The notes under the pieces are model-generated. The model ran no database searches. It was not told the DNA's origin and saw only the letters and a list, made by a program, of their open reading frames with translations. This document shows positions 1 to 64,000 of a stretch of DNA of 64,000 nt, piece by piece (the stretch's first letter is position 1; each line of letters opens with the position of its first letter). The translations under genes were made by a program, and so were the position numbers. This stretch comes from Sulfurimonas sp. HSL-3221 (GTDB lineage Bacteria > Campylobacterota > Campylobacteria > Campylobacterales > Sulfurimonadaceae). The stretch lies in assembly GCF_021044585.1 (NCBI RefSeq), contig NZ_CP087998.1, positions 930,001 through 994,000 on the forward strand, given 5' to 3'.

Positions 1-1
1 G

Positions 2-91
2 GTCGTCTATTTCATGCCCCCCTACATTATTAATGCGGAGGAGCTGACGTACGTGGTGGACACCGCTTACGAGGCAGTTACTTCACTGTAG
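2..91 (+). CDS. bioA: Adenosylmethionine-8-amino-7-oxononanoate aminotransferase, C-terminal fragment
   Basis: The first 29 codons of the window are the open 3' end of a gene whose 5' part lies outside. The visible tail reads VVYFMPPYIINAEEL and then an aromatic-rich helix, which matches the usual C-terminus of BioA (biotin synthesis, PLP-dependent conversion of KAPA to DAPA). The call rests only on this tail, so a related class III aminotransferase remains possible. It converges on the minus-strand gene ending at 94, with two bases between the stops. Confidence 0.6.
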   Translation, partial: VVYFMPPYIINAEELTYVVDTAYEAVTSL

Positions 92-93
92 CG

Positions 94-672
94 CTATGAG
101 AGCATGCTCTGCCGGAGCATCAGGATCCGGCAGCTCTTCTCCAGCACGGCCAGCTGTTTGGCCATCTCATGCAGGTCGCGGTTGTAGGCGTAGATGCCGT
201 AGCCGCGGATGACGACCAGTTCCAGATCGGAGTTGATCAGCCGTTTGGGAATTTCTGTGGAGGCGCGCTCGTACCACTGGTCGAAGGAGCGGGGATCGTA
301 GACTTCGACGCGGGGCATCTCCTTGATCCCGAAATAGTCCTGCGGTTCGATGACTTCGTGGAGCAGGCTGTATGCCATCGTATTGGGCGGCATCGAGAAG
401 GTGATGAATTTGGCATCGCTGATCTGGCGGTAGATGCTGTGGTGGATGGCCGCGTCGATACTAGCCTCGTTCCAGCGGTAATCTTTCTGGAAATAGAGTT
501 CGATCAGTTGCGAGTCGTTCATGTGGTCGAAGATGGTGTCTTTCGTGTTGATGATAAAACGGCTGTTGTCGGATTTGGCGGAGACGCTGCCGTGGTAGAT
601 GCTGAAGAACTCTTTGCGGAACATCGAGAGGGAGAAAGAGACGAGCTGTTCTTTGAGATGCTGTTTGTTCAT
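94..672 (-). CDS. Class II aldolase/adducin-like protein lacking the zinc histidines
   Basis: The 192-residue product starts MNKQHLKEQLV; a longer reading to 828 adds a low-complexity, basic N-terminus that is not family-like, so the internal ATG at 672 was chosen. The fold pattern of class II aldolases is recognisable: a YHGSVSAKSDNSRFIIN strand block, an AIHHSIYRQISDAKFITFS helix-strand unit, and a C-terminal VIRGYGIYAYNRDLHEMAKQ segment followed by a helix. In active members the positions equivalent to FSMPPN and RGYG carry zinc-binding histidines (HxH and NHG); here they are absent. Inference: a non-catalytic or changed-function homologue. Substrate is unknown. Confidence 0.65.
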   Translation of the reverse strand: MNKQHLKEQLVSFSLSMFRKEFFSIYHGSVSAKSDNSRFIINTKDTIFDHMNDSQLIELYFQKDYRWNEASIDAAIHHSIYRQISDAKFITFSMPPNTMAYSLLHEVIEPQDYFGIKEMPRVEVYDPRSFDQWYERASTEIPKRLINSDLELVVIRGYGIYAYNRDLHEMAKQLAVLEKSCRILMLRQSMLS

Positions 673-739
673 AGCGCTATTGTAACGGAAGATAGGTGAA
701 TTTTTGTGTGTAAGGAGAAGGGGAGCGGAGGGGCCGGCC

Positions 740-1051
740 TTACGGCTGGCCGTTGCCGTACTGCTCGGCGAGATAGTCGGTAATGAGGGCCTGGTCCTCT
801 TTGGTAATGGGTGCTTTAAACGCGTCAACCATTTTTTCGACTTTCTCTTTCCAGAAGCTGCGGGACTGTTTGCCCTGGTTCAGGATGTAGCCGAAAGAGT
901 GGCAGGTCAGACAGTTGGCCTGGACGAGGTCGAAGTGTTTGCCCATCTTAATCTCAAACGGGACATAAGGGACTTCGACGTCCTCGTTCAGGACGGCGTG
1001 GAGATTAAGGGCGCCGAGGCTCAGCAGGGCGGCAAAGATTGTTTTTTTCAT
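740..1051 (-). CDS. sorB: Monohaem cytochrome c subunit of sulfite dehydrogenase (SorB-like)
   Basis: This 103-residue protein has an N-terminal signal peptide (MKKTIFAALLSLGALNLHA) and one CxxCH haem-binding site, CLTCH at residues 47-51. A likely distal methionine lies in the C-terminal half (KMVDAF). It follows the molybdoenzyme gene by 11 bp in the same direction. In Campylobacter jejuni the same pair (Cj0004c/Cj0005c) is a periplasmic sulfite:cytochrome c oxidoreductase, and the small cytochrome accepts electrons from the molybdenum subunit. The assignment follows from size, haem motif and this partnership. Confidence 0.85.
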   Translation of the reverse strand: MKKTIFAALLSLGALNLHAVLNEDVEVPYVPFEIKMGKHFDLVQANCLTCHSFGYILNQGKQSRSFWKEKVEKMVDAFKAPITKEDQALITDYLAEQYGNGQP

Positions 1052-1062
1052 AAAGGCTCTCC

Positions 1063-2253
1063 TTAGACTACTTCGACGGTAACGACGTCGATTCCGTTAA
1101 ATTTGTAACCGCCGTGGTTCCACTTGATATCTTTGGCAAAGGGCTGCTCTTCGCCGGCGCGGTTGATCGCCTTGGCCATGATGGTCTGCTTGCCGTACTT
1201 CTTCGGTTTGAAGTCATAGGTGAACGCGCGGAAGGCGTAGCGTCCCATATCGTCACCGAGGGTCGCCTCCTGCCACGTTTTGCCGTCGTCAAAGGAGAGC
1301 ATGACCGCTTTGATGCCCGCGCCGTAGTCGAAGGCAACCCCGCGGATCGTCGCATAGGAGTTGTGGTAGAGCGTTTCGCCGTTTGTCGGGTAGCCGATGA
1401 AGGATTTGACATTCATCTTCGTGATCGGCTTGGTCGGAACGTGCTCGCCCGGCTTCTGGCATTCGCAGTCGTTGTCCGGCACGCGGTAGGCCTTGTCCAT
1501 AAAGAAGAGGTGCTGGTAGTCGCTGGTGACGGTCAGGTTGCTCAGCATTTTGACCCAGCTGTCGGAGTAGGTGCCCGGGATGACGAGGCGGACCGGGTAG
1601 CCGTTGAGGTACGGCAGGTCCTCGCCGTTCATCTCATAGGCAACGATGACGTGGTCACCGATCTCCTCAAGGTGCAGTTCGCGGACAAAGTTCGGCGTTT
1701 CGTAGTAGGCGGCCGTTTCGGATCCGTTGAACCCGACCCATTCCGCCTCTTTTTTCAGACCGGCACGCTCAAGGATGTCGCGCAGACGCACACCTTTCCA
1801 GCGTGCACATCCCATGGCGCCGCTGCCCCACTGGATACCGCCGGCCGTCGGCTTGAAGGCGGAGCGGCTGTTACCGCCGCACTGCAGGACGGCATAGACT
1901 TCGACCGGTTCGAAGTCATGCTTCAGCTGGTCGACGGAGAGAGAGAGCTCGCGCTCGACGAGGCCGTTAACCTTGATGCGGAAGGTTCCCAGGTCGATGT
2001 GCGTCGGAATGTCCGGCATGTGCCAGCGTACGAAGAACATGTCGTTCGGCGTGACCGGGTGGGCAAAGACGTAGCGCGGGGATTCGAGCAGCGGCGGGCG
2101 GTCGGAGTAGGTGATCATCGGCCGTTTCTGCGGGAACGGAATGGAGGAGATTTTGCGGTTATCGACGGGTTGGCCCGCGGCGAAGGCTTCGGGGCCCAGC
2201 GCGGTCACGCCGGCACCGGCCAGCGCGCCTTTAAGGAAAGATCTGCGTTTCAT
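1063..2253 (-). CDS. sorA: Sulfite dehydrogenase molybdopterin subunit (SorA-like), Tat-exported
   Basis: The 396-residue protein starts with a twin-arginine signal (MKRRSFLKGALAGAG) and continues with an oxidoreductase molybdopterin domain and a C-terminal Mo-co oxidoreductase dimerisation domain. The VYAVLQCGGNSRSAF segment places the cysteine expected to bind molybdenum at residue 125. The family oxidises sulfite to sulfate in the periplasm and passes electrons to a c-type cytochrome, here the gene 11 bp downstream. It is divergent from a LysR regulator across a 179-bp gap that holds a clean inverted repeat. A YedY-type methionine sulfoxide reductase is excluded by the dimerisation domain and the cytochrome partner. 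Confidence 0.88.
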   Translation of the reverse strand: MKRRSFLKGALAGAGVTALGPEAFAAGQPVDNRKISSIPFPQKRPMITYSDRPPLLESPRYVFAHPVTPNDMFFVRWHMPDIPTHIDLGTFRIKVNGLVERELSLSVDQLKHDFEPVEVYAVLQCGGNSRSAFKPTAGGIQWGSGAMGCARWKGVRLRDILERAGLKKEAEWVGFNGSETAAYYETPNFVRELHLEEIGDHVIVAYEMNGEDLPYLNGYPVRLVIPGTYSDSWVKMLSNLTVTSDYQHLFFMDKAYRVPDNDCECQKPGEHVPTKPITKMNVKSFIGYPTNGETLYHNSYATIRGVAFDYGAGIKAVMLSFDDGKTWQEATLGDDMGRYAFRAFTYDFKPKKYGKQTIMAKAINRAGEEQPFAKDIKWNHGGYKFNGIDVVTVEVV

Positions 2254-2284
2254 GATTTTAGGACCTTGAGACGATATAAAATCG

Positions 2285-2316
2285 TTTGATAAAAATTATG
2301 TCCGTATTTTATCAAA
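2285..2316. promoter_or_regulatory. Inverted repeat between sorA and the LysR gene, candidate operator
   Basis: Two perfect 10-base arms, TTTGATAAAA (2285-2294) and TTTTATCAAA (2307-2316), are separated by 12 bases. The repeat lies 32 bp upstream of the sorA start and about 117 bp from the LysR start, where a repressor or activator would act. A LysR-type site is the obvious candidate because the adjacent gene encodes one, but another regulator could use it. Confidence 0.55.
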
Positions 2317-2349
2317 AAGATATAGTTAAGAAAAATAAAACCAAAATGA

Positions 2350-2355
2350 TATAAT
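2350..2355 (+). promoter_or_regulatory. Candidate -10 box (TATAAT) for the LysR gene
   Basis: A perfect TATAAT lies 78 bp upstream of the LysR start in an AT-rich stretch. Campylobacterota sigma-70 promoters often have a good -10 and a weak or absent -35, which fits here. The site is also 34 bp from the inverted repeat at 2285-2316. Confidence 0.5.
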
Positions 2356-2432
2356 GTGCAATAAAACTGTACTTAATGGATCGCGTTTCCCCCGGGAAAC
2401 AGGGGCACAGAGAGGTGCAGGAGGAGGGTGAG

Positions 2433-3320
2433 ATGTATACGCTGAAACAGCTGGAACTTTTTCTCGATCTGGGGCGGAGCGAAAAGATTATCGATACGGC
2501 CAAAAAGTTCGGGCTGAGCCAGTCGGCGGTTTCGATGGCGATCAAGGAGCTCGAGCGCCTGCTCGACGGCCCGCTGTTCGAGCGGATCGGCAAACGGCTG
2601 GTCCTCAACGGGCGGGGGGCGATGCTGATGCGCAGCGCCCAACCGCACGTCGATGCCCTGCACGCCCTCTACGACCAGATGCGCAGCGATTCGCTGCGCG
2701 GGGAGCTCCGCCTGGCGGCCAGTGTGACGATCGCGGAGTACTTCATCCCGACGCTGGTCTGCAACTATATGGAGCAGAACGAACATGTCAGTATCTCGCT
2801 CAAAAGCGCCAACACCGCCGACGTCATCCGCAAAGTCACCTCCGGGGAAGTCGATATCGGCTTTATCGAGGGGGAGGGGATCCTTGAAGAGGTCGAGAGC
2901 CGGGTGTTGATGCGCGACGAGCTGGTCGTGCTCACAAGCGACAAGGCACTGGCAGAGCGGGGGCCGTGGTTTATCGACCAGCTGGCATCGCGGCCGTGGA
3001 TCATGCGGGAAAAAGGCTCCGGGACCCGGGCCGTCTTCCTCAACGCGATCAGCCCCGTCGACCAGGAGCTCAACATGGTGATGGAGCTGGAGCATATCGA
3101 GTCGATCAAAAACTTCCTGCTGGCCAAGCCCGATTATCTCAGCGTTCTGCCGCGCATTTCAGTCAGAAGGGAACTGGAAGAGGGGCACCTGTTCGAGATC
3201 GCGATCAAGGCGCACCACTTCGAGCGCGACTTCACGATGATCTCCCGCAGCCAGCAGACGCTGCTGCCGCTGCAGACCCATTTCCAGGAGTACCTCTTAA
3301 GTTCCATCGGGCTACAATAG
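2433..3320 (+). CDS. LysR-family transcriptional regulator, divergent from sorAB
   Basis: The 295-residue protein begins MYTLKQLELFLDLG with a winged helix-turn-helix (SQSAVSMAIKELERLLDGPLFER) followed by a periplasmic-binding-like effector domain. The start at 2433 is preceded by AGGAGG; an upstream in-frame ATG at 2376 has no such site. By organisation it resembles YeiE/CysB-type regulators, and YeiE in Salmonella controls sulfite metabolism. Since it faces the sulfite dehydrogenase genes and a palindrome lies between, it probably senses sulfite or a related sulfur compound; this is inference from position. Confidence 0.85.
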   Translation: MYTLKQLELFLDLGRSEKIIDTAKKFGLSQSAVSMAIKELERLLDGPLFERIGKRLVLNGRGAMLMRSAQPHVDALHALYDQMRSDSLRGELRLAASVTIAEYFIPTLVCNYMEQNEHVSISLKSANTADVIRKVTSGEVDIGFIEGEGILEEVESRVLMRDELVVLTSDKALAERGPWFIDQLASRPWIMREKGSGTRAVFLNAISPVDQELNMVMELEHIESIKNFLLAKPDYLSVLPRISVRRELEEGHLFEIAIKAHHFERDFTMISRSQQTLLPLQTHFQEYLLSSIGLQ

Positions 3321-3323
3321 CGC

Positions 3324-4256
3324 ATGCAGAACATCCCCCATATTCCGGTACTTTACCGAGAAGTTACCGAAGCTTTTTCCGGCTGCGAAGCGGGCATCGT
3401 CGTCGACTGTACCATGGGGTACGGCGGGCACAGCAGCCTGCTGCTCGAAGCGAACCCGAACCTCCGTCTGGTCGGCATCGACCAGGACGAGACGGCGATC
3501 CGTTTTTCGACGGAGCGGCTGGCCCCGTTCGGAGAGCGCGTCGAGATCCGTAAGGGGCGCTTTTCCGCCGTGCTGGAGACGATCGTGCGGGATTACGGCG
3601 CGGAGCAGATCCGGGGGGTGCTCGCGGATATCGGCGTCTCTTCGCTGCAGCTGGACGAGAAGGATCGCGGTTTCTCCTTTGAGAGCGAGACGCTGGATAT
3701 GCGGATGGACCCCTCGGCCCCGCTGGATGCCGCGACCGTCGTCAATACCTACGCCGAGGCGGAACTCGAGCGCATCCTGCGCGACTACGGCGAGGTTCCC
3801 AACGCGCGCAAGATCGCGCAGGTCATCGCAACGCAGCGGCCCTTCACCTCCGCCAAAGCGCTCGCCGAGGCGGTCCGCCCCTTCGCGCCCCGCGGCAAGA
3901 AGATCCATCCGGCGACGCTGGTGATGCAGGCGATCCGCATCGAGGTGAACGACGAGCTGGGGGAGCTGAACCGCCTGCTCGACGTCTGCGAACGCGCCTG
4001 CTTCCCCGAGGCGCTCATCGGGATCATCTCGTTCCACTCCCTCGAAGATCGCATCGTCAAGCAGCGGTTCGCGCAGTGGGCGAAAAACTGTATCTGCCCC
4101 AGCGACGCGATGCGCTGTACCTGCGGCAACGACCACGCCATCGGGCGCCCCCGGCCGAAAAAGCCGATCACGGCACAGGCGGACGAACTCAAAGAGAACC
4201 CCCGCAGCCGCAGTGCGAAACTGCGGCTTTTTGAGATGAACTGCCATGGACGATAA
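3324..4256 (+). CDS. rsmH: 16S rRNA (cytosine(1402)-N(4))-methyltransferase
   Basis: This 310-residue protein has the full RsmH pattern: HIPVLYREV near the N-terminus, the SAM-binding strand VVDCTMGYGGHS, the LVGIDQD acidic loop, the ADIGVSSLQLD motif, and the C-terminal ISFHSLEDRIVKQRF signature. It methylates N4 of C1402 in the 16S rRNA decoding centre. It starts 3 bp after the LysR stop, and its last 11 bp overlap the next gene, so the three genes rsmH, ftsL-like and RND permease are tightly coupled. Length is normal for the family. Confidence 0.97.
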   Translation: MQNIPHIPVLYREVTEAFSGCEAGIVVDCTMGYGGHSSLLLEANPNLRLVGIDQDETAIRFSTERLAPFGERVEIRKGRFSAVLETIVRDYGAEQIRGVLADIGVSSLQLDEKDRGFSFESETLDMRMDPSAPLDAATVVNTYAEAELERILRDYGEVPNARKIAQVIATQRPFTSAKALAEAVRPFAPRGKKIHPATLVMQAIRIEVNDELGELNRLLDVCERACFPEALIGIISFHSLEDRIVKQRFAQWAKNCICPSDAMRCTCGNDHAIGRPRPKKPITAQADELKENPRSRSAKLRLFEMNCHGR

Positions 4257-4539
4257 AGCCAACCTCCTTGAGGAGACCGGCAGCGCCATTGTTACCCGCA
4301 AAGGAATAGGCCTGCGGTTTCTGTTCAGCATGCTGATGGTCTTCGGGATCGTCTGGATGCTGCTCTTCCCGAAGATCTACCTTCAAAACAGCATCTACTA
4401 CAAAAGCCGCGACATTGCGACGATGCAGCGCGAATACGAGACGCTCAAAGAGGAGAACCTCGTCATCAAGCGGCGGGTGGAGGCGCTGAAGTTCAAAAAC
4501 CAGGTGCTCGACACCCTCTTTGTCGAGGAGCAGCCGTGA
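4246..4539 (+). CDS. FtsL-like single-pass membrane protein
   Basis: The 97-residue product has a short cytoplasmic tail, one membrane segment (about residues 23-43, FLFSMLMVFGIVWMLLF) and a C-terminal periplasmic coiled coil rich in K/E/R heptads (MQREYETLKEENLVIKRRVEAL). This architecture and the position directly after rsmH are those of the cell-division protein FtsL in many bacteria. Sequence conservation of FtsL is low, so the call rests on topology and synteny. It overlaps rsmH by 11 bp and the following RND gene by 4 bp. Confidence 0.6.
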   Translation: MDDKANLLEETGSAIVTRKGIGLRFLFSMLMVFGIVWMLLFPKIYLQNSIYYKSRDIATMQREYETLKEENLVIKRRVEALKFKNQVLDTLFVEEQP

Positions 4540-7500
4540 TCGCACGCCTCATCGAGTTCGCGCTGAACAAACCGCTGCTCAACCACATGCTGCTGCTGTT
4601 CGTGCTGCTCCTCTCCGTCTTCGCCTACCTTAACATTCCCAAAGAGATCTTCCCGCCGATCCAGATGGACAAGATCACGATCACCGGAGGCTACGCCGGG
4701 GCGAGCGCGGATGTCCTGGATAAAATGGTCGTCACCACGATCGAGGACGAGCTGGGGAATATCAGCGAACTGGAGACGGTGACGACGACGATCAAAAACG
4801 GCGCGTTCACCATCACGGCCGACATCAAGCCGGGATCGCAGAACATCAACGTGCTCAACGACGTCAAGGATATCATCGCCCAGACGAAGCGGGACCTCCC
4901 TTCGGACATGAACGAACCCATCGCGCAGATCCATGAAGAGACGATCCCGCTGGTGCTGGTGGCCATCGCCGGTGAGGCGCCCATGACCGAACTCCTTGCG
5001 CGCGCCGATGAGCTCAAAAGCGCGCTGTCGCGCTACAAGGAGCTCAGCGACATTACGATCCGGGGCGATTCCGACGACGAACTCGTCTTCCGCATCGATC
5101 CGGACAAACTGGACGCCTACGGCCTCTCCACCGACGCCGTGGTCGCAGCGCTGCAGAATCTCAGTTCCATTTTTCCCGTCGGCACCATCAAGCGGCGGGG
5201 CGAACACCTTTACATCAGCACCTACAACGGCGAAAAAGATGAAACGGCGATCGAGAATACGGTTATCGGCGTCGGCGGCAAGCGGGTGAAAATCGGCCAG
5301 ATCGCTACGGCCACCTTCGAGCTGGGCGACGCGACGGAGCTGTCGCACTACAATGGGGTTCGCAACGTCTCCGTCAACATCACCAAGTCAAAATCGGGCA
5401 ACGCCATCGCCCTGGCCAAACAGATCCGCGAAACCCTCAAGGGCTTCGAAAAACGCTACCCGGACCTGCAGTTCGCGGTCTACACCGACACTTCGGTCTG
5501 GATCAAGAACCGTCTCAATACGGTCGTCTCCAACATCATCGTCGGGCTGATTCTCGTCTTCGCCGCCATGCTTATCTTCGTCAACCGCGGCATCGCGCTC
5601 GTCGTGGCGATGGGGATCCCGATGAGTTTCATGATCGGGCTGATCGCGACGGAGATGATCGGCTATTCGCTCAACATGCTCTCCCTGCTCGGCGCCCTGA
5701 TCGCCCTGGGGATGCTCGTCGACGAAGCGATCGTCGTGGCGGAGAACATCTACCGCCACATGGAGGAGGGGATGCCACGGCGTCAGGCGGCGATCCAGGG
5801 GGCGGTGGAGATGTTCCCCGCCGTGCTGACGGCGACGCTGACGACGGTTTTTGCCTTTTTGCCGATGCTGCTGATCAGCGGGGAGATGGGGACTTTTATC
5901 AAGATCCTGCCCGTGATGATCACCATTTTGCTGCTCAGCTCCCTCTTCGAAGCCTTCTTCTTCCTGCCGCTGCATGCGCACGAACTGCTGCGCCTGCGCC
6001 GGGAGAGCCATGTCAGCCACAGTATCTGGGAACACCTCTACCGCTGGTACGACAAAACGCTGCACCTCCTTTTCCGCCGCCGCAAACGCTCCCTTTTCCT
6101 GATCGTCGGCACCATCGCTGCGTTGACGGCGGTGATGGTGTCGCAGAGCCGTTTTCAGCTTTTCCCGCCCTTCGACGTGACCCAGGTCTACGTGACGGGG
6201 AAGGTCAATATCAACAACGAGCTCGAAGATACGGAGCAGAGGGTTGCGGCCATCGAGCGGATGTTGCTGGAGAAGCTTGACCCCGAAGAGTACTCCTCGG
6301 TGACGGCGGTGATCGGGATGCGTCTGGATGCGAAGAACAAGGCGGAAATCGGCGAGAACCTCTTCCAGGTCTTCATCGACCTGCACGAACGCGCACCGGA
6401 TAACTGGTACAACCGATATATCAATCCCATCTTCTCGATCGAATATAACGCCGACGTGCTCAAACGGCAGCGTGATGCCAAGCGGATCAGCGAAGACGTC
6501 AAACAGTGGCTCGAACCGCTCGCCCAACGCACGGAAGATGACGGGACCAAGACCTTCGAGAACTTCAACGTTACCGTCCCGGGAACGGGGGTCGTCGCGC
6601 ACGATATCGAGCTCGCGCTCGAGGGCAAGGATGATGCGGAGCTGGCGATGGGCGTGAAAGTGCTGGAAGCAGCCCTAGCCGACGTGACGGGGGTCTATAA
6701 CATTTCCGATGATGCCGATCTCGGGGAGCGGGAGCTGAAACTGCGCATCAACGACTACGGTTACGACCTGGGGCTTACCGAGGCGGATATCAGCCGTCAG
6801 CTGCGCGCCCACTACCTCAAAGGCGAATACGGCAAGATGTTCAGTGCCAGCGGCCTGGTCCGCATCCGCATCGAGAGTGTGCAGAAAGATGACCCCGAGA
6901 GTCTGGAGACCTTCCGCATCCAGATCCCGGGCAGCACGCAGACCGTTGCCCTGCGCGACGTCGCCGACTTCATCTATACGCAGGCTTATGTGACGATCGA
7001 AAAGGAGGACGGTACGCGTATCCGCAGCGTCTATGCGTCGCTGGACAAGGATATTCGGACATCGTCGGAGGTGATGGCGGCGATCGCACCGACGCTGGAA
7101 GGGCTCAGGAAAGAGGGCTTTGATATCGAGATCAAGGGGGAGGAGAAGGAGAACGCCAAGACGCAGCGGGAGATGTCCCAGGCGGCGGCCGTCGCGATCT
7201 TCCTGATCTTTATTACCCTCGTATGGCTGTTCGACTCGCTGGTACTGGCGCTGATCGTGCTCAGCACGATCCCCCTTGTCCTTGTCGGTGTCTATGTCGG
7301 CCACTGGGTGATGGGCCTCACCATTACGATGCCGAGTCTGATCGGGGCCGTGGGGCTGGCGGGGGTCGTCGTGAACGACGGCCTGATCATGGTGAGTTTT
7401 ATCCGGCAGGCCAGGGACAGCGAAGCGTTGATGCGGCGGGCGCGGACCCGCCTGCGGCCGATCCTGATGACGTCGATCACGACGGTACTCGGGCTCATGA

Positions 7501-7643
7501 CGCTGATCTTTTTCGCTTCGGGTCAGGCACAGATACTGCAGCCGATGGCGGTGTCGCTGGGATACGGGATATTATGGGCAACGGTACTGAACTTGTTCTA
7601 TGTACCGTTGCTTTATGCCGTCATCTACCGTATCAAACGGTAG
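4536..7643 (+). CDS. RND-family efflux transporter permease (AcrB/MdtBC type)
   Basis: The 1035-residue protein has the two-fold RND plan: a membrane helix at the N-terminus, a large periplasmic loop, a block of membrane helices including the conserved GMLVDEAIVVAENIYRHMEEG region (helix 4, proton relay acidic residue), then a second loop and a second membrane block with GVVVNDGLIMV. It starts with GTG overlapping the stop of the FtsL-like gene (GTGA). No adaptor or TolC gene is adjacent, so its partners must be encoded elsewhere. Substrate cannot be told from sequence; this family covers drugs, bile salts and metal-independent organic export. Confidence 0.92.
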   Translation: MIARLIEFALNKPLLNHMLLLFVLLLSVFAYLNIPKEIFPPIQMDKITITGGYAGASADVLDKMVVTTIEDELGNISELETVTTTIKNGAFTITADIKPGSQNINVLNDVKDIIAQTKRDLPSDMNEPIAQIHEETIPLVLVAIAGEAPMTELLARADELKSALSRYKELSDITIRGDSDDELVFRIDPDKLDAYGLSTDAVVAALQNLSSIFPVGTIKRRGEHLYISTYNGEKDETAIENTVIGVGGKRVKIGQIATATFELGDATELSHYNGVRNVSVNITKSKSGNAIALAKQIRETLKGFEKRYPDLQFAVYTDTSVWIKNRLNTVVSNIIVGLILVFAAMLIFVNRGIALVVAMGIPMSFMIGLIATEMIGYSLNMLSLLGALIALGMLVDEAIVVAENIYRHMEEGMPRRQAAIQGAVEMFPAVLTATLTTVFAFLPMLLISGEMGTFIKILPVMITILLLSSLFEAFFFLPLHAHELLRLRRESHVSHSIWEHLYRWYDKTLHLLFRRRKRSLFLIVGTIAALTAVMVSQSRFQLFPPFDVTQVYVTGKVNINNELEDTEQRVAAIERMLLEKLDPEEYSSVTAVIGMRLDAKNKAEIGENLFQVFIDLHERAPDNWYNRYINPIFSIEYNADVLKRQRDAKRISEDVKQWLEPLAQRTEDDGTKTFENFNVTVPGTGVVAHDIELALEGKDDAELAMGVKVLEAALADVTGVYNISDDADLGERELKLRINDYGYDLGLTEADISRQLRAHYLKGEYGKMFSASGLVRIRIESVQKDDPESLETFRIQIPGSTQTVALRDVADFIYTQAYVTIEKEDGTRIRSVYASLDKDIRTSSEVMAAIAPTLEGLRKEGFDIEIKGEEKENAKTQREMSQAAAVAIFLIFITLVWLFDSLVLALIVLSTIPLVLVGVYVGHWVMGLTITMPSLIGAVGLAGVVVNDGLIMVSFIRQARDSEALMRRARTRLRPILMTSITTVLGLMTLIFFASGQAQILQPMAVSLGYGILWATVLNLFYVPLLYAVIYRIKR

Positions 7644-7683
7644 CGACGCGCTTTGAAATGAGAGGAGAAAAGGAAGTGCGGTA

Positions 7684-7709
7684 GGGAAGGAAGCCGACAC
7701 TTCCCTCCC
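7684..7709 (-). terminator. Strong 10-bp hairpin, possible terminator
   Basis: The arms GGGAAGGAAG (7684-7693) and CTTCCCTCCC (7700-7709) form a stem with one G-U pair and a 6-base loop. On the minus strand it is followed within about 10 bases by a pyrimidine-rich run (CTTCCTTTTCTCC), so it could end the riboswitch transcript read leftwards. On the plus strand it follows the RND gene by 40 bp and could stop that mRNA, although no T tract follows on that side. Confidence 0.5.
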
Positions 7710-7885
7710 TGTGATTAAACGGACACTCAAAATCATACAGACCTGCCGTCCGCACAGACGTCAGCGTCCGTATGATGGCATCAGGTTGAGTAGTAAGGAG
7801 TGTACCGTCACCTTATGTTGAACCGAGAATTGTGTGCTAATTAGTAGAGCGTGTGCAAGACACTCGAGGAGTAGAAGACCTTAGT

Positions 7886-7969
7886 TTATGTTTAGGCAAC
7901 CCGGCCGTCTCAGTGAGACCCGTGGCTTTCCGTCCCCGTTTCGCAACGAGTTTGGCATTATCTACATAA
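7886..7969 (-). promoter_or_regulatory. Cyclic-di-GMP-I (GEMM) riboswitch aptamer
   Basis: On the minus strand this 84-nt element shows the GEMM core in order. A P1 stem is formed by TTATGT and ACATAA. Next come GCCAAA and a hairpin CTCGTT-GCGA-AACGGG, in which GCGA is the GNRA tetraloop used for docking. Then GGGACGGAAAGCC and the P3 stem GTCTC/GAGAC lead to the terminal GGCCGGGTTGCC, which matches the conserved 3' strand. The AAAGCCACGGGTC...GACGGCCGGGTTGCC wording closely resembles Geobacter GEMM sequences. The base equivalent to Vc2 G20, which selects c-di-GMP against cGAMP, is not certain here because of a one-base alignment ambiguity. There is no protein gene downstream on this strand before the RND 3' end. 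Confidence 0.82.
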
Positions 7970-8124
7970 TTAAGCAACAACAGATTGTTATAAGTTACAG
8001 CTTACAGTTCCATTAAAATATGATTTTTTTCTAGCTTTATTTTTTTATCGGATCGTAAAGTAGCGATTGGCAAAGTCCGGACGGTGATTATGAGTTGAGG
8101 AGATGCACTTAAGCCCAAAAGGGG

Positions 8125-8130
8125 TATAAT
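8125..8130 (+). promoter_or_regulatory. Candidate -10 box (TATAAT) for the 8158-14452 gene block
   Basis: A perfect TATAAT lies 27 bp upstream of the ATG at 8158, preceded by AT-rich sequence. No further equally good promoter is seen before the hemC end at 14452, and most genes in that block overlap or nearly touch, so this may drive a long operon. Confidence 0.55.
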
Positions 8131-8157
8131 CACGAATTATTTTCAAGGTTACACAAG

Positions 8158-8445
8158 ATGTACGAAGCACTTTTCGAAGACGAAGGCGATATGTTCAGCG
8201 GATCGCCTCGCAGTAAATTCATGGACGTTATCTTCAATGCTAACCGTTCGGTCGCCGAAGGGGAGCTCCAGCGCCTGATCGAGCGCCTGGCCGCAATGGA
8301 AAAAATCCTCTCAGAGTCGATGGACGATGCGACGCTCGAACGGACGATCAAACAGCTTCAGTTCGAGGAAGCGGATGCGATCAACGCGATGGCGAAGGAG
8401 CTCTATATCGAGTCGATGGGCAACGTGCTCAGCCAGAGCGAATAG
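8158..8445 (+). CDS. DUF2018 family acidic protein (HP0242-like)
   Basis: The 95-residue acidic, all-helical protein is recognised by its gene context and composition as the Campylobacterota-specific DUF2018 family. Its H. pylori member HP0242 sits beside the same polyprenyl synthase, hemA, proS and hemC genes, and has been studied as an intertwined (knotted) helical dimer. Visible features are the SKFMDVIFNANR segment and long helices rich in E and A with no cysteine. The biological role is unknown. The next gene starts 15 bp downstream after GGGGGAAGA. Confidence 0.75.
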   Translation: MYEALFEDEGDMFSGSPRSKFMDVIFNANRSVAEGELQRLIERLAAMEKILSESMDDATLERTIKQLQFEEADAINAMAKELYIESMGNVLSQSE

Positions 8446-8460
8446 GGGGAAGACGCCGAG

Positions 8461-9351
8461 ATGGTCGAAGCGGTAGCGCGGAGAATGCAGGAGATGGTGG
8501 CGGCGGTGGATTATCCGTACGCGACCGGGCTTTTTGAAACACTGTCCGGCGGCAAGCGCCTCCGTGCCCGCCTGATCATGATGATCGCGGGGGAGGAAGA
8601 TGCCGCGGTGACGCTGGCGGCGGTGATCGAATTGATTCACGCCGCGAGCCTTCTGCATGACGATGTCATCGACGAGGCGCAGCTGCGCCGGGGTAGCCCT
8701 TCTGTCAATGCGACCGAGGGGAGCAAACAGGCGGTGATGCTCGGCGATATCCTCTACTCCAAAGCGTTCAGCGAGCTGACGCAGTTCGACGCACGGATCG
8801 CCAAGAGCGTGGCGGATGCTGTCACCTCCCTCTCCGTCGGCGAGATGATGGATGTGCAGATGGCGAAAACATTCAATGAGGATGAAAAGCGCTATCTGCA
8901 GATGCTCTATCTTAAAACGGGGGTCCTGATCGAGGCAGCGGCAAAGTGCGCCGCTCTGCTCGCCGGGAAGGATGCCGATGCCTATGCGCTCTACGGCAAG
9001 AACCTCGGCGTTGCCTTCCAGATCATCGACGATATCCTCGATATCGTTTCCGATGAAGCGACGCTGGGCAAACCGGCGATGAACGACTTCGTCGAAGGCA
9101 AATGTACCCTGCCTTACATCCACCTCTACCGTACGCTCGAGGGGGAGGCGCGTGAGCGTCTCCTCGCCCTTCACGGCCGGCGTGCGACAGCAGAGGAGAC
9201 GCAATGGCTCAAAGCGGGGCTGGAGAGCAGCGGGGCGGTCAAAGCCGCCTACGCGCAGGCCCGTGCCCTTAGCGACGAGGCGAAACGCGCCGTCAGCGGT
9301 GATGCACCACTCGAAGCCGTCATCGAATCCATGATGCAGAGAACCTTCTGA
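8461..9351 (+). CDS. Polyprenyl diphosphate synthase (IspA/IspB family)
   Basis: This 296-residue trans-prenyltransferase has the first aspartate-rich motif in LHDDVIDEAQLRRG (about residue 71) and the second in QIIDDILDIV (about 180), plus GGKRLRARL for pyrophosphate binding. It condenses isopentenyl diphosphate onto allylic diphosphates; chain length cannot be read safely, but it corresponds in position to H. pylori HP0240, an octaprenyl synthase candidate for quinone side chains. Its TGA stop shares one base with the hemA start. Confidence 0.88.
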   Translation: MVEAVARRMQEMVAAVDYPYATGLFETLSGGKRLRARLIMMIAGEEDAAVTLAAVIELIHAASLLHDDVIDEAQLRRGSPSVNATEGSKQAVMLGDILYSKAFSELTQFDARIAKSVADAVTSLSVGEMMDVQMAKTFNEDEKRYLQMLYLKTGVLIEAAAKCAALLAGKDADAYALYGKNLGVAFQIIDDILDIVSDEATLGKPAMNDFVEGKCTLPYIHLYRTLEGEARERLLALHGRRATAEETQWLKAGLESSGAVKAAYAQARALSDEAKRAVSGDAPLEAVIESMMQRTF

Positions 9352-10595
9352 TGCACTACCTCATACTCAGTTTTACGCACAAAAACACGACGCTCCCCAT
9401 CCGGGACAAGCTGGCGTTTAACGATGATGCTGCCAAAGAGACCTTTCTTGCCCGTACCCTCGAAGCCCCCTATCTGAACGAAGCGTTCGTCCTCTCCACC
9501 TGTAACCGTATTGAACTGATCAGCAGCTGCAACAACCCAGGTGAAGCGGCCAAGCACCTCTTTATGTTGCTGCATGAGCATTCGGGGATCAGCCTCAACG
9601 AGCTGGAGGGCCGGGCGGAGCTTTTCGAGGACCAGGGGGCGATCCATCACCTCTTCAGCGTCGCCAGTTCCCTTGATTCGCTCATCGTCGGCGAGACGCA
9701 GATCGCCGGCCAGCTCAAAGACGCCTATCGTTTCGCCCTGGAACGGGGACATTGCGGCGACAAACTGACCCGGGCGGTCAACTACGCCTTCAAATGCGCG
9801 GCCGAAGTGCGCAACCAGACCGATATCTCCTCCAAGCCCGTCTCCGTCGCCAGTGTCGCCGTGGCGGCCGCGCGCCGCGCCTTTGGTACGCTGTCGGGCA
9901 AGCGGGCGCTGGTCATCGGTTCGGGAGAGATGTCGGTTATTGCCGCGCGTACCCTGAAAAACCACGGGGCCGAGGTCAGCCTGATGAACCGTACGATGGC
10001 AAAGGTCGAAGCGCTGGCCGAAGAGGTGAAAGGGACGCTTGTACCCTTTACGCGCCTCAAAGACGTCCTGGGCGAGTACGATATGATCTTTACGGCAACG
10101 AGCGCGGAAGAACCCATCATCGGCGGGAAGATCGGTCTGAAAAAAGAGCGGGAGTGCCACTGGTTCGATATGGCGGTTCCGCGGGATATCGGCGACATCG
10201 ACCATGCGATGGTGACGGTGCACCGGGTGGACGACCTGAAAAACACGGTCGACGAGAATATCATGCTGCGCGAAGAGGAGGCCAAGGCCTCCTTCGCTAT
10301 CGTCGGCCGCTACACGGCGGAGTTCTATGCCTGGCTCAAATCGCTCAACATCGAGCCGTTGATCAAAGAGCTCTACCGCCGCGCGGACGCGGCGGCGGCA
10401 ACGGAGGCGGCCCGCGTCGTCGGGAAGGGCTACGTGCCCGAGGCGTACGAAGCGCAGGCACAGAAGATGGCACTGCAGGCGATCAAGCGTTTCCTGCATC
10501 CGCAGGTGCAGCAGCTGCGAAAGGCTGCCGACGAGGGCGACATCGACGCCATGATCGATTCGATGGCATTTATTTTAGACATGAGTGAGGAGTAA
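9351..10595 (+). CDS. hemA: Glutamyl-tRNA reductase
   Basis: The 414-residue protein carries the GluTR signature: the catalytic cysteine in LSTCNRIEL (residue 51), the HLFSVASSLDSLIVGETQI block, an NADPH-binding site LVIGSGEMS, and a C-terminal dimerisation helix. It reduces Glu-tRNA to glutamate-1-semialdehyde, the first step of C5 tetrapyrrole synthesis. Its start overlaps the polyprenyl synthase stop by one base, and proS follows after 6 bp. The pathway partner hemC lies four genes on in the same block. Confidence 0.97.
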   Translation: MHYLILSFTHKNTTLPIRDKLAFNDDAAKETFLARTLEAPYLNEAFVLSTCNRIELISSCNNPGEAAKHLFMLLHEHSGISLNELEGRAELFEDQGAIHHLFSVASSLDSLIVGETQIAGQLKDAYRFALERGHCGDKLTRAVNYAFKCAAEVRNQTDISSKPVSVASVAVAAARRAFGTLSGKRALVIGSGEMSVIAARTLKNHGAEVSLMNRTMAKVEALAEEVKGTLVPFTRLKDVLGEYDMIFTATSAEEPIIGGKIGLKKERECHWFDMAVPRDIGDIDHAMVTVHRVDDLKNTVDENIMLREEEAKASFAIVGRYTAEFYAWLKSLNIEPLIKELYRRADAAAATEAARVVGKGYVPEAYEAQAQKMALQAIKRFLHPQVQQLRKAADEGDIDAMIDSMAFILDMSEE

Positions 10596-10601
10596 CCGAC
10601 A

Positions 10602-12308
10602 ATGCGTATGTCCCAGGCTTTTATCCCGACGGAGAAGGAGGCGCCCAAAGACGCGGCGCTCCCGAGCCACATCTATCTGACCCGGGCCGGGTTTATCGCC
10701 CAGGTCGCCAGCGGGCTGTACAACCTGATGCCTTTGGGCAAGCGGGTGCTGAAAAAGATCGAAGCGATCATCAACGAAGAGATGGCACGTGCCGGTGCGC
10801 AGGAGGTGGACCTCAGTTTCGTCACCCCGGCGGAGCTGTGGGAAGAGAGCGGCCGGATCGAGAAGTTCGGCAAGGAACTGCTGCGCTTCCGTGACCGCAA
10901 AGAGAACCTCTTTGTCCTGGGACCGACCCATGAAGAGATGATGGTCAACCTCGTACGCAACCGCGTCAACAGCTACAAGCAGCTGCCGCTGAACCTCTAC
11001 CAGATCAAGACGAAGTTCCGCGACGAGGCGCGCCCGCGTTTCGGCCTGATGCGCGCACGTGAATTCGTCATGAAAGACGGCTACAGCTTCCACACCTCCT
11101 ACGAGGACCTCGACCGCGAGTTCGATGCGATGGAAGCGGCCTACAAACGCGTCCTGGAGCGGCTGGGGCTTGATTTTCGCATCGTCGAGGCCGACAGCGG
11201 CGCGATCGGCGGGTCGGGCTCGAAGGAGCTGATGGTCCTTGCCGACAGCGGCGAAGATACCCTTGCCGTCTGCGACCGCTGCGAATACGGGGCCAACATC
11301 GAGGCCGCCAGACGTTCGGAACGTACGACGATTCCCGAGGCGCCGGAGGCGGACTTCAACAAGTTCGCGACGCCGGGCATTAAGAGCATCGAGGAGCTTG
11401 GCGGCTTCTTCCACGTCGACCCCTACTACACCCTTAAGGCCGTGGCGAAGCGGGCGATCTACGAAGAGGGGGACGAAGTCGTCGTCTTCTTCCTGCGCGG
11501 CTGCGACGACCTGCAGGAGGTCAAGGCGACGAACGCCTGCGGTGCGCTGGATCTCGTCGATGTCAACGAAGAGGAACTTTCGGCGCTCGGGCTGGTACCG
11601 GGCTTCATCGGGCCGCTGGACTTGGATGCCGTGCGTACGATCTTTGACTGGGACGTCAAAGGGGCGGCCAATATGATCTGCGGCGCCAACGAGGCCGATT
11701 TCCACTATGTCGGCGTCGATCTTTCGGTCCTTCCGGAAGAGGCGCAGTATGCCGCGCTTTATGAGGTCAAAGAGGGCGACGGCTGCCCGGTCTGCGACGG
11801 AAAGCTCTCCTATACGAAAGGGATCGAGGTCGGGCATATCTTCAAGCTCGGCACCGTCTACTCCGCACCGCTGGGGGCGCAGTTCCTCAACGAGAACGGG
11901 AAAGCGGAACCTTTCGTGATGGGCACCTACGGTATGGGTGTGAGCCGCCTTATCGCCGCGGTCATCGAGCAGCACCATGACGAGAAGGGGTGCGTCTGGA
12001 CCAAGGCGACGGCACCCTATCTGGTTAACCTGATGATCTCCAACATCAAAGACGAGGAGCAGGTGGCCCTGGCCGAGAGCCTTTACGCTTCGCTGCAGGA
12101 TGCGGGTGTTGACGTCATCATGGACGACCGCAAGGAGCGTTTCGGGTTCAAGGCGAAAGACGCGGAACTGGTCGGCTACCCGCTCACCGTTATCATCGGC
12201 AAGGAGCTCGCCAACGGCATCGTGCAGTTCTTCGACCGAGCCGAAGATACAAAGACGGATGTTCCCTCTTCCGAAGCCCTCGCGCGCATTATGGAGTGGA
12301 TCGGATGA
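10602..12308 (+). CDS. proS: Prolyl-tRNA synthetase, bacterial (ProS1) type
   Basis: The 568-residue enzyme has class II motif 1 near the N-terminus, motif 2 ([21 protein letters not shown]) at about residues 140-160, the long inserted editing (INS) domain typical of bacterial ProRS between motifs 2 and 3, motif 3 ([14 protein letters not shown]) and a C-terminal anticodon-binding domain. It charges tRNA-Pro and the insertion hydrolyses mischarged Ala-tRNA. The neighbouring order hemA-proS-hemC is kept in H. pylori. The stop overlaps the start of the next gene (ATGA). Confidence 0.97.
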
Positions 12309-12724
12309 TCTACTTTCTCCTCTATCTTTTCCTGGAAGTGCTCGTTTCCGTTAAGATCGCTTCGGCGATCGGCGGGGTATGGACCTTCGTCGAGCTGATC
12401 GCGAGCGCCCTGGTGGGCATCGTGATCCTGGCGAACTTCCGGGGAACGCTGGCGGAGAATATCAACGCGCTGAACCAGGCGCGTATCGACCCCTTCGAAT
12501 TTCAGCAGCTTAACCTCTTTACCATTCTAGGCGCTTTTCTGCTGATCGCCCCCGGTTTTCTCACGGATATTTTCGGCGTACTGCTTCAGTTCAGCGTCAT
12601 AACGAAGATGTTGGTTAACCGATTTGTGTCACAATCCAAGCACGATTCATCAACTCACAACACTCAAAAGGATGACCATGTCATTGATGTCGAAATTGTC
12701 AGCGACGATGCTGATAAGCGCTAG
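12305..12724 (+). CDS. fxsA: FxsA family membrane protein
   Basis: The 139-residue protein starts at the ATG at 12305 that overlaps the proS stop; an ATG 9 bp upstream is in frame but lies inside proS with no ribosome site. It has two or three membrane helices ([50 protein letters not shown]), including the PGFLTDIFG signature of FxsA. E. coli FxsA relieves F-plasmid exclusion of phage T7; its normal role is unknown. Its charged tail overlaps the next gene by 47 bp. Confidence 0.85.
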
Positions 12725-13517
12725 CCTTTTTGCCGCAACGAACAGCGAAGTCGAAACCTTTCTCAAGAACAACCTTTCCAAGAATCCCGCCATCAGCTCT
12801 TTGACGGTCAAAGTCGTCGAGCGTCAACCGCTTGAGGGCATGAAAGGGTGGGACAGTTTTGTCGTGTCGCTCGATGCCAAGGTGAAGCAGGGCAAGGATG
12901 AGCGCGAAGTGAAGCAGCGCGTCATCTATTTCGCCAACGACAAGGTGATCACCGGCGAACTGACCGACATGAAAACGGGCAAAAGCCTTCGCGATGCCGT
13001 CGCCCCGAAATTCAAAGCCGAGTATTACAAAAAAGAGAACCTGATTTACGGGAATGCGAATGCAAAGCACAAGGTCGCGATCTTCTCCGACCCGCTTTGC
13101 CCTTTCTGCCGCAATTACGTTCCGAAGGCGGTGGAGTACATGAAGCAGTACCCGGAGACCTTCGCCGTCTATTACTACCATTTCCCGCTTGAACGCCTCC
13201 ACCCCGCGGCACCGACGCTGACCCGCGCAGCAGTGGCCGCAGAGCTCCAGGGGCGCAAAGATGTCATGCTCTCGCTCTACAAGGTGCCGACGACGATCAC
13301 GCGCGAAAAGGATGAGCAGAAGATCCTCGATGCTTTCAACAAAGCCGTCAACACGAACCTGAAAATCAGTGATCTGCATGCCGCGGCGGTCAACGCCCAG
13401 GTTGCATCGGATGACGCCGTCATCGAATCCCTGATGGTCAGCGGCACGCCGACGGTCTATTTCGACGGCGAAAAAGATGCAACCAAAAACCGTTACAAGG
13501 GAGTCAACGTTAAATGA
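12678..13517 (+). CDS. Periplasmic thiol:disulfide oxidoreductase (DsbA/DsbG-like, HP0231-type)
   Basis: This 279-residue protein has a signal peptide ([10 protein letters not shown]), an N-terminal cystatin-like dimerisation segment, and a thioredoxin fold with FSDPLCPFC giving a CPFC active site at residues 141-144 and a cis-proline in SGTPTVYF. The start at 12678 follows AAAGGA by six bases. The arrangement is that of HP0231-like dimeric oxidoreductases, which sit near hemC in H. pylori. It probably introduces or repairs disulfides in periplasmic proteins such as c-type cytochromes. Direction of electron flow cannot be decided from sequence. Confidence 0.8.
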
Positions 13518-14452
13518 AGAAACTCGTCATCGCAACCCGCGGAAGCAAGCTGGCACTCTGGCAGTCCGAACATATCAAGGCCGTTCTCGAGGAGCAGAAC
13601 CCCGGTCTGGAAGTGTCGCTTAAAATCGTCGTGACCAGCGGCGACAAGATCCTCGACGTGCCGCTGGCAAAGATCGGCGGCAAGGGGCTCTTTCTCAAAG
13701 AGATCGAAGAGACGATGCTGGGCGGCGAAGCCCAGCTGGCGGTCCACTCGCTCAAAGACGTACCGACGCAGATGCCCGACGGGCTTCTGCTGGCTGCCAT
13801 TACCGAACGCGAAGACGACCGCGACGCGATGCTGAGCGAAAAATATGCCAGCGTCGATGCCTTGCCCGAGGGGGCGGTCGTCGGGACCTCGTCGCTGCGC
13901 CGCCGGATGCAGATCCTGGCCCTGCGCCCGGACCTGACCATCAAGGACCTCCGCGGGAATGTCGATACCCGCATCCGAAAGCTCAAAGAGGGCGAGTACG
14001 ATGCCATCATCCTCGCTTCGGCCGGGATCAACCGCCTGGGGCTGCTCGACAGCGTCGAGTACGTCTACCCGATCGCGCTGGGCGATATGGTGCCTGCCAT
14101 GGGACAGGGCGCACTCGGAATCGAAGCCGTTGATGACCCGGAAGTCCTTGAGATCGCCCGGGGGCTTGAAGATACGAATACCCGTATCGAAACGACGATC
14201 GAACGCGAATTTGTCGATACCCTGCAGGGCGGATGCCAGGTGCCGATCGGCGTCAATGCCACCGTCCTCGAAAACGGTCAGGTGCTGACCCAGGCGATTG
14301 TCGGGCTTCCCGACGGCACGGAAGTGCTTGCCGAATCGGTCGAAGTACCTAAAGATGCCGTCGATAATCTCGGCCGAAAAATGGCGGAGACGTTCATTGA
14401 ACAAGGTGCCCGGGAACTGCTTGCCAGGGCCGAAGAGATGGCGTTTAAGTAG
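13514..14452 (+). CDS. hemC: Porphobilinogen deaminase (hydroxymethylbilane synthase)
   Basis: The 312-residue enzyme shows the standard motifs: [59 protein letters not shown], and the cofactor cysteine in [10 protein letters not shown] where dipyrromethane is attached. It polymerises four porphobilinogens to hydroxymethylbilane. The ATG overlaps the preceding stop by 4 bp. A weak leader and a new promoter follow it, so hemC probably ends the operon. Confidence 0.97.
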
Positions 14453-14464
14453 CCTGTTACAAAA

Positions 14465-14516
14465 GTGTCACAATTAAGGCCCGCATAATAATATATAATG
14501 TATTCTTGTGTGACAC
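14465..14516. promoter_or_regulatory. Promoter flanked by inverted GTGTCACA half-sites
   Basis: GTGTCACA (14465-14472) and its exact reverse complement TGTGACAC (14509-14516) lie either side of a TATAAT at 14494-14499, 40 bp upstream of the small cytochrome gene at 14539. Half-sites that bracket a -10 box suggest repression by a dimer or looping regulator. The regulator is not identifiable from this window. Confidence 0.5.
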
Positions 14517-14538
14517 CTCCCTTGGATAAAGGATGCGA

Positions 14539-14874
14539 ATGAAGAAGGTCGTTTTCTCTGTTCTTATTACGGCACTGTTGACCGGTGCTGTCGGCGAAGC
14601 AGCCGTGTACAAAGGCCAGCGCGAGTTTCATAAACAGTGTAAAGCCTGCCATGATGACGGTCAGGATATCGCCTTTACCTATAAACGGAGAACATGGAAA
14701 AAGATGATGCAGGACAACGGCGCAGGATTGGCCGAACTGCATCTCAATAGTGAGAAAGCGAAGAAGTCCTGGAAATACTTCAAAAGCAAGAAGTACCAGA
14801 AAAATTCGAAGCACCTGAAGGACTTCATGGTCGAATACGCCAAGGACAGCGGGAACGTTCCCGCCTGTAACTAA
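14539..14874 (+). CDS. Small monohaem cytochrome c-like periplasmic protein
   Basis: The 111-residue protein begins MKKVVFSVLITALLTGAVG, a signal peptide, and contains one CKACH haem site at residues 34-38 followed by a lysine-rich helical tail (KYFKSKKYQKNSKHLKDF). The ATG at 14539 was preferred to one 6 bp upstream because AAAGGA lies at proper distance. A distal methionine could be in WKKMMQDN. It stands alone between hemC and argH under its own promoter, so its redox partner is unknown. Confidence 0.75.
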   Translation: MKKVVFSVLITALLTGAVGEAAVYKGQREFHKQCKACHDDGQDIAFTYKRRTWKKMMQDNGAGLAELHLNSEKAKKSWKYFKSKKYQKNSKHLKDFMVEYAKDSGNVPACN

Positions 14875-14920
14875 AACCTCCGGGCCTCTGGGCCCTTTCT
14901 GCACTTTAAACCCTATTCGC

Positions 14921-14937
14921 TAAAATACCGTATTTTA
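14921..14937. promoter_or_regulatory. 17-bp perfect palindrome at the argH promoter
   Basis: TAAAATAC and GTATTTTA flank a single C. The left arm includes a TAAAAT -10-like box, and the palindrome ends 16 bp upstream of the argH ATG. It looks like an operator, although AT-rich palindromes can arise by chance; no arginine repressor gene is in the window. Confidence 0.4.
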
Positions 14938-14953
14938 TTTTGGAGACAGAGCT

Positions 14954-16342
14954 ATGGAAAAAATGTGGTCCGGCCGTTTCAGTGCCTCAGCCTCGTCACT
15001 TCTAGACCAGTTTAACGCCTCGATCATGTTCGACCGCGAACTGTACCGGGAAGATATCGAAGGTTCGCTCGCACACGCCGCCATGCTGCAGAGCCGCGGT
15101 ATCCTGAGTGCGGATGAGCTCGAGGCGATCCGCGGGGGACTGGCACAGGTCCGCGAAGAGATCGAAGCGGGCAGTTTTGAGTGGAATATCAGCGACGAAG
15201 ACCTGCATATGGCGATTGAAAAGCGTCTTACGGCGCTCATCGGGGATGCCGGAAAGAAACTGCATACGGCCCGCAGCCGCAACGACCAGGTGGCCGTCGA
15301 CTTCCGCCGCTATGTCCTGCGCAAGAACCTGGAGATCGTCGGCCAGCTCAAAACCCTGATGCAGACCCTCGTCGACATTGCCGGCAAGCATACAGAGACG
15401 CTGCTGCCGGGGATGACGCACCTGCAGCATGCCCAGCCGATCAATTTCGGTTTCCATCTGCTGGCATACGCGAGCATGTTCAAACGGGACATCGACCGTC
15501 TCCTCTCGAGCCGCCAGCGCAACAACGTCTCCCCGCTGGGCTGCGCCGCCCTGGCCGGGACGCCGCACGACATCGACCGCAACCTGACCGCCAACGCGCT
15601 GGGGTTCGACAGCGTCAGCGTCAACTGCCTCGATACGGTCAGCGACCGCGATTTCGCCCTGGAGATCCTCTTTAACATCTCGACGATGATGATGCACGTT
15701 TCCCGCCTCAGTGAGGAGCTGATCCTCTGGTCGAGCTACGAGTTCGGCTTTGTCGAGCTCTCCGACGAATACTCGACAGGCTCCTCGATCATGCCGCAGA
15801 AGAAGAACCCGGACGTCCCCGAACTGCTGCGGGGCAAAACGGGCCGCGTCTACGGCGCGCTGATGGGGCTGCTCACGGTGATGAAGGGGCTGCCGCTCGC
15901 TTATAACAAGGATACCCAGGAGGACAAAGAGGGAGTCTTCGACGCCGTTGCCACGGCGCACATCTCTCTTGAGATCCTGAACGAAGCGCTCAAGACGATG
16001 ACGGTCAAACCGGAGAACATGCTGGCTGCTTCAAAGAAGGGACACCTGAGCGCTACAGACCTGGCCGACTACCTCGTCGAGCGCTGTGGGGTGCCGTTCC
16101 GCGAGGCCCACTTTATTACGGGCAAGGCCGTCGCCCGGGCCGAAGCGCTCGGAATAGACCTGAGCGAGATCGCTTACGGTGAGCTCAAGGCCATCGACGA
16201 ACGTATCGGCGAGGACGTGATCCCCCATCTTCAGCTGGCGCACTCCATGAACGCCCGTACCTCCTCCGGCGGAACGGCGACGGTGCGCACGCTCGAACAG
16301 ATCGTGCACTTCGAAAACTACCTGAAGGAGCTTGATTTATGA
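14954..16342 (+). CDS. argH: Argininosuccinate lyase
   Basis: The 462-residue fumarase/aspartase superfamily enzyme has the signature [20 protein letters not shown] (about residues 276-295), with catalytic serine in the flexible loop, and the N-terminal MWSGRF and [14 protein letters not shown] motifs. It splits argininosuccinate to arginine and fumarate. TGGAGA precedes the ATG. It overlaps the OsmC-like gene by 4 bp. No other arginine gene is nearby. Confidence 0.97.
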
Positions 16343-16806
16343 AAGTAACGATTTCCCACCTGGACGAGATGCGCTTCGAGGCGAAAACGGACCGCGGACA
16401 GAGCTTTGTCATTGACTGCCCGGTTATCTCCCCGATTGAATACTTCCTCTCCGGCCTTGTCGCCTGTACGACCAGCGACCTCATTGCCATCCCGAAAAAG
16501 CAGGGCAAGACGGTCACCAACCTCAGTGTCGACGGCGAGGTCGTGCGCAACGAAACGCCGCCGTGCAAGTTTAATACCCTGCACCTCGACTACCGCTTCG
16601 ACTCCGACGCCGACGATATGACGGCGCTGCGCTGGGTCATGGGAAGCATCGAAACCTACTGCTCGACGATCAATACCGTCCGTGATACGACGAAGATCAC
16701 CTACTCCGTGACGCACAACGGCAACGTCCTGCGTGAGAATGAGGAGATCATCAGCGGGCAGGGCGGCAATATCGACTTCGGTGAAATCGAAGCCTGCCCC
16801 AGCTAA
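16339..16806 (+). CDS. OsmC/Ohr family protein
   Basis: The 155-residue protein has the OsmC pattern: a beta-rich N-terminus ([28 protein letters not shown]), the central helix with [18 protein letters not shown], in which a cysteine follows LVA, and a second cysteine near the C-terminus (IETYCSTI). Active members reduce organic hydroperoxides with the two cysteines. Both cysteines are in plausible places here. It is translationally coupled to argH by a 4-bp overlap. Confidence 0.85.
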
Positions 16807-16856
16807 GGCTTATCTGCCTCAATATGCCGCAAACCTTTTTTAGGTTCTTTGTTCCC

Positions 16857-16884
16857 CTTCTTTTTTGTTTGTCCAAAAAAGAAG
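16857..16884 (+). terminator. 11-bp perfect hairpin after the argH-osmC pair
   Basis: CTTCTTTTTTG (16857-16867) pairs exactly with CAAAAAAGAAG (16874-16884) around a 6-base loop, 51 bp after the OsmC stop. Similar hairpins with GTTCTTTGTTCC-like flanks are often dispersed in proteobacterial genomes, so this may be a repeat as well as a terminator. Confidence 0.5.
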
Positions 16885-17014
16885 CCGAACCGGGAAGAAA
16901 AAAGGACAATGCGGCTGCCGCATGTAATACACTCACACGCACTTCAACCGTCCTATTACGTGGACACTCCATGCCGAAATTTTTTGTAATGTTTTTTAGT
17001 GGGGAGAGTTGAAA

Positions 17015-17089
17015 GCGCAGGCCTTCTGCGCGTGGGCTTGCTGCCGAAGCAAACCCAGTGTTAACGTAGGCATCCGGACTTTGTTCGGA
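17015..17089. repeat. Cluster of short hairpins next to the HIT gene
   Basis: Three stem-loops follow each other: GCGCAG/CTGCGC (17015-17031), GGGCTTGC/GCAAACCC with one mismatch (17034-17056), and TCCG/CGGA (17073-17089). The order and wording GCAAACCC...TTAACG are similar to the reverse complement of the element at 17570-17706 on the other side of the HIT gene. No coding frame is credible in the 293-bp gap. Confidence 0.4.
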
Positions 17090-17099
17090 AGCCGTGCGA

Positions 17100-17456
17100 T
17101 TAAAGGAAGTCTTTCGGGTCCGCGTCCGCGAAGTGGCCCCAGCGCAGTCTGGCGCCGCCGAGGATGTGGAAATGGAGGTGTTTGACCTCCTGGCCGCCGT
17201 TTTCGCCGATGTTCGTAATAACGCGGTAGCCGCTCTCTTTGATATCGACCTTCTCGACCACTTCCTGGATAAAAGCAGTCATGCCCGCCATCATCTCCGG
17301 CGTCACCTCGTTGAAGCTGTCAACATGGGTTCTGGGAATGGCGAGCACGTGAACGGGGGCCTTGGGATTGATGTCGTGAAAGGCGACGAAGTCGTCGTTT
17401 TCGTGCACCGTGTTGGCACTCAGTTCATTGTTGGCGATTTTGCAGAAAAGACACAT
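17100..17456 (-). CDS. HIT family hydrolase (HinT-like)
   Basis: This 118-residue protein has the histidine-triad motif HLHFHILGG near the C-terminus and an N-terminal CxxC (MCLFCKI). The ATG at 17456 is preceded by AAGGAAC; the longer open frame to 17714 is non-homologous. HinT proteins hydrolyse nucleoside phosphoramidates and AMP-lysine type adducts. It is the only minus-strand gene in a long plus-strand block and is flanked on both sides by hairpin-rich, non-coding DNA. Confidence 0.92.
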   Translation of the reverse strand: MCLFCKIANNELSANTVHENDDFVAFHDINPKAPVHVLAIPRTHVDSFNEVTPEMMAGMTAFIQEVVEKVDIKESGYRVITNIGENGGQEVKHLHFHILGGARLRWGHFADADPKDFL

Positions 17457-17569
17457 GAATGTTCCTTGAAAGAGCGTTTTTGTGATTGTAGCATAGAAGC
17501 CTTTGAGGCTGACCTGCTTTGAATTGGAGGGTATCGTATTGATTTTAAAGAAGAGCATTTCAGAGAAAA

Positions 17570-17706
17570 AGCGCCGAGGGCGCGCGAGCGCTCCGAGAGC
17601 ACTTCTTCCAGAGCGCCCGCTGCTGATGCAGCGAAGCGGAATTCCGCAGGGCATAGCGCGAGGACAACGCGAACTTAGCGTTAGGGGCTTTGCTCCTGCA
17701 GTGTAA
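17570..17706. repeat. GC-rich palindromic element between HIT and pheS
   Basis: In the 336-bp gap between the HIT and pheS starts, this part contains many short palindromes: AGCGCT, GGGCGCGCGAGCGC, CGCTG/CAGCG, GGAATTCC, CGCG pairs, and GGAGCAAAGCCCC when read on the minus strand. That last piece resembles part of the element at 17015-17089. It looks like a dispersed repeat of the REP/MITE kind. The rest of the gap holds the HIT leader and the pheS promoter (TACAAT at 17742-17747). Confidence 0.4.
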
Positions 17707-17792
17707 TTGATCAATGATACTGCCCTTTAAAGCTCTTTGGATACAATACGCGCAAGATACATGGGGGAGACGTCCCCGGGAAGGAGCCAGGG

Positions 17793-18785
17793 TTGCAAGA
17801 GTGGTATGACGCCATTGCGTCGGCACAGAGTGTCGACAAACTTGAAGAGATCCGTATTGCGGTGTTCGGGAAAAAAGGGGTGCTCGCGGCCGAGTTCGCG
17901 AAGATGAAGTCCGTTCCCAACGAGGAGAAGGGCGCGTTTGCCAAAGAGCTCAACGAGCATAAGGCGAAGCTGACCGAGGCCTTTAACGTCCGCAAGGAGA
18001 TCCTGGCCCTCGAAGCGCTCGAGGCGGGGATGAAAGCGGAGGCGATCGACGTGACCCTGTTCGGCCGCGGAAGCGAACGCGGTGCGCTGCACCCGGTGAT
18101 GCAGACGATGGACCGCATCGTCGAGTACTTTGTCGCCATGAACTTCTCGGTCAAGACCGGACCGATGGTCGAAGATGATTTCCATAACTTCGAGGCGCTG
18201 AACCTGCCCAAGTACCACCCGGCCCGTGACATGCAGGACACCTTTTATTTCAAAGACGAGCTGCTGCTGCGCACCCACACCTCTCCGGTCCAGATCCGCA
18301 CGATGAAGCAGGAGAAGCCGCCGATCCGTATGATCGCTCCGGGCGCCGTGTTCCGCCGCGACTACGACCTGACGCATACTCCGATGTTCCACCAGGTCGA
18401 GGGTCTGCTCGTCGACGAAGAGGGCAAAGTCTCCTTCGCGAACCTGAAGTTTATTCTTGAGGACTTCCTCAAGTACATGTTCGGTGACGTCGAGGTCCGT
18501 TTTCGCCCGAGTTTCTTCCCCTTCACGGAACCGTCCGCGGAAGTCGATATCAGCTGTATCTTCTGCGGCGGCGACGGCTGCCGCGTCTGTTCCAAGACGG
18601 GATGGCTGGAAGTCCTGGGCTGCGGGATCGTCGACCCCAACGTCTTCAAGGCGGTTGGTTATGAGAACGTCAGCGGCTACGCCTTCGGCCTCGGCGTGGA
18701 GCGCTTCGCGATGCTGATCCACCGTATCGGGGATCTGCGTTCGCTGTTTGAGGGCGATATCAGACTACTGGAGCAGTTCAAATGA
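17793..18785 (+). CDS. pheS: Phenylalanyl-tRNA synthetase alpha subunit
   Basis: The 330-residue subunit starts with TTG at 17793, six bases after AAGGAG; no ATG fits. The N-terminal coiled coil is followed by the class II catalytic core with [19 protein letters not shown] (motif 2 region), [11 protein letters not shown]-like and [18 protein letters not shown] (motif 3). With the beta subunit it forms the heterotetramer that charges tRNA-Phe. It overlaps pheT by 4 bp. The leader contains GGGG/CCCC hairpin potential (17762-17779) but no attenuator peptide was seen. Confidence 0.97.
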
Positions 18786-21115
18786 TTGTCACACGCCACT
18801 GGCTGAACGAATGGATCGACCTTTCCGACATTACGACGGAGCACCTGGCCAAGACTTTCAATGCCATCGGTCTGGAGGTCGATAGGGTAGAGTCCTACCG
18901 GATCCCCGAAAAGATCGTCGTCGGGCGGGTCGCGGCATGCGAAAGACACCCGGACGCGGATAAGCTTAACGTCTGCCAGGTCGATCTGGGCGGCGAAACG
19001 CGCCAGATCGTCTGCGGAGCACCTAACGTCGCGGCGGGGCAGTATGTTCCCGTTGCCGTCGTCGGTGCGGTCATGCCCGGCGGCCTGGAGATCAAGCCGG
19101 TCAAGCTGCGCGGCGTCGATTCGGCGGGGATGATCTGTTCCGCGACCGAACTGGGATTGCCTAAAGTGAACGACGGCATCCTTGTGCTTGATGAGAGTAT
19201 CGGCGCGCTCGAGCTCGGAAAGCCTCTCGCCGATTACCCGCTGATCAACGACGACCTGATCGAGATCGAACTGACGGCGAATCGCGGGGATTGTCTGAGT
19301 ATCCGCGGGGTGGCCCGCGACCTCTGTGCGGCCCTGGACAAGAGTCTGAAACCCCGCACTGCCGGCCGTGAGGATGAGAACCGCCTGGGCATCGGGCGTC
19401 TGCTGAAACTCGATGTTGAAGGCGATGTTACCGGAAGCGTCCGCTACCATGCGGTATCGGTCGAGTTCTTTGACGACTCACTGCTGATGACGCTGCGTCT
19501 GGCGATGATCGACGAGAGCCGCGCAAACGCCGTCGAAGGGTGTCTTGAGTACGCCATGCATACGACCGGCGTGATCCTGCGCGCCTATCCCGTGGACTTC
19601 TTCCGTGGCAATGACGAGAAGCTCGCCGAGATCGTCATCAAGCGCGAAGCCCACGGCCTCACCGCCGTCTACGGGCAGGAGTGCGCTTCGATCATCGGTA
19701 TCCGCCAGGAAGATGCTTCCCGTCTGCAAGACGTCCGCGGCGTCATCGTCATCGAGGCGAGCTATATCGCCCCGGATGTCATTTCGCAGAAGATGGCGGA
19801 GACGAAACTGCAAAGCGGGCCGCTCTACTACCGTACCTCCCGGGGAAGCGAACCGGAACTCTCCGTCGGCAGCGACTTCCTTTTCAGCTGCATCGAGGCG
19901 AAGGGCGAGGGCAAGATCTACGGCGGCACCCTGGAGCATGCCGAAGTCTTTGAACCGAAGAATATCAGCATCGATATGGCCTACGTCAGCAGCATTGTCG
20001 GTACAGAAATAGATAAGAGCCGCGTGGCGAATATTCTCAAAAACCTCGGCTTCGATATTTCCAAATCGAGCGAAGAGCAGATCGTCGTCAGCGTACCGCG
20101 CTTCCGTCACGACATCGTCAACCGTCAGGACCTGATCGAGGAGATCGTTCGTATCGTCGGTATCGACAATATCCCGGCGAAGCCTTTCGTCCTGACCGAA
20201 GCGGACCGCATCGACGATGACTACTTTGCGTTCCGGAAAAAGCAGACCTACCGTCAGCGCGCAGCGCAGAGCGGCTTTTACGAGAGCGTTCACTTTGTCT
20301 TCAACGAGCGTGAGCAGCTCGACGCCCTGGGATTGGCGAGCGTCGCGAAGGAGCTTTCTCTGCTCAACCCGATCGCCGGGACACTCGATACGTTGCGTCC
20401 GACCCTGCTGGCAGGGCTGCTCAACGCGGCCAGCAGCAATGCCAAGAACGGCCGCAAACGTATCCCGCTCTTCGAGATCGGTTCGGTCTTCGACGTCCAG
20501 CGCCGCGAATCGGTCAAAATCGCGCTCCTCTTTGCGGGAACCCTGAACGAGGACAGCCTCGACAACAGCGGGAAGCCGGAGAGTGTCAGTTTTGAGTCCT
20601 TCTCCAAACTGGCGGCGGACGTTCTGGGCGATTTCACCCTGAAGCCGGTTACGCCGACACACAAGATGGCGCACCCCTACCAGGCGGCAGCCGTCTACCA
20701 AAAGGGCCTCAAGATCGGGGAGATGTTCACGCTGCACCCGACGCTGCAGGCGGAGATGGACCTTCCGCGCACCGTGATGTTCGAAGGATCTTTTGATGCG
20801 CTCGCCTTTGAAAGGGTCGAAGCGAAGCCGTACTCCAAGTACCAGGCGTCGCACCGCGACCTCAGCATCCTGATGCCGCAGGCCATGGCGTACGCGAAGG
20901 TGGCCGAAGTCATCGAGGGAAGCCGCAGCGGCGAGATCGTCCGCTTCTACCCCGTCGACCGCTATACGGACGAGACACTGGGCGATCAGATGAGCCTGAC
21001 GCTGCGCTTCGTGCTGCAGTCGCAGGAGAAGACCCTGGAAGAAGAGGAGATCACGGCAGCGATGGAAGGGGTCCTTGCGGCCCTGCAGAACGACCTTGGG
21101 GTAGCACTGCGATGA
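18782..21115 (+). CDS. pheT: Phenylalanyl-tRNA synthetase beta subunit
   Basis: The 777-residue protein has the expected domain order: N-terminal tRNA-binding OB fold ([22 protein letters not shown]), the B3/B4 editing domain, B5 (SIVGTEI...ILKNLGFDI), a pseudo-catalytic core, and the C-terminal anticodon-binding FDX-ACB domain ([17 protein letters not shown]). The total length is normal. It starts inside the pheS stop (ATGA) and its own stop overlaps the aroA ATG, so pheS-pheT-aroA-ispH form one translational chain. Confidence 0.97.
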
Positions 21116-22395
21116 GCCGGGTCCGTATCGCGCCGGCGGGGACGTTCGCATTTCGCAGCGACAAGGTCGCGGCGGACAAATCGATCTCACACCGCAGCGC
21201 GATGTTCGCGACCCTCGCCGAGGGCACAAGCGTTATCCGGAACTTCCTGCGCGGGGAGGATACGATGAATACCCTGCGCATCGTGGAAGCGTTGGGGGCC
21301 GAGGTGGCGGATGACGGCGAGGTGATCACAATCGCCTCCCGCGGCATCAAAGAGCCCGACGACATCCTCGACTGCGGCAATTCCGGTACGGGGATGCGGC
21401 TTTTCTGCGGGCTGCTCGCGTCGGCGGAGGGGCACTTCGTGTTGAGCGGGGACGAATACCTCCGCCGCCGCCCGATGAAACGGGTAACGGCGCCGCTGCG
21501 CAGCATCGGCGCGCAGCTCGACGGCCGCAACAACGGCGACCTTGCGCCGCTGAGCGTGCGTGGCGGTTCGCTGAAGGCTTTCGACTATAAAAGCCCTGTC
21601 GCTTCGGCGCAGGTTAAAAGCGCCATGATCCTCGCAGCGCTTCGGGCCGACGGCCCCTGCTATTTCGAAGAACCCGAACTCAGCCGAGACCATACGGAGC
21701 GGATGCTCAGCGGGATGGGGGCCGAGATCAAAACGGAGCATCTCCGAACGGAAGTGCAGCCGCTCGGCGGACTGCTGCAGCCCCTTGATATCCGGGTCCC
21801 CGCCGATCCCTCCAGCGCCTTCTTTTTTGCCGTTGCCGCAGCGATCATACCCGGCAGCAGCGCCGTCATCGAGGGCGTCACCCTCAACCCGACCCGTATC
21901 GAGGCCTTCAAGGCGCTCGAACGCATGGGGGCGGATATTCGCTACGAGGTGACCGACGAGCGGTATGAGCCCATCGGGAATATCGAGGTGCGCTACCGGC
22001 CGCTCAAGGCGGTCGTCGTCGAAGAGAACATCGCTTGGCTGATTGACGAATTGCCGGCGCTGGCCGTCGCGATGGCGACGGCGGAGGGGACCAGCGAGGT
22101 CAAAAATGCCGAAGAGCTCCGGGTCAAGGAGAGCGACCGCATCACTACGGTGATGACGAACCTGCAAAAATGCGGTATAGTCTGTGAAGAGTCCAACGAC
22201 GGCTACCGCATTACGGGCGGAGCATTGCAGGCGGCTGCCGTCGACAGTTTCGGGGACCACCGCATCGCGATGAGTTTTATCGTCGCCGGGCTGCGCTGCG
22301 GGATGGAAGTCACGGATACCGACTGTATCCGGACCTCCTTCCCGAACTTTTTCGAACTGATCGGTACGATCGGGGAAGTGCAACATGAAGATTGA
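21112..22395 (+). CDS. aroA: 3-phosphoshikimate 1-carboxyvinyltransferase (EPSP synthase)
   Basis: This 427-residue enzyme has the shikimate-pathway motifs DKSISHRSAMFA, LDCGNSGTGMRLFCGLLA (PEP and glyphosate-site region), and the C-terminal LRVKESDRI and DHRIAMSFIVAGL. It joins PEP and shikimate-3-phosphate. The stop at 22395 lies 11 bp inside ispH. The grouping pheST-aroA-ispH is seen in related Campylobacterota. Confidence 0.96.
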   Translation: MSRVRIAPAGTFAFRSDKVAADKSISHRSAMFATLAEGTSVIRNFLRGEDTMNTLRIVEALGAEVADDGEVITIASRGIKEPDDILDCGNSGTGMRLFCGLLASAEGHFVLSGDEYLRRRPMKRVTAPLRSIGAQLDGRNNGDLAPLSVRGGSLKAFDYKSPVASAQVKSAMILAALRADGPCYFEEPELSRDHTERMLSGMGAEIKTEHLRTEVQPLGGLLQPLDIRVPADPSSAFFFAVAAAIIPGSSAVIEGVTLNPTRIEAFKALERMGADIRYEVTDERYEPIGNIEVRYRPLKAVVVEENIAWLIDELPALAVAMATAEGTSEVKNAEELRVKESDRITTVMTNLQKCGIVCEESNDGYRITGGALQAAAVDSFGDHRIAMSFIVAGLRCGMEVTDTDCIRTSFPNFFELIGTIGEVQHED

Positions 22396-23221
22396 ACTGG
22401 CAGAGAACTATGGCTTCTGTTTCGGCGTCAAACGGGCGATCAAGATCGCCGAGGAGAACCGCCAGTCGGCCACCTACGGCCCACTGATCCATAATGCGAA
22501 GGAGATCGAACGTCTCCAGAAGGATTTCCAGGTCGCATTGACGGAGAATCTGGACGATTTCCAAGCGGGCGACACGGCGGTCATCCGGACCCACGGCATT
22601 CCGAAGCAGGAGCTGGAGACGCTCTATGCGCGAGATGTCCATGTCGTTGACGCCACCTGCCCCTATGTGACCAAACCGCAGCAGATCTGCGAGGAGATGA
22701 GCGAGCAGGGGTACGACATCGTTATCTTCGGCGATGAGGCGCATCCGGAGATCCGCGGGGTGAAAAGCTACGCCAAGGAAGGCGCTTATGTCGTTATGAG
22801 CGTCGAGGAGCTCGAACAGATCCGCTTCAAAGAGAAGATTGCCGTCGTGGCGCAGACGACGCGGAAAGTCGACGAGTTCCTCAAAATCGTCAATTACCTG
22901 ATACCGCGCTATAAAGAGGTAAGGGTCTTCAACACGATCTGCAACGCGACCTTCGAAAACCAGGATGCGGTGCGGGACCTCTCAAAACGGGCCGATGTGA
23001 TGATCATCATCGGCGGGAAGAACTCTTCGAATACGAAGCAGCTGCACAGTATCGCCCAGGCGTACTGCCTGGACAGTTATCACATCGAAGGACCCGACGA
23101 CATCGACGACGCCTGGTTTGACGGGAAAGCGTATTGCGGCATCAGTGCCGGCGCTTCCACGCCGGATTGGATCATCGAACAGGTGATTGCGCGGATCAAA
23201 ACGGGCTCGAAGAGCGCCTGA
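22385..23221 (+). CDS. ispH: 4-hydroxy-3-methylbut-2-enyl diphosphate reductase
   Basis: The 278-residue iron-sulfur enzyme has the three cluster cysteines in YGFCFGVKRAI (about residue 12), VDATCPYV (about 96) and FNTICNATF (about 190), together with IRTHGIPK and the SAGASTPDW end motif. It makes IPP and DMAPP in the MEP pathway, the substrates used by the polyprenyl synthase at 8461. It overlaps aroA by 11 bp. Confidence 0.96.
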   Translation: MKIELAENYGFCFGVKRAIKIAEENRQSATYGPLIHNAKEIERLQKDFQVALTENLDDFQAGDTAVIRTHGIPKQELETLYARDVHVVDATCPYVTKPQQICEEMSEQGYDIVIFGDEAHPEIRGVKSYAKEGAYVVMSVEELEQIRFKEKIAVVAQTTRKVDEFLKIVNYLIPRYKEVRVFNTICNATFENQDAVRDLSKRADVMIIIGGKNSSNTKQLHSIAQAYCLDSYHIEGPDDIDDAWFDGKAYCGISAGASTPDWIIEQVIARIKTGSKSA

Positions 23222-23223
23222 AG

Positions 23224-23244
23224 CTTCCGGCGCGTTTCCGGAAG
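23224..23244 (+). terminator. Hairpin after ispH
   Basis: CTTCCGG (23224-23230) and CCGGAAG (23238-23244) form a 7-bp stem directly after the ispH stop. No long T tract follows, so termination efficiency is uncertain. Confidence 0.4.
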
Positions 23245-23309
23245 ATGCTGCTTAGCGTAAAAAATCCGCCCTCCTGTAATCTTTCTGCTTCATAAAAGCT
23301 TTCTTTCGC

Positions 23310-23315
23310 TATACT
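23310..23315 (+). promoter_or_regulatory. Candidate -10 box for rpsA
   Basis: TATACT lies 34 bp before the rpsA ATG, preceded by a pyrimidine-rich AT stretch typical of Campylobacterota promoters. AAGGGTACAGGT precedes the ATG. Confidence 0.45.
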
Positions 23316-23348
23316 CACGAGATTTTATTACGTAATAAGGGTACAGGT

Positions 23349-25010
23349 ATGGCTTTCGATAACGAAGCATTTGAAGAAGAAAATTTCGCCGAGATGCTGG
23401 AGGCTTCTTTCCAGGAGCAAGAATCAAATCGCATCACCGAAGGTGAAATTGTCGCAATCCAGGAAGACGATAATCGCGCGCTCGTCGGAGTTGGAGAGAA
23501 ACTGGAAGGTATCATCAGTCTTGATGAGATCAGGGATGAGGCAGGCAACCTGCTTTTCAACGTCGGTGACAAGATCACGGTTATGGTCACAGGACACTAC
23601 AACGAGCGTCCGAAGATCTCCTACCGCAAGGTCCTCGAGCAGCAGAAGACAATGGAATTCGTCGAGGCGCACAAAGAGGATTTCGAAGATGTGATCATCG
23701 AAGGAACCGTGACCAAGAAGAACCGCGGCGGCTACGTGATCGAAGCGGACGGCGTCTGCTTCTTCATGCCGCGTTCACTCGCGGCGTTCAAAGAGAGTGA
23801 CAACGTTCTTGGCCGCAAAGTCAAGGCACAGGTCATTAAACTTGATCCGGAAGACAACTCCATCGTCGTCTCCCGCCGCAAACTCTTCAACGAAGAGCGC
23901 AAGCGCAAGAAAGAGATCATCGACCAGCTGATGGAAGAGGGTACGATCGTCGAAGGTGTTATCAAGAAGATCACCAGTTACGGTATGTTTGTAGACGTCG
24001 GCGGTGTCGACGGCCTGGTCCACTACAACGAGATCAGCTACAAAGGCCCGGTCAACCCGTCCAAGCTCTACAACGAAGGCGACAAGGTCCTCGTCAAAGC
24101 GATTGCTTACGACAAAGACAAGCGCCACCTCTCCCTCTCCATTAAAGCGGTCCAGCCGGATCCGTGGAAAGAGATCGAGGACGAACTCGAAGCAGGCGAT
24201 ACTATTACGGTTACGGTCAGCAACATCGAGCCGTACGGTGCGTTCGTCGACCTCGGAAACGATATCGAAGGTTTCCTCCATATCTCAGAGATCACCTGGG
24301 ACAAAAACATCAAGAACCCGAAAGACTACCTGACCGTCGGCGACGACATCGACGTCGAGGTGATCGACGTTGATCCGGATAAGCACAAGCTGCGCGTCTC
24401 CCTCAAGCGTCTTCTGCCGAAACCTTTCGACGAATTCGCGAAGAAATTCAAAGAGGGCGATATTGTGACCGGTACCGTCACATCCCTGACGGACTTCGGT
24501 GCGTTCGTCAAGATTGCCGGCGTCGAAGGGCTCCTGCACAACCAGGACACGACATGGGAAAAAGGCGTCAAAGCCAAAGACCTCTTCAAATCCGGCGACG
24601 AAGTCGAAGTCAAGATCGCCAAGATCAACCGCGACGATCAGAAGATCTCCCTCAACCGCAAGATGCTCGAAGAGAGCCCGGTTGAGAAGTTTGCCGCTTC
24701 CCACCGCGTGAACGACATTGTCAAAGGCAGCGTCCGTGACGTAAAAGACTTCGGTGTCTTCGTCTCCCTGAGCGACGGCGTCGATGCGCTGATCCGCAAC
24801 GAAGACCTCGAACCGCTCAAAGCGGAAGAGCTCGAAAAAGGGCAGGAGATCGAAGCGGCAATCGTTGCGATCGACGCCAAGCGCGACCGTATCCGCCTCT
24901 CTGTCCGCAAACTCGACAGACTGCACGATCAGAAAATCCTCGACAAGCTCAACGAAGAGGAAGGTTCCAACAGCCTCGGCGACCTGATCAAAGACCAACT
25001 CAAAAAATAA
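23349..25010 (+). CDS. rpsA: 30S ribosomal protein S1
   Basis: The 553-residue protein consists of six S1 RNA-binding repeats; the copies are visible as recurring G-x-V-x-x-I/V...YGxFVDVGGVDGLVH, YGAFVDLGNDIEGFLHISE, FGAFVKIAGVEGLLH and FGVFVSLSDGVDALI segments. The acidic N-terminus (MAFDNEAFEEENFAEML) docks on the ribosome through S2 in other bacteria. It binds mRNA leaders for initiation. Codon use is strongly biased, as expected for a highly expressed gene. Confidence 0.95.
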   Translation: MAFDNEAFEEENFAEMLEASFQEQESNRITEGEIVAIQEDDNRALVGVGEKLEGIISLDEIRDEAGNLLFNVGDKITVMVTGHYNERPKISYRKVLEQQKTMEFVEAHKEDFEDVIIEGTVTKKNRGGYVIEADGVCFFMPRSLAAFKESDNVLGRKVKAQVIKLDPEDNSIVVSRRKLFNEERKRKKEIIDQLMEEGTIVEGVIKKITSYGMFVDVGGVDGLVHYNEISYKGPVNPSKLYNEGDKVLVKAIAYDKDKRHLSLSIKAVQPDPWKEIEDELEAGDTITVTVSNIEPYGAFVDLGNDIEGFLHISEITWDKNIKNPKDYLTVGDDIDVEVIDVDPDKHKLRVSLKRLLPKPFDEFAKKFKEGDIVTGTVTSLTDFGAFVKIAGVEGLLHNQDTTWEKGVKAKDLFKSGDEVEVKIAKINRDDQKISLNRKMLEESPVEKFAASHRVNDIVKGSVRDVKDFGVFVSLSDGVDALIRNEDLEPLKAEELEKGQEIEAAIVAIDAKRDRIRLSVRKLDRLHDQKILDKLNEEEGSNSLGDLIKDQLKK

Positions 25011-25034
25011 CCCCTTTCCGCACCGGCGGAGGGG
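25011..25034 (+). terminator. Terminator hairpin after rpsA
   Basis: CCCC and GGGG enclose TCCGC/GCGGA with an ACCG loop and a two-base bulge, starting at the base after the rpsA stop. The following T-content is modest (CTTCCCAAATTT). Confidence 0.6.
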
Positions 25035-25112
25035 CTTCCCAAATTTATCAGCAATGCCCTGCGAGGCAGGTACTTGTTGATAACATTTTCAATTTCACTT
25101 TAGGATTTTAAG

Positions 25113-26699
25113 ATGGAAAAATATAAAGTAGTCGTGTGTGACCATATTCACGAAGCCGGGCTCGAGATGCTTCAGAACGATCCGCAGATCGATTACGTTT
25201 TCGCTGCCGATGTCGACAAAACGGCGCTGCTCGATGTCATCGCCGATGCCGACGTCGCGATCACACGCTCCTCTACCGACGTGGATGACAAGTTCATCGG
25301 TGCCGCCAAGCAGATGAAGGCGATCGTCCGCGCCGGTGTCGGTGTCGACAACGTCGATATCGACGGCTGCTCCAAAGAGGGGATCATCGTCATGAACGTC
25401 CCGACGGCCAATACGATCGCTGCCGTCGAACTGACCATGGCCCATATGCTCTCCTGTATGCGCATGTTCCCCTACTCCCACGACCATCTTAAAAACCAGC
25501 GCATCTGGAAGCGCGAGAAATGGTACGGCTACGAGCTCAAAGGCAAGAAGCTCGGTATCATCGGTTTCGGTAACATCGGGAGCCGCGTCGGGGTACGCTG
25601 CAAGGCGTTCGAAATGGACGTCGTGGCCTACGATCCGTACATCCCGGCCTCCAAGGCGACAGACCTCGGCGTGAAATACACGGACAGCTTCGATGAGATC
25701 CTCGGCTGCGACATTATCACGATCCATACGCCGAAAAACTCTGAGACGATCGACATCATCGGTGCCGAAGAGATCGCGAAGATGAAAGACGGCGTCGTGC
25801 TCGTCAACTGTGCCCGCGGCGGCCTCTACAACGAGGAAGCGCTCTATGACGGCCTCAAATCCGGCAAGATTCGTTTCGCCGGTATCGACGTCTTCAAGAA
25901 AGAGCCGGCAACGGACCACCCGCTGCTCGACCTGGACAACATCGTCGTCTCCCCGCACCTTGGTGCGAACACCTTCGAATCCCAGTACAACATCGGTACG
26001 CAGGCGGCGCAGCAGGCGATCGAAGCGGCCAAGGGCATCGCCTTCCCGAACGCCTTCAACCTGCCGATCGACGAGACGAAGATCCCGGCATTCGTCAAAC
26101 CGTTCCTGGAGCTCGGACAGAAGATCGGCTTTATGGCGAGCGAGCTCAACCGTGCACCGATCGTCTCCATCAAGGTCAGCGCACAGGGCGATATCGCCGA
26201 GTACCTCGACTCTCTCAGTACCTTTGTAACCGTCGGTGCACTGGCGGACAAGACCGGAGATACCATCAACTACGTCAACGCCTCTTTCATCGCCGAGCAG
26301 AAGGGGATCAAGATCGAAACCTCTGCCGAGCTCGGCAGCAGCGCCTATAAAAACCTCATTTCCGTCAAACTGACGACGGACAAGCGTGTCGTCGATATCG
26401 ACGCGACGATCTTCGAAGAGGGCGTCCAGCGTATCGTCGAGGTCAACGGTTTCGACCTCGACGTCGAGCCGAAGGGGAACTTCACCCTCTTCAAAAACAC
26501 CGATGTCCCGGGCGTTATCGGCAAAGTGGGATCGCTGCTGGCGCGTAACGGCGTCAACATCGGCGACTTCCGCCTGGGCCGCAACAGCAACGGCGAAGCC
26601 CTTGCCGTCATTATCACCGACACGCCGGTCAAAGACGCAGCACTTTCTGAGCTCTCCGCGCTCGAAGAGTGCATCAGCGTCGACACGGTCCGCCTCTAA
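25113..26699 (+). CDS. serA: D-3-phosphoglycerate dehydrogenase
   Basis: The 528-residue enzyme is the long SerA form: a nucleotide-binding core with IIGFGNIGSRVGVRCKAF (about residues 149-166), the NCARGGLYNEEAL and SPHLGANTFESQ motifs with catalytic histidine, an intervening ASB domain, and a C-terminal ACT domain (KNTDVPGVIGKVGSLLARNGVNIGDF). It oxidises 3-phosphoglycerate to start serine synthesis, and the ACT domain binds serine for feedback control. Its leader has a weak ribosome site (TAGGATTTTAAG). Confidence 0.96.
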   Translation: MEKYKVVVCDHIHEAGLEMLQNDPQIDYVFAADVDKTALLDVIADADVAITRSSTDVDDKFIGAAKQMKAIVRAGVGVDNVDIDGCSKEGIIVMNVPTANTIAAVELTMAHMLSCMRMFPYSHDHLKNQRIWKREKWYGYELKGKKLGIIGFGNIGSRVGVRCKAFEMDVVAYDPYIPASKATDLGVKYTDSFDEILGCDIITIHTPKNSETIDIIGAEEIAKMKDGVVLVNCARGGLYNEEALYDGLKSGKIRFAGIDVFKKEPATDHPLLDLDNIVVSPHLGANTFESQYNIGTQAAQQAIEAAKGIAFPNAFNLPIDETKIPAFVKPFLELGQKIGFMASELNRAPIVSIKVSAQGDIAEYLDSLSTFVTVGALADKTGDTINYVNASFIAEQKGIKIETSAELGSSAYKNLISVKLTTDKRVVDIDATIFEEGVQRIVEVNGFDLDVEPKGNFTLFKNTDVPGVIGKVGSLLARNGVNIGDFRLGRNSNGEALAVIITDTPVKDAALSELSALEECISVDTVRL

Positions 26700-26720
26700 A
26701 GAGACCATCGGAGTCTTCCG

Positions 26721-27413
26721 GTGTTCTCGCACTTTCCCGCAGGCACCCTCCCTTTTTTAGCCGAACTCCAGAGCAATAATTCCAAAGCCTGGTTTGACGC
26801 CAACAAGATGCTCTACCATGAGCTTGTGCTTGAACCCAGCCGCGCATTCGTCGAGGAGATGGGCGAACACCTCATGGCCCTCGTGCCGACGATCAATGCC
26901 CTGCCGAAAGTCAACGGTTCGCTCTTCCGCATCTACCGCGACCAGCGTTTCCATTTCGATGAGCCGCCGCTGAAGGACCATATCGGGATCGTCTTCTGGC
27001 AGGGCGGCGGCAAGCGGATGCAGAGCAGCGCTTTCTACCTCCATTTCGACCCGCAGACGCTCCTGGTCGCAACGGGCTTGCGCCGCTTCAAGCCCGCGAT
27101 GCTCTCCGCTTACCGTTCCTATCTGAAATCCGAAGAGCGCCGAAGGGAGCTGCAGGCTATCCTCGAGCGGCTGACGGCGCAGGGGTACAGGCTGCCGGAG
27201 AAACGCTACAAGCGCCTTCCGGCCGGTTTTGACGCCTCGATGCCCCTGGCAGAACTCACTCTTTACAACTGCATGTACGCCTATACGGAGACCGAGGCGG
27301 CGTTGATGACGTCCGAAACGCTTATCGACACGCTCTATGCGCATTACGAAGCGATGCTCCCGTTGCAGCAGTGGGTGTATGAAATGACGCTATATGCGGA
27401 GCAGCAGAACTGA
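26721..27413 (+). CDS. DUF2461 family protein
   Basis: The 230-residue protein begins with GTG and shows the DUF2461 pattern: FLAELQSNNSKAWFDANK near the N-terminus, LFRIYRDQRFH, and FYLHFDPQTLLVATGL in the middle. The family is widespread and of unknown function; the conserved arginine-aspartate (YRDxRF) motif has been taken as a possible active or ligand site. It converges on the AraC gene with 2 bp between the stops. Confidence 0.85.
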   Translation: MFSHFPAGTLPFLAELQSNNSKAWFDANKMLYHELVLEPSRAFVEEMGEHLMALVPTINALPKVNGSLFRIYRDQRFHFDEPPLKDHIGIVFWQGGGKRMQSSAFYLHFDPQTLLVATGLRRFKPAMLSAYRSYLKSEERRRELQAILERLTAQGYRLPEKRYKRLPAGFDASMPLAELTLYNCMYAYTETEAALMTSETLIDTLYAHYEAMLPLQQWVYEMTLYAEQQN

Positions 27414-27415
27414 TC

Positions 27416-28369
27416 CTACCGATGCTTTCCGGGAACCAGTGACGGGTAGTCTATCCGGTTGCGAAGACGGTACTCCTTCGGACAGATTCCTTCATGGTTT
27501 TTGAAAAAACGCCCCAGCTGTGAGGGGCTTTCGAAATTGAGGGCGTAGGCGATCTGCTTGATTGACATGTTGCCGAAGCAGAGCAGGTACTGGATCTCCT
27601 TGATAATGCGCAGGTGGATGTAGGAGAGGGCGCTTCGGTGCAGGGTGGCCTTGACCGTTTCACTGAGATGCTTCGGGGTGACAGCCATCATCTCGGCATA
27701 CGCTTTGACGCTCTTTTTGTTCCAGAAATGCTCCTCGATCAGGACCAGGAACTCCGCGCTGAGCTGTTCGGCCCTGGTGAGGTTCTGCGGCAGGCCGGCA
27801 TTCTGCTTTTCGCGTTTGAGGATGAAGAGCAGCTGGGTGATCAGCATCTTGGCCATACTCCTGAAATCCTCTTTTTTCTGGCGCAGTTCATAGCTGAGCT
27901 GCTCATAGAGGGAGAGGACCTGGGCATAGCTCGCCGTATCGAGGACGACATCGTTCTGGTGAAGGCGGTGAAAGGCAAAGAGCGGGTCGAGGTCCTCCGA
28001 GGAGAGGTTCTTCTCTTCAATGAACGCCTTGTCGAAGAGCAGCACGTAGGTTTTCGATTCGTCCGAGATATCCCTGAACGCGTAGATGGAGCCGGGGCAG
28101 ACCAGTTGCAGCGCCTGGGGTTGGATCGTGTAGTCAAAGTGGTTGACGCTGCGGATGGTCTCTCCCTTGAGTCTGAGAAAAAGGGCGTAATAGTCGAACC
28201 GGAGGGGAATGCCGTGACTCGGCGCGATGTCATCGAGCAGCAAGACGACATCCTTCGCTTCGAAACCTTCGGCGTAAAAGTCCATCCCGAAGGTGGGGTT
28301 GGGTTTGAAAAGGTACTTGTAGGTATTGATCGTCTCTTCGATCGTGTATAGCGGAAGCGGCGCTCCCAT
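27416..28369 (-). CDS. AraC-family transcriptional regulator
   Basis: The 317-residue protein has an N-terminal cupin-like sensory domain and a C-terminal AraC DNA-binding domain with two helix-turn-helices (KSVKAYAEMMAVTPKHLSETVK and MSIKQIAYALNFESPSQLGRFFKNHEG). The start MGAPLPLY at 28369 follows GAAAGGTGAG. A TATAAT on the minus strand at 28399-28394 is a good -10. It is divergent from a cupin gene with a 188-bp gap, so it probably controls that gene and itself. Confidence 0.9.
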   Translation of the reverse strand: MGAPLPLYTIEETINTYKYLFKPNPTFGMDFYAEGFEAKDVVLLLDDIAPSHGIPLRFDYYALFLRLKGETIRSVNHFDYTIQPQALQLVCPGSIYAFRDISDESKTYVLLFDKAFIEEKNLSSEDLDPLFAFHRLHQNDVVLDTASYAQVLSLYEQLSYELRQKKEDFRSMAKMLITQLLFILKREKQNAGLPQNLTRAEQLSAEFLVLIEEHFWNKKSVKAYAEMMAVTPKHLSETVKATLHRSALSYIHLRIIKEIQYLLCFGNMSIKQIAYALNFESPSQLGRFFKNHEGICPKEYRLRNRIDYPSLVPGKHR

Positions 28370-28557
28370 GGTCTCACCTTTCTTCTTTTGCCTATTATAG
28401 TGACGCAATAACTATAGAAAAATCAAATAATCCGACAAATTGCACAGTTAAGCGAACATTGGCTCTTTCCAACGGATGCGTGTGCTGTTAAGATGGTGGG
28501 GTAGTACTGCAAAATTCATTTTTAGGCCGTTACGGCCTTTGATAAAAAGGATTCTCT

Positions 28558-29019
28558 ATGTTTTTACCGATCCGTAAAATGGCAGTAATGGTGTTGGCGT
28601 CCGTCGTGACAGGGCTCTTTTCCGGACTCTCCGCCGAAGAGCCGGCACTGGCGTACAAGTACGATGATCAGCGGCTGCAGTGGGTGCCTTGCCCGGCCTT
28701 CCTCGGTGAAGCGTGCAAGATCGCCGTGTTGCATGGCGATCCGGCCAAGCCCCACACCGATGTTTTGTTCAAAGTCCCGGGCGACTATAAGATCCCGCAC
28801 CATTGGCATACGTCGGCGGAGCGCATGGTCCTCGTCTCGGGCACTATGACGGTCCAGTACGATAACCAGAAAGCCGAACTGATCGAAACCGGGATGTACG
28901 CGTTCGGACCAGAGAAGCATCCGCATGTCGCCTACTGCGAAAAAGGGGACCCCTGTGTGCTCTTTATCGCCTTCAACGAACCCATTGACGCTTTCGAGAT
29001 TATGAAACCCGCTGAATAG
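28558..29019 (+). CDS. Exported cupin-domain protein
   Basis: The 153-residue protein has a signal peptide (VLASVVTGLFSGLSA) and a cupin fold with the metal-binding motif in KIPHHWHTSAERMVLVSG (HxH and E) and a second motif in EKHPHVAYC. Three cysteines lie in the mature part, one pair placed as PCPAFLGEAC. ChrR-like or oxygenase-like roles are possible. The adjacent divergent AraC gene is probably its regulator. Confidence 0.75.
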   Translation: MFLPIRKMAVMVLASVVTGLFSGLSAEEPALAYKYDDQRLQWVPCPAFLGEACKIAVLHGDPAKPHTDVLFKVPGDYKIPHHWHTSAERMVLVSGTMTVQYDNQKAELIETGMYAFGPEKHPHVAYCEKGDPCVLFIAFNEPIDAFEIMKPAE

Positions 29020-29033
29020 GGGGGAAAGGGCGG

Positions 29034-29780
29034 TTATTTATTATGCCGCTGCCGCCATAGGCGCATCAGGGCGTTTTCGCCCAGGGGATGCCTGTGCTTG
29101 ACCCGGAAACTGTGGACCCATTCCCGGACAAAATCTTTCTGCAGGGTTGCGTTGATGGCCGCGGTGATGACCATGGCAATGAGGGCACCGATGGTGGCGA
29201 AGAGCATATCCTTGTGCGCATCCCAGACGTCGCCCTGGGTGCCCAGATAGGCCATCCCAAGGTCGCCGCCGAAGTAGACGGCCGCCCCCCATTCGACCAG
29301 TTCATAGAGCATGGAGCTGGCCATGGTGACGAGGAGGGGGAAAAAGTAGCCCCAGAACCCTTTGACGTCGACGACGCGCAGAAAAAACTCCCGCAGTGGG
29401 TAGGCAAGCAGCAGGCCGTAGAGAAAATGGACGACGCGGTCGAAGTTGTTGCGCTCCCAGCCGAAGAGCCCATTTAGCGAAATACCGAAGAGGGATTGTC
29501 CCCAGGCCTCATAGGGCACTTCGGCATAGGTGTAGTGGGCGCCGATTTCGTGCAGGTAGAGAAAAAGAAAGATCAGCGTCAGCGAAATGCGCGAAAGGGG
29601 GAAGGTTCTGTAGGTCGTGGCGAAAAAAAGCACGGCCAGCAGGACCAGTACGTTTTCGAGCAGCCAGTCATGCCGGTCATAGGGGGCGAATGCGAGGAGG
29701 ATGAATTCCACTGCGAAGAGCAGGGAAAGGAGCAGAAGGTAGCGGTTGTGGGCGTAGCAGCACTCCTCTTCGCTTTGCAT
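29034..29780 (-). CDS. DUF2238 (YjdF-like) membrane protein
   Basis: The 248-residue protein has about six membrane helices and the signature HEIGAHYTYAEVPY plus FDRVVHFLYGLL and SMLYELVEWGAAVYFGG, which mark the DUF2238/YjdF inner-membrane family of unknown function. Conserved H, D and E residues inside the membrane suggest metal or proton handling, but this is inference. AGGAGAGTGA precedes the ATG. Confidence 0.8.
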   Translation of the reverse strand: MQSEEECCYAHNRYLLLLSLLFAVEFILLAFAPYDRHDWLLENVLVLLAVLFFATTYRTFPLSRISLTLIFLFLYLHEIGAHYTYAEVPYEAWGQSLFGISLNGLFGWERNNFDRVVHFLYGLLLAYPLREFFLRVVDVKGFWGYFFPLLVTMASSMLYELVEWGAAVYFGGDLGMAYLGTQGDVWDAHKDMLFATIGALIAMVITAAINATLQKDFVREWVHSFRVKHRHPLGENALMRLWRQRHNK

Positions 29781-29800
29781 TCACTCTCCTGTCGGCCGGA

Positions 29801-30250
29801 TTAGCTCTTCTTTTCAGCGGGCTTTTCGGCAGGCTTTTCGGCTGCGGCGTCCTGAACGGGTTTGGCCGCGCTTTCGGACGTTTTACGATGGCTTTCGCCT
29901 TCAAAGATCCCTTTGGACTCGATCACCATCTCTTTGGATGAGATGACCCCTCCGACGTAACCGTTCTCCTTGATCTCGACCCGATCGACGTCGAGGGTCC
30001 CTTCGATGCGGCCGCGCACGATGAGATGCGGTGCTTTGACTTCGCCGACGATCACACCGTTCTGTCCGACGGTGATGACCCCCTTGGAACGCATCGTTCC
30101 CTCCAGACGACCGTCAAAAAAGACGTCGCACTCCAGTGCTATTTCGCCTTTGAGTAAAGCGCCAGCTGTGATGATGGTGGTACTGGTGTTGGTGACGGGA
30201 GCTTTTGCAGGTGCTGATCCCGAGTTATTGTTGCTACCAAAGATTGCCAT
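29801..30250 (-). CDS. Bactofilin (CcmA-like)
   Basis: The 149-residue protein begins MAIFGSNN and contains the bactofilin beta-helix (about residues 25-115) with its regular G-x-V/I repeats (GVIVGEVKAPHLIVRGRIEGTLDVD), and a low-complexity KPAEKPAEKK tail. Bactofilins form nucleotide-free filaments; in H. pylori CcmA organises cell-wall peptidases for helical shape. Its 5' end overlaps the M23 peptidase gene by 112 bp in another frame, with AAAGGAG in front of the ATG, so the two are co-expressed. Confidence 0.92.
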   Translation of the reverse strand: MAIFGSNNNSGSAPAKAPVTNTSTTIITAGALLKGEIALECDVFFDGRLEGTMRSKGVITVGQNGVIVGEVKAPHLIVRGRIEGTLDVDRVEIKENGYVGGVISSKEMVIESKGIFEGESHRKTSESAAKPVQDAAAEKPAEKPAEKKS

Positions 30251-31092
30251 GGTACTTTTTTCTCCTTTTCAAAGATGGTGGCATAGTGCTCAAGATCCCA
30301 CTTGATGAACCAGTAGGGATTGAGTTTGCGCTGGATAAATCGCACTTCGTAATGAAGGTGCGGTCCGTTGCTCATCCCGCTGTTGCCCGTATAGCCGATA
30401 ACGTCGCCTCTTCTGACATATTGTCCGGATTTGACGCTGATCTTGTTAAGGTGTCCGAAATAGGTCTTGAAACCGTAGTTGTTGTCGACGATAATCAGAC
30501 GCCCGTAACCGCTGCTACTGTGCAGCCCCGCGTACTCGATGACGCCGTCCGCCGTGGCATGGATGGGGGTGTTCATCGGCGCGCGGAGGTCACTGCCGGG
30601 ATGGAACTCTTTGCGGTGGAGGGTGGGGTGGGTACGGTAGCCGAATTTACTCGTAATGCCTCTATACTCGACGGGGGAACCGTTGGGGATGTGCTGCAGC
30701 AGCGCCGCGCGCTGTACGGAGGTCATCTGGGCGATCTCGACGCGTTCAAGCAGGCTGCTCTCTGTTTCCGTATCGGGCGCCAGACCGATCAGGCTTTCGA
30801 TGCCGTCGAGACGGTCGGATACGGTGGTCAGCTCCTTCTGTTTCGCAGCCAGGTCCAGTTCTGCCGCCGCGATGGAACTGCGCAGCTCGGCGTTGTGCGC
30901 TTCGAGCTGAAGCTTTTTCTCGTCGATATCATTAAGAGAGACGTTGAGGAAGACAATAAACGCGACCCCTGCGGCAATCAGCGTGACGAGACCCGCTCCC
31001 GAGTACAGAAGGACTTTTTTGACGATATTGTGGAGGCTGTACTGCCGTACGCCGTCAATGTCGTGGATCGTGACAGTGAAGCGTGTGTTCAT
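30139..31092 (-). CDS. M23-family peptidoglycan endopeptidase (Csd1/Csd2-like)
   Basis: The 317-residue protein has an N-terminal cytoplasmic piece, one membrane helix (about 29-50), a coiled coil, and a C-terminal LytM domain with the zinc-ligand motifs HPGSDLRAP (HxxxD) and HLHYEV (HxH). It cleaves cross-linked peptides. Its gene overlaps the bactofilin gene for 112 bp, and in H. pylori csd1 and ccmA also overlap. The last 33 residues, a proline-rich tail, are encoded inside the overlap. It is probably part of a cell-shape complex. Confidence 0.9.
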   Translation of the reverse strand: MNTRFTVTIHDIDGVRQYSLHNIVKKVLLYSGAGLVTLIAAGVAFIVFLNVSLNDIDEKKLQLEAHNAELRSSIAAAELDLAAKQKELTTVSDRLDGIESLIGLAPDTETESSLLERVEIAQMTSVQRAALLQHIPNGSPVEYRGITSKFGYRTHPTLHRKEFHPGSDLRAPMNTPIHATADGVIEYAGLHSSSGYGRLIIVDNNYGFKTYFGHLNKISVKSGQYVRRGDVIGYTGNSGMSNGPHLHYEVRFIQRKLNPYWFIKWDLEHYATIFEKEKKVPWQSLVATITRDQHLQKLPSPTPVPPSSQLALYSKAK

Positions 31093-31387
31093 CCTTCTTC
31101 GTCTCCTATGGTACCGCCGAAACAGTCCTCTTTTTTGCGTATACAGCTTGAATTATTATCTTTGTTTAACAAAATATTTATTTGACATTATACCTTGATT
31201 TGATGCGGTCTCGTTTCCGGAAAAACGGTACCATGTCAAACTGCAGATCAATATATAATATTTTTAAATACCGCGCCCATTTTACATTGCTAATCTTAAG
31301 AAAATTATAAAGCGTTAAATTTATGTTTTTTAATATTTAATATAGATAAAATTTGCGAAACTTTCTCTCCGTGTCTACTGAAAAACC

Positions 31388-31873
31388 TCATGAAACCTCG
31401 ATGTCGCTTTTCAGTTTTCTGCCGCCGGAGATTTCAAAGGTATTGCGTTCATAGAAGGCCAGCGTCCTGTCAAACTCCGGCAGGGGAGGCGTCGTCACCT
31501 CCAGCCGCTTCCACCCTCTGGCCGCCGCGAAATCTTTGGCGCGCTGCAAGAGCGCCACACCTACGCCCATTGAACGATAGGCGGGGCGTACGTAGAGTTC
31601 CGGAATCGTGCCGTAGGCCCCTTCGGTGTAGAGGGCATAACTTTCATAGAGTGATATGAATCCGATCGCTTCTCCGGTAACGGGGTCCCTGGCGAGAAAG
31701 ACGTAATAGACGCCACGGGACAACAGCTCCGCAGCCCGGGTTTCCGTCTCTCCCTGATGAAAACGGAAGGCTTTGACGTTGATGCGGTCCATGATCTCCT
31801 GGAGCAGTTCACCGGTCATGACGGCGATGTCGCGGGCATCTTCCGGTGTGGCGCAGATGATAGTGGGGTGCAT
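31388..31873 (-). CDS. GNAT family N-acetyltransferase
   Basis: The 161-residue protein has the GNAT motif A, YVRPAYRSMGVGVALLQRAKDFAAARGW (acetyl-CoA pyrophosphate loop as RSMGVG), and motif B with EVTTPPLPEF...FYERNTFE. CCAAGGAGAG precedes the ATG. Substrate unknown. It lies upstream of the M23 gene's AT-rich promoter region (31093-31387), which holds a minus-strand TATAAT at 31192-31187. Confidence 0.85.
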   Translation of the reverse strand: MHPTIICATPEDARDIAVMTGELLQEIMDRINVKAFRFHQGETETRAAELLSRGVYYVFLARDPVTGEAIGFISLYESYALYTEGAYGTIPELYVRPAYRSMGVGVALLQRAKDFAAARGWKRLEVTTPPLPEFDRTLAFYERNTFEISGGRKLKSDIEVS

Positions 31874-31908
31874 GGTCTCTCCTTGGTGTCGGTCTGAAGG
31901 GGGGCGTC

Positions 31909-32511
31909 TCAGGCTTTTGCAATCAGAACGGTGCCTGTGCCGATCATGACGCTCCCGGCCATACGCTTCAGCTGTTGTTGCGACCGTCCGCTTTTGAAAA
32001 GCATGCCGGTCCTCGCGGCGGAGAAGGCGTAAAAGAGCATGACGGAGCCGAGTATGGACGTGAGTGCAAGCACGATAAGCAAGACCTCAACACTTTCCAG
32101 GGCATGCAGGTCGACAAAGGCGGGGAGAAAGCCCAGATAGAAAAGGATGACTTTCGGATTGCCCAGCGTGATGGAGAGGCCGCTCAGAAACCCGTACTTT
32201 TTGGATGCCGCAACGCGTACCTGTTTCGGCGGTGAGCGCCACAACTGCATTCCCAGCCAGATGAGATAGGCGGCGCCCGCATATTTGATCACGACAAAGA
32301 GGGCAGCGAAAACCTCGGCGACGGCCGCAAGGCCGTAGATGGCAGCCAAAAGAAAAACCAGATCGCCTGAAACGATCCCGGCAATAACGGGCAGGCTTGC
32401 TTTGAAGCCCGATGCCAGTGCTTTGGAAACCGTGATGAAGACTCCGGGACCGGGGGTAACGGCCAGCAAAAACATGGCGGCCGAAAAAGCCGCAAGGTCG
32501 TACACGCTCAT
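31909..32511 (-). CDS. LysE/RhtB family exporter
   Basis: The 200-residue protein has five to six membrane helices and the LysE signature near the N-terminus (AVTPGPGVFITVSKALASGFKASLPVIAGI). Relatives export lysine, threonine or homoserine lactones. GAAAGGAG precedes the ATG. It lies 35 bp from the acetyltransferase and may be co-transcribed with it. Confidence 0.88.
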   Translation of the reverse strand: MSVYDLAAFSAAMFLLAVTPGPGVFITVSKALASGFKASLPVIAGIVSGDLVFLLAAIYGLAAVAEVFAALFVVIKYAGAAYLIWLGMQLWRSPPKQVRVAASKKYGFLSGLSITLGNPKVILFYLGFLPAFVDLHALESVEVLLIVLALTSILGSVMLFYAFSAARTGMLFKSGRSQQQLKRMAGSVMIGTGTVLIAKA

Positions 32512-32601
32512 CGATCTCCTTTCATACTATGGGTAAGCAAATGCATTAGTTATACCTTTTAGCACAAAGCGCCTCTCCGCCGGGTCGATTCCCCAGGGAT
32601 T

Positions 32602-32943
32602 TCAGGCATCCACTCTGTCCCCGTGGCTCGGCGGCGTAGAGACCACTAAAAACTCCAAATCCTGCACGTGTTCGTTTATCAGGGAGTGCGCGATCCCCGC
32701 GGGGACGTGAAAGCCTTCCCCGGGCGCCAAAATATATATTTCACCCGCGACCTCAAGGGTTGCAATGCCGGAAAGTACATAGAAAAACTGCTCTGCACTG
32801 TTGTGGAGGTGGCGCGTTTCCGATGCGCCCTGCGGCATGCGTTCGCGGATAACGTTCAGGCTGGCTGAAACGGCCAGGTGCCAACCGTCACAGTTCTCCC
32901 CCCATCCATAATGATCGCTGTTTGTAATAGAAACGACAGACAA
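32602..32943 (-). CDS. Cytosolic cupin-domain protein
   Basis: The 113-residue protein starts with TTG (32943), six to seven bases after AAAGGAG; no ATG fits. It carries the cupin motifs GASETRHLHNSAEQFFYVLSG (HxH...E) and PAGIAHSLINEH. Small single-domain cupins are metal-binding; no substrate can be named. Confidence 0.8.
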   Translation of the reverse strand: MSVVSITNSDHYGWGENCDGWHLAVSASLNVIRERMPQGASETRHLHNSAEQFFYVLSGIATLEVAGEIYILAPGEGFHVPAGIAHSLINEHVQDLEFLVVSTPPSHGDRVDA

Positions 32944-33129
32944 TGCAGACTCCTTTATTGACTATGCTGAACTGTTAGGCAATGCCGGAAAGACCGGACA
33001 ACCGCGCATATTATTGAAGCCTTCCTCGGAACCGAAGATGAGTGCTTCATTTTCTTGTCCATCTCCGAAAGAGATGATTCAGTTGTCAGCTATGATATCT
33101 CATTTTTTGCATCCTGTTCATAGGAGCAT

Positions 33130-33489
33130 TCACGTTCGGATCTGCTTCGCAGTTTCATCTGCCGCTGTGATGAGGTTGACAATGATGCTGAGGAAGATAA
33201 CGAGCGATGAAAAAAAGGCGCTATTCCAGCGTGCTCTCCAGTTGTTTCGAGAGACCAGGACCACTACGAGCGGGATGAAAAATACATACCCGAGGACATA
33301 CGATATGGAACCCTGGCCCATCAGATAGGCAAAATAGGTATTTGTCAAAACGAGCAGCGTCGTCAAAACAACAATAACAATATGGGGGTTTGGGTTGTCG
33401 TCAACGTTTTCTCTCCGCCTGAGATACCACAGACTCGGCAGGGCGCCGAATACCAGGATAATCAGTGAAAAGATCGCGATTTCAAGCAT
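33130..33489 (-). CDS. Small membrane protein of unknown function
   Basis: The 119-residue protein has three or four hydrophobic segments (residues 2-20, 39-58, 64-81, 92-108) separated by a charged RRRENVDDNPNP loop. AAAGGAA precedes the ATG. No family was recognised. It lies in an accessory stretch of minus-strand genes of unknown role. Confidence 0.6.
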   Translation of the reverse strand: MLEIAIFSLIILVFGALPSLWYLRRRENVDDNPNPHIVIVVLTTLLVLTNTYFAYLMGQGSISYVLGYVFFIPLVVVLVSRNNWRARWNSAFFSSLVIFLSIIVNLITAADETAKQIRT

Positions 33490-33561
33490 AGTTTTGGATT
33501 CCTTTTATGAACTAAGATGGTATCTGGCGTTAAAGAGAGCGTGAAGGCATGCGGACGATGC

Positions 33562-34251
33562 CTATCGCCATATTCCTTTTCGCTTCTGTTCTCTCAGAAC
33601 AGCGAGAGCTTCTTCTCTGATCAAGGTGGGATTGACCTCGAGGATCTCTTTTGCGACGGCTTGCAGTGCAGGGAGATCGCCGGCCTTCATCGCCTCCAGC
33701 GCCATGCGGACCTTGAAATGGATCTTGGCATTACTGGAGAGGGACCATTTTGCGGATGCCGCGGTCAGGAACAGATTGATGTCCTGACGTTCGTCCAGGT
33801 GCTTTAGCAAAGCAATGATCGCATAGAGATATTCAAAGTCGCCGGTCGTGAAGAAACAGGCCCAGTACATATCGACTTTGGCCGGGGAGAGGGGTGCCGC
33901 ATCCAGCAGCGCACTCGGCGATCGGCGCAAGGCGTCCATTAAGAGAGATTTGGCCGGTTCCCTGATGCCCTGTATGGTCTTCTCCCACTGCGTTTTCCGG
34001 GTAGCGTCATACATGGAAAAGAGCGAACTGAACGACATGAGTAACAGGGCTTTCGCGTTGGGGTTGGAGGCCATCTCGGACGACCCTAAAAAAGTAATGG
34101 CGCTGTCAATCAGCTCCGGTTGGGGATGGAGATAGAATGTATGAACGAAACCCTGGAATTCATTCATCGTTGTAATGTTCTCAAGCTTTTGGGTTGCCTG
34201 CACGGCGATGCTTAATAGAAGGACGAGCGATAAAACAAGAAGCTTCTTCAT
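33562..34251 (-). CDS. Secreted protein of unknown function
   Basis: The 229-residue protein starts MKKLLVLSLVLLLSIAVQA, a clear signal peptide, after AAAGGAG. The rest is helical, with a paired CFFTTGDFEYLYAIIALLKHL region and a TPR-like spacing of A and L residues, but no confident domain. No family was recognised. It faces, across 417 bp, a second secreted protein gene on the plus strand. Confidence 0.65.
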   Translation of the reverse strand: MKKLLVLSLVLLLSIAVQATQKLENITTMNEFQGFVHTFYLHPQPELIDSAITFLGSSEMASNPNAKALLLMSFSSLFSMYDATRKTQWEKTIQGIREPAKSLLMDALRRSPSALLDAAPLSPAKVDMYWACFFTTGDFEYLYAIIALLKHLDERQDINLFLTAASAKWSLSSNAKIHFKVRMALEAMKAGDLPALQAVAKEILEVNPTLIREEALAVLREQKRKGIWR

Positions 34252-34668
34252 GTCTACTCCTTTGAAGCGGACACTCTCCATACGCTACAGCACTATAGCA
34301 GGACGAGCTTTGTCGTTGCCGTAAGGCGCCCAACAACTAACAGATAAGAACCATTGTACATGTTCAAACTTATTCCAACCAAAACTATTAATGTTAATTG
34401 TAGCTGAATCGACTGTTTTGTTTGATGGATTGAGGAGAAACAAATATGCCGTCCTTCGATGCGGATGAGTGGGGAACCCCCGTCTATGCAGGTATTTGGG
34501 CAGGGCTGCGGAATGGATAGCGCAGAAGACATGGAAGCAAAACGTGAGGACTCTCCCGATCGTTGCAAGCGGCCACGGCACTGCCATATGGAATTTAAGC
34601 AAATCGAATAAACGCTAATATACAATATATGATGCTTAGAAACATAAAGTAAAAAGGAGGTGGATCAG
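34252..34668. other. 417-bp gene-free region between two divergent secreted-protein genes
   Basis: No supported ORF is present; the open frames on the minus strand have no ribosome sites. It contains a plus-strand -10-like TACAAT (34621-34626) for the gene at 34669. A GCCCAAC (34328-34334) resembles an integron R'' box but has no partner, so it is not called attC. Confidence 0.4.
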
Positions 34669-35817
34669 ATGATGAGAGTACTTATTGTGGCGATCTTTTT
34701 ACTGACAGGAGGGATAACAATGGCATCGGAATTAACACAGGAAGAGCAGATCAAGCAGTTGGAGGACGAGACCAAGCTTTTAACGAAAAAATCGGCATTG
34801 GTACAAGCGCAAAAAGCATTGGCGGATGCCGAGGCGGAGATGGATTCTGCGCAACTTCAAAAGATCAAAGCGGCACTGAGCGAGTGGAAGCTCCCCGAGG
34901 GGAACAAGGGGACGGTGACGGTCTCGGATGGGAAGGATAACACGGCGCTGCTTCGGAGCAAGCGCCCGATGCTGGCGTTGATGGACGAGATCGCCGATAC
35001 GCTGATTGACCTCTGCCCAGAGGGCGCCGTTCTGGTCTCGGAGGCGGAGCTGAAAAAGGCATATATGTCAGCATACACGCTCCGTATGATCGACGAATCG
35101 ATTGCGGCGCTGCAAAGCTTCAATGCGCAAGCGACGCAGCCCTCGCCAGGGGAATCCATGAAAATGCAGGGAATGGCCGCTGCGATATCGTTGCTTGGCG
35201 TCGTCCCGGAGGTCATCGAGAGCGTTTCCAAACTCTTTCGCGTTGACCGCTCCATCACGGTGTTCAATGATGAAGCGGAGGCGGAAACGATCCTGAAAAA
35301 TCTGCTGGATTCAAAAGCGAAAAGCAGATTTGTGACCCATCCGGCAGCCGTGGGTGGCAGAGCCCAAAAGGAGGCAGAAGCACTGTTGGAAAAAAGAACC
35401 ACTATGAGCCGCGAACTCGGCGCTGCCATGATAAACCTGGAACGCGCTAAAAAGACGTCGGAGGGCGATGGCGCCGTTCTGGCCATGGTAGAGACGGACA
35501 TTCAGCATGCCAAAGCACTGCTGGAGACCCTGAATAAGAGCGAGGAGTTCTGGACTCAGGTTGAGGGGCAGATGATCGCATCGTCGATCAAGGAGAAGGA
35601 TCTTCTTTTTCTGAAAACGTCGGTCCAGACGCTCCAGGTTAAAGAGTCCCGTTGGTACGCGAGTGACAAGTTGCTTGCCGTCGGTGAAGTGCAGGTCCTT
35701 TACCGGCTGACAGACCCCGACGGGGCGGTGAAGAAGGCCGGCGTCATTTTGAAATCTTCCAGGGCGGAAAATCTGTGCCTCGATAGGCTGCAACCTGCGG
35801 AGTGGCCGCAGCCGTAA
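34669..35817 (+). CDS. Secreted coiled-coil protein of unknown function
   Basis: The 382-residue protein starts at the ATG eight bases after AAGGAGG, with a signal peptide ending near MASE. Residues about 25-75 form a charged coiled coil, and a second long helical stretch spans about 220-310 (TMSRELGAAMINLERAKKT). A short hydrophobic stretch (MAAAISLLGVVPEVIESV) could be a membrane-active helix. No known domain was recognised; the organisation resembles filament-like surface or toxin-associated proteins, but there is no proof. Confidence 0.65.
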   Translation: MMRVLIVAIFLLTGGITMASELTQEEQIKQLEDETKLLTKKSALVQAQKALADAEAEMDSAQLQKIKAALSEWKLPEGNKGTVTVSDGKDNTALLRSKRPMLALMDEIADTLIDLCPEGAVLVSEAELKKAYMSAYTLRMIDESIAALQSFNAQATQPSPGESMKMQGMAAAISLLGVVPEVIESVSKLFRVDRSITVFNDEAEAETILKNLLDSKAKSRFVTHPAAVGGRAQKEAEALLEKRTTMSRELGAAMINLERAKKTSEGDGAVLAMVETDIQHAKALLETLNKSEEFWTQVEGQMIASSIKEKDLLFLKTSVQTLQVKESRWYASDKLLAVGEVQVLYRLTDPDGAVKKAGVILKSSRAENLCLDRLQPAEWPQP

Positions 35818-35850
35818 CGTGCATACATTCTATCAGGAACCGTGATGAAA

Positions 35851-35896
35851 GGAACGCCTGTTGATGCAGGGTTCTAAGCGCGGCGTTGAGGCCGTT
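35851..35896 (-). pseudogene. Degenerate copy of the 3' end of the acyl-CoA-dehydrogenase-like gene
   Basis: This 46-bp block matches the 3' end of the gene at 44327-45325 at 38 of 46 positions in the same orientation. Translated, it reads NGLNAALRTLHQQAFLSS against [18 protein letters not shown]. No other part of the gene is detected nearby. It may mark the left border of the DNA inserted between the two copies. Confidence 0.4.
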
Positions 35897-35992
35897 ATTT
35901 ATTTGAATAGAGCGGTTCATCCACCTGCTCATGCCACGTTTCATCCAAAAGTTGGAACGTCCGGAATATCCCTAGACATTTCCGTACGCAGG

Positions 35993-37933
35993 TCAGTTTG
36001 AAAATTTTTCCCGAATGGTGTCGGCGATTTCCACCGGCGTTTTCAACTGTGCGAAACAGCTCTGCGTGCCGCAGAGCATATAGTTTTTGTTATGGGTGGC
36101 TTTGACGCGAACGTAGGGGTAGGTAACCTCGGCCAGGGACGGCGCGGCCATAGCCAGTTTGTCGGCATTGGCTTTGACAAGCAGGTCTTCGAAGCGGTAG
36201 CGGATCGCCTGGTTGAAGAGGTGGGGGTAGCTGATGGGTGCTTTCACCAGTTTGGCGGAATAATACTGCAGGGTTGTGAAGGCGAACTGCCGGTAGCTGT
36301 CATCCTGGAGCATGCCGAGGCTCAGCAGCAGATCGACGATCACGCCGATGGAACCGGGGTAGAGCGCGTCTGCCGGGTCCGCCTCCGTCGTGAACGCCCC
36401 GCGACTCAAATACCAGCGCCCGTTCTCATAGAACTCTTCCAGCGCGAAGTCGGCCATCCGCTGCGCCTGCATGAGCCAGACGTTGTCGTAGGTCGCTTCA
36501 TACGCTTTGATAAACGCGGTGCCGAGGTAGGCGTAATCTTCCAAAAAGGCGCCGACCTTCGGGCTGCTGTGAATGAGCCCCGAGTGAAAGAGCGCTCCCT
36601 GGGGCATCACGAAATCCATAAGCGCCTCCAGCGCATCGATGGCCTTTTGCGTGTAGCTGGAGTCGGATTTCCCCAGCTCGAAGAGGCCGCGGATCATCAT
36701 CGCGCTCCACGAGGTCTGCACCTTTTTGTCGATAAAGGGGTATTCGCGCGCTTCTCTCAGGGAGAGCAATACTTCCCGTACGGCGTCGAACCACTCCGGG
36801 CGGTCACCGGGCGCCTCGAGCCAGACGATATTGCGGCCCATGAAATTGCCCTCCGGCGTCACATGCAATGTGGCGAGGATCGTTTCCGTATCGTCTGCGC
36901 TGAAACCGTGTTCGAGCAGTGCGGTTTTGGCCGTGTCGTAGTCAAAAGTGTAGTAGATGCCCTGTGCGCCTTCGGTGTCGGCATCGATGGCGGAGTAGAA
37001 GAGGCCGTCTTCCTGCATTTTCCCGGTCATAAAGTCGGCGATCTCTATGGCTATTAGGGAATAGCTCGCGTCATTCAACATACGTCCGGCACGGGCGTAG
37101 AGCTCGCAGTGCAGCCCGTTGTCGAAGGTCATCTTCTCAAAACGGGGTATGAGCCAATCTACATCGGTGCTGTAGCGGCAGAAGCCGCCGTCGATGAGGT
37201 CGTACATGCCGCCCCGGTGCATCGTGCTGAGCGTCTGCGTCAGCATCTTCTCGGCATAGGGATTGTTCTGCAGCAGCACGATGTCCAGCAGCGCGTTAAG
37301 GGTGTAGATCTGGGGGAATTTCAGATCATTCGAAAAGCCGCCGCTGTTTGGCTCGAAAATGCGCAGCGCCTGTTTGACGAAGCGCTGGATCAAGGTGGCA
37401 TTGAGCTGTTTGACCTCGATGGCTTGCGAGGCAGGTTTGTCCAGATAGGCCTGAATCTCGTCTGCACTTTTGAACAGGCTTTTATCTTTTTGCGCCACTT
37501 TGGTCGCAATCAGTTTGGAGAGCTCCGTGAAACCGATCTTCTCTCCGCGGGAATTCGGCGTGATGTAGGTCCCCGCGAAAATGGGCCGCTTGTCCGGAGT
37601 ACAGAAGACGGAAGTGGGCCATCCGCTCGGTTTGCGGTTCAGCAGGTGGTGTACCTCCTGGTAGTATTTGTCGATATCCGGGCGCTCTTCGCGGTCAACT
37701 TTGATGCAGATATAGTGTTCGTTCAGGATCGCGGCGATCTTTTCATTGCTGAACACATCGCGCTCCATGGCGTGGCACCAGTGGCAGGTGCTGTAGCCGA
37801 CCGAGATGAAAAGGGGGCGATCTTCCGTACGGGCGCGTTCGAACGCTTCGTCGCACCAGGGGTACCAGTCGATGGGGTTGTCTTTGTGTTGCTGCAGATA
37901 GGGCGAGTCTTCGAGTTCGAGTCTGTTGGGCAT
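35993..37933 (-). CDS. DUF255 thioredoxin-domain protein (YyaL/SSP411 family)
   Basis: The 646-residue protein has the N-terminal thioredoxin-like domain with SVGYSTCHWCHAM (CxxC-H motif, about residue 46-58) and a long alpha/alpha toroid similar to glycoside hydrolases (N-acylglucosamine 2-epimerase like) in the remaining 500 residues. Length is slightly short for the family (about 670-700). Function is unproven; a role in redox-linked protein or sugar modification has been suggested. Confidence 0.9.
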   Translation of the reverse strand: MPNRLELEDSPYLQQHKDNPIDWYPWCDEAFERARTEDRPLFISVGYSTCHWCHAMERDVFSNEKIAAILNEHYICIKVDREERPDIDKYYQEVHHLLNRKPSGWPTSVFCTPDKRPIFAGTYITPNSRGEKIGFTELSKLIATKVAQKDKSLFKSADEIQAYLDKPASQAIEVKQLNATLIQRFVKQALRIFEPNSGGFSNDLKFPQIYTLNALLDIVLLQNNPYAEKMLTQTLSTMHRGGMYDLIDGGFCRYSTDVDWLIPRFEKMTFDNGLHCELYARAGRMLNDASYSLIAIEIADFMTGKMQEDGLFYSAIDADTEGAQGIYYTFDYDTAKTALLEHGFSADDTETILATLHVTPEGNFMGRNIVWLEAPGDRPEWFDAVREVLLSLREAREYPFIDKKVQTSWSAMMIRGLFELGKSDSSYTQKAIDALEALMDFVMPQGALFHSGLIHSSPKVGAFLEDYAYLGTAFIKAYEATYDNVWLMQAQRMADFALEEFYENGRWYLSRGAFTTEADPADALYPGSIGVIVDLLLSLGMLQDDSYRQFAFTTLQYYSAKLVKAPISYPHLFNQAIRYRFEDLLVKANADKLAMAAPSLAEVTYPYVRVKATHNKNYMLCGTQSCFAQLKTPVEIADTIREKFSN

Positions 37934-38082
37934 GGGTTTCCGATCTGTTTTGGAAAGGACTTTAACAAACGAATCTATGTTTACGCCGCGCGTATTGCGT
38001 AGTTAGCGATAGTCCTTTACTTATGTTCGATGTGCAAGATTCGCTCTTTTGGTCTCGAATGGGGTATTAAACGCCCCCTTAA

Positions 38083-38403
38083 TTAGTGCGATAGATGATG
38101 TTTTTCGATGATCTCGGTAAAGGCCGCCTGGAGCACTGCTTCGTCCGGGAGCTCGCCACGCGCTGCTTTGCCCCGAAGATCGTAGAGCTCAAAAAGACGT
38201 GCAACATCCTCTTGGGCAAGTTCGAAGCCTTTTGCTTCTATTGACCGCAGGAGTCCTTCGCTGACAGCAATTTGGTGTTCTTTATGTGCCACTGTCCATG
38301 CCTCACCCATGTACCAGTAGACCACCATGTCAGTGACCGGATAATGTCCTTTTTTAATGTAGGTGTAGTCGTTAAAATATCGTTCCAGTCTATCCAATTG
38401 CAT
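38083..38403 (-). CDS. Small protein of unknown function
   Basis: The 106-residue product begins MQLDRLERYFNDYTYI. Two ATG codons are possible; the second (38403) is chosen because AGGAGG directly abuts the first and is six bases before the second. It has a central aromatic stretch (DMVVYWYMGEAWTVAHKEH) and a charged helical tail. No family was recognised. Confidence 0.55.
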   Translation of the reverse strand: MQLDRLERYFNDYTYIKKGHYPVTDMVVYWYMGEAWTVAHKEHQIAVSEGLLRSIEAKGFELAQEDVARLFELYDLRGKAARGELPDEAVLQAAFTEIIEKHHLSH

Positions 38404-38497
38404 CTGCATCCTCCTGGTTCACATAACAGGAGGTGTGCAAAAGTCGGTCCCGACTGCTTTGTTGGCAACGAACTGCACCATGACTGTAGGCGTGATA

Positions 38498-38932
38498 TTA
38501 GACGATGTATTTCCCGGTCCACTTGTGGAGCTCTTCCACGCTCATCGCCCTGGACCTGCGGTTGATCTCATACCCGTTTTTAAAGAGAATGAGCGTCGGG
38601 ACGGAGCGGACGTTATAACGCGCTGCAAGTAAATGTTGCGTATCGGTATCGACTTTGAGGAAACGGGCCTTCATCGGCAGGGCTGCGGCCGCTTCTTCGA
38701 ATGCCGGGGCCATCGTGCGGCAGGGGCCGCACCAGGGCGCCCAGAAATCGACTATTACCACGATGTCGCTGTTCCAGACATGTTTTATAAATGCCGCTTC
38801 ATCCACGCCGACCGGTTTCGTCTCCAGCAGCGAAGCCTTGCAGTGCGTGCAGTCGGCTTCGCTGTAATGCTCCTGTACGGGAATGGTGTTGATCTCACCG
38901 CAATGGGGACAGACCATTTTTTGTGTATCCAT
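38498..38932 (-). CDS. trxC: Thioredoxin 2 with N-terminal zinc finger
   Basis: The 144-residue protein carries the TrxC zinc finger (CPHC at 8-11 and CTHC at 28-31) followed by a thioredoxin domain with active site WCGPC at 67-71 and cis-proline in SVPTLILF. The longer frame to 38980 adds basic residues with no homology, so the ATG at 38932 was chosen. TrxC works in oxidative-stress reduction. It adjoins the distal end of the integron array but has the high GC of the host and no attC of its own. Confidence 0.9.
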   Translation of the reverse strand: MDTQKMVCPHCGEINTIPVQEHYSEADCTHCKASLLETKPVGVDEAAFIKHVWNSDIVVIVDFWAPWCGPCRTMAPAFEEAAAALPMKARFLKVDTDTQHLLAARYNVRSVPTLILFKNGYEINRRSRAMSVEELHKWTGKYIV

Positions 38933-39049
38933 GACGCTATGCCTTCTGTGTCTCGATCTCTTTCTGCTTCTCCCATGCAAGTTTCAAACTATGAAAGATG
39001 AAACAGTACATCGTAGACCGCCAAGGCTTTGTCTTTGAACACAAGAGAT

Positions 39050-39121
39050 AAATAACGTTGAAAATGACCAATCAAAATGCCGCTTGCGGGTTTTTGATTG
39101 GTCTCCTCTGATTTGTTATCA
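39050..39121 (-). repeat. attC site of cassette 5 (MazEF cassette)
   Basis: R'' box TGATAAC (minus strand of 39115-39121) matches the cassette start GTTATCA at 39773-39767. The inner hairpin CAATCAAAAACCCGC/GCGGCATTTTGATTG is imperfect (G-T changes near the tip). The outer core on the distal side is GTTATTT (39056-39050), followed by host DNA; no sixth attC with AAATAAC was confirmed. Confidence 0.9.
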
Positions 39122-39122
39122 C

Positions 39123-39449
39123 TTAGTATTCAAACATTTTCACCAACACATTTGATATGTTCTTTGACACTTTTTCGTCGACGTCGCCGATTTTTTTTAT
39201 CAATCTTGTTTTGTCGACGGTTCTGATCTGATCCAGCAGCACCAGCCCGTTTTTGTTCTCAAATTTTATCTTCGGCCTGAAGATAAAATCGAATCCTTTG
39301 CTGGTCATGGGAGCGACGATAACGGTTTTGAGGACATTCAGCTCGTTGGGAGAAATGACGATGCAGGGGCGTGTTTTTTGGATTTCAGATCCGACCGTGG
39401 GATTCAATTTGACCAGGTATATCTCGAATCTTTTAATATCGGCTACCAT
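39123..39449 (-). CDS. MazF/PemK-type toxin, mRNA interferase
   Basis: The 108-residue protein has the PemK/MazF fold: RFEIYLVKLNPTVGSEIQKTRPCIVIS near the N-terminus, IVAPMTSK in the middle, and LLDQIRTVDKTRLIKKIG. This family cleaves RNA. It overlaps the antitoxin gene by 7 bp, in the same cassette, and its stop lies next to the attC. Toxin-antitoxin cassettes stabilise integron arrays. Confidence 0.9.
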   Translation of the reverse strand: MVADIKRFEIYLVKLNPTVGSEIQKTRPCIVISPNELNVLKTVIVAPMTSKGFDFIFRPKIKFENKNGLVLLDQIRTVDKTRLIKKIGDVDEKVSKNISNVLVKMFEY

Positions 39450-39703
39450 TCGTAGTCATCCAGATCGCTGTCATCGAGAAGATCTTCCAGGAACGCTTCG
39501 TCTGTTTTGCCTTTATTGGCCGCCAGAACGGTTTTGATGTTTTCGTCCCATGTCTCTCTCCCGGTATTGTTAACCGGTTTGATCAATAAGCCGCTTTCCA
39601 GAACTTCAAACTCCAGATTTACGTTTTCCAGATGCGCTTGCTTGATGATCGCTTTTGGAAGTCTGATACCTTGCGAATTTCCGATTTTAATTAAAGATGC
39701 CAT
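39443..39703 (-). CDS. MazE-type antitoxin, AbrB-like
   Basis: The 86-residue protein starts with an AbrB swapped-hairpin DNA-binding domain (IKIGNSQGIRLPKAIIKQA) and ends in an acidic tail (EAFLEDLLDDSDLDDYEW) that should bind the toxin. It precedes the toxin, and the two genes overlap by 7 bp. AAGGAG is present in front of the ATG, so the pair can be translated on its own. Upstream DNA up to the core at 39767 is AT-rich and may hold a promoter. Confidence 0.9.
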   Translation of the reverse strand: MASLIKIGNSQGIRLPKAIIKQAHLENVNLEFEVLESGLLIKPVNNTGRETWDENIKTVLAANKGKTDEAFLEDLLDDSDLDDYEW

Positions 39704-39766
39704 ATCGAACTCCTTCTATTTTCGTAATTATATTGTAATTACACAATGGCGTCAATTGGAGATGAG

Positions 39767-39838
39767 TGATAACGTTTAAAATGAGCAATCAAAAAGCCGC
39801 CCGCGGGTTTTTGATTGGTCTCCTTTGGTTTGTTAGTG
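39767..39838 (-). repeat. attC site of cassette 4
   Basis: R'' box CACTAAC (minus strand of 39832-39838) matches the cassette start GTTAGTG at 40410-40404. The inner stem CAATCAAAAACCCGC/GCGGCTTTTTGATTG has one mismatched region at the tip. The stop codon of the cassette gene (39833-39835) lies inside the R'' box. Confidence 0.93.
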
Positions 39839-40306
39839 CTTTTGAAATTCATTGTTTCTAATTCTTCTATCGATTTCACGTTCAACCGCTCCAATTGCAT
39901 AATTTTTATTTCCACCCTGAATCGTACCTACAATTTTATGCCCGCAATTTTCACAAATAAAGTTAGTCTGATTAGTTTCAAATAATGAACGGCGACGAGT
40001 CGGTTCATTGTAAACAAGAGTAGCATCACAATTAGGACAATAGCACCAAAGATTAGATATTTGATTTCCTACCCAGTCCCATCGCCAGACAAGTCCGTAT
40101 ATACTGTCTTCAGTATATGATTTATATTCTGGAATAGTAGCTTCACCTTTAAATGCTAGAAAAATATTTATTAGGCCGATAAATGCAAAAATAAAAATGA
40201 GTAACCATATCCAGCCAGGCAGTGCATAAGTTGCGTTGAGTGCATTCCAGCACCATAAAATACCAGACCATATCCAAGAGAAAAAACTAATTGCGTACTC
40301 ACGCAA
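39833..40306 (-). CDS. Membrane protein with C-terminal zinc ribbon, integron cassette gene
   Basis: The 157-residue product from a TTG codon at 40306 has two membrane helices and a ribbon with CPNC and CENC cysteine pairs (about residues 90 and 119). TTG has no ribosome site. The open frame continues upstream to about 40401 without ATG, GTG or TTG and encodes another hydrophobic stretch (NGVIASTIAGIIILVI). AAAGG occurs at 40399-40395, seven bases before an ATC codon, so a non-standard start is possible. Function unknown. Confidence 0.65.
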   Translation of the reverse strand: MREYAISFFSWIWSGILWCWNALNATYALPGWIWLLIFIFAFIGLINIFLAFKGEATIPEYKSYTEDSIYGLVWRWDWVGNQISNLWCYCPNCDATLVYNEPTRRRSLFETNQTNFICENCGHKIVGTIQGGNKNYAIGAVEREIDRRIRNNEFQKH

Positions 40307-40403
40307 CTTTGGAATGACTAAAATAATAATGCCAGCAATGGTCGATGCAATTACCCCATTTCTGATCGATTTATATGAACTTTCGATTCTAATTCCTTTA
40401 TTA

Positions 40404-40475
40404 CACTAACGTTTAAAATGAGCAATCAAAAAACCGACCGCGGGTTTTTGATTGGTCTCCTGTGACTTGTTATGC
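40404..40475 (-). repeat. attC site of cassette 3
   Basis: R'' box GCATAAC (minus strand of 40469-40475) matches the cassette start GTTATGC at 40951-40945. The core hairpin is CAATCAAAAACCCGC with GCGGTTTTTTGATTG-type pairing plus a GTC interruption. The stop codon of the cassette gene (40470-40472) is inside the R'' box, as in cassette 4. Confidence 0.93.
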
Positions 40476-40931
40476 ATACGTATATTTGTCACCAATGAAT
40501 GACTCGGTATCCGACCAAGCCATGTATTCTTTTTCAAGCTTTCCAAATTCATGGAATAACTTCCCCAGCCTGTTAATAGCAGCGGCCTCCGTTTGAATAC
40601 AGAACTCTACGATTTCTTTATATGGCAATTCACGATTATTGCAAAATCTGATTTGAATTGCAGTGCTGCCACTCGAATCAGTTGTAAAAACTCTAAATCT
40701 AAAATAATAAGAAAAACGATCTTCAGGTTTTTCGGAGCCTATCTCATACAAAAACACATCACTGCCATGTCTGGGGAAATGCTCTAAATGTTCTGCAATC
40801 TTTATCAAAGAGTCTGCATTATCGTAATACTCAAAACATGAAGAAATATTTCCATTCGACACATCCCATACAAGCTGAATATGATGCGGTTCTTCGTAAG
40901 GAATTCTTTCAAGTCTAATGTAATTACTCAT
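40470..40931 (-). CDS. Unknown integron cassette protein
   Basis: The 153-residue product begins MSNYIRLERIPYEEP; an ATG 39 bp upstream lies in the attC and was rejected. It is a soluble, acidic and aromatic-rich protein (HIQLVWDVSNGNISSCFEYYDNAD) with no recognised domain. The only nearby ribosome-like site is AAAGAG. The stop codon is shared with the attC. Function unknown. Confidence 0.6.
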   Translation of the reverse strand: MSNYIRLERIPYEEPHHIQLVWDVSNGNISSCFEYYDNADSLIKIAEHLEHFPRHGSDVFLYEIGSEKPEDRFSYYFRFRVFTTDSSGSTAIQIRFCNNRELPYKEIVEFCIQTEAAAINRLGKLFHEFGKLEKEYMAWSDTESFIGDKYTYA

Positions 40932-40944
40932 ATTTTCTCTTTTT

Positions 40945-41016
40945 GCATAACGTTTGAAATGAGCAATCAAAAAGCCGCCCGCGGGTTTTTGATTGGTCTC
41001 CTCTGATTTGTTATCT
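40945..41016 (-). repeat. attC site of cassette 2
   Basis: R'' box AGATAAC (minus strand of 41010-41016) matches the cassette start GTTATCT at 41954-41948. The inner hairpin CAATCAAAAACCCGC/GCGGCTTTTTGATTG forms most of the long stem. Nearly the same sequence as attC4 and attC1 except in the boxes, so the array's attC sites are homogeneous. Confidence 0.93.
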
Positions 41017-41024
41017 TATGACGA

Positions 41025-41561
41025 TTATCCATTACTTGTGAGATTGTCTTCATCAGATGATTTTCTTTCAGGATTTAGCTGTACAGAAAAGAAGGAAATC
41101 GAACCGCCAAACCCAAGTTTATGTTCATATGTAAAGTCTATTTCCCCGTGTAAATCATCCAGATTGGTTATTGGGAAGATCAGCTCTGCCTTTTGGTTTG
41201 GTCCGATTTTATAGTTGCCAACATACCGAACAGTCTCTGCATTGAATTTTTTTACGTATTCTTTTGTTTCAGCGTCATCGCTATCTTCAAATGCCATTGC
41301 TTCTTGATGAAAGCCATTAGGAGCAGATAATCCCAAACTGTCATGCACATCTCTGGATACTTTGATGCCTGTAATAACAGTGTCATGTTCATTGTTTTGA
41401 ATTTGAATAGTCAATTGATTGGCTTGTATTGGTAACTTTAGAGTTCCGGAAACCTTTTTGCCTGAATTTGATGTTGCTATGACAATGGGCTTGTTTTGAA
41501 TGACGAAGTGCCAAATAAAGTATCCAACCAGGACTAATAAAATAATTCCGACATATTTCAT
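41025..41561 (-). CDS. Membrane-anchored unknown cassette protein
   Basis: The 178-residue protein has one N-terminal membrane helix (VGIILLVLVGYFIWHFVI) and an extracytoplasmic beta-rich domain. It is the second gene of a two-gene cassette, 11 bp after the 41573 gene. No domain was recognised. Confidence 0.65.
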   Translation of the reverse strand: MKYVGIILLVLVGYFIWHFVIQNKPIVIATSNSGKKVSGTLKLPIQANQLTIQIQNNEHDTVITGIKVSRDVHDSLGLSAPNGFHQEAMAFEDSDDAETKEYVKKFNAETVRYVGNYKIGPNQKAELIFPITNLDDLHGEIDFTYEHKLGFGGSISFFSVQLNPERKSSDEDNLTSNG

Positions 41562-41572
41562 AATTCGATTTC

Positions 41573-41932
41573 CTATTTCGTTCTTAGGGCTGCAAGTTTG
41601 ACACGCATATCTTCATCCGGCTCTTTGTTCGGTTTATATCCAATAGACTGTAATACATTTGGAAAAATTGCTTTGTAGGACTCTGAAGCAAAAACTCTAT
41701 CTCTAAGAATGGTAGATTCCAAACCATCCAGGAGCTTGTTTTTCAGATATGTCATATCTTCACCTCTGCGCACAAGTTCCTCGATTGATTTGAACCAAAA
41801 CCTGTATTGATTCTCATCTTCCAGTGTTTCATACAATTTTTCTGTTGGCACATTTTTCAGGCTTTCGAATTTTTTGGCCAAAAAATAAAGTGCAGTTAGT
41901 ACAACCACAATACCTATTCCCCATTCAAGCAT
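41573..41932 (-). CDS. Membrane-anchored unknown cassette protein
   Basis: The 119-residue protein has one membrane helix (WGIGIVVVLTALYFLAKKF) and a soluble charged domain (KLYETLEDENQYRFWFKSIEELVRRGEDMTYL). It is the first gene of the two-gene cassette and starts 16 bp from the attC core. No domain was recognised; it may form a pair with the 41025 protein since both have one anchor. Confidence 0.65.
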   Translation of the reverse strand: MLEWGIGIVVVLTALYFLAKKFESLKNVPTEKLYETLEDENQYRFWFKSIEELVRRGEDMTYLKNKLLDGLESTILRDRVFASESYKAIFPNVLQSIGYKPNKEPDEDMRVKLAALRTK

Positions 41933-41947
41933 TCATACTCCTTTTTA

Positions 41948-42019
41948 AGATAACGTTTAAAATGAGCAATCAAAAACCCGCTCGCGGGTTTTTGATTGGT
42001 CTCCACTGATTTGTTAGAA
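41948..42019 (-). repeat. attC site of cassette 1
   Basis: R'' box TTCTAAC (minus strand of 42013-42019) matches the cassette start GTTAGAA at 43110-43104, next to attI. The inner hairpin CAATCAAAAACCCGC/GCGGGTTTTTGATTG is a perfect 15-bp stem with a two-base loop, the best in the array. Confidence 0.95.
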
Positions 42020-42050
42020 GTTTTCTTATGTCCAAAGTGGATTTGGGATT

Positions 42051-43085
42051 TCATTTTAGAGACTCGATAATTTTTTTGTTTTTGCTCACACTGTCAATTA
42101 AATCAAGCTTGATTTCAGGCCATTTTGCAAAGGATACATAGACGAAAGTGTCTGCGATTAAATCTATGAGGAAATCGTGTTCTTTTGTAAGAATGTCTTT
42201 TTGAGTATTTACATATTGGATATTATCGATATATTCTTCTTCGCCATGCTTGAACTTAATTTCAAAGTTTTTAGCATCATTTTCAGTGGCAATAGCATTG
42301 AGTTCTCTATAGTACATTCTATTCTTCTTGTCCATCTTGTTACAGATATTTTTCTCATCTTCTTTAGAATATGTTTTATCAGATAGATAATCTGAAATTG
42401 TATTGACTGCCTTGTTTAATGTTGCGTTGTTCTCTGGCACCATTGCATGTATGAGTTTTCCAATGGAAACGTTTGATACTACTTTTTCTTTACAAAGTCC
42501 ATACATGACATTTCTTTCAGCTTCTAAAATTGGAGGAAAATCATTTGTATCGAGCAATAAATTACTTTTTAGAAAACTGTATAGGTCTTTTTTCTCTTCT
42601 TTAGAGTAAATATTATGTTGTAAACTCTCATACAAACTCTGGCGCACTATGTTTCCAACAACAAATCTAGTGATTAGTGACAAAGTATTCAAATCCTTTG
42701 TTGCATACTCTTTTACATCCGTCAAAATCGCTTTATAGATAACTAAAGACGTTTTTGTTTTTCCTATATGTTCTAAATATTTTGCGTATGCCAAAGCATA
42801 ATAAACATCAGGTCGCGTCAAATGTGCTTTTTGCAATTGGCTGATGTCTTTTTTTTGAGACTTTTGTATGTAAGGTTCTCTGACAGTATTAAAAAATGAC
42901 TTTTCGAAACGCTTTCCATCATTTTCAAAGAAACTTCTTAGTGGTTTCTTGGCTTCTAACCATCCTTGCTCGGCTACCATTTTTATATTAGCGATTTCGA
43001 TATAAGTCGGCACATCAAGATTATTGGTATTTGCGAATAATATACTTATAAGCGAGCAGATGATTATGATGAATTTCAAAAGCAT
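42051..43085 (-). CDS. Exported unknown protein, first integron cassette
   Basis: The 344-residue protein has a signal peptide (LLKFIIIICSLISILFANT) and a helical, lysine-rich body with TPR-like spacing (DVYYALAYAKYLEHIGKTKTSLVIYKAIL). It is the cassette nearest attI, so in a working integron it would be the latest to insert and the best expressed. Base composition is very AT-rich. No family was recognised. Confidence 0.65.
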   Translation of the reverse strand: MLLKFIIIICSLISILFANTNNLDVPTYIEIANIKMVAEQGWLEAKKPLRSFFENDGKRFEKSFFNTVREPYIQKSQKKDISQLQKAHLTRPDVYYALAYAKYLEHIGKTKTSLVIYKAILTDVKEYATKDLNTLSLITRFVVGNIVRQSLYESLQHNIYSKEEKKDLYSFLKSNLLLDTNDFPPILEAERNVMYGLCKEKVVSNVSIGKLIHAMVPENNATLNKAVNTISDYLSDKTYSKEDEKNICNKMDKKNRMYYRELNAIATENDAKNFEIKFKHGEEEYIDNIQYVNTQKDILTKEHDFLIDLIADTFVYVSFAKWPEIKLDLIDSVSKNKKIIESLK

Positions 43086-43103
43086 TCCTTGATATAACTT
43101 TTC

Positions 43104-43190
43104 TTCTAACTATTTATTCATTTCCAAACTGTATCAAATCGCTTGAATACCTATAGATACCCGGAAACTAAGAGTGTCCGGGTATTGGAT
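43104..43190 (-). other. attI recombination site region
   Basis: The first cassette core GTTAGAA ends at 43110, so the attI crossover lies there. Upstream, on the minus strand, an exact dyad ATACCCGG/CCGGGTAT (43157-43164, 43178-43185) and repeated GTGTCCG words at 43173-43180 and 43297-43304 could be integrase-binding or promoter control elements. The boundary at 43190 is approximate. Confidence 0.6.
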
Positions 43191-43364
43191 ATTTAATCGC
43201 AATATTAAACAAATTGAAATATATCTGTTAATACTACGCTTTTTTTCTTAAAATTATTTCTGTTTGAACGTCCTCGGTATTTTGATATTCGGACGAAGTG
43301 TCCGCATATCATTGAAATATGTGCTTATTGGACACTATGTCCTGTGTATTGAAGGATGGCAATT

Positions 43365-44330
43365 ATGTCGAAAAAGAAACTTCTTGATCTTGCTCGGGAA
43401 CAGATACGTCTCAGACATTACAGCATGCAGACAGAAAAAAGTTATGTCGGTTGGATGAAACGCTATATTTTTTTCCACCACAAAAAACACCCTGTCGAAA
43501 TGGGCAAGGCAGAGATCGAAGCGTTTCTGACCCATCTCGCCGTAGAAAGAAACGTCAGTGCGACAACCCAGAACCAGGCCTTCAATGCACTGCTGTTCCT
43601 CTATACCCAGGTATTGGGCATCCCGTTGAAAGACCAGAACATCCAGGCGTTGCGGGCGCAGCAGAGAGTGCATGTCCCCGTTGTCCTGACCAAAGAGGAG
43701 GTCATCCGGATTCTTTCAGGGCTTGCCGGTGTCTACCAGTTGATGGCCTATCTCATGTACGGGTGCGGCCTGCGGATGAAAGAGGTGCTGCAACTGAGAG
43801 TCAAAGATATCGATTTCGGATTTGACCGTGTCTACGTCTGGGACAGCAAAAGTCTCAAGGACAGGACGGTGCCGCTGCCGCAGAAGATCAAACAGCGGCT
43901 TCGCCTGCAGGTAGAGTACGTCGAAGAGCTCCACCGGATGGACCTGGCTGACGGTTGCGGATCTGTCTATCTTCCCCATGCGCTGGAACGCAAATATCCC
44001 GCAGCGCACAAAGAAACGAAATGGCAGTATCTTTTTCCCATGAAGACGATTTCGACCGATCCGCGAACGGGCCTCCGGCGCCGGCATCACATCCTTGAAA
44101 GAACGTTCGGGAGAAATATAAAACTGGCAGCCGAGAAGTCCGGTATCCACAAAAGGGTGACCTCGCATATCTTCCGCCACAGCTACGCCACGCATCTGCT
44201 GCAAAGCGGCGTCGATATACGTTCCATCCAGGAACTGCTCGGGCACAAGAGCGTCGAGACGACGATGATCTATACCCATGTCGTCAAGGAGCTGAACAAA
44301 GAGAGCATCAAAAGCCCGTTGGACTTTTAA
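43365..44330 (+). CDS. intI: Integron integrase
   Basis: The 321-residue tyrosine recombinase has the catalytic set R ([13 protein letters not shown]), H-R ([13 protein letters not shown]), H (LGHKSVETT) and Y (MIYTHV). The segment between, [19 protein letters not shown], with [12 protein letters not shown], is the extra domain found only in integron integrases. GAAGGA lies eight bases before the ATG at 43365. It faces away from the cassette array. Its stop overlaps the stop of the convergent gene at 44327 by 2 bp. Confidence 0.96.
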
Positions 44331-45325
44331 TGCCTCTGTTCGAATGCCGAGAGGAAGGCCTGCTTATGCAGGGTTTTGAGCGCAGTATTGAGGCCGTTGG
44401 CATTGAACATGACGAGTTCGCGGTAGTAGCGCTGCAGCCGTTCAGTTGAGAGGACGGAACTGCCGCCTTTGAGGATCATACCGGTGGTGACTACAAGCAG
44501 GACGAGTTCGAAGAGCTCCACGCGGAGCCTGTCCAGTTCTTCGCCATCTTTTGTAGCGAGGAAGGCGGTTTTCAGTGCTTCCAGTTTCGCTTCGGCGGCG
44601 CGTCGGACTTCCGCATCCTCCAGGGCATCCACGGCGCCGAGGCCGATGCCGTAGAGGGCGTAGTGGATCGTTTTGGAGACGGATTTGTTCTTCGTGTAGG
44701 TGCCGAGGGGGTGCGAGGCGATGATGTGTTCCTCGAGCACTTCATAATTGTCGAGGATAACATCGACGGTGCGCATGGCATTGCCGACGAAGGTTTCGGT
44801 CACTTCGCCTACAACGAAGCCTTCTATGGGTTCGAACGGCACTACTGCCTGAAACTCTCGGCCTTCGCAGTGAAAGCCGATGACAAGGGTGTCAAAGATG
44901 CCGTAGCCGCTGGCCCATGTCAGCCGGCCGCTGAGGCGGTAGGTGCCGTTTTGATGCGTGGCCGATACCACCGTGACGGGGGCGCGCAGGTGGTTGATGG
45001 CGATCCCGCAGCGTCTGGCCAGGTAGGGCTCCATCAGCGCAAAACGGTTTGCGTGCATGATCTTGTTTGCCGCGAGGATCTGGATGGTCAGGAAAGCGAG
45101 GCTGCCCGAGCGGGGGGCGAGGGTCGTGAAGAGCCGGAACTTCATCGTCTCATGCAGGTCGGAATCGTAGCGGTGAAAGGCAAAGACGCCCGCATCGTAA
45201 ACAAGATCGAAGGCGCTTTTCAGCGCGGCGGTCTCGCTGTCAAGACGGTAGAGCGGCAGGGTGTCGAGCTGCGCCGCCGTCGCGTCGAGCTGTCGGGCGT
45301 AATGGGTCTCGTCGTATGGAAGAAT
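44327..45325 (-). CDS. Acyl-CoA dehydrogenase-like protein with probable ATT start
   Basis: From the ATT at 45325 the product is 332 residues. AAGGAG (45337-45332) lies six bases before it, while the first ATG (45145) would cut 60 residues off the conserved N-terminal helical domain ([22 protein letters not shown]). The middle [25 protein letters not shown] is the flavin-adjacent beta domain of acyl-CoA dehydrogenases, followed by a helical C-terminal domain. The protein is short for the family (about 380) and no conserved catalytic glutamate could be placed, so substrate is unknown. Confidence 0.6.
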
Positions 45326-45371
45326 GGCGGACTCCTTGGGCGGCCGAGGGCCGGGAAATTGTTTGAGCGGC

Positions 45372-45872
45372 CTAGGCCTCTTCGGTTGGATTGATCTTTT
45401 TGTAGGCGATGACGCGGAAAGGCTCGAAGCCCAGCTTGTCCCAGGTCGACTGCGCGGCGAGGTTCGACGCCATATAGCTCAGTTCGACGATGTCGATGGC
45501 CATGGAGCCGAACCATGCCTGAATCTTTTCGTACATCTGCACGCAGTGGTTCGCCCGTCGAAAACGCGCGTCGACGTAACAAAGCCCGATCCAGCCGACG
45601 AGTCCCAGCCCGGAAGCGCTCAGGTGCGACGGGGCGATTTTGCCCATGATGCAGCCGATCTCCTCCTGCGCGTTTTGCAGGATGAAGGTCCGCGCTTTGC
45701 GTTCGTCGAGGTACTCCAGCAGGTACGTCTCCATCTCCTCGACGGTCAGCGCACCGAACCCCTTGCAGTAGGGGTCTTCTCCCTGTGCCATCAGATAAAG
45801 AAAGGTCTTGTGGAGTGCTTCCGTGAGGAAGGGCAGGTCCTCTTCCGTCGCCCGGCGCAGTTCGATAGCCAT
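45372..45872 (-). CDS. GNAT family N-acetyltransferase
   Basis: The 166-residue product begins MAIELRRATEEDLPF, the usual GNAT N-terminus, after AAGGGG. The acetyl-CoA site is in IGLCYVDARFRRANHCVQMYEKI, in which the loop is degenerate (RRAN for RGxG), and the C-terminal YMASNLAAQSTWDKLGFEPF is typical. Two N-terminal extra codons at 45890 were rejected. Substrate is unknown. Confidence 0.8.
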   Translation of the reverse strand: MAIELRRATEEDLPFLTEALHKTFLYLMAQGEDPYCKGFGALTVEEMETYLLEYLDERKARTFILQNAQEEIGCIMGKIAPSHLSASGLGLVGWIGLCYVDARFRRANHCVQMYEKIQAWFGSMAIDIVELSYMASNLAAQSTWDKLGFEPFRVIAYKKINPTEEA

Positions 45873-46088
45873 AGCACCCCTTTGGTTCATCTGCAGGTAT
45901 TCTACTCTGCCGGCGGTTCAAATACACTGTGCACACGGGGCTCCCGCCGGTGCGGACGAGTGCTTTTTTCCACGGTTCAATAGCCCGGAAGCCCGTTCTC
46001 CCGGCCAGTCTGCTGGGAGTGTACGTGGGAAGGAAGATGCATTCGGGAATGGGTGAATTAATGAGGTGTGCTGTCAGCACACCCCGGG

Positions 46089-49000
46089 TCAGGTGAATGC
46101 CGGCGGCACGGGGAAGCGCGCATCCATGCGCCCCTGGTTGGTGGCCAGCAGGCCGGCGAGGGAGACGATGCCGTGGTCGATGAAGTCGATCGGATCGAGC
46201 GGACTCGTGTGTGCGGTGTCTTCGAATCCGGTCAATTCTGTGAATGTCAAATCGGTGCCCTGGTTCATGATATCGCCCGGGATTTTCGGCGCATTGTGGC
46301 CGCTGGGGATATCAAAGGCCAAGAGGCTGTGAATGATTTCGTGCGACATGATGCTCCCGAGCAGGCGGCCCAGCAACGTGGTGGCAAAGCTTTCCAGGTC
46401 CGCCGTCATGGTTTGGTTCTGGATCTGGATGAGCAGCGCCTGGACTTCGATGCTGATCTCGTGCGAGTTCGAGTCGTCCAGTGCTCCCGGGTAGATGTCA
46501 ATGGTCTCGTTGAGAACGGCAGCGCCTGCCGGTGTATGGGTGACCCCCGGTGTCCCGGCATAGATTGCCGGCGGTTCGTTGTGAATCTTCAGCGTCGTCA
46601 CATGGTTCGCGGGAAGATGGGCGGGCACCGTCTCGCTGAACGGGCCGACGCGCCAGATTGTGCGGACATTCGACGTTCTGAGCAGATGGTCGCACACCTC
46701 TTTCGCTTCCTGTAGTACTTCGTTCTTCTTGGCGTCCAGTTTGAACTGCGCGAGGAAGTCGTCAAAGGGCGTCGGCGACGCAATGGCATCTTCGTCGATG
46801 GTGACAAACTGGGGAATGCAGAGCGTCAGTTTCTGGCTGGCCACGGCGCTCCCCGCGCTGTCGCGGACGGTAAAATCGAGCTCCTGCAGCCCCGGCTTCT
46901 TGCCGCGAACGATGGTCCGCAGGCTGTTCTGCGCGTCGATGTCCATTGCATCGACATCGGGGCGCGTCCAGCGGTGCGAGCCGCCCGAAGGGGCGTTGTT
47001 GATCTGTGCCGCGACTTCAATGACGCCGCTTTTATCATCCCTGGAGGGGAAGAACGCCCTTGAATCGGGGCTGCTCTGCGGGGTCGGCAAAATGATCGCC
47101 GTCTTTGTCGAAAATTCCAATTCGGCCGCCGCGTCCTGGGGACGGGCATCGACCTCGATCTGCTCGCCCGACGGACGGTTGACCTTGACGGAAGCTTTAT
47201 TGTCCCCGGCGCTCTTCGCCAGGTCCTTGACCTCGTCCACAGTCGTGCCCTGCGCCTCTTTCTTCGTCGGTTCACCGACCATGGAGCTGAGCGCGCTGTA
47301 GGAGAGGCCGTTCGCCTGCATATCGGAGATCTGGTTTTTCTTCTTGGCGTCGTCGATGGTCTGCAGGGTTTTGCCGATATCTTTTTTCATTGCCGTCTGC
47401 TTCTTCAGATCCGCCGCCATGCCCGCCAGGTCGGTAACGCTTTTCGAGGTGGTCTCGAGGGCTTTGATGGCGTTGGCCTGGGTGCCGGCGAGACCGGTCA
47501 TGTCTTTGAAGGCGTCGCTCTTGCCCAGCAGTTCGAAGGCGGCGCCCAGGCCGGTCGGGTCCGGGGCGTTCGGTGCGGTCTGCATATTGATGATGCTCGA
47601 CGGGAGATCCTTGACCTGCAGGCTTCCCACGTCCGACTGGCGGCTGTCGGTGGAGACAGGGGCGATCGGCGTCGGCGTCGTTCCGCACGGCTCGTCCTTG
47701 AAGCGCCAGTGCCGCGTATCGTCGATCGGTTCGCAGCTGTTGCATTTGCCCATGACGGATTCGGCGTAGACGCCTTTGGTCGGAACGCTGATGCGGAACG
47801 GGTCGGGTTTCGTCGCGGTCTTGTAATGGCCGATAAGGTCCTCGACATTCCTGAAGACGGGGTCGAGCCTTTCGCCCGGGACGACCTTGAGCACGAGGTT
47901 GTTCCCGACGACGCCCATCACCTTGTTCTCGACGACGCTGGCAACGCTCTTGTTGCCGGAGTTGGGAGCGATGTAGCCGTCGAGCAGGCCGAAGAGGCGG
48001 CTGGCATCCAGGCTCGTCCAAATGACCTTGTGCGACAGTTCCAGATGTTCGTTTAGGTGGCTGACCAGCGCCGCGGCGGCTTTGCGGTCCTCTTTGCGCG
48101 GGTCTCTCAGTTCCTTGTCCGTCAGCGGTGTATACAGCAGCGCGGCATCGGTCACCACTTCAATCGTGGGATCGAACCAGACGCCGCTGACCTTGACGAT
48201 GTTGATGATGTCGTTGTTGACGCGGCCGTTTCGGACAATGTAGCTGCTCATATGGTTCGTCCGATAGTGCAGATAGGCCGTGCGCAGGATGATCTTTGAC
48301 GAGGCGTGCACGGTCGTATTGGCCCGGAAACGGAGGTGCTGGATCTGGCGGCGCGTCACGGTCGGGATCTCCTTGCTGGCGATGTTCACCTGCAGCGCGA
48401 TCCCTTTGCGGTAGTTGGACATCAGGGTGTAGTCCAGGTCCAGGCGCACTTCGCTGCCGCTCTCGTCGATCCCGTAGATGTCGATGGTATCGATAAATTT
48501 GCGTACGATCTCCGGTGCGTAGTCCGCTTCGAAAATGGCGTCTTTTTCCGCTTCGGTCAGCGGGACCTCTTTGTCGTAGGTGAACTTCAGGACGTAGGGA
48601 TACCAGAAGAACCACTCCTTGAGCTCAACGGTCTCCGTAATGGTTTTCGTCTGCTCCTCGATCTGGCTGATATAGGGGCGTTTCAGTTCGAAAGAGATGG
48701 AGAAGTGGCCCGAAAAGTTCTGAATGGTCTCGTCGGCATAGCTCCCCTCCGGCAGGTCCGAGTCGGCGTAGTTGTTCGCCATGCGTTCAATGGCATCAAA
48801 TCCGCGGCGCAGCTGCGTACCGTAGACCGCCCTTCGGAGCGTGTCTTTCCAGCGCAGGATCTTCGCATGGTCGAAGTCCGACATCGGCAGGGGAACGAAG
48901 AGGCACTCCTGCACATCCGCAAGCTCCTGTTCGATGGCGTAGTGCTTCAGCACTTCGAAATACTCCACGGTCATGGCGTGGCAGTGGTTGTTGTTTTTGA

Positions 49001-51599
49001 CGACCTCAGTCTGTACGGTCATCGTCTCGTTCTGGCCGACGGTCTGGACGACCGTGCTGCGCTGGCTGCGGAGCGACGAGGCCGACTGGGAGATGTTGTC
49101 CTGCAGGCGGTTCAGCGTGCTGCCGGAGAGGTTCCTGGCCGAATCCTGGTTGGCCGTCGAGCGCGACGAGGCGCCGGAGTGGGAGACCCCGCCGAAGAGG
49201 CCGCCGATTCCCCCGACGATCCCGCCGCCTATGCCCGCGCTCGTGCTGCTGGTCTTGTTGGTGGAGCTGGCGCTGATATTCTCCTGGAAACTCGAATTGA
49301 TGATTTCACTGATGTCCCTGTCGCGGGAGAGGTCCGCCGTGAGCGACTCGGCGACCGTCTGCGCCTCCGTGCGTGATGCACGCTCTTCCCGGTCCCAGTC
49401 GATGATGGCGATCTGTTTCTCCTGGCAGGGGGCCAGCGGCAGGCTGTAGAGCAGGTCGCCGAGGGAGTAGCCGTCCGCTTTCCACTTCTGCTTGAAATGG
49501 AGGATATGCCCGTGGGCGATCGTCGTGTTCTCGTACACCGTCGGCGTTTCGTCCCAGTCGATGCTTGTCTCCACAGTCAGCTCCCTGCGGCCGGGATGGT
49601 TCGAGATATAGGCCGCTTCCAGCGCCTCGATCCGGGTAATGGCCGCGTAGATCTGCCGCTTGAGGGTACTGAGGGCACTCTTGGTGCTGTGGTAGTGTTG
49701 GACAAAATAGTCGTCCTCAAGCGAGATCAGAAGGTTGGAACCCGTCGTATAGAAGGTGTGAAAGCGCTCCAGCAGGCTGAGAAAGGCGGAGATGCTGGTC
49801 ACGTAGGTATCGTAATTGTCGCGGATCGAGAGAATTTCGCCCAGGGTGAAGACCGTCTTGTTGCGGAGGGTCTCCCTGATCTGCTCGAACTGCTGCATAA
49901 TGCAGAGTATTCCCATTGTATCGGTTTCGCGGGTGGGGCAGGGTTCGAAGGTATAGAACCCCTTCTGGTCCACTTCGGCCAGTTCGGAGACGAGGCGCCT
50001 GAAGTAGCCGAGCAGCTCCTCCTGGTCCTGGGACTCCTTGGTCTGGAGATCGATGCTCCCGATCAGTTTTTCGGCACGTTTTTGCATGACGGTGATCAGC
50101 CCCGCGTCGACGAAAGGCTGCTTGACCAGTGACTGGAAATCTTTGATGTAGTCGTGTATCTGGTTCGGAATGACATTGCCGGCGAACAGGGTGCTGTTTT
50201 CCGCGTCGGCGTAGGTTTTGATGTGCCCCAGCAGGGAGGCGACCGTGGCGCGGTTCAGCGCGTCTTCGGAGGCAAGTGATTCACAGTATGTTTCCGCTTC
50301 CCGGGCCCCTTTTTTGCCGCAGTACGCGGCCGCGAGTTCGCGGTGAAGCTCCTGCAGCGCCGTTTTGCGGCGTGCCTGTTCGGCGAGGATTTTCAGCAGG
50401 GCGCTGAAATCCAGTTTGTATGAGGTCAGGTTCGCGGAACTGAATTTCAACTGCCCGACGGCGGTTTCCATCTTCAGGTGGTAGACGGGTTCGGTGGTAA
50501 ACTGGGCCGTGCCGCTGCTGAACGAGCGCATCATGACCGGTTCCGCCACGGCGGTGGGCTGCTCCGTCGTCATCGCCTGCGCCGTCTTCTCGTCGTCGAC
50601 CGTATAGGCGTTCAGCGAGAGCGTCTTCATGGAACTGTTCATGCGGCTGAAGACGCCGAAAAGCGTCTCCGAAATATCGAGCAGTTCCGTTTTGAGCTTT
50701 TTGCTCTCTTTGGCGGTGATCGTCAGCCCTCTGATCTCGGGCTCGGTCGTCCGCACGGTATGATAGAAACTGTACTCCTCGAGGGTGCGGTTCGGGATCG
50801 TGAAGTCGACACATTTGCCTCCAAGGTCCTGGGTAAAGGAGGGGTTGCCGATCATTTCGGCCGTCTCCGGAAGCGTCGGCGTGCTCCCGGTGTCTCCGAT
50901 CCCTTCGGGAAGCGTAGAGAGGTCGGCGACGAGGAGGATGTTTTTGGGGATGATCTGCTTGTTCTCCTGCGTCGAGAGGGTGACGGGAATAGGGGTCTCC
51001 TCCAGGCCGGCGACGATGCCGTACGCCTGGGCATAGTCCTCGCTGCCGACACGGGCGAAGAAACTCCCGTCCTTGTTGGTCCGGACCGAAAAGAGCGGAT
51101 GGAAGCCTTCGCTCCCCGGGTCGGCGTCAGGGTCCGTCGTCACCATGAGGACGACGGAGAGACCCGCAGCGCTGCGCTCGCCGGAAATGTCCACCAGCAT
51201 GCCCGAAACGAGCCGGGAGTCGTCCGTGATAGGATTGGAGTCGCCGAAGGTGATGACCTTGGGGTCGACACCGATTTCCATCGGCTGCGTGTCATCTTCG
51301 GCGCTTGCGTCCGTATTGGACGCGTTGAGGCTGCCGTAACTGTAGATCTGCGAGCCGAGCAGTTCGCCGTCGGGCGCGTAGACTTCTACGGTGACGGATT
51401 GGCTGGCCAGCAGCTCCTGTTGGGGCAGGAAGAAACGGAAAGCGCCGTTGGGCTGGACATCGACACGGTCTTTGCTGTAGGTCGAATGGCCGCCGATCTC
51501 CTGAATATAGCTTACCTTCAGAAAGTGTCCAAGGTATTGGTCTGTGACGTCGGTGTCATCTGTCGGTTTCAAGATGCCGTTGATACTTACTCTGCTCAT
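46089..51599 (-). CDS. Giant 1836-residue protein with C-terminal metzincin-like site
   Basis: AAAGGA precedes MSRVSINGILKP. There is no signal peptide or membrane helix. Residues 1-200 contain two carboxypeptidase-regulatory/CnaB-like beta segments (SGMLVDISGERSAAGLSVVL). The centre has helical domains, a WKADGYSLGDLLYSLPLAPCQ block followed by IAIIDWDREERASR, and a Gly/Ser-rich linker (AGIGGGIVGGIGGLFGG) near residue 800. A CNSCEP motif occurs near 1290. At 1753-1757 there is HEIIH followed by SLLAFD and, after about 13 residues, DIMNQG, which together resemble HExxHxxxxxD plus the Met-turn of metzincins. No family name was recognised. Confidence 0.8.
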   Translation of the reverse strand: MSRVSINGILKPTDDTDVTDQYLGHFLKVSYIQEIGGHSTYSKDRVDVQPNGAFRFFLPQQELLASQSVTVEVYAPDGELLGSQIYSYGSLNASNTDASAEDDTQPMEIGVDPKVITFGDSNPITDDSRLVSGMLVDISGERSAAGLSVVLMVTTDPDADPGSEGFHPLFSVRTNKDGSFFARVGSEDYAQAYGIVAGLEETPIPVTLSTQENKQIIPKNILLVADLSTLPEGIGDTGSTPTLPETAEMIGNPSFTQDLGGKCVDFTIPNRTLEEYSFYHTVRTTEPEIRGLTITAKESKKLKTELLDISETLFGVFSRMNSSMKTLSLNAYTVDDEKTAQAMTTEQPTAVAEPVMMRSFSSGTAQFTTEPVYHLKMETAVGQLKFSSANLTSYKLDFSALLKILAEQARRKTALQELHRELAAAYCGKKGAREAETYCESLASEDALNRATVASLLGHIKTYADAENSTLFAGNVIPNQIHDYIKDFQSLVKQPFVDAGLITVMQKRAEKLIGSIDLQTKESQDQEELLGYFRRLVSELAEVDQKGFYTFEPCPTRETDTMGILCIMQQFEQIRETLRNKTVFTLGEILSIRDNYDTYVTSISAFLSLLERFHTFYTTGSNLLISLEDDYFVQHYHSTKSALSTLKRQIYAAITRIEALEAAYISNHPGRRELTVETSIDWDETPTVYENTTIAHGHILHFKQKWKADGYSLGDLLYSLPLAPCQEKQIAIIDWDREERASRTEAQTVAESLTADLSRDRDISEIINSSFQENISASSTNKTSSTSAGIGGGIVGGIGGLFGGVSHSGASSRSTANQDSARNLSGSTLNRLQDNISQSASSLRSQRSTVVQTVGQNETMTVQTEVVKNNNHCHAMTVEYFEVLKHYAIEQELADVQECLFVPLPMSDFDHAKILRWKDTLRRAVYGTQLRRGFDAIERMANNYADSDLPEGSYADETIQNFSGHFSISFELKRPYISQIEEQTKTITETVELKEWFFWYPYVLKFTYDKEVPLTEAEKDAIFEADYAPEIVRKFIDTIDIYGIDESGSEVRLDLDYTLMSNYRKGIALQVNIASKEIPTVTRRQIQHLRFRANTTVHASSKIILRTAYLHYRTNHMSSYIVRNGRVNNDIINIVKVSGVWFDPTIEVVTDAALLYTPLTDKELRDPRKEDRKAAAALVSHLNEHLELSHKVIWTSLDASRLFGLLDGYIAPNSGNKSVASVVENKVMGVVGNNLVLKVVPGERLDPVFRNVEDLIGHYKTATKPDPFRISVPTKGVYAESVMGKCNSCEPIDDTRHWRFKDEPCGTTPTPIAPVSTDSRQSDVGSLQVKDLPSSIINMQTAPNAPDPTGLGAAFELLGKSDAFKDMTGLAGTQANAIKALETTSKSVTDLAGMAADLKKQTAMKKDIGKTLQTIDDAKKKNQISDMQANGLSYSALSSMVGEPTKKEAQGTTVDEVKDLAKSAGDNKASVKVNRPSGEQIEVDARPQDAAAELEFSTKTAIILPTPQSSPDSRAFFPSRDDKSGVIEVAAQINNAPSGGSHRWTRPDVDAMDIDAQNSLRTIVRGKKPGLQELDFTVRDSAGSAVASQKLTLCIPQFVTIDEDAIASPTPFDDFLAQFKLDAKKNEVLQEAKEVCDHLLRTSNVRTIWRVGPFSETVPAHLPANHVTTLKIHNEPPAIYAGTPGVTHTPAGAAVLNETIDIYPGALDDSNSHEISIEVQALLIQIQNQTMTADLESFATTLLGRLLGSIMSHEIIHSLLAFDIPSGHNAPKIPGDIMNQGTDLTFTELTGFEDTAHTSPLDPIDFIDHGIVSLAGLLATNQGRMDARFPVPPAFT

Positions 51600-51926
51600 G
51601 CCGTATCCTTTAGAGTGAACAGTCGGGGGAATCTGACGCTGGTTCAGATAGGGGTTGACGGTTGCTTCCGCGTTTCAGAAAAATTCTTTTTTGTCGACAT
51701 CCCAATAGCGCGTCAAAAAAACAGTGCATCGCCGGCAGGCATCTATCAAAACGGTACAAAAAAGCAGACACGATCAAGTTAACAGTAAAAAACTTAAATA
51801 ACAATTATTTAACTTAAAATAGATTTTTTTCGTTTTCTCAGGGGATGGCAACGCCGACGGAATGCGGACCGTTCCGCGTCGTTCGGGAGAGGTGGCGGGT
51901 CGTTTCTCTTTCGGGCGCGGAGTGGG
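51600..51926. other. 327-bp gene-free region upstream of the giant gene
   Basis: No supported ORF is present. The AT-rich section holds a perfect 8-bp palindrome, TTAAATAA/TTATTTAA around CAA (51794-51812), and T-runs on both strands, suggesting promoter and operator for the giant gene. Confidence 0.4.
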
Positions 51927-52337
51927 TTATGCGCGGGAGGAGAGCAGGGCAAAGAGCATGCCCAGAGAGAGACAGAGAGGAGAAAAGTATTGTGTGTCGT
52001 ACGCCGCAAAATCCGTGGCGTTGATTTTTTTAAAAAATCCAACGGCATTGAAGTCGCCGACAGCCCGCAGAATGAACAGTATTGAGAGTACCCAGCCTGC
52101 AGTGAGAAGCGGTTTTGCAGGGGAGGCATCGACGTAAAGCGCGTAGGCCACAAAGGCACACCCGAACAACAAAAGCGCGACGGCAAAGGTGAGGAGGCGG
52201 CCGGGGTTGAGAAGGCGTTTGCCGTCCTTCGTCGGCAGCGCCCTGTTCAGGCCTGCTTCCCCGCCAAAGGCCCAGTAGATATGGAACAGAGCCGTTACGA
52301 TCAGAAGCGTGATGGCGGCAAGGACGATAAGCGTCAT
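51927..52337 (-). CDS. DUF3995 membrane protein
   Basis: The 136-residue protein has four membrane helices and the family marks HIYWAFGGEAGL and RAVGDFNAVGFFKK. Function is unknown. The ATG overlaps the stop of the upstream DUF1801 gene as ATGA, so the pair is translationally coupled. Confidence 0.8.
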   Translation of the reverse strand: MTLIVLAAITLLIVTALFHIYWAFGGEAGLNRALPTKDGKRLLNPGRLLTFAVALLLFGCAFVAYALYVDASPAKPLLTAGWVLSILFILRAVGDFNAVGFFKKINATDFAAYDTQYFSPLCLSLGMLFALLSSRA

Positions 52338-52756
52338 TTTGGTTTTTTCGGCGCGTTGGGTTTCTGCTTCATAACCCGGATGCTGGCCTTCACCAGCTTT
52401 TCGACCAGCGCCTTCGGTATGGCTTTGTCTACCGGGAAACTGATGATGGATTTGGTCGTCGCGTAATTTTCAAGCTCCTCTTGATGCTCTTCAAGCACCG
52501 GAGGCCGCACATGCAAGCGGACATGGGGACGCTTGTAGCTGAACCAGGCGAACATGCCATGATAGTCATACCCCTCATAAAGATAACCGGGCATTTCAAA
52601 GTAACTGACGGTTTCCGTGGCATCCGGCGCGGCGGCCTCTATAATGCCGCGGATCTCATGCAAACGATCGCGTACCTCCTGCGGGTATTTTTCGATGTAT
52701 GCGTCAACGCCTCCGGGGACGATCTCGGGGGATCTGCTATTTGCCTTTCGTGCCAT
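52334..52756 (-). CDS. DUF1801 (YdhG-like) protein
   Basis: The 140-residue protein shows the DUF1801 pattern: VDAYIEKYPQEVRDRLHEIRGII, SYFEMPGYLYEG, and a C-terminal basic ASIRVMKQKPNAPKKPK. YdhG has been called an iron chaperone in Bacillus; this is uncertain here. GGAGGTG precedes the ATG at 52756. It overlaps the DUF3995 gene by 4 bp. Confidence 0.8.
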   Translation of the reverse strand: MARKANSRSPEIVPGGVDAYIEKYPQEVRDRLHEIRGIIEAAAPDATETVSYFEMPGYLYEGYDYHGMFAWFSYKRPHVRLHVRPPVLEEHQEELENYATTKSIISFPVDKAIPKALVEKLVKASIRVMKQKPNAPKKPK

Positions 52757-52894
52757 AGGGCACCTCCAAACGTCTGGGTAAAGTGCTGTTGGCACTGAGG
52801 GGTGCCAACACCTGTTCTGATGGTTCCATCATAATCAAATAGTTCAAACCGGCCAAGAGCGATGAGAAAAAGCAGACGTGGAAAGGCGTGGCAT

Positions 52895-52914
52895 CAAAAG
52901 CCCGGGGGCTTTTG
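52895..52914 (-). terminator. Hairpin downstream of the RND operon
   Basis: CAAAAGCC and GGCTTTTG (52895-52902 and 52907-52914) form a stem with a G/C loop, 23 bp after the RND stop at 52938 on the minus strand. Flanking A and T runs make it a possible bidirectional terminator. Confidence 0.5.
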
Positions 52915-52937
52915 GGCGGCGGGTGCGATATTGAGGC

Positions 52938-54653
52938 TTACGGCTCGTAGACGGAGACGGCTTTGCGCTCTTTGAACCCGAAGTGGCGCTCGAGGTCAGC
53001 GTTGTGCAGCAGCACCGGTACGACCATCAACGACGCGACGACGGCGGCGATGGTGCCGAAAATGAGTGCGACGCCCAAGCCGCCGAAAACGGCATCGCTG
53101 GCGAGCAGCGTCGAGGCGAGGATGATCGCCGTCGCCGTCAGGAAGATCGGCTTGGCGCGGGTGGCGGCGGCATAGGCGAGCGCTTCGGTTTTATGCATCC
53201 CTTTTTCACTCATCAGCGACTTGGTGAAGTCGATGAGCAGCAGCGAGTTGCGCGAGCTGATCCCGATCAGGGCGATGAAGCCGATCAGCGACGTCGCCGT
53301 CAGGAAGAAGGTGTCGGCGCTGAAGAGGTCCATAATGAAGTGACCCACGATGACCCCGATGATGGAGAGGAAGCTTCCCAGAAGGACAATGCCGCTGAGC
53401 GTAAAGCTCTTGTAGTAGACGACCATCAGCAAGAATATGAGCACGAGCGCGGCGATGAAGGCCCCGCCCAGGTCCCGGAAGGTGTCAAGGGTGACTTCCA
53501 TCTCGCCGTCCCAGTGAAGCTCGTAATGGCTCCCCGTATTTTTGTCGGTGAGGGAGAGGTCGAAGAGGCCGCTCTTCTCGATATCGTACTGCTCGGAGAG
53601 GGTGTCGAGGATCATATGGCGCGCGTCCATCAGCGGGTAGACCTGGGAGACCATGTCCGTTTCGGCCACGACGTTGACCATCTGGTGCAGGTCCTTGCTC
53701 ATGATCATCGGGTTGGCGCGGGTCGGGATGATGTCGACGACCTCGGTCAGCGGTACGAGCAGGCCGTTGCTATTCATCAGGCGCAGCCCGGAAAGCTTCT
53801 GTTCGAGGGCGCGTTTGTCCTTGCGGCTGAAGACCTTCGATTCCGGGCTCAGGGTCAGGAAGATCGGGATCTGTTCGTTGATCGTTTCGCTGTTCTTGAC
53901 GGCGATGTCCATCCCCTCGAACGCGAGGTAGATGATGTCGTTGACCTGCTTGATGGAGAGGCCCGAACGGGTGATCTTCGTGCTGTTGACCTTGAGGTCG
54001 AAACGGTCGTAGAGCTCGTCGGCCATGACGTCGATGTCGACAAGCCCCGCCGTCTGGTGGAAGATGGCGGCGACTTTGCCGGCAAGCTCGCGGATACCCG
54101 CGGCGTCGCGTCCGTAGATCTCGGCAACGATGGCGGCCAGGGTCGGCGGTCCCGCCGGCGGTTCGACGAACTTGATGTTCGTGCCTTCTACGATGGGCTG
54201 GCACGCCTCCTGGATCACCGGACGGATGCGCTGGACCATCATGTAGGAGGGCTCGCCGCGGTCATGCTTCTTGGTCAGGTTGACGACGATCTCGGAGACG
54301 TTCTCCGAATTTTTAAAGTGGCTTCCCTTGATGAGGCCCGCGAAGTCAAGAGGCGAACCCATGCCGAGGAAGGTCTCCGTGTCGAGCACCTCCTGCTCCT
54401 TCTGGATATAAGAGGTGACGCACTGGCTGACGGCGTCGGTCTGGCGGATGGAGGAGCCGTTGGGCAGGTCGACGTAGATACTGAAGGTGTCGTTGTTCTT
54501 GCCCGGAAGCATCTTCGCCTTGACGATCTCGGTCGGGGCGATCATCAGCACGGAGAGGATGAAGGCAACGAGTGTCGCGATCAGGATTATCTTCTTCTGG
54601 GCTCTGCTCTGCAGTAGCGCGGTAATGAAGCTTTCGAACTTCTGGAAGATCAT
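52938..54653 (-). CDS. RND permease, C-terminal half-gene
   Basis: The 571-residue protein equals the second half of an AcrB-type pump. It starts with a membrane helix (KIILIATLVAFILSVLMIA), has a periplasmic loop with PGKNNDTFSIYVDLPNGSS, and ends in a membrane block (GGAFIAALVLIFLLMVVYYK and IALIGISSRNSLLLIDF). The ATG at 54653 overlaps the stop of the first half-gene as ATGA, which would give coupled equal synthesis. It probably pairs with the other half, the adaptor at 56258 and TolC at 57049. Confidence 0.85.
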   Translation of the reverse strand: MIFQKFESFITALLQSRAQKKIILIATLVAFILSVLMIAPTEIVKAKMLPGKNNDTFSIYVDLPNGSSIRQTDAVSQCVTSYIQKEQEVLDTETFLGMGSPLDFAGLIKGSHFKNSENVSEIVVNLTKKHDRGEPSYMMVQRIRPVIQEACQPIVEGTNIKFVEPPAGPPTLAAIVAEIYGRDAAGIRELAGKVAAIFHQTAGLVDIDVMADELYDRFDLKVNSTKITRSGLSIKQVNDIIYLAFEGMDIAVKNSETINEQIPIFLTLSPESKVFSRKDKRALEQKLSGLRLMNSNGLLVPLTEVVDIIPTRANPMIMSKDLHQMVNVVAETDMVSQVYPLMDARHMILDTLSEQYDIEKSGLFDLSLTDKNTGSHYELHWDGEMEVTLDTFRDLGGAFIAALVLIFLLMVVYYKSFTLSGIVLLGSFLSIIGVIVGHFIMDLFSADTFFLTATSLIGFIALIGISSRNSLLLIDFTKSLMSEKGMHKTEALAYAAATRAKPIFLTATAIILASTLLASDAVFGGLGVALIFGTIAAVVASLMVVPVLLHNADLERHFGFKERKAVSVYEP

Positions 54654-56248
54654 TTATGGCCTCCTTCATGTTTCGCATGGTCGGGACGGTGCATCATCCG
54701 CTTGGCGAAGTAGGGGGTAAAGATATAGGCGACGAAGAGCGACGCGATCAGCGCCACCGGAACGTTGGCCGGAATAGGTTTCATAAACTGCCCCATCATG
54801 CCGCCGACAAAGGCCATCGGGACCATGGTGAGGATGATGGCGAAGGTGGCGATGTTCGTCGGGGGCCCGATCTCGTCGGTCGCTTCGACGAGCAGGTCGT
54901 CTTTGGGCATGTCCGCTGACTCCACCGAGTGGAAGTGCCGGTGGATGTTCTCGATGACGATGATCGCCGCATCAACGAGGAGCCCCAGTGAGAGCAGGAA
55001 GGCAAAGAGGGTGATCCGGTTGATCGTCTGCCCGGTGATGTAGGCGATAAAGAGGGTGATCGCCAGGATGGCCGGGACGGTAAAGGTGACGATGAGCGAT
55101 TCGCGCCAGCCCAGGACAAAGACGAGCAGAATCGCAATGATGACGATGGAGATGATGAGGTGGAAGACCAGCTCGTTGACCGCTTCATTGGCGCGCTCGC
55201 CGTCGTTGCGGGTGATGGAGTATTTGATGCCCGCCTTTTCGAGCATAGGCTTGAAGTTTTCAAGGGCCTCTTTAACCTCGTCGGCGATGACAACGGCATT
55301 GGTGCCTTTGAGTTTGGAGATCGTCAGGGTGACCTGCTCCTGCGCGGGGGTGAAGGTGTCGCCGTCGCGGGCGCTGATAGCGGCGGAACGGAAGTTCTGG
55401 ATGTCGTAGCCGTCTTCGACCTTGGCGACGTCACGGAGGTGAATGGGCGCCCCCATGTACTGGGCAACGATGATGTCCTCGACGTCCTGGACGCTTTCGA
55501 TGGCGTTCTTGATGCCCATAATGACGATCTCACCCTCAGTGGTACGGTTCTTGACGGCCGGCACGTTGTAGGCGAGGGCCTGGACCGCCTGGGTGATCTG
55601 CCCCAGCGAGAGGTTGTAGCCGGAGAGTTTGTTCAGGTCGACGAGGATGTTGTACTGGTGCTTATGCCCCCCTTTGAGCGCCGTGACGGCGACATTGGGC
55701 AGGCCGTTGATGGCGTGCTGGAGGTTCTTGACCGCATCGTAGAGCCGGGTGTCGTCCATCTTGGAGGGATCCTTGGCGTAGAAGGCCACGGAGACGATGG
55801 GGATGTCGACGTCGATGTCGAGGGGTTTGATGACCGGCTGCATCGCGTTTTCGGGGAAGATGTCGGCGTTCTGCATGATCTTGTCGTAGACCTTCAGATT
55901 CGAATCCTCTTTCTCCTCGCCGATGTAGAAAGCGGCGTTGACGATGCCGACGTTGTCCATGGCCATCCCCATGATGTGCTCGATGCCGAGCACCTCTTTC
56001 ATCTTGCGCTCCAGCGGACGGACGATGACGTTTTCGACCTCTTTGGCCGTGGCGCCGGGCAGGGCGATAATGACGGTTGAACCGCTGACGACCATCTGGG
56101 GGTTCTCTTCGCGGGGCATGATCATCAGCGAGAGGTAGCCGATGGCAAGCAGCGTGATCCCCAGGATCATCGTCAGTGGGCTGTTGATGAAGTAGCGGGC
56201 AAGCTTACCCGCGTAATCCTTGGGCGTATAGGGTTTGTGTGCGTGCAT
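54650..56248 (-). CDS. RND permease, N-terminal half-gene
   Basis: The 532-residue protein covers the first half of an RND permease: initial helix (SPLTMILGITLLAIGYLSLMI), first periplasmic loop (MPREENPQMVVSGSTVIIALPGATAKEVE), and helices 2-6 with GLLVDAAIIVIENIHRHFHSV, the usual helix-4 acidic residues. It ends with a histidine-rich tail (HRPDHAKHEGGH), which is unusual and could bind metal. Full-length RND permeases are about 1030-1070 residues; the two halves add to 1103. Confidence 0.88.
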   Translation of the reverse strand: MHAHKPYTPKDYAGKLARYFINSPLTMILGITLLAIGYLSLMIMPREENPQMVVSGSTVIIALPGATAKEVENVIVRPLERKMKEVLGIEHIMGMAMDNVGIVNAAFYIGEEKEDSNLKVYDKIMQNADIFPENAMQPVIKPLDIDVDIPIVSVAFYAKDPSKMDDTRLYDAVKNLQHAINGLPNVAVTALKGGHKHQYNILVDLNKLSGYNLSLGQITQAVQALAYNVPAVKNRTTEGEIVIMGIKNAIESVQDVEDIIVAQYMGAPIHLRDVAKVEDGYDIQNFRSAAISARDGDTFTPAQEQVTLTISKLKGTNAVVIADEVKEALENFKPMLEKAGIKYSITRNDGERANEAVNELVFHLIISIVIIAILLVFVLGWRESLIVTFTVPAILAITLFIAYITGQTINRITLFAFLLSLGLLVDAAIIVIENIHRHFHSVESADMPKDDLLVEATDEIGPPTNIATFAIILTMVPMAFVGGMMGQFMKPIPANVPVALIASLFVAYIFTPYFAKRMMHRPDHAKHEGGHK

Positions 56249-56257
56249 CTGCGCTCC

Positions 56258-57052
56258 TTACGGGATCGTGACCGTGGCGTACATGCCCGGGTAGATCGGG
56301 GCCTTTGAGCTCGTTTTGAAGGCGACCTTGACGCGGAAGGTGTGCGTCATCGGGTTGGAACTCGGGATGATGGCGCTGACGGTGCCCGTCGTCAGCAGCC
56401 CGACAGAGGGAACCTCGACGGCGACCTTGGTACCGTAGGGGACTTTGGAAAGGTCGCTCTCAGCAACCTCGATGGCGATCTTGAGGTCGCTGAGGTCCGC
56501 CAGGACGAAAGCGGGCATCCCCGGCATCGCCATCTCGCCGACTTTGATGTTCTTGGCGATGATGACGCCGTCGTTGGGCGCTTTGATGCGGAGGTAGTTG
56601 TACTGGTTGTAGACTTCGGAGAGCTGTGCCTTCGCCTGCGCGACCTGCTTTTTGCTGATGTCGACCATGTCTTCCATGTTCTTGGCGGCCAGTTCGAGGT
56701 TCTCGACCTCGTACTGGCTGACCATGTTTTTCTCCAGCAGGCGTTTGTAGCGGGCCAGGTTGAGCCGGACGTTGCTCAGCTGGTTCTGGTTCATCTGCAG
56801 GGCGAGTTCGGCCTGGGAGATGCCCAGTTCGACCCGCGCTTTGGCGCTGTCGACCTCTTTGGAGTCGATACGGTAGAGCAGCTGCCCCTTTTTGACGCGT
56901 TCGCCCTCGGAGGCGCCGACCTCGGTGACAAAGCCCATGTAGCGGCTGGTGATCATCTTCTGGTTATCCGAGATGACGCTCCCGGCGACGGTGAGGCCGT
57001 CGGCGGCGAGCGCGGCTGCGGCTAGCATAAAAGAGAGAAGCAGTTTTTTCAT
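56258..57052 (-). CDS. RND adaptor (membrane fusion protein)
   Basis: The 264-residue protein has a signal peptide, a lipoyl/biotinyl half (VGASEGERVKKGQLLYRIDS), a coiled-coil hairpin, the second lipoyl half (LRIKAPNDGVIIAKNIKVGEMAMPG), and a beta-barrel. It links permease and outer-membrane channel. It is short for the group (usually 350 or more), so the membrane-proximal domain seems reduced. Its start overlaps the TolC stop (ATGA). Confidence 0.88.
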   Translation of the reverse strand: MKKLLLSFMLAAAALAADGLTVAGSVISDNQKMITSRYMGFVTEVGASEGERVKKGQLLYRIDSKEVDSAKARVELGISQAELALQMNQNQLSNVRLNLARYKRLLEKNMVSQYEVENLELAAKNMEDMVDISKKQVAQAKAQLSEVYNQYNYLRIKAPNDGVIIAKNIKVGEMAMPGMPAFVLADLSDLKIAIEVAESDLSKVPYGTKVAVEVPSVGLLTTGTVSAIIPSSNPMTHTFRVKVAFKTSSKAPIYPGMYATVTIP

Positions 57053-58440
57053 TGTGTGACTCCGTTGGCAAGTTTTTCAAGGGCGAACACCCGTTCGGTC
57101 CGTTTGTTTTTGACTTCCAGCAGGGCAAGGACCTTCTCAAGCTGCTGGGACTGTTTGATAACGACGTCGCTCATGGAAGCGAGCTGCTCGCGGTAGCGCG
57201 CCTCGTAGCTGGCGTAGATCTCCTTGGCGAGGGCCAGCTCTTTGGAGAGGGCGTCGATCTCGTAATCGAGGGATTTGATCTCGGTATGGATCTTGTCGAC
57301 CTGCAGCGCGATCCCTTTTTTCGCCAGGTCGATCTGCGTCTTGGTCTTGAGGGTCTCGATGCGGGCCTCTTCGTAGGCGGCGTAGTCGCTGCCGCCGGCG
57401 AAGAGGTTCCACTTGAGCTGGACGCCGACGGTGTAAGAGCCTTTGTCGGCGGCATAATGCTCGAAACTGTCGGCGGCGGTCTGGACATCGGCCTGGAAGC
57501 CGACCATCGGCAGGTAGTCAGAGAGGGCGACGTCCTGCATGCTTTCGCGGATCTGCAGACCCGTTTTGGCCCGCTGAACGTCGATGTTGGCGGCGATGAC
57601 GTCCGCCGTCTCTAGCGGCGGCAACGGGACGTCGGAATCGGGAAGGGCAATGGTGCTGACGGGCTGGTCGAGGAGGAAGCTGAGGTAGTGGTAGAGCAGC
57701 TTTTCGTTCGCTTCCATCTGGTGGATGGAGCGCGCCACGTTGGACTTTTTCGCCTGGACTTCAAGCAGGTCCGTCTGTTTGGCATACCCCTCCTCGATCA
57801 TCGACTGCGTCATCGCTTCGAGGGTGCCAATGTTGTCGTAGATCGTTTTCAGGTTCGAGAGCGCCTCATCAAGCAGGCGCATGTCGTAGTAGGCCTTGCG
57901 GGTCTCGTAGATCTTTTCATTGAGCAGTTTTGTTCTGTCGAAGCGTTTGAGGCGTTCCATCCCCTCGGCCGCTTCGACATAAGCGCTGATCTTGCCGCCG
58001 ACATAAAGGGGCAGGGTGTACTGCAGTTTGCTCTGGAAGAAGTTGCGGTCGCCTGGGTAGTTCAGCGCTTCCGGCGGCTGGGTATAGAGGGCATCGCAGG
58101 CCGTCAGGTCGCCGCCCTGACAGGCGGCGGAATTGGCCATGAACTCTGCAGCGCCGAAATCGCCGAAATTCGCTTCGCGGCCGGTCAGTTTGAAGCCGAA
58201 GACATTGCCCGCATCATCGGAGCGGGAGATGTTCTGGATAAAATCCAGAGAGCCCCAGTGCTGCCCCCCGGCCTGTGAAGCACGTTCACGCGCACTCTGC
58301 ACGTCATAGGTTGCCGCTTTGATCTCGAGGTTTTGGGCCTTCAGCAGGTCGATGGCCTCGTCCAGGGCCAGGGCGCCGTTTTGGGCCGTCGCAGCGCCGA
58401 GGCTGAGTGCCGTTGCGCAGAGCAGGGTCGCCAGTTTCAT
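57049..58440 (-). CDS. TolC-family outer-membrane channel
   Basis: The 463-residue protein has a signal peptide (LLCATALSLGAATA) and the TolC repeat of long amphipathic helices, with paired NLEIKAATYDVQSARERASQAG and later KTQIDLAKKGIALQVDKIHTEI segments. It is the first gene of the four-gene operon tolC, adaptor and two permease halves. The operon is divergent from the YfgM-like gene. Confidence 0.88.
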   Translation of the reverse strand: MKLATLLCATALSLGAATAQNGALALDEAIDLLKAQNLEIKAATYDVQSARERASQAGGQHWGSLDFIQNISRSDDAGNVFGFKLTGREANFGDFGAAEFMANSAACQGGDLTACDALYTQPPEALNYPGDRNFFQSKLQYTLPLYVGGKISAYVEAAEGMERLKRFDRTKLLNEKIYETRKAYYDMRLLDEALSNLKTIYDNIGTLEAMTQSMIEEGYAKQTDLLEVQAKKSNVARSIHQMEANEKLLYHYLSFLLDQPVSTIALPDSDVPLPPLETADVIAANIDVQRAKTGLQIRESMQDVALSDYLPMVGFQADVQTAADSFEHYAADKGSYTVGVQLKWNLFAGGSDYAAYEEARIETLKTKTQIDLAKKGIALQVDKIHTEIKSLDYEIDALSKELALAKEIYASYEARYREQLASMSDVVIKQSQQLEKVLALLEVKNKRTERVFALEKLANGVTQ

Positions 58441-58502
58441 GATTGCTCTCTCCTTGTGTTGTTGCGAATGTTACAAAAAAGTTATAAAAATTATGAGGAT
58501 GA

Positions 58503-58508
58503 ATTATA
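58503..58508 (-). promoter_or_regulatory. Candidate -10 box for the TolC-RND operon
   Basis: TATAAT on the minus strand lies 63 bp upstream of the TolC start in an AT-rich gap of 278 bp. No regulator gene is adjacent. Confidence 0.5.
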
Positions 58509-58718
58509 CACCATACGATCTTAATCAATGTAAACACGCCAGCACGCCCCGGCACGGTTTTTTCATTAAGAGCATAGGAAAATCTTATCACAATATTCAC
58601 AAGCTTTCCACTGAATAGGGGTGTTTACATGCCCGTTACCACATTTTTACCCTATTTAAGCTACACTTGCAGCATCTTACGGAAACGCCCCTGTAGGCGG
58701 TGTATCAGAGGAGTACGG

Positions 58719-59315
58719 GTGAGTCTCAAAGAGAATATCTCGATGGTTAAGGAAGAGCTGAGCACGGAGGAACAGTTCTTCGAACAGGCAGTCAAGACCG
58801 AACGGTTCGTCAAAAAGTACAAGAAACCGCTGATCGCGGCGGTAGCGGCGGTGGCCCTCGCCGTCGTCGGCACGGCGGCGTATGACGCCTATGACGCTTC
58901 CAAACGCGACGCGGCAAATGCCGCCTACCTGACCCTGCAGTCCGACCCGACCAATGCGGCGGCAAAAGAGACGCTCAAGGCGAACGCGCCGCAGCTTTTT
59001 GACGCATGGAAAATGTCCGTGGCGATCAAAAGCGGCGACGTCAAAGTCCTCCAGGCGCTGACGTCGTCCCCGGCGTCCGAAGTTGCCGACGTCAGCAGCT
59101 ACGAAGCAGCGGCGATCGCCAAAGACGCCAAAGCGCTGGGCAGCTACAGCTACCGCCAGGGCGGTGTTTACAAAGAGATGGCCCTGATCGACGAAGCCGT
59201 GCTCCTGATGCAGGAGGGCAAAACGGATGAGGCGCACCGCCGTCTGCAGATGATCGGGGAGCAGTCCCCGCTCGCACCACTGGCGGAAGCGCTTTCGCAC
59301 TACGGCGTGAAATGA
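58719..59315 (+). CDS. YfgM-like membrane protein
   Basis: The 198-residue product starts with GTG after GAGGAG; an in-frame ATG at 58743 is also possible but has a weaker site. It has a short cytoplasmic part, one membrane helix (PLIAAVAAVALAVVGTAAY) and a periplasmic helical TPR-like domain. In E. coli YfgM neighbours BamB and assists periplasmic folding at the SecYEG translocon; here the next gene is also a BamB-like lipoprotein, which supports the call. Confidence 0.7.
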   Translation: MSLKENISMVKEELSTEEQFFEQAVKTERFVKKYKKPLIAAVAAVALAVVGTAAYDAYDASKRDAANAAYLTLQSDPTNAAAKETLKANAPQLFDAWKMSVAIKSGDVKVLQALTSSPASEVADVSSYEAAAIAKDAKALGSYSYRQGGVYKEMALIDEAVLLMQEGKTDEAHRRLQMIGEQSPLAPLAEALSHYGVK

Positions 59316-60385
59316 TCAAGCAGGCTTCTCTCTTCCTCGTCGGCGCACTGCTGGCCTTTTCGGGCTGCAGCAACAAAGAGTACTATACGCCGGAGCAGAC
59401 CGTCAACGACTGGCCGGTCTGCAAAACACCGAACCATTCGGCAGAAGCCATTGTCGGCGAACGTCCGAAGGTGGAGCAGATCCCGACCTGGCCGACCTGT
59501 CAGCGCACCGGGGTCTACCTGGTCTCCAAAGGGGCGCAGGGCGCCGTGGGACGCCAAGGCATGGTCGTCGAAAAAAGCGGCGTCAGCGGCTTCAAGATCC
59601 CCGACGGGGAGCGTTTCCTCGGCCAGAGCGGCGGATGGTTCCTCTCGACGGGAATAGACGGGAACGTGACGCTGCGGCGCAGTGAGACGAATGAAACGAA
59701 ACGGCTGGCACTGGAAAAGACGGTCGCCGCCGCCGCGGTGGAGGGGGACTACCTCGCCGTACTCTTTTCCAGCAACGATATCGGGATCTACCGCCTCTCC
59801 ACGGGCAAGAGCTACTACAAGCTGCCGGGAACGCCGGCGACGGCAGTGGATGTCCGCATCTCCAATCCCTACTTCCTCGGGAACCTTGTCGTTTTCCCGA
59901 CGCTTGACGGCCGCCTGGTCGTCGTCAACTACGAGGAGAAGGAGCTTCTGCGCTCGACGGTGGTCAGCACAGAAACCTATTTCGACAACGTCTTCTATTT
60001 CAAAGTCATCGGTGACACGATGGTGGCGGCTACCCCGAACCGTCTTTTCAGCCTGAGTGACAAAGAGCGGCGTGAGAAGCTCGACCTCCGCGACGTCGTC
60101 TTCGATGCCTCGGGGATCTGGGCGGCAACGAAAGAGGGGGAAGTGCTCCACCTCACCCCGGCACTGCAGCCGGTGGCCAAGCAGAAGTTCCCTTTTGCGC
60201 ATTTTCTCGGGATGATCGTGGGCAAAGAGAAGCTCTACCTGCTCGAGAAAGAGGGCTACCTGATCGTCATGGATAAAGCGATGACGCAGACGGAGGTCTA
60301 CAATATCGCCCTGGACGACGGGATCAACTTTACCGGGGAGAAAGCCTTCTACGTGCGCGACAAGATCATTACCGTCGAAGAGTAG
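59312..60385 (+). CDS. BamB-like outer-membrane lipoprotein
   Basis: The 357-residue protein has a lipoprotein signal (LLAFSGCSN, cysteine at residue 19) and a repetitive beta-propeller body with PQQ-like segments (GVYLVSKGAQGAVG, GDYLAVLFSSNDIGIYRL, GNLVVFPTLDGRLVVVN). Order and fold match BamB, a subunit of the outer-membrane protein assembly machine. It overlaps the YfgM-like gene by 4 bp. Sequence identity to BamB is not obvious, so the call is structural and contextual. Confidence 0.65.
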   Translation: MIKQASLFLVGALLAFSGCSNKEYYTPEQTVNDWPVCKTPNHSAEAIVGERPKVEQIPTWPTCQRTGVYLVSKGAQGAVGRQGMVVEKSGVSGFKIPDGERFLGQSGGWFLSTGIDGNVTLRRSETNETKRLALEKTVAAAAVEGDYLAVLFSSNDIGIYRLSTGKSYYKLPGTPATAVDVRISNPYFLGNLVVFPTLDGRLVVVNYEEKELLRSTVVSTETYFDNVFYFKVIGDTMVAATPNRLFSLSDKERREKLDLRDVVFDASGIWAATKEGEVLHLTPALQPVAKQKFPFAHFLGMIVGKEKLYLLEKEGYLIVMDKAMTQTEVYNIALDDGINFTGEKAFYVRDKIITVEE

Positions 60386-60392
60386 CGTCGGC

Positions 60393-61214
60393 GTGTCCGG
60401 TCCGCTCGAAGCCTTTATCGAATACATCACCGTTACAAAGGCCCTGAGCAAGCGGACGGTCGAGGCGTACCGCTCGGACCTCGAACAGCTCGAGCGTGCG
60501 GCAGAGCGTCCGCTGCTCTCCTTGGAGACCGCCGACGTGCTGAAACTGCTCGGCGGGATCGCGAACAAACGCACCCTCAACCGCAAACTCTCCTCGCTCA
60601 ACGCCTTTTTCGCCTTTTGTCATTCGCGCCGCTTTACGGCGGAGTCGGAACGCTTCGCCCTCGCCAAGATTCCCAAACTGCTGCCGAAGTTCCTCAGTTT
60701 CGATGCGATCGAACGGGGTGTGTCAGCGATCGGGACGGAAAAATGGACCGACCTCCGGGACCGGGCGCTGATCATGTTCCTCTATGCGACGGGGGTGCGC
60801 ATCAGCGAAGCGCTCGCCGTCGAGCGGAGCGACTTCGAGGGGGAGTGGCTTCGGGTACGGCACGGCAAGGGGGAGAAAGAGCGTCTCGTCCCCGTCGCCG
60901 AGGCTGCACGGCGTATGATCGAGCGCTACCTCGACGCGGTGCCCTTTGAGCGCAACCAGCTCTGGCTGAACCACCGGGGGCGGGTGCTTAGCCGCGTCTC
61001 CGCGTACAAGATCACCCAAAAATACCTCGGGATCTCTCCGCATGTCCTGCGCCACTCCTACGCGACGGCGCTGATCATCGGCGGAGCGGACCTGCGGGTC
61101 GTCCAGGAGCTGCTGGGGCACGCCTCGCTGCTGACGACGCAGGTCTATACCCATGTGCAGAAGCAGAACCTCAAAGAGACCGTACAGCGCTACCACCCCT
61201 ACAGCAACGGCTAA
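60393..61214 (+). CDS. Xer-type tyrosine recombinase
   Basis: The 273-residue protein begins with GTG and contains an N-terminal SAM-like domain and the catalytic residues R (ATGVRISEALAVERSD), K (HGKGEKERLVPV), H-R (ISPHVLRHSYATAL), H (LGHASLLTT) and Y (VYTHV). It is distinct from the integron integrase: it lacks the extra domain. It may be the XerH-like enzyme that resolves chromosome dimers, since single-Xer systems are usual in this group. Confidence 0.85.
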   Translation: MSGPLEAFIEYITVTKALSKRTVEAYRSDLEQLERAAERPLLSLETADVLKLLGGIANKRTLNRKLSSLNAFFAFCHSRRFTAESERFALAKIPKLLPKFLSFDAIERGVSAIGTEKWTDLRDRALIMFLYATGVRISEALAVERSDFEGEWLRVRHGKGEKERLVPVAEAARRMIERYLDAVPFERNQLWLNHRGRVLSRVSAYKITQKYLGISPHVLRHSYATALIIGGADLRVVQELLGHASLLTTQVYTHVQKQNLKETVQRYHPYSNG

Positions 61215-61241
61215 AGGTCAAGCCGACCCCCCGCGGATGTC

Positions 61242-61907
61242 TCAACGGACGGGGAAATCGAAATAGCGGTCGGGATAGAGCTCGCTTTCCAGCGTAAAGT
61301 GCCACCATTCCTCCCGCAGCGGCCGGAAACCGGCGCGCGTCATGATGCGGCGCAGCAGCAGGCGGTTGGCGCGCTGCTGCGCTGTCACCGCCATGCTCTC
61401 AGGCCATGACTCGGGTCCGAAGAAATCGAAGCCGGTGCCCATGTCCAGCTCCTTGCCGCTTTCTCGGTCGACCAGCGTCAGGTCGACCGTGCTGCCGCGC
61501 GAGTGCCCCGACCGCGCCGCGATATACCCCTCTTTGAAGAGCACGCTTTTGTCGACACGGGGGTAGTAGGTCGCCTTCATCTTCGTATCGTCGAGATCCT
61601 TCGCCCAGCGTACGAAATGGTCGACGGCGCGCTGGGGACGGTAGGCGTCGAAGACCTTGAGGCCGAGGCCGAAGGGCGCGAGGGCGGTTTCCGCCTGCTT
61701 CAACGCCTCCGCCGCCGGACGTGTCAGGTAGCAGCGCGGCGCTCCGTAGCCGTCAACGGGCCGACCGACAAAGTTGTTGCTGCCGAAATAACGCGCTTCG
61801 ATGCGGAGGGAGGGAACGGCTTCTTTGAGATCGACGAAGTCGGGCGGTACCGCTTCGGCGGCGGTACCGATGCAGAACAGGAGAAGGGCGAAAAGGAGTG
61901 AGCGCAT
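61242..61907 (-). CDS. D-alanyl-D-alanine dipeptidase (VanX/DdpX family)
   Basis: The 221-residue protein from 61907 has a signal peptide (SLLFALLLFCIGTAAEA) and the VanX zinc motifs SGHSRGSTVDL (SxHxxGxxxD) and EWWHFTL (ExxWH). The long frame to 62543 is spurious. Relatives hydrolyse D-Ala-D-Ala in peptidoglycan turnover or vancomycin resistance; export here suggests turnover. Confidence 0.9.
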   Translation of the reverse strand: MRSLLFALLLFCIGTAAEAVPPDFVDLKEAVPSLRIEARYFGSNNFVGRPVDGYGAPRCYLTRPAAEALKQAETALAPFGLGLKVFDAYRPQRAVDHFVRWAKDLDDTKMKATYYPRVDKSVLFKEGYIAARSGHSRGSTVDLTLVDRESGKELDMGTGFDFFGPESWPESMAVTAQQRANRLLLRRIMTRAGFRPLREEWWHFTLESELYPDRYFDFPVR

Positions 61908-62048
61908 CGCAAAAACCTTTTTCGGGGCATTATAGCACTTCGGGAGAGGTCGGCCTGTATTAATCATAAATTCTAATATCAAAAATATGTGATTTCCTAA
62001 GAACGCGGGGCATAAAATGAAAGGTAGCTTTTGCATGAAGGAGACGTG

Positions 62049-62546
62049 ATGAAGTGGATTAACAACGGAAGCTATCGGGGTGCGGTCTGCTGCGGTGCTC
62101 TGCTGCTGACAGGGCTCTCCCTTGGAGCGGCAGATAAGACCGAAATGCTGGAACAGGGGCGTTACGTCGCGGTGATGATGGGGTGCAACGACTGCCATAC
62201 GCCGAATTATCTGATGCGTGAGGGGGACGTCCCCGAGAAACTCTGGCTGACGGGGAGTGCATTTGGGTGGCGCGGCCCCTGGGGGACGACCTACCCGACG
62301 AATCTGCGCAACCGGCTGAGCCAGATGACGGAGGACAAATGGGTGGCGTTCGCCAAAAACCTCAAAGCGCGTCCACCCATGCCCTGGTTCAACCTGAACC
62401 AGATGAAAGAGAAGGATTTGCGGGCCTTTTACCGCTATGTGCGGCATCTGGGGGCGGCCGGGGAGGAAGCCCCGGCATACGTTCCGCCGAGTGCGGAACC
62501 GCAGCCACCCTACGCGACATTCCCGCCGCCGCCTCCCGCACAATAG
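62049..62546 (+). CDS. Monohaem cytochrome c
   Basis: The 165-residue protein has a signal peptide (GAVCCGALLLTGLSLGAA), one CNDCH haem site (residues 46-50), MPWFNLN and a proline-rich C-terminus (PPPPPAQ). The ATG at 62049 follows GAAGGAG. It resembles small cytochromes of the alcohol-dehydrogenase/gluconate type. No redox partner is adjacent. Confidence 0.8.
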   Translation: MKWINNGSYRGAVCCGALLLTGLSLGAADKTEMLEQGRYVAVMMGCNDCHTPNYLMREGDVPEKLWLTGSAFGWRGPWGTTYPTNLRNRLSQMTEDKWVAFAKNLKARPPMPWFNLNQMKEKDLRAFYRYVRHLGAAGEEAPAYVPPSAEPQPPYATFPPPPPAQ

Positions 62547-62650
62547 GAGTGAATAATTTTTGGAAAGAAATATGCATTATCCCTTGCGGAAAATTATCGG
62601 CGATACACTCTGTATCGTCGGTTCCGAAATTCATATGCAAGAGGGTCGTA

Positions 62651-62842
62651 ATGTCTCAGAAAGTGCAAGTCAAAATCGAAGGTCTCCCGGAGGGAGCTGT
62701 CAGTGCCGAAACAATGCAGAAAAAGATCATGAAGAACATCGTTGCCGAGATCAAATCTGCCAATATGGACGGGCTGAACCCCTTCGACCTCGATATTGAC
62801 GCAGGTCTGGATGTCGCCGTTGAGATGACGCCGGGCGCCTGA
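62651..62842 (+). CDS. 63-residue candidate RiPP precursor or partner peptide
   Basis: The peptide starts MSQKVQVKIEGLPEG, has no signal peptide and no cysteine, and ends FDLDIDAGLDVAVEMTPGA with the single aromatic F45. GAGGGTCG lies near the ATG. It is followed 46 bp later by a radical SAM/SPASM gene of the peptide-modifying group, with a hairpin between. Alternatively it is a small conserved protein of other use. No standard precursor motif (XYE, GRR or FxSxx) is present. Confidence 0.55.
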   Translation: MSQKVQVKIEGLPEGAVSAETMQKKIMKNIVAEIKSANMDGLNPFDLDIDAGLDVAVEMTPGA

Positions 62843-62857
62843 CGTTCGTCAATGCTG

Positions 62858-62877
62858 CCGCCGCTCTCCCGCGGCGG
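62858..62877 (+). terminator. Hairpin between peptide and radical SAM genes
   Basis: CCGCCGC (62858-62864) and GCGGCGG (62871-62877) pair around TCTCCC, followed by CGGATGCTTTT. This could partly end transcription, giving more peptide mRNA than enzyme mRNA, and it overlaps the weak ribosome site of the next gene. Confidence 0.5.
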
Positions 62878-62888
62878 CGGATGCTTTT

Positions 62889-63977
62889 ATGATCGCTTCC
62901 GTAATTCTAAAACTGACCGAAACGTGCAATCTCGACTGCACCTACTGTTATATGTTCAATTCCGAAGACAAGACCTACACGCGTGTCCCGAAATTTATGC
63001 CCCTCGAGACAGGCCTGAAGGCGCTTGAGCGTATCGCCGATTATCTTGGGGAACATCCCGAGCGGCGTATACGCCTCGTCCTGCACGGCGGTGAGCCGTC
63101 GCTGTGGCCGGAAGCATCCATGACCCCTTTCCTGGAGGCGGCCGGTGCGCTGCGGCGGGAGACAAAGCGGCTCAGCATCGGTCTGCAGACGAATCTCTAC
63201 GACTACGATGCAGCGCTGCTGCAGCGGGTCGCGGCGGCGGGCGGTTCCATCGGGGTAAGCCTGGACGGACCGGCGGCCTATAACGATCAACGACGCGTCA
63301 CAAAAGGGGGAGGCGGCAGCTACGAGCGGGTCGCGGAGAACCTGAAGCGGCTTGACGCGGACGGGCTGCTCCCCTTTTTCGGCGGAGTCCTGAGCGTGGC
63401 GGACCCCGACATCCCGCCCGAAGACTATCTTGCCTGGATCAAGACGCTGCCGAAAAAGCGTGTCAGCGTGCTCTGGCCCATCCACTACAACTACGATGCG
63501 CCCCCAACGCATGATTACGGGGCGTGGTACGCCGAGCTTTTCCGGCTGTGGGCAGAGGCGGACGACCCCTCGATTGATATCCGCATCTTCCGCGACGCGA
63601 TCAAGCGGATGCTGGGCTCTTCGCACCACGGCGACGGCGTCGGGGGCGAAAGGCTCAACAGCGTCATCGTCAACAGCGACGGGCAGTATGAACGCCATGA
63701 CTACCTGCGCTATTTTGCCGACGGGGCGGTACGGACGGAATTCAACGTCCGCGAGCACGGGCTGGAGACGGCCGCGCAGGACCCGGTCATCCGCCGCTGC
63801 ACCGATCTGCGCGAAACGCTGCCGCCGGAGTGCGTTGCCTGCGGACACTACGAGGTCTGCGGCGGGGGCTTTGTCGCCAATCGGCTCGGCGGGGAAGGGG
63901 TGGATTTTTCGCGCAAATCGGTGATGTGCGGGGATCACCAGCGCTTCTTTGACACGGTCCGTTCCTACATTGGCTGA
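62889..63977 (+). CDS. Radical SAM/SPASM peptide-maturase-like protein
   Basis: The 362-residue protein begins ILKLTETCNLDCTYC, with CxxxCxxC cluster cysteines at 13, 17 and 20, and continues CYMFNSEDKTYTRVPKFM, the wording of the XYE/GrrM/FxsB-type group that forms cyclophane cross-links in peptides. The C-terminal SPASM domain has CVACGHYEVCGGG and further cysteines (RRCTDL, SVMCGDH) for auxiliary clusters. It follows the small peptide gene. A transporter, if any, would lie past the window. Confidence 0.88.
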   Translation: MIASVILKLTETCNLDCTYCYMFNSEDKTYTRVPKFMPLETGLKALERIADYLGEHPERRIRLVLHGGEPSLWPEASMTPFLEAAGALRRETKRLSIGLQTNLYDYDAALLQRVAAAGGSIGVSLDGPAAYNDQRRVTKGGGGSYERVAENLKRLDADGLLPFFGGVLSVADPDIPPEDYLAWIKTLPKKRVSVLWPIHYNYDAPPTHDYGAWYAELFRLWAEADDPSIDIRIFRDAIKRMLGSSHHGDGVGGERLNSVIVNSDGQYERHDYLRYFADGAVRTEFNVREHGLETAAQDPVIRRCTDLRETLPPECVACGHYEVCGGGFVANRLGGEGVDFSRKSVMCGDHQRFFDTVRSYIG

Positions 63978-64000
63978 CCGGGGCGGCGGGTCCGTTTCGG

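Follow-up and report, generated by a model that had tools for sequence, protein, structure and literature searches.

A c-di-GMP-I riboswitch with no protein gene behind it probably yields a c-di-GMP-responsive non-coding RNA in Sulfurimonas

Introduction

A c-di-GMP-I riboswitch on the minus strand of the window analysed here (the whole 64 kb stretch of DNA) probably yields a c-di-GMP-responsive non-coding RNA, of which few examples are known, since no protein gene follows that it could control, and relatives carry the element in nearly unchanged form. Four features read from the DNA carry this conclusion: the aptamer, the absence of a gene, the conservation and the hairpins of the minus strand. 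Our judgement leans, at slightly better than even, towards a stand-alone minus-strand RNA gene whose c-di-GMP aptamer sets the fold of a small RNA acting at a distance from the locus. Below we set this interpretation against four others: an antisense-acting riboswitch, a store of c-di-GMP, a regulator of a very small peptide and the relic of a riboswitch that lost its gene.

The aptamer and its predicted ligand

Searching the whole window against Rfam 15 with cmscan gave a single match above the gathering score, to RF03167 (c-di-GMP-I-GGC) at 7891–7965 on the minus strand, which spans the full model length (1–80) and scores 67.2 bits against a gathering score of 59 (E 1e-13). The original prediction, a complete aptamer core on the minus strand at 7886–7969, is borne out by this full-length match and was right to within 5 nt. 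The Infernal check against RF01051 (clan CL00126) proposed with it likewise returned a significant GEMM match, with 63.5 bits where the gathering score is 35. The c-di-GMP-I aptamer so delimited by RF03167 and RF01051 comprises P2, P3, a GNRA-type loop and the contact residues. In the RF03167 alignment, numbered after Vc2 (PMC3764141), G20, A47, C92, the G14-C93 pair and A95 are all present; as read from the alignment these are the canonical c-di-GMP contacts, and c-di-GMP is the predicted ligand.

The name GGC led us to expect a G in that variant at model position 37, the position of A47. The aptamer has an A where the GGC model has G and does not conform to the variant on this count, and for this reason we file it as c-di-GMP-I. 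Riboswitches of the cGAMP type of GEMM-I carry an A at position 20. The aptamer has a G there, so cGAMP is not expected as its ligand and a cGAMP-type identity was rejected.

Absence of a protein gene after the aptamer

In the direction of read-out the next gene is a convergent RND efflux pump gene on the plus strand (4536–7643; PF00873 ACR_tran, 481 bits). Because its stop codon at 7643 lies on the opposite strand, 248 nt past the aptamer, the read-out heads towards the 3′ end of RND, as had been foreseen. At this stop codon the window also holds a hairpin (7598–7650; CUACCGUUUGAUACGGUAG on the minus strand) whose pairing, as read from the alignment, is kept between lineages via paired changes at synonymous positions, and which is a possible 3′-end structure of the RND mRNA. 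On the other side of the riboswitch a DUF2018 gene (8158–8445, plus strand; PF09442, 101.6 bits) diverges from the riboswitch RNA and has, as read from the sequence, its own TATAAT-like promoter near 8124.

The claim that no protein gene follows the riboswitch also stands. Comparison of the minus-strand frames of G000 with those of its orthologs revealed no ORF conserved as protein downstream of the aptamer: the frames of 47, 54 and 40 aa are interrupted or missing in the orthologs, and a downstream protein gene was rejected on these grounds. The tail contains no tRNA, tmRNA or other Rfam RNA. The only frame common to four genomes (G000, G004, G005 and G007) is a GTG frame of 16–17 codons at ~7807. 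Control by the riboswitch of a tiny peptide encoded here is highly improbable: the frame is kept in these four genomes, with a 3-nt indel inside it, but it has no Shine-Dalgarno site at proper spacing, its synonymous positions are invariant, as in non-coding sequence, its last codons change amino acids and it is absent from G003.

Our survey of c-di-GMP-I aptamers in 228 genomes of the family examined 116 distinct loci, comprising four instances of this cassette, two that end at a contig edge and 110 others. A same-strand ORF lies within ~300 nt downstream of about 104 of these 110 aptamers in a mechanical ORF count that includes the first copies of tandem aptamers. L020 and L099 were considered as gene-less and rejected, a sense gene lying at 53–80 nt in both. 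In another genus of the family, three aptamers (L155, L156 and L158, in G157, G213 and G176) lie 360–470 nt upstream of rpsB; the interval contains no ORF and includes a TATAAT-like box belonging to rpsB, and the three may form another set of gene-less c-di-GMP-I RNAs that arose independently. Further possible cases are L172 (G186), which is separated from a threonine-synthase-like gene downstream by 285 nt free of ORFs, and L177 (G015:C56), a weaker aptamer match (38 bits) opposite a convergent gene that has a CxxCH motif of the cytochrome c type. Elsewhere in the family, G010 carries seven c-di-GMP-I aptamers and G031 two tandem aptamer pairs, mostly before secreted-looking proteins (loci L003, L010, L021 and L022), and at L007 (G001:C149) a degenerate aptamer precedes an intact one, directly upstream of a small ORF whose product looks secreted.

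Conservation and origin of the cassette

Five genomes of the genus (G000, G004, G005, G007 and G003) carry the cassette, always at the junction of RND and DUF2018. G003 lacks ~130–150 nt, among them hairpin 1 and the greater part of hairpin 2 (described below), apparently through a deletion between two CAAC copies visible in the alignment. In G001, of the same genus, and in four other genera, RND adjoins DUF2018 at a distance of ~85–200 nt without an aptamer, which suggests that the cassette was most likely gained beside an older RND/DUF2018 pair. No plasmid or phage matches to the cassette were found, and such an origin was rejected. Apart from matches at the level of the aptamer and a weak one of 36 nt, no second copy of the tail turned up elsewhere in the family, and an exact 25-base scan of genome contigs, in a collection that may omit near relatives, found only the G003 contig (MAG JACXUG010000031.1).

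The comparison of G000 with G007, two lineages on which the conservation argument in effect rests, shows a difference at 1 of 230 aligned sites, with a few indels, from 8009 to 7780 (promoter, aptamer and ~110 nt beyond), against 34.5% of the fourfold-degenerate sites of the flanking genes. This disparity argues for purifying selection on the riboswitch part and against a relic. The aptamer itself is invariant between lineages except for one inserted base, and 20 of 72 sites (28%) are changed in the adjoining hairpin-1 stretch. Conservation extends also to the DUF2018 promoter side of the intergenic region (3 of 85 sites changed) and to the sequence adjoining the RND stop (2 of 30). A relic left after loss of the controlled gene would suit the observation that nearly all aptamers of the family precede a gene, and the hairpins have been lost in G003, but selection from promoter to tail beside sequence that has diverged by 28% leaves this origin with very little probability.

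Putative promoter, predicted switch and conserved tail

Promoter, transcription and switch are predictions throughout. A putative promoter region (7985–8058, minus strand), read from the sequence, consists of upstream A-tracts and a TATAAC −10-like box at 7992–7987, and 8009–7985 shows zero substitutions between lineages; we call it putative because a sigma-70 consensus scan found no promoter at 7985–8058. The predicted transcription start is estimated to lie near 7980 on the minus strand.

In predicted folds, the 5′ leader (7961–7982, minus strand) pairs either with the 3′ strand of P1 (UUAUGU/ACAUAA) or with the anti-P1 arm (UCUACUAAUUAGCACACAA; 7830–7848, minus strand). In the absence of ligand, the anti-P1 fold is predicted to be favoured over the P1 fold by ~7 kcal/mol; binding of the ligand could make up this difference. 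The leader-arm complementarity is marginal against shuffles (95 of 2000), for which reason we treat the P1/anti-P1 switch as a prediction, and the anti-P1 helix has no support from covariation, because its arms do not vary; no substitution separates G000 from G007 between 7890 and 7826. The conserved non-coding tail as a whole (7780–7890, minus strand) is substituted at 1 of 111 aligned sites between these genomes and carries indels of 1, 3 and 3 nt.

We now return to the stand-alone RNA gene and to how it might work. Transcription leftwards on the minus strand from ~7980 would make a free-standing RNA, with the canonical c-di-GMP-I aptamer as its 5′ half and a conserved structured non-coding RNA as its 3′ half (to ~7730 or ~7675). 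Without c-di-GMP, the 5′ leader would pair with the arm ~115 nt downstream (anti-P1) and exclude P1; with c-di-GMP, P1 would form and the arm 7848–7830 would be released. By this exchange the ligand would set the fold, and perhaps the length, of the small RNA, which, we infer, may act in trans on other RNAs or on protein. A search for trans targets by extended complementarity gave no other site for one segment and control-level matches only for the other.

An abundant RNA that solely binds c-di-GMP, a sponge or store of the kind proposed for merRNA, would share the make-up of that RNA, a c-di-GMP aptamer in a gene-less transcript, and the AT-rich upstream tracts could drive strong expression. 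The ~110 conserved nt past the aptamer exceed what a sponge needs, however, and we regard this role as improbable.

Hairpins and the 3′ end

Two hairpins follow the tail on the minus strand. Hairpin 1 (7732–7776) is terminator-like, overlaps the only terminator-like site found and is followed by UUUU in G000 and G004; its pairing is kept at 8 of 11 pairs, in one case by a change on both sides and in three by A-U/G-U exchanges. Hairpin 2 (7683–7710; 11–12 bp), a second possible 3′ end, keeps its pairing through one G-U/G-C change and has no U-run directly after it. With what amounts to only two lineages, the shuffle controls on this pairing are weak. Where one strand has a G-U pair, the other has a mismatch. 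Both hairpins are more stable on the minus than on the plus strand in both lineages, in four of four comparisons (−25.4 vs −20.7, −21.2 vs −9.6, −20.8 vs −15.4 and −22.6 vs −21.1 kcal/mol), which points to a minus-strand RNA. No clear intrinsic terminator is common to all orthologs; with a predicted 3′ end at ~7730 or ~7675, the RNA is estimated at 250–310 nt.

The position of these hairpins bears on the antisense alternative, in which c-di-GMP would set whether minus-strand transcription stops at the hairpins or continues into the RND gene, where RNA pairing or polymerase collision would reduce its expression. The riboswitch is convergent with RND and 248 nt from its stop codon, inside the 500-nt limit of a published survey in which c-di-GMP riboswitches were the most enriched antisense family (PMC9943018); the sequence beside the stop is among the conserved stretches, and no obvious RND terminator was seen by eye on the plus strand. 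Nevertheless, the strictly conserved part does not reach into RND, ending ~137 nt before its stop codon, RND beside DUF2018 predates the cassette and occurs without it, and two hairpins able to end the RNA precede RND. We consider this route, including any effect on RND by way of its 3′ UTR, unlikely, though the least so of the alternatives. The original prediction, which had left the controlled product as either an RNA or an antisense to the RND tail, is supported in part: its first half gains from the missing ORF, the five-genome conservation and the kept minus-strand hairpins, and its second half loses by the position of the conserved part.

Comparison with known systems

To our knowledge, riboswitches driving non-coding RNA have rarely been described, and our literature search found no report of c-di-GMP riboswitches in Sulfurimonas or Epsilonproteobacteria. 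Within the same genome, the ordinary c-di-GMP-I riboswitch L002 shares aptamer class and core sequence with the cassette but has behind it, at a distance of 144 nt, the start of an ORF of at least 452 aa, whereas the cassette has none.

AspocR and a SAM riboswitch of Clostridium acetobutylicum are antisense-acting riboswitches (PMC9943018; PMC6794450) and, like them, the cassette is directed at the 3′ end of a gene that converges on it; in those systems, however, the antisense RNA covers or demonstrably regulates the opposing gene, and the cassette has no conserved coding overlap. In Listeria, Rli55 and SreA/SreB are riboswitch-controlled non-coding RNAs that act in trans (PMC6794450). The cassette resembles them as a riboswitch that would control a non-coding RNA, but their ligands are vitamin B12 or SAM rather than the predicted c-di-GMP, SreA and SreB are terminated mRNA leaders, and the targets (EutV, prfA) are known (PMC6794450). 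That the cassette founds a new family of c-di-GMP-controlled, trans-acting small RNAs in a genus of Campylobacterales, in which c-di-GMP binding toggles the RNA between two folds, and was gained beside an older RND, is a tentative proposal that we hold as possible rather than probable.

A close parallel is merRNA of Bdellovibrio, a c-di-GMP riboswitch within a 445 nt non-coding RNA that is massively expressed in attack phase and was reported not to be conserved outside Bdellovibrio (PMC3627812). Like merRNA, the cassette would place a c-di-GMP riboswitch in a non-coding RNA that lacks a conserved ORF after it; it differs in its shorter estimated length and in its occurrence in Campylobacterales. 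If this is true, the cassette, with orthologs in several relatives, would be an instance conserved outside Bdellovibrio, would show that c-di-GMP can act as a signal via RNA alone and would open the proposed sponge, trans and antisense roles to testing in another phylum. On our analysis, the best reading of the cassette is as a further member of a rare known kind, the gene-less c-di-GMP riboswitch RNA.

Follow-up and report, generated by a model that had tools for sequence, protein, structure and literature searches.

A putative two-gene RiPP cassette of cyclophane type in Sulfurimonas sp. HSL-3221

The window analysed here, a stretch of 64,000 nucleotides from the single-contig 2.52-Mb genome of Sulfurimonas sp. 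HSL-3221, has as its last genes an operon-like pair encoding a small peptide and a radical SAM enzyme. The reading of this pair as a RiPP precursor and its cyclophane-type maturase is well supported, because the two genes strictly co-occur, the family and the predicted fold of the enzyme point to cyclophane synthases, and precursor-like ORFs lie beside all the relatives in its clade. The enzyme falls in a rare branch of its family, and the product of the pair is probably a modified peptide that is crosslinked at an unusual site. We propose, with a probability of about 0.5, that the two genes form a two-gene cassette whose product carries a Phe-to-Leu-Cbeta cyclophane between F45 and L47.

The gene pair and its distribution

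The order of peptide gene, GC hairpin and maturase gene, proposed in a preliminary description made from the sequence, was confirmed at the positions given in Table 1. The gap between the two ORFs is 46 nt and holds the hairpin, and AAGAGGG sits 5' of the start of the peptide ORF. The ORF translation also bears out that the peptide has a single aromatic residue, F45 in NPFDLD, and no Cys; Tyr, His and Arg are absent as well. Upstream of the peptide gene lies a cytochrome-c-like gene, based on weak Pfam matches below the cut-off. Downstream of the maturase, beyond the window, we named by eye a PEBP-like protein, a membrane protein, a GGDEF protein and hisG-type housekeeping genes.

Table 1. Features of the peptide-maturase locus (positions in the window)
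Feature	Position	Strand	Details
Precursor peptide gene, 63 aa	62651..62842	+	ATG 62651, stop 62840-62842
Intercistronic GC hairpin	62855..62880	+	10 pairs, loop 6, then ATGCTTTT
Radical SAM peptide maturase, 362 aa, cyclophane-synthase-like	62889..63977	+	assigned by family, fold and tree

We surveyed 100 genomes, i.e. the source genome (G000) and 99 relatives. The peptide is carried by five of them (G000, G004, G005, G007 and G031) and the maturase by the identical five, always in adjacent genes with a gap of 40-48 nt. A phylum-wide draw of 397 genomes gave four matches to the peptide profile, each an already known carrier of the pair, and G031 was not among these matches. Peptide homologues without the maturase, which the preliminary description had regarded as evidence against a RiPP locus, were thus seen in none of the 100 genomes, and the 397 genomes added no new one. 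The peptide had no match on plasmids. The viral contigs scanned with the maturase gave no relative, and those scanned with an eight-row alignment gave two partial matches of 26-30% (L045 and L046).

Within the genus, the surroundings of the pair, 18-20 kb, are collinear in G004, G005 and G007 (79-96% nucleotide identity, in pieces), and in G031 nothing except the pair itself aligns, which argues that the two genes are a unit. For G003, a sister genome without the pair (L051), the alignment breaks off within the upstream vanX-like gene and picks up again within the PEBP-like gene. This would fit a deletion of the segment with the pair that joined the remains of these two genes, or an assembly effect in this draft genome. 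There is no sign of a recent transfer of the pair, G000 and G031 sharing 92% identity in hisG, 74% in the maturase and 87% in the peptide. In G031 a PF10014 2OG-Fe dioxygenase (76 bits) is encoded at 7536-8603 of L016 on the minus strand, about 0.6-0.8 kb downstream of the maturase. We rejected it as a part of the cassette since an ORF lies in between and the other five of the six genomes searched have no PF10014 match.

The peptide ORF is a real gene and is more constrained than its own enzyme, because its pN/pS is 0.06-0.16 in nine pairwise comparisons of the five species (the tenth pair has no synonymous change) versus 0.19-0.26 in the three pairs compared for the maturase. The peptides of the other four carriers are 87-98% identical to that of the window. 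Residues 35-55, F45 included, are invariant in all five peptides, and Cys is absent from every one. Searches of the window peptide against PHROGs, Pfam and, at E<=1, NCBIfam gave no family, and two unrelated Pfam families matched by two of the five peptides (E 0.16-0.17) were taken as chance. Its predicted secondary structure has an N-terminal strand at residues 4-10 and a helix at residues 19-36 in a low-confidence model (pLDDT 54.9), and a fold search with this model was set aside as the model is too uncertain. We place the putative core from about N43, holding F45-D46-L47-D48.

Residues 32-57 of the peptide (62744-62821 in the window) have a faint, not significant resemblance to ankyrin-repeat capping segments (summed E 0.008, best single stretch i-E 64). 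The peptide gene could on this ground be independent of the enzyme; it might encode, for example, a small partner protein or part of a repeat protein, with the enzyme acting on something else. However, none of the five peptides has an ankyrin family among its Pfam matches at E<=10. The strict co-occurrence and adjacency, which hold also in G031 where the pair alone aligns, and the small ORFs found upstream of the enzyme in its outside relatives make this explanation unlikely.

The intergenic stretch of the window folds with z -3.4. Across the five genomes the fold is strong in two (z about -3), moderate in two (z -1.7 and -2.1) and at the shuffle level in the remaining one (z 0.17), and the stem sequences differ among the genomes. 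The region yields 2 terminator-like calls where 1.7 are expected by chance. The hairpin is a possible attenuator, and from its place between the two genes it may tune the ratio of precursor to enzyme.

Affiliation of the radical SAM enzyme

A radical SAM domain was found by Pfam in the maturase, and no SPASM domain matched at E<=1. The full cysteine set of the auxiliary clusters in a SPASM domain is a seven-cysteine motif. The maturase has cysteines at positions 13, 17, 20, 304, 315, 318, 324 and 347, and perhaps binds one auxiliary cluster, because C315, C318, C324 and C347 align with cysteines of ChlB. The top three NCBIfam models are all cyclophane maturases, namely YhhB (NF041707; 229.6 bits against a cut-off of 445), FxsB (TIGR04269; 215.3 against 370) and XyeB (TIGR04496; 114.1 against 450), and the enzyme stays under each cut-off. 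Five other members of its clade score 231-261 bits against the YhhB model. Judged from these sequence scores, the enzyme belongs to the FxsB/YhhB/XyeB/ChlB group and is a member of no existing model.

ChlB, the multiple cyclophane synthase of the ChlA/ChlB system (PDB 9gm3 and 9gmc), is the best solved structure by sequence (E 3.4e-37) and the best fold match (TM 0.82, 28% identity) of our AlphaFold2 model, which was built from eight sequences with pLDDT 82.5. The match covers nearly the whole window enzyme, and in the alignment its radical SAM cysteines and its Cx2Cx5C...C set coincide with those of ChlB. ChlB differs in combining a radical SAM domain and an aKG-HExxH hydroxylase in one fusion protein, as described in an excerpt of PMC12636437, whereas the window enzyme lacks the hydroxylase domain. 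The second-best fold is anSME (TM about 0.76), and the anSME model gives 102 bits, which could suggest that the enzyme is sulfatase-maturase-like or of ranthipeptide type and produces formylglycine or thioethers. We consider this very improbable, as that score is far under the cut-off of 349 and below the cyclophane models, and no peptide of the five species has Cys.

Among the known cyclophane systems, YhhA/YhhB/YhhC, with its Tyr/His-to-Arg rings, resembles the window locus in giving the best NCBIfam model and in its precursor-maturase order. However, the YhhA precursors examined end in YDR...HNR, and the window peptide has no Tyr, His or Arg. The window peptide has no match to the YhhA model (NF041705) at E<=1 while two annotated YhhA peptides do match, and YhhB, whose model gives the window enzyme 230 bits against 445, lies on a separate branch of our tree. 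A YhhC 2OG oxygenase gene is present in the YhhA/YhhB locus of a Vibrio plasmid. The FxsB family, including MscB (Phe-x-Ser) and HaaB, is the second-best model for the window enzyme at 215 bits against 370, and differs in having Ser at the acceptor position, where the window peptide has Leu; FxsB and HaaB have one representative each in the tree, with the window enzyme apart from both. The triceptide systems XyeA/XyeB and GrrM/OscB share a small precursor, a radical SAM enzyme and an aromatic i to i+2 arrangement, but their acceptors, in the portion of the literature covered, are Asn, Arg or Asp and not Leu, and the model scores are low (XyeB 114 against 450, GrrM/OscB 53 against 310 bits).

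We scanned genome contigs and found 15 loci, seven of which encode enzymes with 39-46% identity to the maturase over nearly its full length (L017, L018, L019, L020, L021, L022 and L030, from Pseudomonadota and Streptomyces, with L018 from Polaromonas and L021 from Streptomyces canus). In a tree of 28 rows these seven group with the five enzymes of the window's own family (support 100/100) on a stem of 1.73, which is long. The resulting 12-member clade stands apart from the representatives of YhhB, FxsB, HaaB and XyeB used; some outgroup branches are long (L029 with XyeB), and the deep order outside the clade is not settled. Family- or genus-wide searches around three outside relatives gave the known carriers only (1/299, 1/200 and 1/246) under strict E limits of 1e-90 to 1e-100 with only 4-9 first-look candidates scored in the genomes listed, so that weaker members may be missed.

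In each of the seven outside relatives a small ORF on the same strand, chosen from several overlapping ORFs, lies 44-80 nt upstream of the enzyme. The preliminary description suggested checking whether homologues of the maturase always have a peptide of this type; a small precursor-like ORF on the same strand lies upstream, 40-80 nt from the enzyme, in 12 of the 12 clade members. The outside precursors are alike in part (L020 versus L021, E 5e-13; L017 versus L019, L020 and L021, 6e-5 to 9e-5, in a tiny database). The claim of a RiPP peptide with a cyclophane-type maturase is thus supported by the co-occurrence in 5 of the 100 genomes, the enzyme family, the ChlB fold and these upstream ORFs.

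A homologous ORF follows the enzyme in L018, L019, L022 and L030. The one in L018 (7148-8419) is an aKG-HExxH peptide beta-hydroxylase encoded as a separate gene (96.6 bits against a cut-off of 40), a known partner in cyclophane pathways according to an excerpt of PMC12636437. A search by pattern found no HExxH ORF near the enzyme in L017, L020, L021 or the surroundings of the window pair; the pattern matches elsewhere lie in other ORFs.

Related arrangements were observed at more distant loci. In a Pseudolabrys MAG (L027, 5432-5953) two tandem precursor-like peptides with C-terminal His-x-Lys motifs, one also with Tyr-x-Arg, are followed by a radical SAM enzyme of 30% identity to that of the window. 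Two Dyadobacter loci (L023, 5625-5985, and the like stretch of L024) have small ORFs directly 5' of a radical SAM enzyme of 28-29% identity.

The aromatic-x-Leu motif and other possible chemistries

The motif [FW]-x-L is present in 12 of the 12 clade precursors. It reads FDL in the five peptides of the window's family (F45-D46-L47 in the window), FGL and FSL in L017, FGL in L018, L019, L022 and L030, WGL and FTL in L020, and FTL, besides WDM, in L021. In joint shuffles of five representative peptides, [FWY]-x-[LM] occurred in all five in a fraction 0.00095 of 20,000, which is not a clean probability as the motif was chosen post hoc and the outside precursors are related. For the window peptide alone the motif has p 0.12 in shuffles.

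Three-residue cyclophanes based on Phe are known from MscB, and the acceptors named in the excerpted text of the same source are Asn, Arg, Asp, Ser and Ala (PMC11002830). Against that excerpt, the window core has no aromatic-x-acceptor of a reported kind, since its F-D-L places Leu in the acceptor position. Our literature search, partial in coverage such that an earlier account of the clade or of aromatic-x-Leu is possible, found no description of the pair and no Leu acceptor.

Profile comparisons between the window and outside precursors are not significant. The window peptide gives E 2-11 by hmmsearch against the profile of the outside precursors, with shuffled decoys scoring higher; the window profile gives E 5 for the sole outside peptide among the matches listed, below shuffled decoys; and hhalign gives P 0.028. 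In the best register A51-G52-L53-D54 lies over the [FW]GL[KD] of the relatives, F45 falls on a non-aromatic column, and A51 and V55 fall on the relatives' aromatic columns.

This register would fit a genuine RiPP pair with another chemistry, e.g. an i to i+3 ring (F45-D48), an aliphatic crosslink, an epimerisation or a cyclopropyl-type change in GLDVAV, as would the invariance of the whole of residues 35-55 and not of FDL alone. In excerpts of PMC9062424, TvgB of the wider radical SAM superfamily turns Val into cyclopropylglycine, and Aro-x-x-Asn precursors are proposed to yield larger rings. The profile alignment behind the register is however not significant, the nearest families and the nearest fold are cyclophane synthases, and F45 is invariant. 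We consider these other chemistries a possible explanation, less probable than the F45-L47 cyclophane.

Proposed product and its meaning

The F45-L47 cyclophane could arise as follows. The N-terminal part of the peptide, with its strand and helix, would serve as the leader and would bind to the radical SAM enzyme. Reasoning from ChlB and the other cyclophane synthases, we would expect the enzyme radical to abstract a beta-hydrogen and the carbon radical at Cbeta then to attack the aromatic ring two residues before. The ring of F45 would be joined to Cbeta of L47. The resulting three-residue cyclophane would lie in the invariant stretch NPFDLDIDAGLDV, and the peptide would be 2 Da lighter. In L018, L019, L022 and L030 the product of the downstream hydroxylase-type gene would introduce a hydroxyl group, in the manner of the fused ChlB-type protein.

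Among the ORFs adjoining the pair, judged by eye, we recognised no transporter or exporter, peptidase, tailoring enzyme or immunity gene. Our analysis suggests a conserved physiological role of the product rather than an antimicrobial one, because the core is invariant and no exporter, immunity gene or peptidase was recognised beside the pair.

As for the possible new class or chemistry raised in the preliminary description, our data support novelty only for the clade and the precursor family; the chemistry stays a hypothesis, and the variant looks new within a known class. We speculate, with considerable doubt, that the 12 clade members are peptide cyclases of a new family that use an unactivated aliphatic acceptor in aromatic-x-Leu, sometimes with hydroxylation of a neighbouring residue, and that the product in the window is an invariant cofactor-like or signalling peptide constrained more than its own enzyme.

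Should Leu prove to be the acceptor, radical SAM cyclophane synthases would have a scope that takes in an unactivated aliphatic side chain, and the two-gene cassette is a convenient system for testing this. The strict conservation of the core poses the question of the role of a crosslinked peptide that is not being diversified.
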